From the NCBI GenBank assembly GCA_029934055.1, contig JAOZMZ010000008.1:1-41287 (forward strand): a stretch of DNA of 41,287 nucleotides. Reading direction: 5' to 3'. Shown piece after piece: positions 1 to 41,287 of the stretch. This DNA is from Kiritimatiellia bacterium (GTDB lineage Bacteria; Verrucomicrobiota; Kiritimatiellia; B70-G9). The position numbers were made by a program, and so were the translations under genes. Under the pieces are notes generated by a model that was not told the DNA's origin, made no database searches, and worked only from the letters and a program-made list of their open reading frames with translations. Positions within the stretch are counted from its first letter, which is position 1, and every line of letters begins with the position of its first letter.

Positions 1-19
1 CACGCTGGGATCTGTGCGG

Positions 20-43
20 GGGGTGCCGGGCAACCGGCATCCC
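20..43. other. Inverted repeat with GCAA tetraloop
   Basis: A 10-bp stem (GGGGTGCCGG against CCGGCATCCC, one G-T wobble) closes on a GCAA loop at 30-33. It lies about 30 bases past the stop of the minus-strand membrane protein gene, so it could protect or end that transcript. No T-run follows on either strand, so I do not call it an intrinsic terminator. The first 70 bases otherwise show no gene, and the window edge prevents judging whether the hairpin belongs to something larger. Confidence 0.4.
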
Positions 44-71
44 TACCGCGACAAGGATGCGAAGGTGTTTA

Positions 72-2657
72 TCAGCTCGAGGGCGGACGGGGTTGGATGC
101 TGAGACCGCGCAGGGTCATGGGCGCACCACGGTTGTAGACGAAGACGATGAAGAAAGGCAGGTTGGTTTTGTGAGTGTAGGAGGAGACAGCAGGGCGCCC
201 GGCAATAACGGTGGTCCAGCCGGTCTCGTCGGAATCGAAGCGGCGCACGTTGAATCGTCCCAGGACGGTGCCGCGTGAGGCGGGTGTGTCGAAGAGCAGT
301 CGGAGGGTATAGGTGCCGGGAGCGAGAGGGAGCTTGGGTCCGTAGAGGGTGATGGCGGCGGGATCGCGCCGTGGGCGCAGGAGTACGGCCCGATCAGTGG
401 GGCGGGTTTCTCCGGCGTGGAACAGGCAGGCGGCGGGGATAAAGATTTCTTTTCCGGGTTGCATGGCAAGGCCGTTCCAATCACCGGCGGCGAGGAGGAC
501 GCAATCGAGGTCGATGCGCCCGCGGGCGCCGAGGCGCAGGGCGATCCTGGAGAAGTCGCTGATGTTGCAGGGCGCCGGGTACCATTGCCAGGCGGCGGAG
601 TCGAGGGAAATTTCGGTGCGCGCGAGGAGGGAGGTGGGCTGGAGGGTGTCGGCCAGGAGGGAGCCGCGCCCGCGGGCGCGGATGAGCCAGCGGAGGTCGG
701 GAGCGGGCGGGGACCAGGTGGAGCGCAGGGTGACCGACTGGGAAGGTTGGTCGAGACGCACGAAAGCGGCGGGGGAGGAGGGGTTGCCGGGGGCGAGGAT
801 GGCGGGGGAAGCGTGAAGATGTCCCTTTTCGGCCTCCCAGCGGCGCGAGGGGCAGATGAGCGGGCAGGGGGTGGTGGTGGATGTGGTGGTGGTGGAAGGC
901 CGCGGGAGGATTGTGAAGGCCCAGACGGGGCCGGCGTGGTGCAGGAGGCGCAGGCGCGGATTGTGCAGGAGACTGTCGAGTGTATAGGAGACGGCGAAGG
1001 GGCTCACCTTTTCGGGGAAGGCGTTTTCGTGGAGGATCACGGCGGTGACACCGCGGCGCAGGAGGTCGTCGAGAAGCGGAGGGGGGAGAACGCCGCTGTT
1101 GGCGGATACGAAGCGCAGAAAAACGTCGCGGTAATAGTGGCGGGTTATGATCGGGCAGTATCCGTTGACCATGCGGATGTCATAGAGGGAGGAATAGTAC
1201 TGGTAGAGTGAGGACCAGGCGGAATCGCCGGGCCAGAGGGGGATGGCGAGGGCGTGGGGCCGGGATCCTGTAGCGCGGGCCTCCGCGGCGACGGCGGCGT
1301 AGGCGTCCTGGCGGGAATCGAGCAGACAGATGGTGGGGCTGACCTGGCAGCGGTATTCGAGAAGGACGGCGGCGACGAGGAGGGCGAGGAGGCTGCTGCG
1401 GAGCGGGCGGGGAGGGAAGGGTGGGAGGGGTGGAATGAGGGCGGCGAGGGCGATTGCGAGGGCGGGGGCGAGGAAAAAGGGAGTCAGGCAGAATACCTTG
1501 CCGGGTTGGCGGATAAGTTTGAGACCGGGCAGGAAATGACGCGCGGTGGAGAATATGCGGCCGTGAAAGGGTCCGCGCGGACCGAGGGCGAGGGCCACGA
1601 CGGCGGTGACGGCGAGGGCGAAGATGAGCAGGAGGGTCAGGTCGTGACGGGCGGAGACGTCGGGTGCGAGTCGTTCGCGGGTGCGCCGGTGGAGGCGCAG
1701 AGCGCCGGCGCAGATGATGGCGGGGACGAGGAAGCCGAGATATATCTGGTTGGAGAGTCCGCGGAGGGAGCGCCACGCGAAGAGTCCGATGGGGCGCGGG
1801 GAATAGAGGGCGATTTCGCGGTAACTGCGCGAGCCGGCGTGGTGGGCGAGGAGGCTGATCTTGCGGGCGACGGCGAGGGAGTAGAGTCCGGCGGCGGCAA
1901 CGGCGGCGATGGCCGGCAGGAGGGCGAAGGTCACCGCCGGCAGGGAGCGCAGGCGCTGGGAGAGTGGGCCGGGCCGGATTGAAAAGGACGCCAGGCACCA
2001 CCATGGTGCCAGCAGGACCATGTAGAGGAAGGCATGGGCATCGGCGCAACGGGCGAAGATCACGGCGATCCCGGCCAGCAATCCCCCGGTGGGACGCGCA
2101 TTGCGCACGGCGATATCGAGTCCGAGCAGGAAGAGCGGGATCCAGGGCAATGCGAATTCCATCGGGCTGCCGCCGAGGGCGGCGTGCCACCGGAAAGGCA
2201 TGATGACCCCGAGGAGTGCGGCGTAGAGTGCGAAGGGTTCCCTGCGGACGAAGCGGCGCACGAGTAACCAGGTGAAGAGATATCCCAGCCAGAGGGCGAG
2301 CAGGCCGGTGAGGTTGCGGGCGGCGGCGCGGCCGGTAAGGGGTTCGAGGGCGGCGTAGACGGTGGAGAAGGGCAGGTAGTAATGGTAGAGCCAGAAGGGC
2401 TCCGGCGTACCGGCGTTGAATTGCCAGGGATCCTCGAACGGGGGGACGCGTCCGGCGAAGGTGCGCGCGGCGAGATGGAAGTAGTAGAGCTGCTGGAGAT
2501 GGTCACCGGGGATCATGGACCGGAGGTGATGCTTTTCGACGTTGCGGGCCCCGGAGGGAATTCCTTCGCCGAAATGCAGTGCCAGCGGCCAGGTGAATAT
2601 GAGCCATACAGCGGCGGCTACGAGGGCGCTGGTCGCCAGAAGGGTACGCGTTTTCAT
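72..2657 (-). CDS. Large multi-pass membrane protein, GT-C glycosyltransferase-like
   Basis: The 861-residue protein starts with a signal-anchor-like helix (residues 5-25). An acidic loop follows (IPGDHLQQ, around residues 49-56), then roughly ten hydrophobic segments up to about residue 430, and finally a long soluble C-terminal half. The first loop with an Asp after helix 1, followed by many helices and an extracytoplasmic tail, is the usual plan of GT-C enzymes that move sugars from polyprenyl-phosphate carriers on the outer face of the inner membrane. I do not recognise an exact family, and a YfhO-like or other integral membrane role is possible. The start is the ATG at 2657; the ribosome binding site is poor. 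It is divergent from a glycosyltransferase pair, which fits a glycan role. Confidence 0.6.
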   Translation of the reverse strand: MKTRTLLATSALVAAAVWLIFTWPLALHFGEGIPSGARNVEKHHLRSMIPGDHLQQLYYFHLAARTFAGRVPPFEDPWQFNAGTPEPFWLYHYYLPFSTVYAALEPLTGRAAARNLTGLLALWLGYLFTWLLVRRFVRREPFALYAALLGVIMPFRWHAALGGSPMEFALPWIPLFLLGLDIAVRNARPTGGLLAGIAVIFARCADAHAFLYMVLLAPWWCLASFSIRPGPLSQRLRSLPAVTFALLPAIAAVAAAGLYSLAVARKISLLAHHAGSRSYREIALYSPRPIGLFAWRSLRGLSNQIYLGFLVPAIICAGALRLHRRTRERLAPDVSARHDLTLLLIFALAVTAVVALALGPRGPFHGRIFSTARHFLPGLKLIRQPGKVFCLTPFFLAPALAIALAALIPPLPPFPPRPLRSSLLALLVAAVLLEYRCQVSPTICLLDSRQDAYAAVAAEARATGSRPHALAIPLWPGDSAWSSLYQYYSSLYDIRMVNGYCPIITRHYYRDVFLRFVSANSGVLPPPLLDDLLRRGVTAVILHENAFPEKVSPFAVSYTLDSLLHNPRLRLLHHAGPVWAFTILPRPSTTTTSTTTPCPLICPSRRWEAEKGHLHASPAILAPGNPSSPAAFVRLDQPSQSVTLRSTWSPPAPDLRWLIRARGRGSLLADTLQPTSLLARTEISLDSAAWQWYPAPCNISDFSRIALRLGARGRIDLDCVLLAAGDWNGLAMQPGKEIFIPAACLFHAGETRPTDRAVLLRPRRDPAAITLYGPKLPLAPGTYTLRLLFDTPASRGTVLGRFNVRRFDSDETGWTTVIAGRPAVSSYTHKTNLPFFIVFVYNRGAPMTLRGLSIQPRPPSS

Positions 2658-2767
2658 CTTCGGGGTGCATTCTGCCAGAGGAGGGGCCTACTGCCAAGAG
2701 TGCGGGTTAGCTCTTTACTGGCGGAAGGCGGGCGGCCAGAATAGCGGCGGAGTTTGACGGAGGCGTG

Positions 2768-3217
2768 ATGAGGATCTGGATCGAGGGTGAGGAGCGCGAC
2801 GGGCTCGGCGCGGAGATCGCTGCGGGGGCGCGGCGCCTGCGGGAGGGCGGGAGCGCGCCGCGGTTCCTGGCGCCGCAACACAGTGCCCTGCTGCTGCGGG
2901 AAGCCGTCTCGGAAGAGGAATACGACCGGACGTACTCGCGCCTGCTGCAAATGCGCTGCGGTGTGGACACCGGGGATTTCAACGTCCCGCGGCGCAAGGG
3001 GCCGGCCGGGATGCTGGCCGGATGGGTACGGGCGCTGTTGTGGAGGGTGCTGCGCTACCAGCATGAACGCATGGCGTTGCAGCAGAACACGATCAATGAA
3101 CTGATCGCCGCGGCGGTGGAATTCGAACGGCAGAGACGCCGACGGGAGACAGGGGAACTGCGGCGGAGGATCGAGCAATTGGAGAAGGCGGCCGGGAGCG
3201 GCGGAGGGACGGGCTGA
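2768..3217 (+). CDS. Small coiled-coil protein preceding a glycosyltransferase
   Basis: This is a 149-residue protein of unknown function. The ATG at 2768 has GGAGG four bases upstream; a GTG at 2765 is possible but too close to that site. The first half is a mixed, charged region. The second half (from about residue 85) is a long amphipathic, Arg/Glu-rich helix that looks like a coiled coil, including RYQHERMALQQNTINEL. Similar helical stretches occur beside glycosyltransferases and sugar methyltransferases in polysaccharide loci (recollection, not searched). Only four bases separate it from the following family 4 glycosyltransferase, so the two are probably co-translated and may act together. 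No catalytic motif is visible. Confidence 0.6.
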   Translation: MRIWIEGEERDGLGAEIAAGARRLREGGSAPRFLAPQHSALLLREAVSEEEYDRTYSRLLQMRCGVDTGDFNVPRRKGPAGMLAGWVRALLWRVLRYQHERMALQQNTINELIAAAVEFERQRRRRETGELRRRIEQLEKAAGSGGGTG

Positions 3218-3221
3218 TTTC

Positions 3222-4301
3222 GTGAGGCGCGTTGACCAGATTCTGGCCGGGTACGCAGAGGGGGATGCGGTTTCGGGTATTGCGGTGGTGATCCGGGACG
3301 TTCTTCGTCGAATGGGATCGTCGTCGGAGATTTTCAGTGACCCGGAACGGACCGCCGCCGACCGCGTGGCGGCGGGTGACTGGCGGCCGCTGGGGGAATA
3401 CGACGGAGGGCGGGACGACGTCCTCATTTATCATTATTCGAGCGAGAGTCCGGCGACGGACGTATTTCTGGGTACGCGCGCGCGGCGGATTCTCGTCTAC
3501 CACAATATCACCCCGGCGGAATGGTACCGCGGTTACGATGATCGGATTGCGGGGGAACTCGCGGAGGCGCGTTCCCGCCTGCCGGCAGCGGCGGGGGCGG
3601 CGGATGCGGTGTGGGCGGTTTCCGATTACAATGCCGGGGAGTTGCGGCGGATGACGGGGGTGGGTGAGGTCAGGGTATGGCCGCCGCCGCTGGACACCGC
3701 GCGGCTGGACGTGGCGCCGGACGCGGCGGAGGTGGAGAAGTTGGCGGGGGGGCTGGTGAATTTCCTGTTTGTGGGAAGGCTGGTGCCCAACAAGTGCGTT
3801 GAGGATCTGATTCTGGCGTTCGCGTGGTACACGCGGGCGATCAATCCTCATGCGCGCCTGGTGCTGGCCGGTTCCGGGAAGGCTGTTCCGCGTTACACGG
3901 CCATGTTGCGCATGCTGGCCGGGGAACTGAAACTGGAGAACGTATGTTTCGAGCGTTTTGTTTCGCCGTCCGGGCTGGCGGCGTGTTACCGCAGGGCGCG
4001 GGTGTTCGTCACCGCCAGCCGGCACGAGGGATACTGTCTGCCCTTGCTGGAGGCGATGTATGCGGGAGTTCCGGTGATTGCACGGGCGGCGGGCGGAATG
4101 CCGGAGGCCGTAGGGTCTGCGGGCATCCTCGTGGACGATTTCGAGGCCGAGGAGCTGGCGGTGGTGATGGACAAGGCGGCGCGGGACGGGGACCTACGGC
4201 GGGCGCTGCTGGCATCCGGAAAGGCACGCATAGCGGCTGAGACGGGACGCGACCTGGAGAAAGAACTGGGTTCACTCCTGGCGCCTTTCGGGGTGGTTTG
4301 A
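3222..4301 (+). CDS. Family 4 (GT-B) glycosyltransferase
   Basis: The 359-residue protein has the two-domain layout of GT4 enzymes that transfer a sugar from a nucleotide donor in the cytoplasm. The second Rossmann half opens with FVGRLVPNK (183-191). The donor-site signature HEGYCLPLLEAM (268-279) holds the E-x7-E pair at Glu269 and Glu277, followed by GVPVIA and GGMPEA. The N-terminal acceptor half carries HNITPAEWY near residue 94. The start is a GTG just after the stop of the small coiled-coil gene; no good ribosome binding site sits close to it, so coupling to the upstream gene is likely. Acceptor and donor cannot be told from sequence; a surface polysaccharide or glycolipid role is inferred. 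Confidence 0.85.
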   Translation: MRRVDQILAGYAEGDAVSGIAVVIRDVLRRMGSSSEIFSDPERTAADRVAAGDWRPLGEYDGGRDDVLIYHYSSESPATDVFLGTRARRILVYHNITPAEWYRGYDDRIAGELAEARSRLPAAAGAADAVWAVSDYNAGELRRMTGVGEVRVWPPPLDTARLDVAPDAAEVEKLAGGLVNFLFVGRLVPNKCVEDLILAFAWYTRAINPHARLVLAGSGKAVPRYTAMLRMLAGELKLENVCFERFVSPSGLAACYRRARVFVTASRHEGYCLPLLEAMYAGVPVIARAAGGMPEAVGSAGILVDDFEAEELAVVMDKAARDGDLRRALLASGKARIAAETGRDLEKELGSLLAPFGVV

Positions 4302-4312
4302 GGGCCGGGCGG

Positions 4313-5446
4313 TTATTCCGGCGGGGAAGACGGATCGCTGATGAGTGTGCCGTTTCTGATCAGCTCCAGGGAGGGGTTTTGTGGGAATGAGAGGACGAGG
4401 CTCTGGACAGTGAGCTTGCCGCCGGGGGGATAGACTTCGTCCTGATGGACGATACATTCCCGGTTGGTGAAGCCGGCAGGACCCACTGTTCCTCCAAGAT
4501 GGTCGCTGCGCCCGCATGCCCAGTGAAAGCCGGTTTTTTCATCCTCGATGATGTTGCCGCTGACGACGGCCTTTTCGTTGCAGCCGAGGCCGAGCTCGGC
4601 GATGTTGCGGCGGGCCGGATCGCATGCGAAGAAGCGCTGAAGTTCCCGGGCCGGCGCGCCGTCGCCGTGGACGGCCCGGACGCGGTTGGCGCTGACTTCG
4701 AGACGGAGAATGCGTCCTTCGCGGAGGACGGGGAGGATGCCGGCGGTACGACTGGGATCGGAGGGCCTTTCGCCCTCGTAGGGCGCGATGTAGGCTTCGC
4801 CGCCGGGAAGATTGATGAGGGGAAAATCGGTGTCGGGTGTGCAGCGGCCGCCGTCGGCGTGTCCGCGGCGGTGACGCAGGTCGAAAACGAAGACGTCGCC
4901 GGTCGAGAAGACCGCGCGGGCGGATTCGGCATCGTTCAAAAGGCGGGCCAGGCGGTCGGCAACGCGGGCGATACGGCGGTAATCGGCGGCCAGGGCGGTA
5001 TGTTGCATGGCGGGCGATACGCCCGGCATGCTGGCGATACGGCATCCGCCGGGACCGGGACGGACGAAGGCACTGAGAGGGGCGGTGGCGGAAAACTCCG
5101 TCATGGCGAGAACGATGTTGAACGCGGCCACCGTTTCGGCGATGGAGCGTTCTTCTTTGCCGTCGAGGAGTCCGGTGGCGGGCAGGGGGGCGTTATGGGC
5201 GCCGGTCGCCGGGAATAGGAGAATAGGGGGCGGGGGCAGCCCGCAGCCGGGGAAGGCGTTCCGCCATTCCCGGGCCATACGGCGGCGGCTGCGCCAGGCG
5301 GGGTTATCGGGGACACCGTCGCGGGGAACGTCCACCATGATGAGTGCGGATTCACCGGGACGGGGATCGAAGACTTCGCGCAGGAGACGCGGGAGGTTGA
5401 AGTCCGAGGGCGGTGAAGCTTGTCCTGAGGGTGAGTTTTTTTCCAT
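4313..5446 (-). CDS. M29-type metallo-aminopeptidase (aminopeptidase T-like)
   Basis: The product is 377 residues from the ATG at 5446, which has GAGGAG upstream and begins 11 bases after the nth stop, so it is read with nth. Segments match the M29 (AmpS/aminopeptidase T) metal-site pattern: [11 protein letters not shown], then [11 protein letters not shown], then [12 protein letters not shown] and finally IVHQDEVY. These supply the expected Glu, Glu, His and His-x-Asp ligands. M29 enzymes remove N-terminal residues from peptides using a two-metal centre. The N-terminal half is less conserved than I would expect, so a relative with another hydrolase activity remains possible. The pairing with a DNA repair gene looks organisational rather than functional. 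Confidence 0.7.
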
Positions 5447-5457
5447 GGACGCTCTCC

Positions 5458-6102
5458 TCAAGCATAGTCGCGCGAGGGGCAATCCTCGCGCACGGGGCAT
5501 TTCCGGCAGGCCGGTTTGCGGGCCGTACAGCAGTAGCGGCCGTGAAAGACCATGGTGTGGGAGAAGGAACCCCAGGAGGTACGCGGGATGAGTGCCTTGA
5601 GATCCTCTTCGATTCGGGCCGGGTCGTTGTTGTCGGTCAGTTGCAGGCGACGGGCGACGCGGCGGCAGTGGGTATCGACCACGAGTCCCGGCTTATGGAA
5701 GGCGACGGCCATCATCAGGTTGGCGGTTTTGCGTCCGATGCCGGGAAGCGAGACGAGTGTCTCGAAATCGTCGGGCACGCGTCCGCCGAAATCTTCCGCC
5801 AGACGACGGGTGAGAGCGATGATGTTGCGGGCCTTGTTGCGGAAGAACCCGGTGGAACGGATTTCATTTTCGAGCACGGCCTGCGGTACGCCGGCCCAAT
5901 CGGCGGCGCTGCGGTACTTGCGGAAGAGCTCCGGCGTGACACGGTTGACGCGTTCATCGGTGCACTGGGCGGAGAGGATGGCGGCGATGAGCAGTTCCAG
6001 GGGATTGTTGAAGTTCAGTTCGCAGCGGGCGTCGGGATATGCGCGGCGGAGCTTGCGGGCGATCCGCCGCGCCCGTTCCTTGAGTTGGGGCGAAATTTTC
6101 AT
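5458..6102 (-). CDS. nth: Endonuclease III, DNA glycosylase/AP lyase
   Basis: The 214-residue protein removes oxidised pyrimidines from DNA and nicks the abasic site. The helix-hairpin-helix [10 protein letters not shown] (119-128) contains catalytic Lys125, and [10 protein letters not shown] (141-150) supplies the catalytic Asp143. The C-terminus has the [4Fe-4S] ligands Cys192, Cys199, Cys202 and Cys208 in the exact C-x6-C-x2-C-x5-C spacing. The length fits the family (about 210). The frame stays open upstream to 6348, but that part overlaps pnp and has no family resemblance. The ATG at 6102 matches the family N-terminus and lies 35 bases past the pnp stop, so the gene is probably in the rpsO-pnp transcript. 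Confidence 0.95.
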
Positions 6103-6137
6103 TCCGTCACCTTGCGGCCGTACGCCGCTGGGTCCGG

Positions 6138-8363
6138 TCAGCGCCGTCGCCGCCGACCGCCACGGCGGTCGGAACCCCGCCGAGATTCGCGGCGGGAGTC
6201 GCGTTGGGGCTGGGCATGCTGTGCGGCACCGGCGGGCGGCTGTTCCTCGCCGGGCTCTTCGAGGCCCTGTTCGCGACGGTCGTCCAGGGCGGCGCGGCGG
6301 CTGAGGCGCACGCGACCCTGGTCGTCGATGCTGATACACTTGACCCACATCGGGTCGCCGATCTTGCAGATATCCTCCACGCGGCCGACGCGGAAATTGG
6401 CCAATTCGCTGACGTGGACGAGTCCTTCCTTGCCGGGAAAGATTTCCACGAAGCAGCCGAAGTCCTTGATGGAGGTGACCTTGCCGCGGTAGATCTTGCC
6501 GATTTCCGCCTCGGCGGTGACGGCCTCGATTTCGCGGATGGCGGCATCCATGGCGGGTTTATCGGCACTGTAGACATTCACGGTGCCGTCTTCCTCGACG
6601 TCTATCTGCACACCGGTGGTTTCGGTGATGCGGCGGATGGTCTTGCCGCCGGGTCCGATGAGGGCGCCGATTTTTTCGCGGTCGATCTTGATGCGTTCCA
6701 CGCGCGGTGCGTAGGGGGAGATATCGCCGCGTGGGGCGGCCATGACGCCGTCCATGAAGTCGAGTATATGCATGCGTGCGGTGTGCGACTTGGCGACGGC
6801 CTGCTCGAGGATTTCCCAATCAAGACCGGGGATCTTGAGGTCGAGCTGGAATCCGGTGACGCCCTGGCGGGTGCCGGCGAGTTTGAAATCCATGTCGCCG
6901 CAATGGTCTTCGTCGCCGAGGATATCCACGAGCACGGCGGCACGATCCTTTCCGGTGATGAGGCCGATCGAGATTCCGGCGACGTTGCGTGTGGTCGGTA
7001 CGCCGGCGTCCATGAGGGCGAGTGAACCGGCGCAGACGCTGGCCATGGAGGTCGACCCGTTGGACTCCATGATTTCCGATACCACGCGCACGGTGTAGAC
7101 GTAGTCGGGCGGCATGACGGGAACCAGGGAGCGTTCCGCGAGTGAGCCGTGACCTATTTCGCGCCGGCCGGGTGACCCGATCCGGCGGACTTCGCCGACG
7201 CTGTAAGGCGGGAAGTTGTAGTGGAGCATGAAACGTTTTTCATCCGGTCCGCCGGCGAGGGCATCCATGGCCTGGGCATCGGAGATGGTGCCGAGCGTAA
7301 TCGTGGCCAAGGCCTGGGTTTCTCCACGGGAGAAGAGGGCGGAGCCGTGGGTGCGCGGCAGGATGCCGACCGCGGCGTCGAGCGGACGGACTTCATCGAA
7401 GCCGCGACCGTCAATGCGGCGGGTTTCCTCGAGAACCATGCGGCGGACGAGTTCTTTTTCAAGGTCATGGAAAGCGTTCTTGAAGTCTTCCTCGGACAGT
7501 TCGGGGTTTTCTTCCCTGAGGGAGGCCAGGATTTCATCATAGAGTTGGTCGAGGGTGCGGCTGCGATCCCGTTTGGCGGATATGGTGAGCGCCGTGTGCA
7601 TGCGGTCGGCGGCCAGTCCGCGCAGGCGTTCGAGAAGGGAGTCGTCCTTTTCGGGTATGGAAATTTCCTTGTCGGGAAGGCCGCACATGCGGCGCAGCTC
7701 GAGCTGGGCCTCGACCAGTCGGGTGACGAACGGCTGGGCGAAACGCATGGCTGCGGGAATGACCTCATCGGGCACTTCGCGGGCGCTGCCTTCGATCATC
7801 ATGGGCAGATCGCGGGTACCGACGTAGAGCAGGTCGAGATCGCTGTTGTCGAGTTCGGCGTGGGTGGGATTGACGATGAATTCGCCGTCAACGCGTCCGA
7901 TACGGACGGCGGCGATGGGGCCGAGGAAGGGGATATCCGAGAGGGTCAGGGAGGCGCTGGCGGCGGTGATGCTGAGGATATCGGCGTCGAAGTCGCCGTC
8001 GGCGCACAGAAGTGTATTCATGATCTGGACGTCGTTGCGGTAGTCCTCGGGGAAGAGGGGGCGGATTGGGCGGTCGGTGGCGCGGGCGGTGACGATTTCC
8101 TTTTCCGTGGGGCGCGCCTCGCGTTTGAAATAGCCTCCGGGGAAACGTCCGGCGGCGTAGAATTTTTCGCGATATTCCACCTGAAGGGGGAAGAAATCTA
8201 TGCCTTCGCGCACGCTCTTGGATGCGGTTGCGGCCGAAAAGACGATGGTATCGCCGATTCTGGCGGTGACGGAGCCGCCCGCCTGGCGGGCGAGCAGGCC
8301 GGTTTCGAGACGGATCTTACGGCCGCCGATTTCGGGTTCGACTGCGATGATGTTCTTGTTCAT
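6138..8363 (-). CDS. pnp: Polyribonucleotide nucleotidyltransferase (PNPase)
   Basis: This 741-residue phosphorolytic 3'-5' exoribonuclease acts in RNA turnover. Two RNase PH domains flank a helical linker. The second holds the catalytic block [16 protein letters not shown] near residue 484. A KH domain with [10 protein letters not shown] sits at about 560-620 and an S1 domain ([15 protein letters not shown]) at about 622-692. The tail after the S1 domain is short and packed with Arg, Gln, Ser and Gly. GGGAG about ten bases before the ATG is a good ribosome binding site. The gene follows rpsO, the order seen in most bacteria, and shares its transcript. Confidence 0.98.
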
Positions 8364-8485
8364 GCTGTTTTTTCTCCCTGTATCTGAATCACTTGATCCT
8401 GGATTCGGGCCGGGGGTTCCGGGGGTACGCGGTTTGCGCGGGGGGATGAAGAACGCAGGGTTGATTCATCGCCTTCCGGCAGAAT

Positions 8486-8504
8486 CCATTTCGTGACGAA
8501 ATGG
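8486..8504. other. Perfect palindrome between rpsO and pnp
   Basis: CCATTTCG and CGAAATGG pair perfectly around a three-base loop. The hairpin starts 17 bases past the rpsO stop in the transcript. No U-run follows on the minus strand, so it is not a standard terminator. In Escherichia coli the rpsO-pnp gap holds a terminator and an RNase III site, so a role in processing or partial termination is plausible here. The rest of 8364-8521 is G/C-rich, with only the pnp ribosome binding site recognisable. Confidence 0.45.
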
Positions 8505-8521
8505 AACGCGAGATCCCCGAA

Positions 8522-8785
8522 TTACCGGCGAAGACCGAGTCGGCCGATGAGTTCCCTGTAGCGCGCGGTATCCTTGCGGTTCAGGTAATTCAAGAGACGA
8601 CGCCGCTTGCTGACGAGCATAATGAGACCGCGGCGCGAGCTGTTGTCTTTCTTGTGTCGCTGGAGGTGCTCGGTGAGTTCGCGAATTCGTCGCGTCAACA
8701 AAGCCACCTGCACGTCCACCGAACCGGTATCGCGCTCGTGCCGCTGAAACTCGTGGCGCAGGGCCTCTTTGGTCTCCGCATCCAT
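8522..8785 (-). CDS. rpsO: 30S ribosomal protein S15
   Basis: The 87-residue protein is full length for S15, which binds 16S rRNA early in assembly of the small-subunit platform. Diagnostic segments are [19 protein letters not shown] (19 residues), the [15 protein letters not shown] loop that contacts rRNA, and [13 protein letters not shown]. The ATG at 8785 is the only sensible start. It is the first gene of the minus-strand run rpsO-pnp-nth-peptidase. Its leader is unusual: the Shine-Dalgarno sequence is far from the ATG, with a small hairpin between them, which suggests translational control. Confidence 0.98.
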
Positions 8786-8786
8786 G

Positions 8787-8807
8787 GTCTGATTCAGACG
8801 CTTCTCC
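8787..8807 (-). promoter_or_regulatory. rpsO leader: distant Shine-Dalgarno plus intervening hairpin
   Basis: On the minus strand GGAG (8807-8804) lies 18 bases from the ATG at 8785, too far for normal use. Between them GTCTG-AAT-CAGAC (8799-8787) can fold into a 5-bp hairpin. Folding leaves about five unpaired bases, which gives a normal effective spacing. S15 is known to repress its own mRNA by binding leader structures in several bacteria, so this may be an S15 operator; that link is inference. Confidence 0.5.
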
Positions 8808-8844
8808 TCTACTTCTTTCTGCTTTCTGTTTGTGTCGAGGCCGG

Positions 8845-8873
8845 ACTATAAAGGTGGCGGTGAGCTTTGTAAA
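8845..8873 (-). promoter_or_regulatory. sigma70-type promoter of rpsO
   Basis: On the minus strand TTTACA (8873-8868) and TATAGT (8850-8845) are separated by exactly 17 bases; each matches consensus at five of six positions. Transcription would begin near 8838, giving a leader of about 50 bases before rpsO. The rest of 8786-8999, the gap between the divergent rpsO and the plus-strand OB-fold gene, shows only a GC-rich hairpin at 8897-8913. Confidence 0.75.
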
Positions 8874-8999
8874 GAGCATCTTGCGTGCTTTTTTTTCGGC
8901 CCCGTAGGGGCCGGCACCGGCGGGAACTGGCTTTCATTTTGCGGGCGGGCGGGTTAGATTGGCAATGAACGAGTGCGGCGCTTGTGAGGGTCCGTAAGC

Positions 9000-10520
9000 A
9001 TGAGGGTGGTGGCTATGAACGCGGAAAGTCTTCCCGGCCAGCAGGAATATCGCGAGCAGATCATCTGTCCGAGTTGCGGGCGTTTCGTCGGTCCGCTGAC
9101 ACGTTGTCCGTATTGCGGGGCGCGGATCCGCAAAAGGTTGAGCGTGCGGCTGTTTCGTTACCTGGCGCTTCTGCTGGCGACGGTGGGGCTGTTTTTCTTG
9201 TATCTGATGGCCACCCACCGGGAGGTGCCGCGTATCCGCGTGGGAGATATCCGTCCGACGATGAATTTCGCCTACGTGCGGGTGGCGGGACTGGTGAGCA
9301 GCGATGCGCGCATATACCGGGAGGGGGATGCGGTGCGCAGTCTGCGGTTTACGGTCGACGACGGCAGCGGTGAGATTCCGGTGACGGCTTACCGGGCGCA
9401 GGCGCGGGAGCTGGTGGCCTCCGGGCGGGTGCCGCGAATGGGGGACAAGGTTGAAGTCGCCGGCAGCCTCAGCGTAGCGGCCGACGACCGGGTGATGATG
9501 CGCCTGCAGAGTCCCGACCAGCTCATACTGACGCGGGCGGAACTCCCCCTGATGCCGCTGGGAAGTGTGAGCACGAACGACGTGGGCCGCAGTATAATGG
9601 TAAAAGGTGTGATAAGCGACATTCGGGCGCCGCGTCCCAACAGCCGGGCGCCGTGGCTGATTCGGGTGAGTGATTCTTCCGGCGAAAAGGGGATATCCTT
9701 CTGGGATGACACGTATGCGGAGATCGCGGACAAGGACCGCCTGGTGCCGGGCGCGGCGGTGCGCGCGCGGGTGAGCGTGGGGACTTTTCGCGGACGGGTT
9801 CAGTTGCGGCTTGCGAGCGGCCGGGATCTCGAATTTCTGCAGGGAGAAGAGGCGGCGGCGGTTTCCGCGGGTGTGCGGCCGGAGGGACGCTACGAGAGAA
9901 CGCCGATCAGCGCCTTGAAACCATCCATGGTGGGGCGGGAAGTCGAAGTGAGCGGGCGGGTTCTGGACGTGCGGCCGCCCAGGGAGGGTTCGCGGGCTCC
10001 CTGGCGGGTGGTGCTGGAAGAGGATGGGGCCCAGGTGATGGTGGTCTACTGGGACAAGGTCGCCCGCCATCTGCGGGCGAAGCGGCCGGAGAAGGGCGCC
10101 TATCTGGTGGTTCGCGGGCGTTTGGCGGTTTACCGCGGCAGGCTTCAGCTCAAGGTGAGCAATTCGCGGGATATCGAGTTGACGCGGGCCCCGCAGCATG
10201 CGCCGGACGCCGGCAGCGGCGGGGGCGGGATTCTTCCGATAGCGAAGATCACTCCCGAGATGAAAGGGCGCATCGTGCGGGTTCGGGGTATATTGGGTCA
10301 GGCGCGTTCGATTCCCGGCGGGGTGGTTTATCAGTTGAAGGACGACAGTGGGGAAATAAAGGTGGTTCTGTGGGATCGTTTCGTTTCCGGGGAGGCGCGC
10401 GACGCGCTTGATACGGGCCGGCGGGTGCGGGTGAGCGGGAAGGTGTCCGAATATCACGGGCAGTTGGAGATAGTTCCTCAAGGTGCCTATCAGGTGGTGG
10501 TCGAGGACGGCGGAGAATGA
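9000..10520 (+). CDS. Membrane-anchored zinc-ribbon protein with four OB-fold repeats
   Basis: This 506-residue protein has a CPSC/CPYC zinc ribbon (Cys23, Cys26, Cys36, Cys39), one transmembrane helix (about 52-71) and four successive OB-fold-like repeats at about 80-178, 188-281, 303-395 and 412-500. Repeats 2 to 4 share a hydrophobic/aromatic-Trp-Asp strand (FWDD 234-237, YWDK 350-353, LWDR 457-460) and a late strand of the type YRGRLQL. Tandem OB folds of this type usually bind nucleic acid, but the protein also looks envelope-anchored, so ligand and orientation are open. ATG 9000 has GAGGG upstream; ATG 9015 is an alternative. It overlaps the TctA-like gene by ATGA, implying translational coupling. 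Confidence 0.75.
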   Translation: MRVVAMNAESLPGQQEYREQIICPSCGRFVGPLTRCPYCGARIRKRLSVRLFRYLALLLATVGLFFLYLMATHREVPRIRVGDIRPTMNFAYVRVAGLVSSDARIYREGDAVRSLRFTVDDGSGEIPVTAYRAQARELVASGRVPRMGDKVEVAGSLSVAADDRVMMRLQSPDQLILTRAELPLMPLGSVSTNDVGRSIMVKGVISDIRAPRPNSRAPWLIRVSDSSGEKGISFWDDTYAEIADKDRLVPGAAVRARVSVGTFRGRVQLRLASGRDLEFLQGEEAAAVSAGVRPEGRYERTPISALKPSMVGREVEVSGRVLDVRPPREGSRAPWRVVLEEDGAQVMVVYWDKVARHLRAKRPEKGAYLVVRGRLAVYRGRLQLKVSNSRDIELTRAPQHAPDAGSGGGGILPIAKITPEMKGRIVRVRGILGQARSIPGGVVYQLKDDSGEIKVVLWDRFVSGEARDALDTGRRVRVSGKVSEYHGQLEIVPQGAYQVVVEDGGE

Positions 10521-11851
10521 GTCTGGTACTGACAGTAGTGGTGTCGGTGCTCATCGGCACGCTGATTTCGACGGTACTTTCGTGCCTGCCGGGGTTGCAT
10601 GTTTACAACGTCATCGGGTTGCTGGTTCTCCTGGTGTTGACCCTGGGCTCGCACGGGGTCACCTTGCCGCCGGAGGTGTACCTGCCGTTCATCGCGGGAA
10701 TGATCGTGGGCTGGTCCATGCTGAACACGATTCCCTCGGTTTTCCTCGGGGCGCCGGATGAGAGTGCGATTTTCACCGTGTTGCCCGGGCAGAAGTATCT
10801 CATGTTCGGGCGGGGATTCGAGGGAGCCATGATCACCGGGGTCGGCGGCCTGGCGGGGGTGTTTTTCCTGGTGCTGGTGGTGGGACCTCTGGCCCCGCAC
10901 TATTTGCCGGTGGTCCAGCAGGTCATGCGGCCGCATATGCACTGGGTCCTGTGGGTGATCATAACCTATATTCTCATGTCCGAGTGGCCCAAGGGGGGTA
11001 ACTGGGGCCCGGCGGGCTGGTCGAAATTCTTCGACGCATGGCGTTCCCTTCTGGCGGGACTGGCGACTTTTCTGCTGGCGGGCCTGCTGGGGTTCATCCT
11101 CCTCTACCGTTCGCCGGTTTCGACGGACATGGCTTTTCAGAACATCATGCCGGCGTTCGTCGGGCTGTTCGCGGTCCCCTGGTGTCTGGTGAACATGATA
11201 AGCGGCGTTTCCGTGCCGGAGCAGCATGTCGCCGCATCCCTGGATATAGACGGGGACGTTATTCTGCGCAGCGTCGGGGCGGGTGGGCTGGGGGGTGGTT
11301 TCGCGGCCTTCTTTCCGGTGATCACCGGTGGTGTGGGGGGACTCCTGGCAGGGCATGCCACCGCCCAGCGCGACGAGCGCGTCTTCCTGATGTCGCAGGG
11401 GGTTTCCAAACTGGTCTACTATACCGGTGCTTTCATGCTGGCCTTTGTTCCGGGGCTGGGTATTACGCGTGGCGGAGGCGCCTGGTTGATCCGGACGCTC
11501 TACACCCCGCGCACGTACTATGACTATTTCATGATTCTGGGCGCGGTTGCTATCGGCGGTGCGGCGGCGTATCTGATGATGGAACCGCTGACGCGCGGGA
11601 TCATATGGCTGATCCGGAGGTTCAACTACCGCTACGTGTCGGCGGCGGCGCTGGTGATCATCATGGCGCTGGTATACGCCATCACCGGCTGGGTGGGGAT
11701 TTTCATTGCCGCGGTGGGTACAGGGATCGGACTCATCCCGGTGCTTTTTGCATCACGGCGGCTGAACTGTCTCGGCATCCTGTTGTTGCCGATCGCCTGC
11801 AACATGTCGGGCGTCGGGCATCACGTGGCGGCCTTTTTGCATTTGGTATGA
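10517..11851 (+). CDS. TctA/DUF112-family integral membrane protein
   Basis: The 444-residue protein has about ten to twelve hydrophobic helices. It shows the internally duplicated TctA pattern: TLISTVLSCLPGLHVYN (15-31) in the first half and GGFAAFFPVITGGVGGLLAG in the second. The first loop is followed by GAPDESAIFTVLPGQ. TctA is the large permease subunit of tripartite tricarboxylate transporters. The PGLHxxN form resembles the archaeal DUF112 branch, which works without the usual TctB and TctC partners, and none are encoded here. Substrate is unknown. The start overlaps the OB-fold gene stop as ATGA, and the stop overlaps the next gene as ATGA, so the three are a tightly coupled unit. Confidence 0.75.
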   Translation: MSLVLTVVVSVLIGTLISTVLSCLPGLHVYNVIGLLVLLVLTLGSHGVTLPPEVYLPFIAGMIVGWSMLNTIPSVFLGAPDESAIFTVLPGQKYLMFGRGFEGAMITGVGGLAGVFFLVLVVGPLAPHYLPVVQQVMRPHMHWVLWVIITYILMSEWPKGGNWGPAGWSKFFDAWRSLLAGLATFLLAGLLGFILLYRSPVSTDMAFQNIMPAFVGLFAVPWCLVNMISGVSVPEQHVAASLDIDGDVILRSVGAGGLGGGFAAFFPVITGGVGGLLAGHATAQRDERVFLMSQGVSKLVYYTGAFMLAFVPGLGITRGGGAWLIRTLYTPRTYYDYFMILGAVAIGGAAAYLMMEPLTRGIIWLIRRFNYRYVSAAALVIIMALVYAITGWVGIFIAAVGTGIGLIPVLFASRRLNCLGILLLPIACNMSGVGHHVAAFLHLV

Positions 11852-12852
11852 AGGGTATATCACATTTTATTTCCGGGGTGGCGGCGGCGTCGTTCTGCCC
11901 GTGGGCGGTGCAGGCGGCGCAGGAGGGCAACCCTCTATATTTTATCCTGGGAGGAGCTTTCGGGCTCCTGCCGGACACGCTGGACTTCAAGTTCTACAGG
12001 TTTTTCTACCGCCACGAGATGTACGTCGATCCGGACCCCGAGAATCCCGATCCGCAGGCCATCGCGGATGCACTGGCGGATGCCGTGAGGCGCGCGGGTG
12101 AGGAGGGCCGACGGGTGCGGATAAAGCTGAACACCATCCGGCTCGGAGCGGATTTCTGGCGCCAGTATGTGGTCAAGTTCGATCCCGATGCCGGGGAGGT
12201 TCTGGTACGGTTCGGGCCGGTGGTGAATACCGGGCAGGTCCCCGTTCCGGGCACGGGAGGGGACGAGCGGGTCGGCCGGGCGAAGCTGGCGTTTCCGGTT
12301 GTGCAGACGTACGATGCGACGACGAGCGTGGACATCTTCGATGGCCCGACGTTCGCTTTCACGCGCGATGAGAGCGGTCGGGTGGTGATTCATTTTCTGC
12401 CGTGGCATCGGGAGTGGTCGCACAGCTTCGTTATCGGGGCGTTGTTCGCGCTGGCGGGGTGGGCGCTGTGGAGCTGGAAGGCGGCGGTGGTGATCATGGC
12501 GGGCTACTCGATACACGTTTTGGAAGACCAACTCGGGTTCATGGGTTCGAATCTCTTTTTTCCGTTTTCGCGGCGTCGTTTTCCGGGCATACACCTGATG
12601 CGTTCGGGAGACGCCCTGCCGAACTTCACGACCGTCTGGACCAGTTGCCTGCTGATATTCTGGAACCTGTATCGCCAGGGTCCGCCGTCGATATACAACT
12701 TTAGTTTTCTGCAACTGTTGGTATACGGGGCGGTATTGCCGCTGGGGTTGTTTGCGGCGGCGATCTACTTCGTGCGGCGGCTTTCCGGCGGGGGGGAGGA
12801 AAGCGAGGAGATAGACCTCTCAGACGAGTGGGGCGATCCGAAGATGTCGTGA
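11848..12852 (+). CDS. YdjM-like membrane-bound metal-dependent hydrolase
   Basis: This 334-residue protein starts at the ATG that overlaps the TctA-like stop (ATGA, 11848-11851). It has the YdjM/DUF457 pattern of His and Asp residues in and near membrane helices: HFISG (6-10), GLLPDTLDF (39-47), WHREWSHSF (186-194) and IHVLEDQLGFMGS (222-234). Family members are predicted zinc-dependent hydrolases of the inner membrane; the E. coli protein is LexA-regulated. A soluble segment of about 125 residues (58-182) is inserted between the LPD and HREWSHS motifs, and an acidic tail ends the protein. The frame is open further upstream to 11605, but that part overlaps the TctA-like gene. Substrate unknown. 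Confidence 0.75.
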   Translation: MKGISHFISGVAAASFCPWAVQAAQEGNPLYFILGGAFGLLPDTLDFKFYRFFYRHEMYVDPDPENPDPQAIADALADAVRRAGEEGRRVRIKLNTIRLGADFWRQYVVKFDPDAGEVLVRFGPVVNTGQVPVPGTGGDERVGRAKLAFPVVQTYDATTSVDIFDGPTFAFTRDESGRVVIHFLPWHREWSHSFVIGALFALAGWALWSWKAAVVIMAGYSIHVLEDQLGFMGSNLFFPFSRRRFPGIHLMRSGDALPNFTTVWTSCLLIFWNLYRQGPPSIYNFSFLQLLVYGAVLPLGLFAAAIYFVRRLSGGGEESEEIDLSDEWGDPKMS

Positions 12853-12887
12853 ACTTCCGCGTGCGGGGGGGGAGGAAGAGCCGGATG

Positions 12888-12917
12888 TTGCCAAGAGTAT
12901 GCGGCAGCGGATAAAGT
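12888..12917 (+). promoter_or_regulatory. Candidate promoter of the rml operon
   Basis: TTGCCA (12888-12893, five of six) and TAAAGT (12912-12917, four of six) are 18 bases apart, 26 bases before the rmlA start. An AGGAGA element (12930-12935) precedes the ATG. The spacing is plausible and the match moderate. Confidence 0.4.
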
Positions 12918-12943
12918 AGCCTGCCGACAGGAGACGAGCGAGG

Positions 12944-13684
12944 ATGAAAGGCGTGGTATTGGCAGGCGGACTGGGAACGCGATTGTATCCCCTGACGAAG
13001 ATCACCAACAAGCATCTGTTGCCGGTGTATGACCGGCCCATGATCTACTACCCGATCCAGATGCTGGTGGAGGCGGGCATCACGGACATAATGATCGTGA
13101 CCGGGGGCAACGGCGCCGGTGAGTTTCTGAGGCTGCTGGGCAACGGCCGCGATTTCGGGTTGAAGCGGATTCACTACACATACCAGGAAGGCGAGGGCGG
13201 CATTGCCGACGCGCTGGGTTTGGCGGAGGAATTCGTCGAGGGCGACAAGGTCGTGGTCGTACTCGGTGACAACCTTCTCGAAAGGGGGATCCGTAGCGGC
13301 GTGGAGTCTTTTCGCCGCCAGCAGAGGGGGGCACGAATATTCCTGAAGGAGGTCGAGCATCCCTGGGAATACGGGATCGCGCAACTCGAGGGGGAGCGTA
13401 TCACCGGGGTGATCGAGAAGCCGCGCGAGGATGTCGGGCGCCTGGCGGTGATCGGGGTCTACATGTACCCGGCGGACGTTTTCGACGTGGTGCGGGGTTT
13501 GAAACCGTCGGCGCGCGGTGAGCTGGAGATTACGGATGTCAACAATCATTACATTGAACGCGGCGAGATGGAATACGAGATCGTCGAAGGCTGGTGGGTG
13601 GATGCGGGCGAGAACCACGGCGCCTTGCTGCGCGCCAACATCATGGCCGCGCGCCTGGGCGGCGAGGGGGTGTCACTGGAATGA
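12944..13684 (+). CDS. rmlA: Glucose-1-phosphate thymidylyltransferase
   Basis: This 246-residue nucleotidyltransferase joins glucose 1-phosphate to dTTP to give dTDP-glucose, the first step of dTDP-rhamnose synthesis. The N-terminus has GVVLAGGLGTRLYPLT (3-18) with the catalytic Arg, then NKHLLPVYDRPMIYYPI. QEGEGGIADAL (81-91) replaces the usual QEKPGGLAQAL, and the metal Asp is Asp109 in VLGDN. EYGIAQLE and GVIEKP follow. It is shorter than the E. coli enzyme (about 290) and belongs to the short form without the C-terminal helical extension. It is first in an operon and overlaps rmlD by four bases. Confidence 0.88.
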   Translation: MKGVVLAGGLGTRLYPLTKITNKHLLPVYDRPMIYYPIQMLVEAGITDIMIVTGGNGAGEFLRLLGNGRDFGLKRIHYTYQEGEGGIADALGLAEEFVEGDKVVVVLGDNLLERGIRSGVESFRRQQRGARIFLKEVEHPWEYGIAQLEGERITGVIEKPREDVGRLAVIGVYMYPADVFDVVRGLKPSARGELEITDVNNHYIERGEMEYEIVEGWWVDAGENHGALLRANIMAARLGGEGVSLE

Positions 13685-14532
13685 AAGTCACCGTCGTCGG
13701 CAGCCGGGGGATGCTGGGCAGTGACCTGGTTGCGGCCGGCCGGCGGCGCGACCTGGAAATTCAGGGGTTGGACCTGCCGGAGATTGATCTCACCAAGTTC
13801 CGCGACGTGTTGGGAGTATTGCCGGTTTCCGACTGGGTGGTCAACTGTGCGGCCTACACGAACGTCGACGGGGCCGAGAAGGAGCGGGCGGCGGCGCACG
13901 CGGTCAATGCGCAGGGGGCGGGCAACATTGCCCGGGCGTGCCGCAAGAAGAAGATGCGCCTGATGCACATAAGTACCGACTACGTATTCAACGGCAAGCT
14001 GAAGCGTCCCTATCGTGAGGAAGACCGGCCGGACCCGATAAACGTGTACGGGGCGAGCAAGCTGGCGGGGGAAAAGGAGGTGCGCGCCGAGGGGGGACGT
14101 TTTCTGATTGTGCGCACGCAAGCGCTTTTCGGACGGCACGGCCACAACTTCGTCAAGGCGATCATGCGGCGGATATGGGAGCATCCCGGCGAGGTGCTCA
14201 AGGTGGTGGACGATCAGATAACCGCGCCGACCTATACGCGGCATTTGGCGGAGGCTTTGCTTGATCTGCTGGAGTTGGAGCACGGCGGGGTGGTGCACGT
14301 TTCGGCGGAGGGCGAGTGTTCGTGGTACGAATTTGCGCGTGAGATCGCGGCGCTGGCGGCGCCGGGGACGCCGGTGGAGCCGATTACGAGCGAGGAACTC
14401 GAGCGGGCGGCGCCGCGCCCGCCGTACACGGTGTTGAACAAGCATCGTTTCCTGATATGGACGGGTCGGCGGATGCCGGAATGGCGGGTGGGCCTGCGGG
14501 AGTATCTCGAAGAGGAGGGCTGGTTGGCGTGA
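13681..14532 (+). CDS. rmlD: dTDP-4-dehydrorhamnose reductase
   Basis: The 283-residue short-chain reductase uses NAD(P)H to reduce dTDP-4-dehydro-L-rhamnose to dTDP-L-rhamnose. The nucleotide site is GSRGMLGSDLV (7-17) and the catalytic pair lies in NVYGASKLAGE (121-131; Tyr123, Lys127). AAYTNVDGAE and ISTDYVFNG are also typical. The start ATG overlaps the rmlA stop (ATGA); a longer open frame upstream lies inside rmlA. The gene order is A-D-B, with no epimerase gene rmlC in the window, so the true substrate should be confirmed. Confidence 0.9.
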   Translation: MKVTVVGSRGMLGSDLVAAGRRRDLEIQGLDLPEIDLTKFRDVLGVLPVSDWVVNCAAYTNVDGAEKERAAAHAVNAQGAGNIARACRKKKMRLMHISTDYVFNGKLKRPYREEDRPDPINVYGASKLAGEKEVRAEGGRFLIVRTQALFGRHGHNFVKAIMRRIWEHPGEVLKVVDDQITAPTYTRHLAEALLDLLELEHGGVVHVSAEGECSWYEFAREIAALAAPGTPVEPITSEELERAAPRPPYTVLNKHRFLIWTGRRMPEWRVGLREYLEEEGWLA

Positions 14533-15542
14533 AGATTCTTGTTACCGGAGGGGCAGGATTCATCGGGTCCAATTTCATCCGATACGTTCTGCGCGAGCAC
14601 GACGATATCGAGGTGGTCAATTTCGATGCCTTGACTTACGCCGGCAACCTGGAGAACCTCGCCGGGCTGGAGGATGATCCGCGTTACCGTTTTGTCCGCG
14701 GTGATCTGGCTCTCGAATCGGATCTGGAGAGGGGTTTCGGCGAGGGCCCCTTCGACGCGGTAGTCAATTTTGCGGCCGAGAGTCATGTCGACCGCAGCCT
14801 GCACATGGGGGCTGACCGGTTCATTTTGACTAATATTCTGGGGACGCAGTTGTTGCTCGACGCGGCGCGGCGCAGCGGGGTCGGCCGTTATGTTCAGGTT
14901 TCGACGGACGAGGTCTACGGCGACCTGGGAAGCGAGGGGGTTTTCACCGAGGAAACGCCTTTGGCGCCGAACAATCCCTATGCGGCCACCAAGGCGGCGG
15001 CCGATCTGCTGGTGCATGCCGCCTGGCATTCGCATGGGATCGCGGCGGTGATAACGCGTTGTTCGAACAATTTCGGGCCCTATCAGTTTCCGGAAAAGCT
15101 GATTCCCTTGATGATCGCCAATGCCTTGGAAGAGCGTCCTTTGCCGGTATACGGGGATGGGCGCAACGTGCGCGACTGGATATACGTGGAGGATCATTGC
15201 GCGGCGGTGGACCTGGTGATGCGGCGCGGGCGGCCGGGCGAGGTCTATAACATCGGTGCGATGAATGAAATGCCGAACATCGAGGTGGTCCAGCGGATCC
15301 TGAAGTATCTGGGTAAGCCCGAGAGCCTGATAACATTTGTAAAAGATCGGCCCGGCCACGACCGGCGCTATGCCATGGATGCGTCCAAGATCCGCCGCGA
15401 ACTCGGGTGGCGTCCACGTTTCAGCTTCGAGGATGCCTTGGCGGCGACGGTGGAATGGTATCGGACGCACGATGACTGGCTCAGGCATGTGCGCAGCGGA
15501 GAGTACCGGACCTATTACGAGGAAATGTACGGCGGGCGCTGA
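14529..15542 (+). CDS. rmlB: dTDP-glucose 4,6-dehydratase
   Basis: The 337-residue extended short-chain dehydrogenase converts dTDP-glucose to dTDP-4-keto-6-deoxyglucose with bound NAD+. It has TGGAGFIGSNF (6-16), the catalytic STDEVYG (125-131; Asp127, Glu128), YAATKAAAD (151-159; Tyr151, Lys155) and the substrate loop NNFGPYQFPEKLIPL. VYGDGRNVRDWIYVEDH is diagnostic for RmlB. The length is normal. The start is a GTG overlapping the rmlD stop (GTGA, 14529-14532), so the three rml genes are translationally coupled. Confidence 0.95.
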   Translation: MKILVTGGAGFIGSNFIRYVLREHDDIEVVNFDALTYAGNLENLAGLEDDPRYRFVRGDLALESDLERGFGEGPFDAVVNFAAESHVDRSLHMGADRFILTNILGTQLLLDAARRSGVGRYVQVSTDEVYGDLGSEGVFTEETPLAPNNPYAATKAAADLLVHAAWHSHGIAAVITRCSNNFGPYQFPEKLIPLMIANALEERPLPVYGDGRNVRDWIYVEDHCAAVDLVMRRGRPGEVYNIGAMNEMPNIEVVQRILKYLGKPESLITFVKDRPGHDRRYAMDASKIRRELGWRPRFSFEDALAATVEWYRTHDDWLRHVRSGEYRTYYEEMYGGR

Positions 15543-15553
15543 GTACCGCCTGC

Positions 15554-17860
15554 ATGAGCGGCATGGCGATGGACGAGCATGCGCTGGAGATTTTTCGGCG
15601 GACGTTGAGTCTGGACGAGTCTGAGCTGGAGGCGACCTATACCGAATTCCGCAGCCGCCGGGACGATAAGAAGGCGGAGGCCGCATCCGAGGAGGACGAA
15701 TTCCTGTCCTACCTGCGCCGCCGGGGCGTTATTTCGGACGACACCTACCGCCGCGCGGCGGCGATGATGCCGGTCGAGGTGACCGGTCGGGCTGGGGCCT
15801 CTTCGGTGATGGAATCCATCCGCTACGACCTGTTCGATACCATCGCCGAAGGCGCCATGGGTACGATCGTCGTCGGCCGGGACCGCGATCTGCGCAGGAA
15901 GGTTGCGGTCAAGATCCTCAAGGCCGAACCGGTTTCGGAGGATGTCCTGCGGCGTTTCATCGGCGAAGCGCAGGTCACTGCGCAGCTTGATCATCCCAAC
16001 ATCGTCCCGATCTACAGCCTCAACATTTCTCCGGAAGGCAGCGTTTCGTTTGCGATGAAGTTGGTGCATGGCAAGACCCTCAGAGAATTCATCGCCGAGA
16101 CGCGGGGGCAGTACCGCGCGCGCGGGCGTCCGGACGGTGAACATTCCCTGCACGCCCGGCTGGCGGTTTTTCTGAGAGTGTGTGATGCGATCGCTTTTGC
16201 CCACAGCAAGGGAGTGATCCACCGCGATCTCAAGCCCGACAATATCATGATCGGCGAGTTCGGGGAGGTGTACGTCATGGATTGGGGGGTGGCGCGGGTG
16301 GTTTCCGGGAAGGGGGAGGGCGGGGAGTGCGCGGAGAACGTCGTTCCGTCACCGTCCGACGAATGCAAGGTCATCGGCACGCCGCGTTACATGGCCCCGG
16401 AACAGGCCCGCGGCGAGTGCACGCGGGTGGACGAGCGCAGTGATCTTTATGCGCTTGGGATAATGCTTTTCGAGTTGACGTTGCTCAAGCCGGCTCGGGA
16501 GGGAGAGACCCTGCGGGAGATGCTGCGCAATGCCGAGGAGGGCAGGCTGGCACCGCTGGAACACGCCGTGGCCGGTGAGCGGGTACCGGTGGAAATCAAG
16601 GCCATTGTGCGCCGGGCGACGGCGTTGAGGATGGACGAGCGCTACGCTACTGTCCGGGAGCTGGCGGATGATATCCGCCGGTTTCTGCGTGGCGAAGAAG
16701 TCCGGGCGAAGCCGGATACGCTGATTCAGAAATACGCGCGCATTCTCGGGCGCCACCGTTACGGTGCGCTGGTGGCGTTGCTGGCGGCATTCGGCATTGC
16801 GGGTGTGGGAGGCAGCTTGGGGTTGTACGCCCGGATCAAGTCCATGCGGCTTGCGCACTTGCGGGAGAACCGCCTGGCGGCGTTCCAGTCGTCCGTGGCG
16901 CGGCGCAGTCACCTGATAGATAGTCATTTCGTACGCCTTGAAGAGAAGGCGATTCATCTGGCACGCAGCAGTGCCCTGCTGCTCGAGCACGGCAGGCCGG
17001 CCGGGACGGCGGTGTATGAGTACAAGGCCTTCGGCCGGCATGGTGAGGGTGTGCCGGGGTTGGCGTACGCCCCGGCTTACGGCATGCGCGTCAGCCTGGA
17101 ATACCCGGCCTGCAAGGTTCCCGAAGGTCATACGTTTCGCGAATCGGAGGAGAGTTTCCGCCGTTTGGCCCCCTTGAGAGAAGAAATGCGCGGGATTCTC
17201 GAGGGCAGCCGCATTGATCGTGAAAAGGATCCGCACTGGTGTATCAGGGTGCCGGGCACTGTGGTCAAGTGGGCCTACGTGGGGTTGGAAGGCGGTGAGT
17301 ACATGTGTTATCCGGGGTCGGGCGACTATCCTGCCGACTACGACCCGCGCCGCAGGCCGTGGTACCGGCGGGCCGTTGAGGCCGACGCGCCGGTATGGAG
17401 CCGGCCGTATGTAGACATCGACGGGCATACTCTGGTGCTGACTTGTTCGGTTCCAATTCACGGTCGCGAGGGCGGGCTGTTGGGGGTGGCCGGAATAGAC
17501 TTGCTGGTCGAGGCGATCGTGGAGAACTACGCCAGACCCGCCGCGCGGAGGGCGATATCTTCGGGGACGGAAGCGGCGCCGGTACTACGGGCCTGGCTGT
17601 TGGATGGTGAGGGGCGTATCCTGATTGACTCAGGCGGGGGGCCGCGTCCGGGTAGGATCGAGGAAGGAGTCTTCAAGCCGGCGTTATTCTTTGATGAACA
17701 GGTGGTGAGATCTGCCAGGCTGGGGCGACCGGGTCTCTTTCACCGCGGACACGGGCGTAGCGCCCGCGCTCTTGTGAGTTGTCCGGTACCGTCGCTGGGG
17801 TGGGCATATGTGGAGTCGGCGGACATGGGCTGGCTGCTGGGTGACGCCTTTTTCAGATGA
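15554..17860 (+). CDS. Transmembrane Ser/Thr protein kinase with Cache-like sensor domain
   Basis: This 768-residue protein has an N-terminal helical region (1-85) and a Hanks-type kinase domain (about 92-380). One membrane helix follows (403-425), then an extracytoplasmic C-terminal half. Kinase residues are visible: EGAMGTIVVG (99-108), Lys120, Glu138, HRDLKPDN (223-230, catalytic Asp225), DWG in place of DFG (243-245) and GTPRYMAPEQA. The outer part resembles a dCache sensor, with YDPRRRPWYRRA (596-607) and VDIDGHTLVLTCSVPI. It probably couples an external small-molecule signal to phosphorylation. It lies 11 bases after rmlB, so it may report on or control envelope sugar synthesis (inference). 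Starts at Met4 or Met6 are possible. Confidence 0.9.
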   Translation: MSGMAMDEHALEIFRRTLSLDESELEATYTEFRSRRDDKKAEAASEEDEFLSYLRRRGVISDDTYRRAAAMMPVEVTGRAGASSVMESIRYDLFDTIAEGAMGTIVVGRDRDLRRKVAVKILKAEPVSEDVLRRFIGEAQVTAQLDHPNIVPIYSLNISPEGSVSFAMKLVHGKTLREFIAETRGQYRARGRPDGEHSLHARLAVFLRVCDAIAFAHSKGVIHRDLKPDNIMIGEFGEVYVMDWGVARVVSGKGEGGECAENVVPSPSDECKVIGTPRYMAPEQARGECTRVDERSDLYALGIMLFELTLLKPAREGETLREMLRNAEEGRLAPLEHAVAGERVPVEIKAIVRRATALRMDERYATVRELADDIRRFLRGEEVRAKPDTLIQKYARILGRHRYGALVALLAAFGIAGVGGSLGLYARIKSMRLAHLRENRLAAFQSSVARRSHLIDSHFVRLEEKAIHLARSSALLLEHGRPAGTAVYEYKAFGRHGEGVPGLAYAPAYGMRVSLEYPACKVPEGHTFRESEESFRRLAPLREEMRGILEGSRIDREKDPHWCIRVPGTVVKWAYVGLEGGEYMCYPGSGDYPADYDPRRRPWYRRAVEADAPVWSRPYVDIDGHTLVLTCSVPIHGREGGLLGVAGIDLLVEAIVENYARPAARRAISSGTEAAPVLRAWLLDGEGRILIDSGGGPRPGRIEEGVFKPALFFDEQVVRSARLGRPGLFHRGHGRSARALVSCPVPSLGWAYVESADMGWLLGDAFFR

Positions 17861-17868
17861 AGGCCGTC

Positions 17869-18951
17869 TCAGCGGTCGAGGCGCAACTTGACGTGGCGGC
17901 GGGGAGCCGTTTCCGGAGCGGGCGGGGGCGGGGCCGGCGGACCGGACGGTGGTGGTGCCGGCTGCTTGGATTGTGGCGCGGGTGACGGCGGAGGTGCTGC
18001 CGGGGTTTTCTGAGGGGCGGAGCTGCGCATCAGGATCATACGTTCATTCATTTCCCGGTATGAATGCACCAGTTGGAGGTGAGTCTGTTGGAGTTCCGCA
18101 AGTTGGATGCGCGTTTGCTCGGCGTTTTCGCGGGCTTCCCGCAGGTCTTCTTCGAGGCGGCGGATACGGTTTTCGCTGTCACGGCACTGCTGGATTTTTT
18201 CGCGCGCCAGTTTTTCTATCTCGGCGGATCGGGCGTTGAGGTCGCGGAGCAGATTCTCATTCGTACGCCGCAGGCCCTCGTAAGCCTCGCGAAGAGCCGC
18301 GGAGTCTGATTCGCCCTGGGGAGCCTGCCCCGTGGGCGGGGGAACCGGGGGTTGTTGTTGGAGCGCCTGGAGGCGGCGGCGGAGTTCGGCGATTTCGGAA
18401 TGGGAGGAGCGTTGCTCTTCGTGAAGGGCGCGGACGGTCTCGGCCAGGCGCTCTTCGAGGTGTTCCCTTTCCCGGACTTCCTGTTCATGCAGGTGCCGCC
18501 ACTTCGTCACTTCGCGGCGCAAGGCGTCACGTTCCAGGGCGAGTTCCTTCCACCCGGGAGGAGCACCGGCAGGGGGCTGCTGATCCGGCTGGTTTTGTAC
18601 GGCATCCAGTTTTTCGAGGAGAATGCGGCAGAGCAGTTCGCCGGCGAGTTTCCTTTCGCGCGAAGTGCGGTGCAGGAGAACGGTGCCGAAGGCGAGGCTG
18701 CCGCGCTGCACCGCCTCGGCGGCGGCGGAGGCGTGAATCGGGCCGTAGAACGAACCGTCTTCGAGTTCCACGAGCCAGTTCATCTCCAGTTCCGGCAGTT
18801 CCGAGGCCGTCCGCCAGGTCCGGCGGTCGGGCGAGACTGTCTCGCCGGGGGCGATACGCCCTTCCGCGGCCCATGCCGCGAGAACGTCGAGGCTCACCGG
18901 TCCGTAGACCGAGCCATCACTTTTCTTGAGATACCAGGTCATTGTCTGCAT
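17869..18951 (-). CDS. Tandem GYF_2-domain coiled-coil protein
   Basis: The 360-residue protein has two GYF_2-like domains. The first spans about 6-55 (WYLKKSDGSVYGPVS); the second, weaker, about 59-105 (WLVELEDGSFYGPIH). A long charged coiled coil follows (about 150-300), then a proline-rich tail (about 318-350) and a basic end. GYF folds bind proline-rich peptides, so the protein could self-associate through its own tail or act as a scaffold; its function is unknown. No signal peptide or membrane helix is seen. Met1 (18951) or Met4 may be the start. It lies 25 bases after the LysM lipoprotein gene on the same strand and converges with the kinase gene. Confidence 0.7.
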   Translation of the reverse strand: MQTMTWYLKKSDGSVYGPVSLDVLAAWAAEGRIAPGETVSPDRRTWRTASELPELEMNWLVELEDGSFYGPIHASAAAEAVQRGSLAFGTVLLHRTSRERKLAGELLCRILLEKLDAVQNQPDQQPPAGAPPGWKELALERDALRREVTKWRHLHEQEVREREHLEERLAETVRALHEEQRSSHSEIAELRRRLQALQQQPPVPPPTGQAPQGESDSAALREAYEGLRRTNENLLRDLNARSAEIEKLAREKIQQCRDSENRIRRLEEDLREARENAEQTRIQLAELQQTHLQLVHSYREMNERMILMRSSAPQKTPAAPPPSPAPQSKQPAPPPSGPPAPPPPAPETAPRRHVKLRLDR

Positions 18952-18976
18952 AAGTCCATTGCGTGCGCGACGGGAT

Positions 18977-19558
18977 TCATTCGGGGATAAAGAGTTTCTG
19001 TCCGACGCGGAGGCGATCGGGATTGGGGATATCGTTGGCTTCCACGATGCTGCGCACTGTCACGCCGTAGGCGGCGGCTATTTCCGATAGGGTTTCACCC
19101 GCCTTGACGACATGCTCGTATCCGTAGTCCGAGCCCCGATTCACCCGACGGCCGGTGGGGGCACTGCCGGACTTGCGCAGTACCTCGGCGATCTTACGGC
19201 TGAGTTGGTCGATGATTGCCTGGCGATCGGCGGCGCGTTCTTTTTCGAGACGCGCGAGTGCTTTTTCCAGATCGGCAACGCGCTGTTCGAAGGCGGCGGC
19301 GGTGCGGCTGCGGTCGGCGGAGTTCGCGGCGGCCTGTTGCTGGAATTCCTGCTGGATGTTTTCGACTTCCGTTTCCATTGCATCCACGCGGGCGGCGAGG
19401 TGCTCGACTTTTTCCTGAAGCACGAGAATATCCTCGCGCGTTTGCATGGCGGCGCTTTTTCTTTGCTGGACGAGATTCGCGCAGCCGGAGCCTGAAAGGA
19501 GCACGGCGGCGATCAGGCCCAGGGCCAGTTGTGACGGACATGGCGGACGGGTTTTCAT
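18977..19558 (-). CDS. LysM-domain lipoprotein with coiled coil
   Basis: The 193-residue protein begins with a lipoprotein signal peptide ending in the lipobox LSGSGC (Cys26). A coiled coil of about 75 residues follows (LQEKVEHLAARVDAMETEVE and on). It ends in a LysM domain (about 147-191; HVVKAGETLSEIAAAYGV, then NDIPNPDRLRVGQKLFIPE). LysM binds N-acetylglucosamine in peptidoglycan, so the protein probably bridges a membrane and the cell wall. There is no catalytic domain. It is first in a two-gene minus-strand run with the GYF protein, suggesting an envelope-organising pair. Confidence 0.85.
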   Translation of the reverse strand: MKTRPPCPSQLALGLIAAVLLSGSGCANLVQQRKSAAMQTREDILVLQEKVEHLAARVDAMETEVENIQQEFQQQAAANSADRSRTAAAFEQRVADLEKALARLEKERAADRQAIIDQLSRKIAEVLRKSGSAPTGRRVNRGSDYGYEHVVKAGETLSEIAAAYGVTVRSIVEANDIPNPDRLRVGQKLFIPE

Positions 19559-19632
19559 TGCCGGATGTGATTAACGCATGGAGCATTACTTCTCAAGCAA
19601 ATATTGCGATACGGCGGGCCGGGAGCTGTGAG

Positions 19633-19662
19633 TTGTTCTTTCAACCGGCGACCGGTTATGAT
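19633..19662 (+). promoter_or_regulatory. Candidate promoter with dyad in the spacer
   Basis: TTGTTC (19633-19638) and TATGAT (19657-19662, five of six) are 18 bases apart, upstream of the GTG at 19718. The spacer holds the inverted repeat AACCGG-CGA-CCGGTT (19643-19657), which reaches the first base of the -10 box and could be an operator. The -35 match is weak. The rest of 19559-19717 shows no gene. Confidence 0.35.
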
Positions 19663-19717
19663 ATGTGAGGAAAATGCGTAGTGCTAGGAAGACAACCGTG
19701 ATTCGGAGAGGGTTCCT

Positions 19718-22700
19718 GTGAACGAATCCTATCGGCGGATGATTGCGGCGGCCATTTTCGCCGGTGTCCTGGTGCTGTACTTGATTACGCTTTCGCCGGG
19801 GGCGTTTCCCGGGGAATCGGCGGCACTGTTGGCACAGCACGCCGGTTTGGACCCCTTTCCCCCGATGTCGCACCAGGTATGGGGCTGGTTTGTCAAGATG
19901 CTGGCGATGGTGCCGGTGGGGGGACTGGCCTTCAAGGTCAATGTCTTCAGTGCGTTTTGCGGCGCGGCGGCGGTGGCGCTGATTTTCTATCTGGTGAGCC
20001 TGATACCGCATGATCGCATGCAGGAAGAGGCCGAAGCCCATTTTGATGCGGGGCGGGTGGGGCTGATAAGCGGTGCGGCGGCGGCGGTGTTCGCCGCAGT
20101 GAGCATACCGGTATGGATCGTTGGCACGCGCGCGCATCCGGCGGCGTTCGACGTGTTGCTGGGGCTGGTTTTTGTCGCCGTGGTCGTGCATGTCGGCCGG
20201 GGCGGCAAGACATGGTTGCTGTATCCGGCGGCATTGCTTTACGGGATCGGGACGACGGAATTCGCGACCTTGATAACGTGGGCTCCGGTTGCGGCGGTGG
20301 CGGTGCTGTTCGTATGCTGGCGGCGCGGGATGTTGCGGGCCGGTCCACTGCTGGGAATGCTCGGGTGCTACCTGGCCGGGCTCTCTTTGTATTTTCTGTT
20401 TGCGCGTCAGTACCAGGCCAGCGCGGCGTTCGGCTGGCGGGGGTTCCACACCTATTTCGAGGCGCTGTGGTTCGTCTGGCGCGAACAATACCGGGCGATA
20501 GCCAAGAGTGTGCCGCAGGTGGGCTGGTTGCTGGTCTTCATAGTGACGGTTCTGCCGGGAATCATCATTTTCGTACGCAAGCGCGGCGGCAACCGCGCCA
20601 CGGTGCGTGGGTCATACATGTTGAACGCGGTTCTGGCAGTAATCGGTCTGGCGGTTCTTTTCAATGCCAGGATAGCGCCGTGGTCGCTGCTGAAATGGCG
20701 CCCTTTGCTGGTGACTCCCTACATGGTGGCGGCCACGTGGATGGGTTATCTGGCCGGTTACTGGTACATCGTGATTTCGCAGCGAAGCCGCTTCGATACG
20801 CGTGTTCCGGCGGCCGTCAAGAGGGTCATGAGACCGTTGTATCTGCCGGGATTGGGTGTGGTCGTGCTTTTGGCGCTGGTGATGAACGGGCGCGTGGCCG
20901 ATGGGCGCCAGGCGGGGGCGATTATCCGGCTGGCCGACGAGATCGTTGCCGGGATGGGACCGGCGAAGTGGCTGGTGAGCGACGGCGCGCTGGATGACAA
21001 CATCGTGATTACGGCCCATGACCAAGGTAAGAACATCCGGCTCCTGAGCATGGCGCGGGCGGGTGCGTCTCCTTATCTCGACTACATATCCACGCTTTTC
21101 GATGATCCACGGTTGCAGGTAATGGCGCGGATCGGGGTGCGCCCCCTGTTGGGAGAATGGCTGCGGCGTGATCCCGGAGCCGCCGGGGATCTCATGGTGA
21201 TGGGCAATCCCGATCTCTGGCTTGCCAACGGGTATCAAGAATTGCCGCAACGTGTTCTTTACCGGGGAGTGCCGGACTACAAGGGGGTGGATGCGGCGGC
21301 GGTGTTCGAGTCGCACCTGTCTTTTTGGGAAACCGAGGGGCGGGCGTTGGCCGAGATGGCGCAGCGGCGGGGTTTGTTACAGGGCTGGTACCGTTGGGCG
21401 GCGCGCTACGTCAGCAAGGCCGCCGACAATTTGGGTTATGCGTTAGAGGAGATGGAGCGCCCCGGGCTGGCCTTCAGGGCTTACGCGGAGGCCCGCCGCA
21501 TCGACACCAACAACGTCAGTGCTCTCCTGAACATGCTGATGCTGGCCGATCGTGAAAAGATGCCGGAGGCCGCCAAGATTCAGGCAGAGTTCGACGGCTT
21601 CGTAAAGGGGCTCCGCTCCAAGCTCAAGATCTGGTCGCTGGCCTATCATTTCGGCTATGTGCGGCGGCCGGAGGCATTTCTCGATCGGGGTTTTGCGTGG
21701 GCGCTTTCCGGGAAACCCAACATGGCTATTGCGGATTTGGAGAATGCGGTGCGGTTGGGCGCGCGCGGGTCGCCGGTACAGCTTGCCTTGGCGACACTCT
21801 ATTTCCGGCAGAACCGCGTGGAGGAAAGCCGCAAGACGTATCTGGACGTGCTGCGCAAGGATCCGCACAACACGGCGGCGTTGCTGGGCTTGGCGCGGAT
21901 AGCGATGCGCAGAGGTGATTTCGACACCGCACGCAACTACCTCGATCGGCTGGCGGCGCTGAAGGTCCCGGCGGCGGTGATCCTGCTGGAGCGGGTGGCC
22001 TTGGAGTCCCTGGTAGGCAATCGGACTGAGGCCCGCAAGCTGCTCGAGAGCCTGGTCGAGAAGGATCCTGAGAACATGAAAGCCTGGGCGGCCTTGGCGG
22101 TGATGGCCCAGCAGGATGGCGACACCAAGACCGTGGACCGCTGTTTGGAGAAGATCAAGAAGAAGGGGGGCGGATACCCCAGTGTAAGGATGGCCTTGGC
22201 AGAACTCGCCCTGGGCCAGGGGGACTTCGATGCGGCGCGCGAGAATCTGCTGGCGCTGCTTAAGATCAGGCCCGACAACCGGCGGGCGCTGGAACTCATT
22301 CTGCAGATTGACATGCGTCAGGCCAACCGCGCGGACGCCGAGGAGCATGCCGAGCAGTTACTCAAGGTGGACCCGGAGAACGCGGTCGGCAACCTGGTCC
22401 TTGGTGGACTGCATCTTTTGCGGGAAGAATATGCGCTGGCGGAGGACTGTTTCCGGGTCAGTCTCGCCCAGCAGCGCACGGCGTGGGCGCTGAACGAGTT
22501 GGCGTGGGTTCTTCACAAGCAGGGACGCGATAAGGAGGCGTTGCCGATCGCCGAGGAGGCGGTACGGAAAGGACCCCGTAACGGCGCGGCCTGGGATACC
22601 CTGGGAGTGGTGGCCATGGAAACGGGGCATTATCAGCGGTCGCGGGAGGCGCTTGATCAGGCCATGTCCATGCGGCCCGGCAGTGCCGTGGTCACGCTTC

Positions 22701-22846
22701 ACATCGCGCGGCTGCTCGAAAAGCAGGGGCGGCGGGCGGAGGCCCTGCGCCTGGCGGAGTCGCTATTGCCGCGCGTGGCCGACATGCCGCCGGCGGCCTA
22801 TGAGGAAGTCCGTGATCTGGTCAAGCGAACCCGCGGGGCGCGCTGA
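19718..22846 (+). CDS. DUF2723-like GT-C membrane protein fused to a TPR domain
   Basis: The 1042-residue protein starts at a GTG with GGAGAGGG upstream. About ten membrane helices fill the first 390 residues. After a soluble linker, TPR-type helical repeats run from about 560 to the end (for example GLARIAMRRGDFDTARNYL). The layout matches bacterial DUF2723 proteins related to TMEM260, an O-mannosyltransferase. Compared with the paralogue at 23118-26090, the conserved loop is altered: GESAALLAQHAGLDPFPPMSH (split at 32-42 and 43-51) stands where the other has DSGEL and HPPGYP. It may therefore use another donor, or have lost activity. The repeats may hold partner proteins in the periplasm. 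Confidence 0.7.
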   Translation: MNESYRRMIAAAIFAGVLVLYLITLSPGAFPGESAALLAQHAGLDPFPPMSHQVWGWFVKMLAMVPVGGLAFKVNVFSAFCGAAAVALIFYLVSLIPHDRMQEEAEAHFDAGRVGLISGAAAAVFAAVSIPVWIVGTRAHPAAFDVLLGLVFVAVVVHVGRGGKTWLLYPAALLYGIGTTEFATLITWAPVAAVAVLFVCWRRGMLRAGPLLGMLGCYLAGLSLYFLFARQYQASAAFGWRGFHTYFEALWFVWREQYRAIAKSVPQVGWLLVFIVTVLPGIIIFVRKRGGNRATVRGSYMLNAVLAVIGLAVLFNARIAPWSLLKWRPLLVTPYMVAATWMGYLAGYWYIVISQRSRFDTRVPAAVKRVMRPLYLPGLGVVVLLALVMNGRVADGRQAGAIIRLADEIVAGMGPAKWLVSDGALDDNIVITAHDQGKNIRLLSMARAGASPYLDYISTLFDDPRLQVMARIGVRPLLGEWLRRDPGAAGDLMVMGNPDLWLANGYQELPQRVLYRGVPDYKGVDAAAVFESHLSFWETEGRALAEMAQRRGLLQGWYRWAARYVSKAADNLGYALEEMERPGLAFRAYAEARRIDTNNVSALLNMLMLADREKMPEAAKIQAEFDGFVKGLRSKLKIWSLAYHFGYVRRPEAFLDRGFAWALSGKPNMAIADLENAVRLGARGSPVQLALATLYFRQNRVEESRKTYLDVLRKDPHNTAALLGLARIAMRRGDFDTARNYLDRLAALKVPAAVILLERVALESLVGNRTEARKLLESLVEKDPENMKAWAALAVMAQQDGDTKTVDRCLEKIKKKGGGYPSVRMALAELALGQGDFDAARENLLALLKIRPDNRRALELILQIDMRQANRADAEEHAEQLLKVDPENAVGNLVLGGLHLLREEYALAEDCFRVSLAQQRTAWALNELAWVLHKQGRDKEALPIAEEAVRKGPRNGAAWDTLGVVAMETGHYQRSREALDQAMSMRPGSAVVTLHIARLLEKQGRRAEALRLAESLLPRVADMPPAAYEEVRDLVKRTRGAR

Positions 22847-22938
22847 GTGACGGGTGCTGGCGGGTATTCTGCGGGTCGCTTTGCGGCCACAGAGCGGCAG
22901 GAAGACACCGCCTGCTGATATACAATTACGGGGGAACC

Positions 22939-23117
22939 ATGATCGGCCGGGCGGTCTTGGAAAGCCGTGCCGTGAGCCTGTATCTGATGCCGGCGCTGGC
23001 GGCCCTGGGGATGCTGCTGTTCTGGGTCCCGCGGGGAGGCTGGCGGCAGCCGGCGGCGGTTCTAGTTGTGCCATCTGGTTGCATGATGCGTAGCTGTGTT
23101 CACCGTTCGCTTCCCGT
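22939..23117 (+). other. Possible 5' remnant of a small membrane-protein gene
   Basis: The gap between the two convergent large genes holds an ATG at 22939 preceded by GGGGGAACC. The first 45 or so codons have G/C-rich third positions like the neighbours and encode a hydrophobic helix (YLMPALAALGMLLFWVP). From about 23060 the codon use changes to gtt, cta, cca and tct, and the frame then runs into the antisense of the next gene until 23511. This could be a decayed gene start, a very short real gene with another end, or chance. Confidence 0.25.
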
Positions 23118-26090
23118 TCAGAGTCCCTGGATAGGCAGTTTGAAGTTGCTTTGGACCGGCGGCACGAGTTTTTGGAAAGCGGGATCGTTGCGGATTGGAT
23201 CGAAGCGGCGGTCTTTGCGGGCCGCGTCGCGCACCGGTTCCCCGCCGAGCTTGACGGCATGGGCCAGGGATGAAATCGCCTCGTTGCTGCGGCCCGCGGC
23301 GACCTGGGCGGCGGCGAGGTCCATCCATATCCGGGTGTTGCCGGGATCGCGGGCAAGGTACTTCTGCAGGGCCGCCGCCAGGCGCGGGAACTGCTTGGCA
23401 TCGGCGAAGATTTGGGCGACGCGCAGGCAGACCGACGGGGGCAGGTTGGTGTCGGAGAGGAGGCGGTCGGTGAGTTGGTTGAGCATCGGCTGCAGGTTGA
23501 GTTTACGGTAGAGATCGGCGAGCTCGAAAGCATCGTTGAGCGTGGCGCGTTTTTCGGCGAAGGCCTGTTCGAGTTCGCGCCGGCGGGTGTCGGCCGTTTC
23601 GGCGTTGACGATCTGCGAGAGGAAGTCACGCACCTTGTCGTTACCGGGATCCTGCTTGAGGAAGTCCTCCACCAGCCGGCGGGCGTCGGCGAAGCGGCGC
23701 TGCTGCATGTAGACATCGGCCAGGCGGAAATTGGCTTCCGGGCTGAGGGGGTAAAGGGCGATGGCCTGTTTGAAGGCGTATTCCGACTCGGCGAACATGT
23801 GCCTGGCGGCGTAGAGGCCGGCGATGGCGCTGCGTAGTTTCGAGAAGGTCTTGCGCGCGACCACGTCGCGCAGGAACTTCTTGTTGCCGAGGAGGCGCTT
23901 GCAGTACCAGTCCCAGAAATCGCGGTCGTTCTTGACCATTTCGGGGGTCAGCCGGGGGAGGGGTTCGCTGTTGAGTTTCATGATCAGGCCGTGCGGCTGG
24001 AGGTAGGGGTACATCCAGGGAATGACGTAGCTTTCTTCGACGTAGAAATCGTGGGTGGCCTTGTTGGCTTCGAAAATCATGCGGGCGAGAATGCCGTTGA
24101 TCATCATCACGCCCTGGACGCCTTGGACGCTGACGCGGCCGTTTTCGAAAGTAACCGCTGCGCCCGGGGGAATCCGGCCGGCACGGACGTCCTCGACGTA
24201 CTTCTTGAAGGCGAAGTTGCTGTCCTGCTGGGAGGGAATCCATATTTCGTCGCCGTAGAGATCGCGCATGACGTTCATATAGGTATTATCGGCGAGGGCG
24301 TTTTGGGTGATGAGATAGACATCGGGGCGGACCTTGGCGGAGTAGATCATGTAGGTCGGCACGAAGCGGCCGGGGTCGGTGCCGCCGAAGAAAATAGCAT
24401 TGGTACCCATTTCGGGCGGGTAATCGGGATTGGGGTAGGACTTGCGTTCTTCCGGGCTGATTTCTTCCAGGATGGCGTGGGCGCCGCGGAGTTCCCAGGC
24501 ACCGAACTGCCAGCCGAAGTCATGGCCGTTCTGCTCGGCGCCGCCGACGATGCGGATCTGTTCCTTGTCGTAGGCGTTCTGCCATACGAGCACAAGGGGC
24601 AGCAGGGCGACGACGGTCACGCCTGCCAGACGGGACACAGCCGGGATACGGCGGCCGAGGAAGGAGGTTTCCAGGATCGTGAGCGCGGAGATCAGTCCGT
24701 AACCGAGCCAGATCGCGAAGACGGCGTGGGACTGGATGAGCTGCACCCGTTGGATGAAGAGGGTTTGGATATCCAGCTTGGGGTTGAGGAAGATGATCAA
24801 CATGATGCTAAGGGAGAAGAAGGCCCAGAGCGTGGTCAGCAGCCAGTCGCGCATGCGGCGTTCGAGACGGAAGAGGAAAAGGAAAGGAACCAGGGCCACG
24901 GCGGCGATGGGGGCGGTGTACTGGCCGCGAAGGTCGTGGAAATAGGCACCGAGCTGTTGCATGAACTTGCCGGGATTGGCGAAGACGTTGGAGAGGGTGA
25001 CCTTTTCGTACTGTCCGCGGGTGATGGCGTGCTTGAACCCTTCCAGGGTGCGGGGGTAACCCCAGTTCATGGGGGGATTCTGTTCGGACGCGAAAGGCAT
25101 GTAGGCGTAGAAGGAGAGTCCCAGGGCGGTACAGGCGATGATCAGGAAGACGCGTTTCCACTCGGTCATGATCTTGCGTTCGATCAGGTAAAGGCCGACC
25201 GGCGAGAGGAGAAAAAGCACCGCGAGGGTCTCCGTAAAAAGACGGGTGCGGGCCGCCTGGGCGGCGGCGGGGCCCGTGGAGGGCAGCTGAGTTGCTTTCC
25301 AGAAGAGGTAAGCGGATACGGCCACGAAGCCGACGGCGATGCTGTCGCGGAAGAGGGCGCGGTCGCGGAACCAGATGGCGGCCAGCAACCCGATGGAAAT
25401 GAAGAGGAGGGTCTGGTGGTTGGTGAGTCCGAGACCGAAGATGAAGGCGGTGACGTAGAGGATCTTGTCGTCTTTGGGCCGGCACATCCAGCGGTAGGCC
25501 AGCAGGATGATGAGCATCAGGAAGAAGGCGTTGAGGCTGTAGACCTCCACGATGACCGACTGTGACCAGAGTACCGGGCTGAAAGCCAGGAGGAGCCCGG
25601 CGGTTACTCCACCGACCCAACAGATGAGACTTTCGGTGGAATAGCCGAGGACGGCCGTGACCCGCCGCATGCCGCGGAGCATGTCGGCGCCGGAACGGCT
25701 GACGAGCAGGGCCAAAATCCCGCAGGCCAGCGCACCGAAAAAGGCCGACATCAGCCCGACGGCCCAGGCGGGATTGGGATGGCCGTAATATCTGACCCAG
25801 TGGAATATCCACTGAAAGAACCAGGAAAGGAGCGTCCATATCGGGTAGCCCGGCGGATGAGGCACGCCGAGGTAATCCGAGGCGACGGCGAGTTCGCCGG
25901 AATCCTCAAGGGTGACGGTGGGTGCGAGGGTGTAACAGTAGACCGCGAATGAAATCAGGAAAGTCGTCCAGAAGGCGCCCCAGTCCACGCGCCGGAAGAA
26001 GGCCCCGGCCTGGTGGTCGAAGAACGATTCCCGGGTCGGCACGCCGGGTGCGTTCTCGTCGCTGGGAGAAGTGTTTTTCCCTTTTGCCAT
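23118..26090 (-). CDS. DUF2723 GT-C membrane protein with TPR tail
   Basis: The 990-residue protein starts at the ATG at 26090. It keeps the DUF2723 signature: TLAPTVTLEDSGELAVAS (54-71) followed by GVPHPPGYP (75-83). Many membrane helices follow to about residue 500, then a soluble region and TPR-like repeats (about 750-985). DUF2723 includes TMEM260-type protein O-mannosyltransferases, which use polyprenyl-phosphate sugars on the outer membrane face; that activity is inferred. A further 37 codons are open upstream, but their third positions are less G/C-rich and a promoter fits just ahead, so I prefer 26090. It is the neighbour of the lipid-sugar donor genes and reads in the same direction. 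Confidence 0.8.
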   Translation of the reverse strand: MAKGKNTSPSDENAPGVPTRESFFDHQAGAFFRRVDWGAFWTTFLISFAVYCYTLAPTVTLEDSGELAVASDYLGVPHPPGYPIWTLLSWFFQWIFHWVRYYGHPNPAWAVGLMSAFFGALACGILALLVSRSGADMLRGMRRVTAVLGYSTESLICWVGGVTAGLLLAFSPVLWSQSVIVEVYSLNAFFLMLIILLAYRWMCRPKDDKILYVTAFIFGLGLTNHQTLLFISIGLLAAIWFRDRALFRDSIAVGFVAVSAYLFWKATQLPSTGPAAAQAARTRLFTETLAVLFLLSPVGLYLIERKIMTEWKRVFLIIACTALGLSFYAYMPFASEQNPPMNWGYPRTLEGFKHAITRGQYEKVTLSNVFANPGKFMQQLGAYFHDLRGQYTAPIAAVALVPFLFLFRLERRMRDWLLTTLWAFFSLSIMLIIFLNPKLDIQTLFIQRVQLIQSHAVFAIWLGYGLISALTILETSFLGRRIPAVSRLAGVTVVALLPLVLVWQNAYDKEQIRIVGGAEQNGHDFGWQFGAWELRGAHAILEEISPEERKSYPNPDYPPEMGTNAIFFGGTDPGRFVPTYMIYSAKVRPDVYLITQNALADNTYMNVMRDLYGDEIWIPSQQDSNFAFKKYVEDVRAGRIPPGAAVTFENGRVSVQGVQGVMMINGILARMIFEANKATHDFYVEESYVIPWMYPYLQPHGLIMKLNSEPLPRLTPEMVKNDRDFWDWYCKRLLGNKKFLRDVVARKTFSKLRSAIAGLYAARHMFAESEYAFKQAIALYPLSPEANFRLADVYMQQRRFADARRLVEDFLKQDPGNDKVRDFLSQIVNAETADTRRRELEQAFAEKRATLNDAFELADLYRKLNLQPMLNQLTDRLLSDTNLPPSVCLRVAQIFADAKQFPRLAAALQKYLARDPGNTRIWMDLAAAQVAAGRSNEAISSLAHAVKLGGEPVRDAARKDRRFDPIRNDPAFQKLVPPVQSNFKLPIQGL

Positions 26091-26221
26091 TTTGTAAACG
26101 TCTCCAGCCGAGTTTATGACCGGCGCCGGGAGGCGGCGTTCGAGATCAACCGCGACAAATTTTTCGCCCGTACGTCCAGGTGGGGCGCACGGGAATACCA
26201 TCCCGGCCAGAATCGGGAGAG

Positions 26222-26250
26222 ACTATTGGGCAAGCGCGTCGGATAGTCAA
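26222..26250 (-). promoter_or_regulatory. Candidate promoter of the 23118-26090 gene
   Basis: On the minus strand TTGACT (26250-26245, five of six) and AATAGT (26227-26222, four of six) are 17 bases apart. Transcription would start near 26215, leaving a leader of about 125 bases before the ATG. The preceding UbiA-like gene ends only 18 bases away, so the large gene may also be read through from it. No riboswitch is recognised in the leader. Confidence 0.5.
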
Positions 26251-26267
26251 GCGTGCGGGCGCGCTTT

Positions 26268-27182
26268 TCAGCGGAAACGCAGAAACATCACGATCGCGAG
26301 GATGCTCAGCCCGTACAGGAAGAGGTTGACAAGGATCGGGCCGTCACTGAGGAGAATGCGTTCAGGGCGGTCGCCCTTGGCGTGACGGTAGACGAGGTCG
26401 AGATAGCGGAAGATGCCGAAAACGACAAAGGGGATGGTCAATCCGAGCAGATGCGTGCCGAACTTGGCGACGGTGTCGGGCCAGAGCGTATAAAGCGAGT
26501 AGGAGACGACGGTGACCGCGCTGATGACGGCGATGAGCTGATCGAGGAGGCGGGGATCGTATTTTTCGAGGGTGGGGCGGGTAGCGCCCGGCAGATGGTT
26601 GAGTTCGACTTTTTCATGGCGGCGCTTGCAGACGGCCAGGAAGAGTGCCAGCCAGAAGGTGCACAGCAACAGCCAGGGCGAGATGCCGACGGAAACGGCG
26701 ACTGCACCGGCGGTCGCCCGCAGGACGAAGCCGAAGGCTATCACCAGCAGGTCCACCAGGGCGACGTTCTTCATGGCGAAGATGTAGAGTATTTGCAGCA
26801 GCACATAGGCGGCCAGTACGGCTGTCAGGGCGCGATTCACGTAAAGCGAGGCGGCCATGGACCCGGCGATGAGGAGAACGGCGAAGGTGACGGCCGTGGC
26901 AGGCGGGAGCAGGCCGGCGGCGACGGGCCGCAGGCGCTTGATGGGGTGAGCCCGGTCGAGATCGGCGTCGCGCACGTCATTGATGAGATAGATGCCGCTG
27001 GAGGTCGTGCAGAAGAGAATGGCGGCGGCGATGACGCGCCAGAGGTTGGTCAGGGGCACCTGCTGGGTACGGTCGCCGAGCGCGAAGATGAACGCCGCCA
27101 GTACTACGGCGTTTTTCGTCCACTGTGCGGGGCGCATGGCGGCGATAAGTGGGTGGCGCAGAGGCGCGGTGGAGGAGTTCAT
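26268..27182 (-). CDS. UbiA-family polyprenyl-phosphate phosphoribosyltransferase-like enzyme
   Basis: The 304-residue integral membrane prenyltransferase-fold protein has about eight or nine helices. The first Asp-rich motif is NDVRDADLDRAHPIKRLRP (68-86), with the NDxxDxxxD metal site and the following HPxKxRP. DLLVIAFGFVLRATAGA follows later. This combination resembles decaprenyl-phosphate phosphoribosyltransferase, which attaches ribose 5-phosphate from PRPP to a polyprenyl phosphate on the way to arabinose donors. Other UbiA enzymes remain possible. Its ATG overlaps the stop of the DPM1-like gene (ATGA, 27182-27179), so the two lipid-sugar enzymes are translationally coupled. Confidence 0.8.
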   Translation of the reverse strand: MNSSTAPLRHPLIAAMRPAQWTKNAVVLAAFIFALGDRTQQVPLTNLWRVIAAAILFCTTSSGIYLINDVRDADLDRAHPIKRLRPVAAGLLPPATAVTFAVLLIAGSMAASLYVNRALTAVLAAYVLLQILYIFAMKNVALVDLLVIAFGFVLRATAGAVAVSVGISPWLLLCTFWLALFLAVCKRRHEKVELNHLPGATRPTLEKYDPRLLDQLIAVISAVTVVSYSLYTLWPDTVAKFGTHLLGLTIPFVVFGIFRYLDLVYRHAKGDRPERILLSDGPILVNLFLYGLSILAIVMFLRFR

Positions 27183-27931
27183 GCGACGATGCTCCTGGGA
27201 TTTGGACGGCGTGGCGGCCGGCGGCGGAGGCCGGCTCTGAACCATAGTTTCCAGACTGTCAACAGGGCTTCGAAGACGATGGCGGAGTTCATTTTGGAGA
27301 CGCCGGAGCGGCGTTCTTCGAAGGTTATGGGGATTTCGGTGATGTGGAACCCGTTTATCCACGCGAAGTGACACATTTCGATCTGAAAAGCATAGCCGTT
27401 GGAGGTGATATGGTCGAGGCTGACGGCTTCGAGAATGTTGCGGCGGTAACACTTGTATCCGCCGGTCGGGTCGCTGAACGGCATGCCGGTGATCAGGCGT
27501 ACGTAGATCGCGGCCGCCTTGCTGAGGATGAGGCGGGCGAGCGGCCAGTTGATAATGCGGATGCCGCCGATATAGCGGGATCCGAGCACGAGATCGGCTT
27601 CGGCGGCCGCCGCGAGGAAACGCGGTATGTCGGCCGGGTCGTGAGAGAAATCGGCGTCCATTTCGAAAACGTAGTCGTAGGAACGTTCAAGGGCCCAGCG
27701 GAAACCGGCTACGTAGGCCGGGCCCAGCCCCCCCTTGTCGCGGCGATGGAGAACGTGGATCGCGGGGTGATCGGCGGCGAGCTCGTCGAGGATCACGCCG
27801 GTCCCATCGGGCGAATTGTCGTCTACAAAGAGGATGTGGACATGGGGCGCGTGCTGATGGACGGCGGCGGCGATTCCCCGCACGTTGTCTTTCTCGTTAT
27901 ACGTGGGAATGACAACCAGTGTATCTTCCAT
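27179..27931 (-). CDS. DPM1-like polyprenyl-phosphate mannose synthase (family 2 glycosyltransferase)
   Basis: The 250-residue family 2 glycosyltransferase has VVIPTYNEKDN (6-16), FVDDNSPDGTG (35-45), the metal motif MDADFSHDP (91-99), GSRYIGG and DPTGGYKCYRR. The length and motif set match soluble DPM1-type enzymes, which make polyprenyl-phosphate mannose (or glucose) from GDP-mannose at the inner face of the membrane. No C-terminal membrane helices are present; the basic Arg/Pro tail may attach to the membrane. It is the first gene of a minus-strand run with the UbiA enzyme and the DUF2723 protein, which fits a donor-then-transfer pathway. Confidence 0.88.
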   Translation of the reverse strand: MEDTLVVIPTYNEKDNVRGIAAAVHQHAPHVHILFVDDNSPDGTGVILDELAADHPAIHVLHRRDKGGLGPAYVAGFRWALERSYDYVFEMDADFSHDPADIPRFLAAAAEADLVLGSRYIGGIRIINWPLARLILSKAAAIYVRLITGMPFSDPTGGYKCYRRNILEAVSLDHITSNGYAFQIEMCHFAWINGFHITEIPITFEERRSGVSKMNSAIVFEALLTVWKLWFRAGLRRRPPRRPNPRSIVA

Positions 27932-28086
27932 CGTCTTGTGAACTCCGGCCCGTTCGTCGTCCCCGGCCTCGGACCCCGCCGCCGGGGTGCAATTGCGATT
28001 GCATCCCTGAATTCACTTCACGCGACGGTAACCGTTGCGGGCGGGGCTTGCAAGGATTATGCGCGCCGCCGAAAATGTGCTGTGGA

Positions 28087-28115
28087 TTGCAATGGGGGCG
28101 TGGGCAAAGTATATT
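28087..28115 (+). promoter_or_regulatory. sigma70-type promoter of def
   Basis: TTGCAA (28087-28092, four of six) and TATATT (28110-28115, five of six) are exactly 17 bases apart. Transcription would start near 28122, about 25 bases before the def ATG. The region 27932-28080 also serves the divergent DPM1-like gene; it contains the dyads ACGGT-A-ACCGT and ACCCCG-CCGC-CGGGGT but no clear minus-strand promoter. Confidence 0.6.
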
Positions 28116-28146
28116 GCGGCGATGAATTTGAAGGAAGGGCCGGGTG

Positions 28147-28686
28147 ATGGAAATTCGCATATATGGTGATCCTGTCTTGAGGCGGCAGGCCGCTCCCGTA
28201 GAGAGTGTGGATTCGGCTGTGCGCGACATGGCCCGGGAGATGCTGGAGACGATGTACGCCAACCGGGGTATCGGACTGGCCGCCGAACAGGTCGGGGGTG
28301 AGCTGGCGGTGTGTGTGCTCGACGTGCCGGCGGATATGGATCGTGACACCGCCGGCCGCCGGCTGAACAAGGCGATCAAAATGCCGCTGGTGGTTATCAA
28401 TCCACACATCGAGGATATTTCGGACACCCAGGAGTCCGCCGAGGAGGGGTGTCTGAGTTTTCCGAACATATACGTAACCGTAGCGCGGCCTGCCATCGTA
28501 CGGGTGAGCTACGTGGATTTGAACGGCGCTGCGCGGGAAGTGGAGGCGCGTGGGCTGGTCGGACGGGCCCTGCAGCATGAGATTGATCATCTCAACGGGG
28601 TGCTTTTCATAGACCGCGTGCCGGCCTTGAAAAGACTGGCGTTGTCCGGCCGCCTGTGGCGCCTGCGGGCTGCCGGGCGGCGGTGA
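28147..28686 (+). CDS. def: Peptide deformylase
   Basis: The 179-residue metalloenzyme removes the formyl group from nascent proteins. The three family motifs are present: GIGLAAEQVG (41-50), EEGCLSFP (99-106, metal ligand Cys102) and QHEIDHLNG (143-151, ligands His144 and His148, catalytic Glu145). Motif 1 normally reads GIGLAAPQVG; the Pro is Glu47 here. The ATG at 28147 is favoured over the GTG three bases upstream because AAGGAAGG sits at a normal distance. The gene stands alone and converges with parA; no fmt gene follows. Confidence 0.95.
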   Translation: MEIRIYGDPVLRRQAAPVESVDSAVRDMAREMLETMYANRGIGLAAEQVGGELAVCVLDVPADMDRDTAGRRLNKAIKMPLVVINPHIEDISDTQESAEEGCLSFPNIYVTVARPAIVRVSYVDLNGAAREVEARGLVGRALQHEIDHLNGVLFIDRVPALKRLALSGRLWRLRAAGRR

Positions 28687-28715
28687 ATCGGCGCGGGTAG
28701 CTGCGGAAGTGAGGG

Positions 28716-29588
28716 TCAGAAGGAGGAGGGCGGGCCGGGGGGTGGAGGAGAGAGCGCCTCGTTGGTTTCCGTGGGAGGACTATCTGCAGAGTGGACCGCT
28801 TCCGTGGCCGCGGCGAGAGATCGGCGCTGGAGGAATTCGCGGGCGAGTTGGCGGTAGGCGGCGGCGCCGGTACAGCGCCGGTCGTAAGCGATCACGGGTT
28901 TACCGAAGCTCGGGGCTTCACTGAGGCGCACCGTGCGCGGTATGAGGGTTTCGAAGACCTTGTCACCGAAATGGGTGACGACCTCGCTGACGACCTGCTG
29001 GGAAAGATTCGTGCGTGTGTCGTACATGGTCATCACGATGCCTTCCAGCTCGAGGCCGCTGTTGGCGCCGCCGGCGCTGATACGTTGTACGAGCCCGAGC
29101 ATGACGCTGAGGCCTTCCAAGGCGTAGTATTCGCACTGCATGGGAATGAGAATCGAATCGGCGGCGGCCAGGGCGTTCATGGTGAGGATTCCGAGGGAGG
29201 GAGGGCAGTCCACGAAGATGTAATCATAGTTTCCCGTTTCGGCGAGAGGCTCGAGGGCGCGGCGGAGCCGGTGGAGATAATCGTTCGTGCGGGCGATATC
29301 GACTTCGGCGCCGGCGAGATCGACTTCGGCCGGAATGATATCCAAGCGCCGTATTCCCGTGGGCCGCACACATTCGGCGGCCGGCCGTTCGCCCAGCAGG
29401 GGCGCATAGATGCTGGCCCCGGGGGCTTTTTCGAGGCCCAATCCACTGGTGGCGTTCGCCTGGGGATCGAGGTCTACCAGAAGGATGCGCCGGCGCCGTT
29501 CGGCGAGACAGGCGGAGAGGTTGACTGCGGTGGTGGTCTTGCCGACCCCGCCCTTCTGGTTTGCGACGGCTATGATACGTGTCTGCAC
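28716..29588 (-). CDS. parA: ParA/Soj-type chromosome-partitioning ATPase
   Basis: The 290-residue deviant Walker ATPase has NQKGGVGKTTT (10-20), with signature Lys12 and Lys17. LLVDLDPQANATSGLG and FVDCPPSLGILT follow, as in chromosomal Soj/ParA proteins. Such ATPases dimerise on DNA with ATP and move ParB-bound origins. The core ends near residue 260; the remainder is a Pro/Ser-rich tail. It lacks the N-terminal helix-turn-helix of plasmid type Ia ParA. No parB gene or parS-like palindrome was noticed in the window, so its partner must lie elsewhere. It follows rmuC on the same strand after 62 bases. Confidence 0.9.
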   Translation of the reverse strand: MQTRIIAVANQKGGVGKTTTAVNLSACLAERRRRILLVDLDPQANATSGLGLEKAPGASIYAPLLGERPAAECVRPTGIRRLDIIPAEVDLAGAEVDIARTNDYLHRLRRALEPLAETGNYDYIFVDCPPSLGILTMNALAAADSILIPMQCEYYALEGLSVMLGLVQRISAGGANSGLELEGIVMTMYDTRTNLSQQVVSEVVTHFGDKVFETLIPRTVRLSEAPSFGKPVIAYDRRCTGAAAYRQLAREFLQRRSLAAATEAVHSADSPPTETNEALSPPPPGPPSSF

Positions 29589-29650
29589 CGCGTTCTCTTG
29601 GTTTTCCGCTTATAGGGTACGTTGAGAGCCGCCGCCCGCTCAAGTCATTA

Positions 29651-30733
29651 TCATTCCGACTCCCCGCCGGATGACGGCGAAGTGTCGCCGGGATGGTTGT
29701 CTTCTATGCGGCTGATTTCATCGCTGATGCGTCCGAGTCGCTTCTCGGCCTCGGTGTATTTCTTGATGGAATTCTCGAGATGTTGCCCGACGAGCCGGAA
29801 AGGTTCCTCGAAGGCCAACAGATCGCGGCGCAGGCGCGCGAGCTGGTTGATGATCTGGCGGGCGCTTTCTTCCACCCGCATGCCTTTCAGGCCGAGGAGG
29901 ACGGTTTGGAGGTAGGCATAGAGGTTGTTGGGAGAGACGGGGATGACGCGTTTGGCGAGGGCATACGCGAATATCGAGCCGCCGGAGGATTCATCTTCGC
30001 GGATGATGGTTTCGTAGTAGACGTTTTCGGCGGGGATATACATCAGGGCGAAATCGAAGGTGCCTTCGTCGGTACGGATGTATTTGGAAGAGATGGTGTC
30101 GATATGACTGCGGACGTCGCGCATGAATTGCCGTCGCGCGGCGGCGCGCTGGGATTCGTCGCCGGCCTGAATGACGCGACGGAAGTTTTCGAGGGGGAAC
30201 TTGGCATCCACGGGAACCATGCCGTCGCGCAGAATGATGACGGCGTCCACGGTTTGGCCGTCCTTGAAGGAGTACTGGGTGTGGAAATGCTCCGCGGGGA
30301 GGATCTGGGAGAGGAGGTCGTTGAGGAAGAGTTCCCCCATAGCGCCGCGGAGCTTGGGGGCCCGGAGGATATCGTGCAGGCCGGCGACGTCCCGGCCGAC
30401 TTCGAGAACGCGGCGGGTGGCCTCGTCGAGTTGTCCAAGCTGGCGGTTGAGGTTCTGGATCACGCGCCCGGCGTTGTCGAGGCGGTCGCCGATGGTTTTC
30501 TGGCTGTCGCCGAGGGTGCGCAGCATCTGGGAGTTGACCTGCTGGACGGAGTCGCGCAGGTTCTGCATTTCGCGGCCCATGCGGTCGGCGAGGTCATTGA
30601 TCCGGTTTTGAACCAGGAGCAACGCCTGTTCTTGGGAGGATGACTGTTGCCGCCGGATGAGGCTGCGGCGCAGCCACAGAGCCGCGACGGCCGCCGCTGC
30701 GATGGCGGCGATGATCAGCGCAATGGTGTTCAT
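29651..30733 (-). CDS. rmuC: RmuC-family DNA recombination protein
   Basis: The product is 360 residues from the ATG at 30733. It has an N-terminal membrane helix (about 4-22), a coiled-coil region (about 30-120) and the RmuC nuclease-like core: GAMGELFLNDLLSQILP, VDAVIILRDGMVPVDAKFPL and FALMYIPAENVYYE. RmuC limits rearrangements at inverted repeats and has a restriction-endonuclease-like fold; the VDAKFPLE segment is characteristic. The frame can be read from a TTG four codons earlier, but the ATG with AAGGT upstream is more likely. It begins 19 bases after the uspA stop, so the two are co-transcribed. Confidence 0.93.
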   Translation of the reverse strand: MNTIALIIAAIAAAAVAALWLRRSLIRRQQSSSQEQALLLVQNRINDLADRMGREMQNLRDSVQQVNSQMLRTLGDSQKTIGDRLDNAGRVIQNLNRQLGQLDEATRRVLEVGRDVAGLHDILRAPKLRGAMGELFLNDLLSQILPAEHFHTQYSFKDGQTVDAVIILRDGMVPVDAKFPLENFRRVIQAGDESQRAAARRQFMRDVRSHIDTISSKYIRTDEGTFDFALMYIPAENVYYETIIREDESSGGSIFAYALAKRVIPVSPNNLYAYLQTVLLGLKGMRVEESARQIINQLARLRRDLLAFEEPFRLVGQHLENSIKKYTEAEKRLGRISDEISRIEDNHPGDTSPSSGGESE

Positions 30734-30752
30734 TATTTCCGGCAAACGACCT

Positions 30753-31595
30753 TCAGCGTACGAGCATCACGGGAATCTCGCTTTTGGCCACGAGGCGCAT
30801 GGTATTGCTGCCGAGAATCATTTCACGGATCCGGCTGTGTCCGTAGGCGCCGACGACGACCAGATCGCAGGCGTTGGCCTCTGCTGCGGCGAGGATGGCG
30901 TCCGCGGGAGGGCCGTCGCCGATAATGGCCTTGACCGAGCAGCCGTGATCGGCGGCGAGGGTCACGGCTTCCCCGGAAATATCGGTGGGATCCTTCCCGG
31001 TGCTTTCGTCACGCACGGTCAGGACGATCAATTCGATGTTCAGGGCCACGGCGGTTTCGGCTGCTTCGCGGAGTGCCTGGCCGGCGTGGGGACTGCCGTC
31101 GTAGGCGGCGAGCAGGCGCTTGATCGGGTGATGTTCGCGTGGAGTGACCAGGCACGGTTTCACGGAGTGGCGTACGATGCGTTCGGTGCTGGAACCCATC
31201 AGTTCGCCGATGAGATCGGCATCTTCTCCCTTGCGCCCGAGGACGAGCAACTCGGCGCGGGATTCTTCCTCGAGGATCACGCTGGGGGGATGGCCCATTT
31301 TGAGGAGAGTCTCGACCTGGAGATCTTGGCTTGCGCAGCGTTCGTGGAAGGCGTTGATCACGGCTTCGCCCTTTTTTTCCATCAGCTCGCGGAACTGTTT
31401 GAGTTGGGCGCCGTAGGGCTGGGCCCCGATCCAACCGGAAAGGTCGGCCATAAAGGGGCCTTCCAACATGCGGGAGTCGAGCACGTGCAGGCCGGTGAGG
31501 CGCGCCTTGAGGCGCCGGGCGAGTTCGATGGCGTAATCGCAGGCGGCGTCGCCGTAGGTGGACCCGTCGGTGCAGACCATGATGCTTTTTATCAT
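30753..31595 (-). CDS. Tandem universal stress protein (two UspA domains)
   Basis: This 280-residue cytoplasmic protein has two UspA folds, at about 1-150 and 155-280. The second carries the ATP-binding motif GAYG-x9-GSN (G-2x-G-9x-G) and ends in PVMLVR. The first has GRKG-x10-GSS, one residue longer than the canonical spacing, so it may bind nucleotide less well. UspA proteins help cells survive stress or arrest. An open frame continues upstream to 32759, but that is antisense to ftsK. The ATG at 31595 matches the family start (MIKSIMVCTDGS). The gene leads the uspA-rmuC-parA run and is divergent from ftsK. Confidence 0.93.
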   Translation of the reverse strand: MIKSIMVCTDGSTYGDAACDYAIELARRLKARLTGLHVLDSRMLEGPFMADLSGWIGAQPYGAQLKQFRELMEKKGEAVINAFHERCASQDLQVETLLKMGHPPSVILEEESRAELLVLGRKGEDADLIGELMGSSTERIVRHSVKPCLVTPREHHPIKRLLAAYDGSPHAGQALREAAETAVALNIELIVLTVRDESTGKDPTDISGEAVTLAADHGCSVKAIIGDGPPADAILAAAEANACDLVVVGAYGHSRIREMILGSNTMRLVAKSEIPVMLVR

Positions 31596-31740
31596 CTTGT
31601 CGTTTTTCCTTTCGCTGTGAGGGGTTCTCGTCTCTCCGGAGTAATGGTGGCGATGCGGGCGGGTTTTGTCCAGATCGCAATGGGGGGCGTGGGTGCGGGG
31701 GGGCTTGCGCCGGGACGGGCGGGGGATGTATTCTCGGCGC

Positions 31741-34110
31741 ATGGCGCTGAAAAAGGAAGTAGCTCGGTCCGGCCGGCGGGAGTTGCTGGGCCTGGTATTG
31801 ACGGCCGTATCGGTCCTGATGCTGTTGAGCATGATTTCGTACGATGCGGGAGATATCGGCCTGATTCGCACTCCGCGCAATGATCCGTTGCTGAATTTCA
31901 TCGGACCGGCGGGGGCCTGGTTCGCCTTCATATCGTTCATGGCGTTCGGGGTGGCGGGATACCTGTTGCCGGTGGTGGCCGCCGTTCTTGGGCTGCTGTT
32001 GCTCCTGCGGCGGCATGAGGGTGTCCGCGCGCAGGCGCTGGCGCTGGGGGCGGTGATGCTGGGGGTGATCTGCATGACCGAGCTGCAGCCCGACTTGTGG
32101 GCGGCGGTGATAGGGCGGCTGAACATTCCGGTCCCGGGCGGTATGTTGGGATACCTGGTGGGGGACGGACTGCTGAGGAAGTACATAGGCGACGTGGGCA
32201 CGGCGATCGTCTGTGCGGGGCTGATCATCGGGGGGTTGGTGGTTCTTTTCGACGTGGCTCCGCTGGCGCTGTTGGTGCGCGGGGCGGAATTGATGGGGGC
32301 GGCCACGGGGCTGGTCCGCGGATGGGTGGCCCGCCGGCGTGACCGCCGCGAGGAAATCGAGCGTGAGGAGCGGCGGCTCGAGCGCGAACGGCGCCGCCTG
32401 GAACGTTCCATGCGGCGTGATGAGGCCCGCGAAGCGGCCTTACTGAGGGCCCGCCGCCGGGTGGTGGAGGGGCCGGTGGAAAAATCGCCGGCGCCCGTGA
32501 AGGAGGAGGAACACCCGGAAGAGAAGGTGAAGGTCTCCCGGCGTAGGCCTCGTAGTGCAAGGAATCGCGCCAAGGGGATGCGCTTCAAGAGTGAGGTGCC
32601 GCCCGTGCCGGGTGGAGTGTTCCGGACGCCGCCGCTGGACATTCTCGATGAGCCGCCGGAGGGTGCCGGCGGGCGTTTGGTGAAGGGGGACGTGCAGGCC
32701 GGTGCCCGTATACTCAAGGAGACGCTGGCGGAATTCGGAATAGAGGCTGATGTGACCAACGTCGAGCGTGGTCCGGTGGTGACCCGTTACGAGGTTTTAC
32801 CGGCACCCGGAGTGCGCGTGGAGCGCATCGGCACCTTGAGCAACAATCTCGCCCTGGCGATGAAAGCCGAGAGTATCCGTATTCAGGCTCCCGTTCCCGG
32901 GAAAGGGGTGGTGGGAGTGGAGGTGCCCAATCCGAAGACCAGTCTGGTCTACCTGCGCGAGATTCTGGAGAGTCGCCGCTGGGCCGAGTCGGGTGCGCTG
33001 CTGCCGCTGGCGATCGGCAAGGATGTGAGTGGTAAGGAGATTGTGGCCGACTTGACGGAGATGCCGCATCTCTTGGTGGCCGGCGCCACGGGTTCGGGCA
33101 AAACGGTGTGCATGAATTCGTTGATTGCGGGATTGCTGATGAGCCGCACGCCGGATCAGATGCGCCTGATGTTGATAGACCCCAAGATTGTCGAGTTTTC
33201 TTCCTACAACGGGCTGCCGCACCTGATCGTGCCGGTCATCACCGACGCACGCAAGGTGGTTTTCGGGTTGCGGTGGGCCATCAACGAAATGGAGAAGCGC
33301 TACAAGCTGTTTGCGCGGGTGGGGGTGCGCAATATTCATTCCTACAACCGCCGCCCGTTGATGAAACAGGAAGAACTTTTCGATTCCGGCGCAGAGGGAG
33401 ACTCCGAGGAGAAGATCCCCGACCGCCTGCCGTACATCGTCATCGTCGTGGATGAGCTGGCGGACCTGATGCTGGTGGCGCAGAGCGACATCGAGAACGC
33501 GATTGCGCGCCTGGCACAGCTTTCGCGGGCGGTTGGGATTCACATGATCATCGCCACGCAACGGCCGTCCGTGAATGTGATCACGGGGACGATCAAGGCC
33601 AACTTCCCGGCGCGGATCGCCTTCCAGGTCGCGCAGAAGGTTGACAGCCGCACGATTCTGGATGCCAACGGCGCCGACAAGCTGCTCGGCAAGGGGGACA
33701 TGCTTTTCCTGCCGCCGGGAACCAGCAAACTCGTGCGGGCTCAGGGGACGCTTACCAGCGAGGAGGAGCTGCGGAGGGTGATCGAGTTTTACCGTCAGCA
33801 GGGCGCGCCGAATTATGAAGCAAGTATCAAGCAGAAACTTGAGAGCCGGGGGGCTCCCATGGAGGAAGGCGAAGACGAGGAACTTATCGAACGCGCCCTG
33901 GAGGTCATACGCCAGACCAGGCGTGCTTCGACTTCATCGTTGCAGCGGCGGTTGCGGATCGGCTACACCCGGGCTGCGCGGATAATGGATATTCTCGAGC
34001 AGCGGGGTGTCGTCGGTCCGCAGCATGGTTCCGACCCGCGTGAGATTCTGGTGGACCTGGATGCTTCGATTCCGCAGAATGAACGGGCGATGGAGAAGGA
34101 CGAAGATTGA
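31741..34110 (+). CDS. ftsK: DNA translocase FtsK/SpoIIIE
   Basis: The product is 789 residues from ATG 31741; an ATG at 31726 is a possible alternative. About four membrane helices occupy residues 15-185. A short charged linker follows (about 195-310), unlike the long E. coli linker. The alpha/beta motor has Walker A GATGSGKT (448-455, Lys454) and Walker B VIVVDELADLM (567-577). The C-terminal gamma winged helix (about 712-775) is complete. FtsK pumps DNA through the closing septum so the chromosome terminus clears division. The gene is two bases from the rodZ-like gene and heads an ftsK-rodZ-pgsA unit. Confidence 0.96.
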   Translation: MALKKEVARSGRRELLGLVLTAVSVLMLLSMISYDAGDIGLIRTPRNDPLLNFIGPAGAWFAFISFMAFGVAGYLLPVVAAVLGLLLLLRRHEGVRAQALALGAVMLGVICMTELQPDLWAAVIGRLNIPVPGGMLGYLVGDGLLRKYIGDVGTAIVCAGLIIGGLVVLFDVAPLALLVRGAELMGAATGLVRGWVARRRDRREEIEREERRLERERRRLERSMRRDEAREAALLRARRRVVEGPVEKSPAPVKEEEHPEEKVKVSRRRPRSARNRAKGMRFKSEVPPVPGGVFRTPPLDILDEPPEGAGGRLVKGDVQAGARILKETLAEFGIEADVTNVERGPVVTRYEVLPAPGVRVERIGTLSNNLALAMKAESIRIQAPVPGKGVVGVEVPNPKTSLVYLREILESRRWAESGALLPLAIGKDVSGKEIVADLTEMPHLLVAGATGSGKTVCMNSLIAGLLMSRTPDQMRLMLIDPKIVEFSSYNGLPHLIVPVITDARKVVFGLRWAINEMEKRYKLFARVGVRNIHSYNRRPLMKQEELFDSGAEGDSEEKIPDRLPYIVIVVDELADLMLVAQSDIENAIARLAQLSRAVGIHMIIATQRPSVNVITGTIKANFPARIAFQVAQKVDSRTILDANGADKLLGKGDMLFLPPGTSKLVRAQGTLTSEEELRRVIEFYRQQGAPNYEASIKQKLESRGAPMEEGEDEELIERALEVIRQTRRASTSSLQRRLRIGYTRAARIMDILEQRGVVGPQHGSDPREILVDLDASIPQNERAMEKDED

Positions 34111-34111
34111 A

Positions 34112-34660
34112 ATGGAGAGCATTGGAGAGATGCTGAAAACCGCGCGGGAGGCCAAAGGGGTGAGCACCTCCGAGGCGGCCAAGGGGACGCGGATCAAGGT
34201 CCAGCACATCGAGGCCATGGAGCGCGATGACTTTGATGTGATTCCGGCGGTTGCCTACGCCAAGGGATTCATCAAGATTTACGCCGAGTACCTGGGCCTC
34301 GACCCGCAGCCTCTTGTGCGGCGTTTCATGGAGGAACATGCGCCCAAGGAGCGGCCGCCGTTGGTGCCGGAAGAGACCCGGCGGGGAGATCCCGGGGCGA
34401 CCGCCGCCAAGGCCTTGGAAAACATGCGCAAGTGGCTTCAGAGTTTCGGGCCGGCGCGGCGGCGGCGGGCGGGCTATGGGGTGGCCTTGGGGGTCGTCGG
34501 GGGGGTGTTACTGGTTGTGGTGGCCGTGCGCTGTCTGCGGGAGGACAATCCCGCGCCGGGTGAGGGCGGCGCGGCGGTTGTAGCGGAAGGCGTCAGCGGC
34601 GAGATCGTGGCCGAGCCGCCGCTACCGTACCTGCCGGTCGAGACGGATGCCGGGCGATGA
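34112..34660 (+). CDS. Short RodZ-like helix-turn-helix membrane protein
   Basis: The 182-residue protein has the RodZ-type helix-turn-helix at about 4-70 (MLKTAREAKGVSTSEAA, IKVQHIEAMERDDFDVIP, YAKGFIKIYAEYLGLDP). A basic segment RRRR (116-119) and one membrane helix (120-141) follow. RodZ links the MreB cytoskeleton to the wall-building complex. Here the outer part is only about 40 residues and lacks the usual DUF4115 beta domain, so it is a truncated or minimal form. The ATG at 34112 follows the ftsK stop by one base. Position between ftsK and pgsA supports the assignment. Confidence 0.8.
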   Translation: MESIGEMLKTAREAKGVSTSEAAKGTRIKVQHIEAMERDDFDVIPAVAYAKGFIKIYAEYLGLDPQPLVRRFMEEHAPKERPPLVPEETRRGDPGATAAKALENMRKWLQSFGPARRRRAGYGVALGVVGGVLLVVVAVRCLREDNPAPGEGGAAVVAEGVSGEIVAEPPLPYLPVETDAGR

Positions 34661-34691
34661 CTGCGGTGGATCCGCGGAGAGCAGGGCAGAG

Positions 34692-35279
34692 ATGAATCTT
34701 CCCAATAGTTTGACGGTAAGCCGCCTTTTTCTGGCGGGGTTGATGATGCTTTTTCTCAGCGTGTCGTGGCCGCTGTCGAAGAGCGCGGCATTGCTGATCT
34801 TCATCATTGCGGCGCTGACCGACTATTTCGACGGATACCTGGCGCGGAACGTTTACGGGGTTACCTCATTCGGTCGCCTGATGGACCCGTTGACGGACAA
34901 AATCCTGGTCTGCGCGGCGTTCGTCAGTTTTGTTGAGTTGAAGCTGCTGCCGGCATGGATCGTGGTGGTGATCATTTCGCGGGAATTTCTGGTGACCGGA
35001 TTGCGCCTGCTGGCCGCCAGCAGGGGGCGCGTCATCGCGGCGGGGCGTTGGGGCAAGCACAAGACCGTCTGGCAGATAGTGGCGATTGTGACGATTCTGC
35101 TGGGACTGGCGATACAGCACGATGTGCTTGCGCGGACGGCCTGGGAGCGTATCGAAGATTACCGCCTGGGATTCGGAGTGATCGCTTACGGGATCGGGCT
35201 GGCGGTGGCGCTGATAACCGCGGCGACGGGCGGCATGTACTTCCTTGAGCACCGCGAAATCATCCGCGGCCACCTGTAA
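34692..35279 (+). CDS. pgsA: CDP-diacylglycerol-glycerol-3-phosphate 3-phosphatidyltransferase
   Basis: The 195-residue membrane enzyme makes phosphatidylglycerol phosphate from CDP-diacylglycerol and glycerol 3-phosphate. The CDP-alcohol phosphotransferase motif is complete: DYFDGYLAR, eight residues, then GRLMDPLTD. The N-terminus NLPNSLTVSRL is typical of PgsA rather than phosphatidylserine synthase. About five or six membrane helices are present, and KHKTVWQ follows the motif as in the family. The ATG at 34692 has GGGCAGAG just upstream. It ends the ftsK-rodZ-pgsA run. Confidence 0.93.
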   Translation: MNLPNSLTVSRLFLAGLMMLFLSVSWPLSKSAALLIFIIAALTDYFDGYLARNVYGVTSFGRLMDPLTDKILVCAAFVSFVELKLLPAWIVVVIISREFLVTGLRLLAASRGRVIAAGRWGKHKTVWQIVAIVTILLGLAIQHDVLARTAWERIEDYRLGFGVIAYGIGLAVALITAATGGMYFLEHREIIRGHL

Positions 35280-35289
35280 AGTGGTGCGC

Positions 35290-35319
35290 TTGACCGGTTC
35301 GGCGGCCTGCGGCTAGACT
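35290..35319 (+). promoter_or_regulatory. Candidate promoter of the exbB operon
   Basis: TTGACC (35290-35295, five of six) and TAGACT (35314-35319, four of six) are 18 bases apart, 38 bases before the exbB start. It begins only ten bases past the pgsA stop, which suggests the exbB genes have their own transcription. Confidence 0.45.
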
Positions 35320-35357
35320 GCCCGCGGCTTGGGGCTGACTCGGAAATGGAGGCGAAG

Positions 35358-36122
35358 ATGAAGAGCAAGGTGATCATGGCGGCGGCGGCCGTGGCCTTCG
35401 GCACGGCGGCTTGGGGGCAGACGGCGGTTTCCACCGGTGCGGTAAGCGCGGTACGGCAGAGCATGACGATGCGCGAAATCATAGCCACGGGAGGCTGGTT
35501 GATGTACGTGCTGGGGGCCATGTCGGTGATCGGCCTGGCGCTCGTAGTGTATTTTCTCTTTGTTCTGCGGCGCGAGCGCGTAGCCCCGCGGGAACTCATC
35601 ATGGATCTGCACAGGAGTTTGTCGGCCGGGCGCCTGGACGAGGCGGCGGCGGTCTGCGAACGGAATTCGTGTCCGGCGGCGTCCGTAGCGGCGGCGGCCC
35701 TGGACTATGCCCGGCGCGCCGACGATGTTTCCGCGGAAGTCCTGCGGGAGGTGATCGAAGGCGAAGGCAGCCGGCAGGCGTCGTTGATAAACAGCCAGAC
35801 ACAGTATCTTCTCGACATTGCGGTAATCGCTCCGATGGTCGGCCTGTTGGGCACGGTGCTGGGAATGTTGCGGGCTTTCAACACCGTGGCGCTGGATATC
35901 GCCAAGGCCAAGCCGATGTTGCTGGCCGCGGGCGTGTCGCAGGCACTGGTGACCACCGCCGCGGGGCTGATTGTGGGAATACCGGCGATGATCTTCTACG
36001 CCTATTTCCGGGGACGTTCCGCCAGGTTGGTGGGTGATCTCGAGGCGCTGGGGGCCGATTTGATGACTTTCCTTCTGCGGCGTCGCGGCGGAGGAGAGGA
36101 TTTGGAAGTGGTGGGGGTGTAA
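35358..36122 (+). CDS. exbB: ExbB/TolQ/MotA-family proton-channel protein
   Basis: The product is 254 residues from the ATG at 35358, which has GGAGG five bases upstream; an ATG at 35346 precedes that site and is less likely. The N-terminus looks like a cleavable signal peptide (ending near AAWGQ, residue 21), as in ExbB proteins with an extra N-terminal stretch. One membrane helix lies at about 44-68 and a conserved pair follows (LLDIAVIAPMVGLLGTVLGM, then SQALVTTAAGLIVGIPAM). ExbB forms the pentameric channel that uses proton flow to power TonB- or Tol-like machines. exbD follows after one base; no tonB or tolA is seen. Confidence 0.88.
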   Translation: MKSKVIMAAAAVAFGTAAWGQTAVSTGAVSAVRQSMTMREIIATGGWLMYVLGAMSVIGLALVVYFLFVLRRERVAPRELIMDLHRSLSAGRLDEAAAVCERNSCPAASVAAAALDYARRADDVSAEVLREVIEGEGSRQASLINSQTQYLLDIAVIAPMVGLLGTVLGMLRAFNTVALDIAKAKPMLLAAGVSQALVTTAAGLIVGIPAMIFYAYFRGRSARLVGDLEALGADLMTFLLRRRGGGEDLEVVGV

Positions 36123-36123
36123 G

Positions 36124-36540
36124 ATGAACTTCCGCGGACGCGTCTCACAGCCGCAGGTCGGATTTCAATTGGCGCCGATGATTGATATTGTTTTTCTGCT
36201 GCTTTGTTTTTTCGTGACCAGCCAGCTTTTTTCGCAGTGGGAAACCGAGATGGACATAACCCTGCCGACGGCGCGCAGCGGTCGGATCGCGCAGCGTCTG
36301 CCGGGCGAGATAATCATCAACATCACGCGGGCCGGAGACACGATCATCAACGAGCGCCGCCTCGGCCGGGATGAGCTGGCGAAAGTTCTGGAACGGCTGG
36401 CGCAGATGTTTCCCGGTCAGCCGGTGCTGGTTCGGGCCGACAGGCTCACGCCCTATGAGCATGTGATCCGCGTACTCGACATGTGTCGGCGGGCGGATAT
36501 CTGGAATATTTCCTTCGCCACGGCGGTACCTCGGGATTGA
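36124..36540 (+). CDS. exbD: ExbD/TolR-family protein
   Basis: This 138-residue protein has the ExbD plan: a short cytoplasmic start, one membrane helix with the essential Asp21 (LAPMIDIVFLLLCFF, 16-30), then a periplasmic domain (about 45-135) with typical beta strands such as EIIINITRAGDTIIN and QPVLVRAD. It dimerises inside the ExbB pentamer, and the Asp carries the proton. The ATG is one base after the exbB stop, so translation is coupled. The TPR-protein gene begins 32 bases downstream. Confidence 0.93.
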   Translation: MNFRGRVSQPQVGFQLAPMIDIVFLLLCFFVTSQLFSQWETEMDITLPTARSGRIAQRLPGEIIINITRAGDTIINERRLGRDELAKVLERLAQMFPGQPVLVRADRLTPYEHVIRVLDMCRRADIWNISFATAVPRD

Positions 36541-36572
36541 AGACGGCGTTTTTTTTCGGACTGGAGCGGAGC

Positions 36573-38960
36573 ATGATGTCGCGCGGGAAGGGGACGGCGT
36601 TTTTCATAATCGTGTTGCTGGGCGTCGGTGTTCAAGGCGCCGTAGCGGGAACGATGAGTCCTGCGGAACATCAGGAGCTCGGCGATGCCCTGTACTCGCG
36701 CGGCATGTACCGCCTGGCGGCGGATGAATACACGGCCGTTCTGACCGGTGATCCCCATTACACCAATGCCGCAGCGGTACTCCTGCGCCTGGCGGAATGC
36801 CGCCGCGAGTCCGGTGACCGGCGGGGTGCGGCTGCAGCCTATGAAAGGCTCGTGCACCAATTTCCGGATGCGCCGGAGGCCGACCGGGCGCGTATACGCT
36901 GGGCCGAACTGCTGATTCGGGATGGAAAAAACGACGCCGCGCTGGATTTGCTGGATAAGGTGCTGGCACGCCGGTCCGCCGGAGAGCTTGCCGAGGCGGC
37001 TCATTATCGGCACGCCTGCGCGCTGGCACGGGCGGGCCGGAAGGCAGAGGCCGAGCGGGAATTGCGTGCGTTGATCGAGGGGGCGGGGGGATCGCCGTAT
37101 TTTGCGGCTGCGTGCCTGGAGCTGGCGCGGATTCTAAAGGATAAAGGTGTCGTGGGGACGGAAGTCAGCGGTCTCTATTCGCAGGCCTGCGAGCGGGCTG
37201 CCTCGCCGCGGCTTGCGGCCGAGGCCTTGTTCCAGAAGGCGCACGAAGAGTATCTCGCCAAGGAATACGCCGCTGCTGCGGCGGATTACCGCCGGCTTCT
37301 GGAGAAGTATCCGACGGATGAACGCAGCCGGCAGGCGCGGTTGGAAGCCGGCTGGGCGCTGTATCACGACGGTCGTTACGCTGATGCCCTTGATCTTTGC
37401 CGGAAAACGGAGGCGGGTGAGAGGCAGGCGGCCGACGGGGAGTGGTTATACCTGGAGGCGAACTGTGAGCGTCAGCTTCTCGACGGGAAGGCGGCGCTGA
37501 AATCATATTCGCGGCTGTTGCGCGCGTATCCTTCCGGGAAGCTGGCGGCGGCCGCGCGCTATGAGAAGGCCCTGCTTCTTTTTGAGGAGGAAAAATATCG
37601 GGAGGTGACGGAGGTGCTGGAAGGCGGCGGGGTGCCTGCCGGCGTTGAGGCCGATGCATTCTGGATGCTGGGCGAGTCATGGGCGAAGCTGGGTGAGGGA
37701 GACCATGCGATGCAGTATTACCGCAAGGTATGCGACGAGCATCCGCACGGTATTCATGCACCGGCCGCGCTTTATCGCATAGGCCTGGAATTGCAACGGC
37801 GCGGAAATTTTGCGCAGGCCGCGGAATATTTCGAGCGCCTGGCTTCCGGGTATACGAACGACACTCTTGCTGCGGAAGCTTTGTGGCAGGCGGGGCGCTG
37901 CCGGGTGGCGGCCGGAGATGTTGAACAGGGGGCCGTTCAGTGGCGGGAACTGGCGCGCCGCTATCCGACCAACGAGCTTGCCGGCACGGCCCTTTTGCAC
38001 GCGGGTATGGCCGAGCTCGATCTGGGACGGGCCGGGAAGGCGCGGGAAGTTCTTGAGCAGGCGGTAGGCTTCGGCTCCGGAGCCGAGCTGGTCAAGATCC
38101 TGTACTGGCTAGGTGTAAGTTGCGATCGGCTGGAGGATTTCGAGTGTGCTGCGGATGCATACGGGCGCGCCCTTGAGAAGCATCCGGAACGGGAGACGTC
38201 CGGCAAGCTGCGCATGCGGCTGGCTGAGGTGTGGTTCCGCTTGGGGCGCGACCGTGAGGCGGCTGAGTTGATTCACGATTTGGCGGCTGAGTCGCCGCCG
38301 CCGGTGCGCTTGGATTTCACGCTCGTGCGCAAATCCGTACTGGCTTTTTCGGCGAACGGAGAGCACGAGAAGGCCGTCGAGACGGCGAGTGCGCTGGTAG
38401 AAGTGGCCTCGAATGCATTCCAGCGTCAAGAAGCGTACTATCTACGCGGCTCTGCCGAACGCGAGGGGGGTGACGCCGCCGCGGCTCTGGAGGATTTCCG
38501 GAAGGCGCTTTCCACAAAGGCTTCTACACGTGCCGGCGCGGAGGCCGCGCTGGCAGCGGCGGAGATCAGTTTTCGGGACAAGCGGTACGATGAGGCGGTG
38601 GAGTACTATTCCCGGGCCGGCGAGATGGCCGCCGGGGACGGGAATATTGATATCCGTGCGCGAAGTTACTACGGTCTGGCGCGCTGTGCCGATGCGCGCG
38701 GTGACTTGCAGGCGGCGTTGCGATACTACATGGGCGTTGGATTGCTGTTCGATGATGAGCGGATTGTGCCCGAGAGCCTTTATCGGGCGGCGGAGGATTG
38801 CCGCCGGCTGGATCGGCCGGAACAGGCGCGCAAGCTGCTCGACGAGCTGAGGCGGCGCTATCCGAAAAGCAAATGGGCCCGGCGGAAGGATGCGGCCGGC
38901 GGCTGGGAATCCGGGCGGGAGAACAATCAGACGTTGAAAGGATCCGTTGATGAGCGCTGA
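36573..38960 (+). CDS. Secreted TPR-repeat protein of the exb operon
   Basis: The product is 795 residues from ATG 36573 (or 36576), with GGAGCGGAG upstream. An N-terminal signal peptide (cleavage near AVAG, about residues 23-26) sends it to the periplasm. Nearly all the rest is TPR-type helical repeats, with recurrent A-A-x-Y-x-R-L and YP or FP pairs, such as AAADYRRLLEKYPTDERSRQ and AAEYFERLASGY. Such repeats resemble YbgF/BamD-like proteins, and it may serve as the periplasmic partner of the ExbB/ExbD motor. No enzyme motif is seen. The last 11 bases overlap the next gene. Confidence 0.85.
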   Translation: MMSRGKGTAFFIIVLLGVGVQGAVAGTMSPAEHQELGDALYSRGMYRLAADEYTAVLTGDPHYTNAAAVLLRLAECRRESGDRRGAAAAYERLVHQFPDAPEADRARIRWAELLIRDGKNDAALDLLDKVLARRSAGELAEAAHYRHACALARAGRKAEAERELRALIEGAGGSPYFAAACLELARILKDKGVVGTEVSGLYSQACERAASPRLAAEALFQKAHEEYLAKEYAAAAADYRRLLEKYPTDERSRQARLEAGWALYHDGRYADALDLCRKTEAGERQAADGEWLYLEANCERQLLDGKAALKSYSRLLRAYPSGKLAAAARYEKALLLFEEEKYREVTEVLEGGGVPAGVEADAFWMLGESWAKLGEGDHAMQYYRKVCDEHPHGIHAPAALYRIGLELQRRGNFAQAAEYFERLASGYTNDTLAAEALWQAGRCRVAAGDVEQGAVQWRELARRYPTNELAGTALLHAGMAELDLGRAGKAREVLEQAVGFGSGAELVKILYWLGVSCDRLEDFECAADAYGRALEKHPERETSGKLRMRLAEVWFRLGRDREAAELIHDLAAESPPPVRLDFTLVRKSVLAFSANGEHEKAVETASALVEVASNAFQRQEAYYLRGSAEREGGDAAAALEDFRKALSTKASTRAGAEAALAAAEISFRDKRYDEAVEYYSRAGEMAAGDGNIDIRARSYYGLARCADARGDLQAALRYYMGVGLLFDDERIVPESLYRAAEDCRRLDRPEQARKLLDELRRRYPKSKWARRKDAAGGWESGRENNQTLKGSVDER

Positions 38961-39465
38961 TGACTGGGATATCAAGGGGCCGGGAAGCGCCTGTGCGGAA
39001 TGTGCGCGGGAGTTCGACGACGGAGAAGAGTTTTATACGCGGCTGGAGTTCGGTCCGGAAGGATACATACGCAGTGATTACTGCCGGACGTGCTGGCGGG
39101 ATGAAATGAAGGCCGGGGCGGTAAGCACATGGCGCACGGTGTTCCATCGTCCTCCGCCGCCACAGGAACCGGTGCGCAAGGAGACCGCCGAAGCCCTTTT
39201 GCGCCGGCTGATCGAAAGCGGAGACGAGAGCCGGCGCAATGTGGTGTTTATCCTGGCGGTCATGCTGGAACGGCGTCGGATCCTTGTTGAGCGCGACGTG
39301 CAGCGGCGTGCGGACGGACGCGTCTTGCGGGTCTATGAACACCGCCGAACGGGTGAGACATTCATCATTCTTGATCCCGGATTGAGTCTTTCCGAGGTCG
39401 GAAAGGTGCAGGAGGAAGTTGTGAGCCTGTTGGACGGAGAGGGCGGGAGTGAGGAGACCGGCTGA
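38950..39465 (+). CDS. Small zinc-binding protein, function unknown
   Basis: The 171-residue protein has two Cys pairs, CAEC (15-18) and CRTC (45-48), 26 residues apart, which suggests a zinc ribbon or treble-clef site. A helical, charged region follows, then a basic beta-rich C-terminal part (around 115-150: ERDVQRRADGRVLRVYEHR). No catalytic motif is visible. The ATG at 38950 has AAAGGA upstream at a normal distance and lies within the end of the TPR gene, so it is coupled to the exb operon. A regulatory or chaperone-like role is conceivable but not supported. Confidence 0.65.
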   Translation: MSADDWDIKGPGSACAECAREFDDGEEFYTRLEFGPEGYIRSDYCRTCWRDEMKAGAVSTWRTVFHRPPPPQEPVRKETAEALLRRLIESGDESRRNVVFILAVMLERRRILVERDVQRRADGRVLRVYEHRRTGETFIILDPGLSLSEVGKVQEEVVSLLDGEGGSEETG

Positions 39466-39503
39466 GCGCGACGATTGGTACGCGTGGACGATGATATGGG
39501 AGC

Positions 39504-41069
39504 ATGAGCAGGTTCGACATTCTCATCCGCGGGGGGCTGATTTTCGACGGAACGGGCGCCGATCCGGTCGTGGCCGATATCGGCGTGCGCGGCGATCGGA
39601 TCGAGGATGTTGGTGAGCTGGGGAACGCCTCGGCGGATCTGGAGGTGCGCGCCGAAGGTCTTTGCGTATGTCCCGGATTCATAGACGTGCATTCGCATTC
39701 CGACGCGTATCTTCTCGTGGAGCCTGACGCGCCGAGCAAGATTTTCCAGGGCATCACGACTGAAATAGTCGGTCAGTGCGGGACGTCTGCGGCGCCTTTG
39801 GCGGGGGATTATCGTCTGCCGGCCGACTGGCGGGCGCATCTCGGGGATATCGCTTGGAGGTCGGTGGCCGGCTACAGGGCGGCGCTGGCAACGGCCGGTC
39901 CGGCTCCCAATGTGCGTATGTTCGTCGGACACAACACCCTGCGTGGGGGGGTGGTCGGTTATGAACGGCGGCGGGCGACACCCCGCGAAATCGAACGCAT
40001 GTGTGCGCTGTTGCGGCAATCCATGGAGGAGGGTGCGGCCGGTTTCAGTACGGGTTTGATTTATCCTCCGGGGTGTTTCGCGGAGGTGGAGGAGATCCAT
40101 GCGCTGGCTGCCACGGCCGCGGAGTTCGGGGGGGTATATTCCAGCCACATGCGCAGCGAAGGCAGCCGCCTGTTGGAAGCTCTCGATGAGACGATCACGG
40201 TGGCGCGGTCCACGGGAATCCGCGTGGAGGTGTCGCACCTGAAGGCTTCCGGATCCGCAAACCGGCACCTGGCGGAGCCGGCCCTGGAGAAAATAGCCGC
40301 CGCCCGCGCCGCGGGGCTCGAGGTGGCGGCGGACCGATATCCGTATACGGCGGCCTGCACGGACCTGGACGTCGTACTGCCGGATTGGGTCCAGGAGGGT
40401 GGTCCGGAGGAAGAGTTGCGCCGCCTTCGGGACGGGAGGCTCCGCAGGCGCATCGAGGATGAGCTCAGGCGCGCGCATGAAGAAGCCTACTGGGATGAAG
40501 TGCGTATCGGAACGACGGTGCTCGAGGAACACCGGGGTCTGCGCGGACGCCGGCTGAGTGACGTGGGACGGGAGATGGGTCTTCATCCCGCGGCCGCGCT
40601 GCTGGAGATCATAGCCAAGGAAGAGCTGCGTACGGCCGGTATTTTTTTCGGGATGGACGAGGAGAACATGTGGCGAATTCTGGCGGCCCCGTTCGTCATG
40701 GTTTGCACGGATGCTTCCCTGCGGTCACCGGAAGGGCCGCTGGGTCTCGATCATCCGCACCCGCGTGCGTACGGTGCTTTTCCCCGTTTCCTGCGGGCGG
40801 CGTTCGACGGACGGACCGTTTCTCCGGCGGAAGCGATCCGCAAGATGACATCCCTGCCGGCGCAATGGTTCAGGATTGCGGACAGGGGCGTTATCCGGGC
40901 AGGGGCTTTCGCGGATATCGTGGTTTTCGCCCCGGATGAGTTGCGTGATGAGGCGACGTATGAGCGGCCGCACCGGCTGAGTCGTGGGATCCATTGGTTG
41001 CTGGTGAATGGGACGGTGACGATCGCGGCGGGCCGCCTGAGCGGGCAACGAGCCGGGCGGTGGTTGTGA
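39504..41069 (+). CDS. N-acyl-D-amino-acid deacylase (amidohydrolase family)
   Basis: The 521-residue metal-dependent amidohydrolase shows the D-aminoacylase set of ligands: HSHSD (63-67), Cys92 in GQCGTS, SSHMRSEG, SHLKASG, DRYPYTA and the catalytic Asp in CTDAS. GFSTGLIYPPG and HPHPRAYGAFPRFLR are also family hallmarks, and the C-terminus (GAFADIVVF) closes the usual beta domain. These enzymes cut acyl groups from N-acyl-D-amino acids. The length is normal (about 480-530). GGGAGC ends directly before the ATG, so the binding site is close. It stands alone after the exb operon; a link to recycling of D-amino acids is possible but not shown. Confidence 0.9.
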   Translation: MSRFDILIRGGLIFDGTGADPVVADIGVRGDRIEDVGELGNASADLEVRAEGLCVCPGFIDVHSHSDAYLLVEPDAPSKIFQGITTEIVGQCGTSAAPLAGDYRLPADWRAHLGDIAWRSVAGYRAALATAGPAPNVRMFVGHNTLRGGVVGYERRRATPREIERMCALLRQSMEEGAAGFSTGLIYPPGCFAEVEEIHALAATAAEFGGVYSSHMRSEGSRLLEALDETITVARSTGIRVEVSHLKASGSANRHLAEPALEKIAAARAAGLEVAADRYPYTAACTDLDVVLPDWVQEGGPEEELRRLRDGRLRRRIEDELRRAHEEAYWDEVRIGTTVLEEHRGLRGRRLSDVGREMGLHPAAALLEIIAKEELRTAGIFFGMDEENMWRILAAPFVMVCTDASLRSPEGPLGLDHPHPRAYGAFPRFLRAAFDGRTVSPAEAIRKMTSLPAQWFRIADRGVIRAGAFADIVVFAPDELRDEATYERPHRLSRGIHWLLVNGTVTIAAGRLSGQRAGRWL

Positions 41070-41108
41070 GGCCCGGTTGAAGTGCGTAAGGAGGATGCGG
41101 AGAGGGAA

Positions 41109-41136
41109 TTGACACGGGCAAGCGAAACCGTATTAT
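41109..41136 (+). promoter_or_regulatory. sigma70-type promoter of the tRNA genes
   Basis: A perfect TTGACA (41109-41114) and TATTAT (41131-41136, five of six) are 16 bases apart. Transcription would start near 41142, five bases before tRNA-Phe. It is one of the strongest promoter matches in the window, as expected for stable RNA genes. Confidence 0.85.
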
Positions 41137-41146
41137 TTCGTGCGAC

Positions 41147-41222
<76 letters not shown>

Positions 41223-41232
41223 TGCTTTTCGC

Positions 41233-41287
41233 GGGCGGTTAGCTCAGTTGGGAGAGCGCTACCTTCACACGGTAGAAGTCACAGGTT
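41233..41287 (+). tRNA. tRNA-Val (anticodon CAC), cut by the window end
   Basis: The first 55 bases of a tRNA are present: acceptor 5' strand GGGCGGT, D arm GCTC/GAGC, anticodon stem CTACC/GGTAG with loop TTCACAC (anticodon CAC), then the variable loop and the start of the T arm. It begins ten bases after tRNA-Phe, so the pair is co-transcribed. The 3' end lies outside the window. Confidence 0.9.

What the first reader, a model, noticed from the sequence alone, without database searches (positions are those of the whole stretch)
9000..12852. Three-gene coupled cassette: zinc-ribbon/OB-fold protein, TctA/DUF112 protein, YdjM-like hydrolase
Three envelope proteins are joined by ATGA overlaps at 10517-10520 and 11848-11851, which implies they are made together and probably form one machine. 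A membrane-anchored four-OB-fold protein, a permease-like protein of archaeal DUF112 type without TctB/TctC partners, and a membrane hydrolase form a combination I cannot match to a named system. OB folds suggest a nucleic acid or oligosaccharide ligand, the permease a transport step and the hydrolase processing of the cargo.
Basis: partly seen in the sequence, partly recalled or inferred. Interest (0 to 1): 0.7.

Follow-up and report, generated by a model that had tools for sequence, protein, structure and literature searches.

The report
Three-gene OB/TctA/YdjM membrane module
A conserved set of three membrane proteins, found together in several bacterial groups and resembling a gene pair that some archaea need to take up DNA, is probably one machine and possibly a second bacterial way of moving DNA across the cell membrane, but that function is untested.

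Summary
Three genes (9000-10520, 10517-11851, 11848-12852) are joined by two ATGA overlaps. They encode a Zn-ribbon/1-TM/four-OB protein, a distant TctA-family (PF01970) membrane protein and a YdjM-family (PF04307) membrane hydrolase. The families also co-occur without linkage. Among 57 relatives, TctA and YdjM are both present in 25, both absent in 30 and discordant in 2. Among sampled Chloroflexota, 12 of 12 TctA carriers have YdjM and OB homologues and 0 of 20 non-carriers do, although the genes are mostly unlinked. A diverged OB-TctA pair also sits on two cyanobacterial plasmids.

A partial counterpart is known. In Methanococcus maripaludis, a single-TM OB protein and an 11-TM TctA-like protein, with consecutive locus tags, are each essential for natural transformation (PMC10133366). 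Best explanation: a nucleic-acid translocation module, built like a split ComEC with YdjM as processing enzyme (confidence 0.45).

Against it: ComEC is present in 56 of 57 relatives, no competence genes recur nearby, and some lineages place the module behind Mla or LolA/CNNM envelope genes. Archaeal orthology could not be tested. Verdict: a real, apparently undescribed three-part bacterial version of a poorly understood archaeal pair.

The parts
9000..10520 (+). OB protein gene: N-terminal Zn ribbon, one TM helix, four OB domains outside the membrane (506 aa from 9000; likely true start 9015)
   Evidence: (PF01336 1.5e-25)
9066..9116 (+). Zn ribbon, CPSC...CPYC (residues 23-39), predicted cytoplasmic; lost in some relatives
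   Evidence: sequence
9138..9221 (+). single TM segment (residues 47-74), basic residues on its N-terminal side, so OB domains predicted extracytoplasmic
   Evidence: positive-inside rule (inference)
9237..9524 (+). OB1, the only OB domain present in all relatives (motif MNFAYVRVxG)
9537..10493 (+). OB2-OB4, replication-factor-A-like repeats that vary in number (0-3) between relatives
10517..10520 (+). ATGA start/stop overlap, gene 1 to gene 2
   Evidence: recurs in relatives
10517..11851 (+). TctA-like membrane protein (444 aa), distant branch of PF01970; invariant H28, D81, E156, W157, R318, R414, R415
11848..11851 (+). ATGA start/stop overlap, gene 2 to gene 3
11848..12852 (+). YdjM-family membrane hydrolase (334 aa); predicted metal ligands H6, D43, D46, H192, H223, D227 invariant in 26 of 26; extra beta-rich domain at about residues 90-184

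Best explanation
The cassette encodes one membrane machine that handles nucleic acid at the cytoplasmic membrane, most likely importing DNA. The model: the anchored OB protein binds single-stranded DNA outside the membrane, the TctA-like protein forms the conduit, and the YdjM protein is a metal-dependent phosphodiesterase (nuclease or phospholipase type) that processes the incoming strand or the adjacent membrane. This divides among three polypeptides the jobs that ComEC combines (OB domain, channel, nuclease). Shown here: the gene structure, the domain families, conservation, and linkage-independent co-occurrence. Shown by others, in archaea only: a single-TM OB protein and an 11-TM TctA-like protein are each essential for transformation. 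Inferred: that the bacterial proteins are orthologues of that pair, that the cargo is DNA, the direction of transport, and the role of YdjM.
For: Functional unit: order OB-TctA-YdjM in at least 13 families of the class, often with -4 bp overlaps. Among 57 relatives at E<=1e-30, 25 have both TctA and YdjM, 30 neither, 1 only TctA, 1 only YdjM, whose TctA is degraded (Fisher 6.6e-14, not corrected for phylogeny). In G004, G008, G015 and G020 YdjM is present but elsewhere. Chloroflexota: 12 of 12 TctA carriers have YdjM and a TM-OB homologue, 0 of 20 non-carriers, mostly unlinked. In G035 both TctA and YdjM are fragments. Nucleic acid: the OB profile's best PDB matches are archaeal RPA, 1.4e-7; an OB-TctA pair with a NERD nuclease-domain gene after it on a Cylindrospermopsis plasmid; the Methanococcus OB and TctA-like genes are essential for transformation, the TctA-like one also in Methanoculleus (PMC10133366). 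YdjM relatedness to phospholipase C, Het-C and S1-P1 nuclease is published (PMC8557891). PilT is present in 57 of 57 relatives, so pili may be available.
Against: ComEC (PF03772) is found in 56 of 57 relatives including this genome, so the module does not replace it there. No competence, recombination or pilus genes recur beside the cassette. Recurrent neighbours in two sub-lineages are Mla phospholipid transport genes, or a LolA-like gene plus two CNNM genes, which points to the envelope. The OB fold is not specific evidence: an unrelated OB protein inside NADH-dehydrogenase operons matches the same Pfam models, including ComEC's DUF4131. Foldseek found no solved structure like either the TctA-like or the YdjM model, so the nuclease/PLC fold was not confirmed here. 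No archaeal sequence could be compared directly.
Confidence: 0.45

Rival explanations
1. Envelope lipid module: the TctA-like protein moves a lipid or polyprenyl carrier, YdjM acts as a phospholipase C-like hydrolase on it, and the OB protein is an extracytoplasmic adaptor.
For: Mla operon (MlaE, ATPase, MlaD) directly upstream of the OB gene in L039, L040, L041, L051, L055, L202; LolA-like plus two CNNM genes upstream in L047, L058, L059, L061, L062, L066, L068, L204-L207, L209. YdjM's published relatives include phospholipase C.
Against: Each context is confined to part of one class and absent from the window and from Chloroflexota; the OB domains are RPA-like; in archaea the described pair is needed for transformation, and the mutants are viable (PMC10133366).
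Confidence: 0.22
2. Nucleic-acid handling other than genetic transformation: uptake of extracellular DNA as nutrient, DNA export, or defence at the membrane.
For: Same OB, TctA and YdjM evidence; explains coexistence with ComEC.
Against: No PADLOC family matches and no recurring defence or secretion neighbours; the archaeal phenotype is transformation.
Confidence: 0.15
3. A solute transporter: the TctA-like protein carries organic acids as in the tripartite tricarboxylate transporters, and OB and YdjM are accessory.
For: PF01970 membership above cut-off.
Against: No TctB or TctC beside it; PF01970 scores separate cleanly from canonical TctA; no BLASTP similarity to a canonical TctA from the same phylum; canonical TctA occurs in 810 plasmid records, while the window's protein finds none.
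Confidence: 0.1
4. The genes are neighbours without a joint function.
For: Compact genomes often have overlapping genes.
Against: Co-occurrence persists without linkage in two phyla and the OB-TctA order recurs on cyanobacterial plasmids.
Confidence: 0.04

Closest known systems
Methanococcus maripaludis MMJJ_13020/MMJJ_13030 (OB-fold and TctA-like transformation genes; PMC10133366)
   Same: Consecutive locus tags; single-TM OB protein plus a TctA-like protein of about 11 TM helices; no TctB or TctC.
   Different: Bacterial hosts that also have ComEC; a YdjM hydrolase is a near-constant third member; often extra OB domains and a Zn ribbon. Orthology not tested by sequence.
ComEC (competence DNA channel)
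   Same: Same list of parts: OB domain, polytopic channel, predicted hydrolase/nuclease (PMC5031224).
   Different: No Competence (PF03772) domain in the cassette proteins; three polypeptides; unrelated channel family; a separate ComEC exists in the same genome.
Tripartite tricarboxylate transporter TctABC
   Same: TctA-family membrane protein.
   Different: No TctB or TctC; scores far below canonical TctA; carries the PGLHxYN signature, which the canonical TctA compared here lacks.
YdjM / PF04307 (LexA-regulated membrane hydrolases; PLC/P1-nuclease superfamily per PMC8557891)
   Same: Family match in 26 of 26 homologues; H/D ligand pattern.
   Different: About 130 extra residues with a beta-rich domain between the two halves; follows TctA in operons; enzymatic activity unknown.

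Membership tests
PF01970 TctA family | Full-length profile match above cut-off | tested here: met
   111 bits against 28.9, profile 2-422 of 423
TctABC transporter (TTT system) | TctB and TctC partners | tested here: not met
   None recur among neighbours in window or relatives, by reading ORFs and clustering; genome-wide search for TctB/TctC not done
TctABC transporter (TTT system) | Sequence within canonical TctA | tested here: not met
   Bimodal PF01970 scores, 70-123 against 455-493 bits; BLASTP E = 0.26
Archaeal OB/TctA-like transformation pair | OB protein with one TM helix beside a TctA-like protein of about 11 TM helices | tested here: met
   gene order OB then TctA; the exact TM count (11 or 12) was not resolved
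Archaeal OB/TctA-like transformation pair | Sequence orthology with MMJJ_13020/MMJJ_13030 | not testable with these tools
Archaeal OB/TctA-like transformation pair | Required for natural transformation | not testable with these tools
   Needs gene deletion in a carrier
ComEC | PF03772 Competence domain in the protein | tested here: not met
   No PF03772 hit in P0001-P0003; genome has a separate ComEC
ComEC DUF4131 OB domain (for OB1) | PF13567 match above cut-off and specific | tested here: inconclusive
   Above cut-off in L246 and L247, hhalign 75%, but an OB protein of a nuo operon scores as well
YdjM PF04307 | Profile match above cut-off and H/D ligand pattern | tested here: met
   54.1 bits against 29; ligands invariant
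PLC/P1 nuclease superfamily | Fold match to a solved member | tested here: inconclusive
   Foldseek of an 86.7-pLDDT model found no match at E <= 0.001; the relation is published for YdjM

The most novel reading that the evidence does not exclude
Several bacterial phyla carry a second, ComEC-independent DNA translocase shared with archaea: an OB receptor, a TctA-family channel with no solved structural counterpart, and a YdjM-type phosphodiesterase that processes the strand.
Probability: 0.33. Interest if true: 0.87.

Novelty: new variant of a known kind. Interest (0 to 1): 0.66.

Why it matters
The DNA channel of archaeal transformation is an open question, and the TctA-like protein is the leading candidate (PMC10133366). 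Finding the OB-TctA arrangement in Verrucomicrobiota, Chloroflexota and Cyanobacteriota, with a near-constant third partner in the first two, gives many sequences, a testable enzymatic component and bacterial hosts for experiments. It would also mean that 'has ComEC' does not describe all DNA-import capacity in bacteria.

Tried and rejected
1) Complementary distribution with ComEC: rejected, ComEC is in 56 of 57 relatives. 2) PilT co-occurrence: uninformative, 57 of 57. 3) OB1 as a stand-alone ComEC OB domain: hits found, but the nuo-operon OB control scores as well, so not used. 4) A second OB protein in Chloroflexota carriers turned out in most cases examined to sit inside NADH-dehydrogenase operons and to be unrelated. 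5) Phage, plasmid or viral origin: no matches to the TctA-like protein, nor to the YdjM protein in plasmids. 6) Defence system: no PADLOC match. 7) Structural neighbours in the PDB: none for TctA-like or YdjM models. 8) Archaeal plasmids as a source of archaeal sequence: no hits.
Full report
WHAT IS THERE. The window (contig C79 of genome G000, a Kiritimatiellae-type Verrucomicrobiota MAG of 2.2 Mb, 89% complete, taxonomy inferred from the relatives) carries three same-strand genes between the divergent pnp/rpsO region and sugar-nucleotide genes (rfbA, rfbD, rfbB by reading). Gene 1 (9000-10520) encodes a protein with two CxxC motifs, one TM helix and four OB domains; gene 2 (10517-11851) a TctA-family membrane protein; gene 3 (11848-12852) a YdjM-family membrane protein. 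Both ATGA overlaps are real. Gene 1 probably starts at 9015.

IS IT MORE THAN CHANCE. The order OB-TctA-YdjM recurs in at least 13 families of the class, with start/stop overlaps of -4 bp at both junctions in about seven of them. Within the phylum the TctA-like family was found in 51 of 388 genomes, all of the same class; in Chloroflexota 13 of 400 matched, one of them weakly.

The strongest evidence does not depend on gene order. With separate profiles or queries for TctA and YdjM, 57 relatives split at E <= 1e-30 into 25 with both, 30 with neither, one with TctA only and one with YdjM only, and in the last the TctA gene is degraded (Fisher p = 6.6e-14, which ignores shared descent). In G004, G008, G015 and G020 the YdjM gene lies on another contig. 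In Chloroflexota all 12 clear carriers have a YdjM of this type and a membrane OB protein of this type, while 20 sampled non-carriers have no YdjM of this type and only weak OB matches (1e-7 or worse). In most of those genomes the three genes are unlinked. Two further genomes reached through the first scan (G394, G395) have OB and TctA but no detected YdjM.

The TctA and YdjM distance matrices correlate (0.95 in Kiritimatiellae, 0.83 in Chloroflexota); shared species history contributes to this. Some genomes show joint decay: in G035 both TctA and YdjM are fragments.

WHAT THE PROTEINS ARE. OB protein: only the TM helix and OB1 are universal; OB2-4 come and go and the Zn ribbon is sometimes lost. 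The profile's best solved relatives are archaeal replication factor A proteins (1.4e-7), then CST Stn1 and YhaM. TctA-like protein: PF01970 scores in the phylum are bimodal, 70-123 bits for this family and 455-493 for canonical TctA, with only two sub-cut-off matches besides. The family has invariant H28, D81, E156, W157, R318, R414 and R415. A model of good confidence (pLDDT 88.5) has no counterpart in the PDB. YdjM protein: all 26 homologues match PF04307 and keep H6, D43, D46, H192, H223 and D227. A beta-rich domain interrupts the family core. Published profile comparisons relate YdjM to phospholipase C, Het-C and S1-P1 nuclease and note coupling to a beta-sandwich domain (PMC8557891). My Foldseek search did not recover that relation.

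A THIRD BACTERIAL PHYLUM. On plasmids of Pseudanabaena galeata (L274) and Cylindrospermopsis curvispora (L275) an OB protein with an N-terminal hydrophobic segment directly precedes a TctA-like protein with the PGIHxN signature. On the second plasmid the next gene has a NERD nuclease-related domain. The Pseudanabaena TctA scores 150 bits against the A2 profile, where a canonical TctA scores 5.

THE KNOWN COUNTERPART. Fonseca et al. 2023 (PMC10133366) found by transposon screen and clean deletion that MMJJ_13020 (OB fold, one TM helix) and MMJJ_13030 (TctA-like, 11 TM helices), which carry consecutive locus tags, are each essential for natural transformation of Methanococcus maripaludis. The TctA homologue of Methanoculleus thermophilus is essential too. 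They proposed MMJJ_13030 as the DNA transporter. The cassette matches that pair in every feature I could check. I could not compare sequences, because no tool route to archaeal genomes remained. The control genomes Methanocaldococcus jannaschii, Haloferax volcanii and Methanosarcina acetivorans do have a PF01970 protein.

HOW IT MOST LIKELY WORKS. I propose a nucleic-acid translocation module: OB domains outside the membrane hold the strand, the TctA-like protein is the conduit, and YdjM is the metal-dependent phosphodiesterase. It resembles a split ComEC, whose OB domain and nuclease domain were proposed in silico (PMC5031224). Confidence in the unit is high (about 0.93, inference from the calls above); confidence in the cargo being DNA is moderate (0.45).

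WHAT ARGUES AGAINST IT. ComEC itself is present in nearly all relatives. Neighbours are not competence genes. In one sub-lineage the cassette follows an Mla operon, and in another a LolA-like gene with two CNNM genes. These contexts keep a lipid-handling rival alive at about 0.22. The OB fold alone is weak evidence, as the nuo-operon control shows.

CLASSIFICATION. I call it a new variant of a known kind: the OB-TctA pair is known from archaea by phenotype only, while the bacterial distribution and the near-constant YdjM partner appear undescribed in the papers I could search.

Noticed in passing
L038 (G028:C28), with L117 and L141: Two divergent copies of the whole cassette lie back to back, one with a long OB protein and one with a short OB protein; G024 and G187 also hold a second, distant TctA copy.
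   Followed up: partly
L053:6204-8179: In G013 the YdjM gene is split by an insertion carrying two ORFs that look like a transposase.
   Followed up: no
L237:6856-7863, L239:6582-7559, L241:7049-8038, L245:6058-7454, L250:6467-7474, L254:6542-7552: Chloroflexota NADH-dehydrogenase operons carry a secreted or anchored OB-fold protein between the nuoF-like and nuoG-like genes; role unknown.
   Followed up: partly
L173:8777-9199, L174:3158-3595, L175:9529-9963, L176:9021-9440, L177:7560-7982: In some Chloroflexota a conserved protein of about 140 aa without Pfam match follows the TctA-like gene.
   Followed up: partly
L047, L058, L059, L060, L061, L062, L066, L068, L204-L207, L209 (upstream of OB/TctA genes): A LolA-like gene and two consecutive CNNM/CorC genes form a recurrent block upstream of the cassette in many Kiritimatiellae families.
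   Followed up: partly
L196, L197, L198, L207, L208: Cassettes that appear to be decaying (fragmented or frameshifted TctA, broken YdjM) in G035, G043, G265 and G290.
   Followed up: partly
window 15554-17860: Large Ser/Thr protein kinase with a C-terminal sensor-like region downstream of the sugar-nucleotide genes.
   Followed up: no
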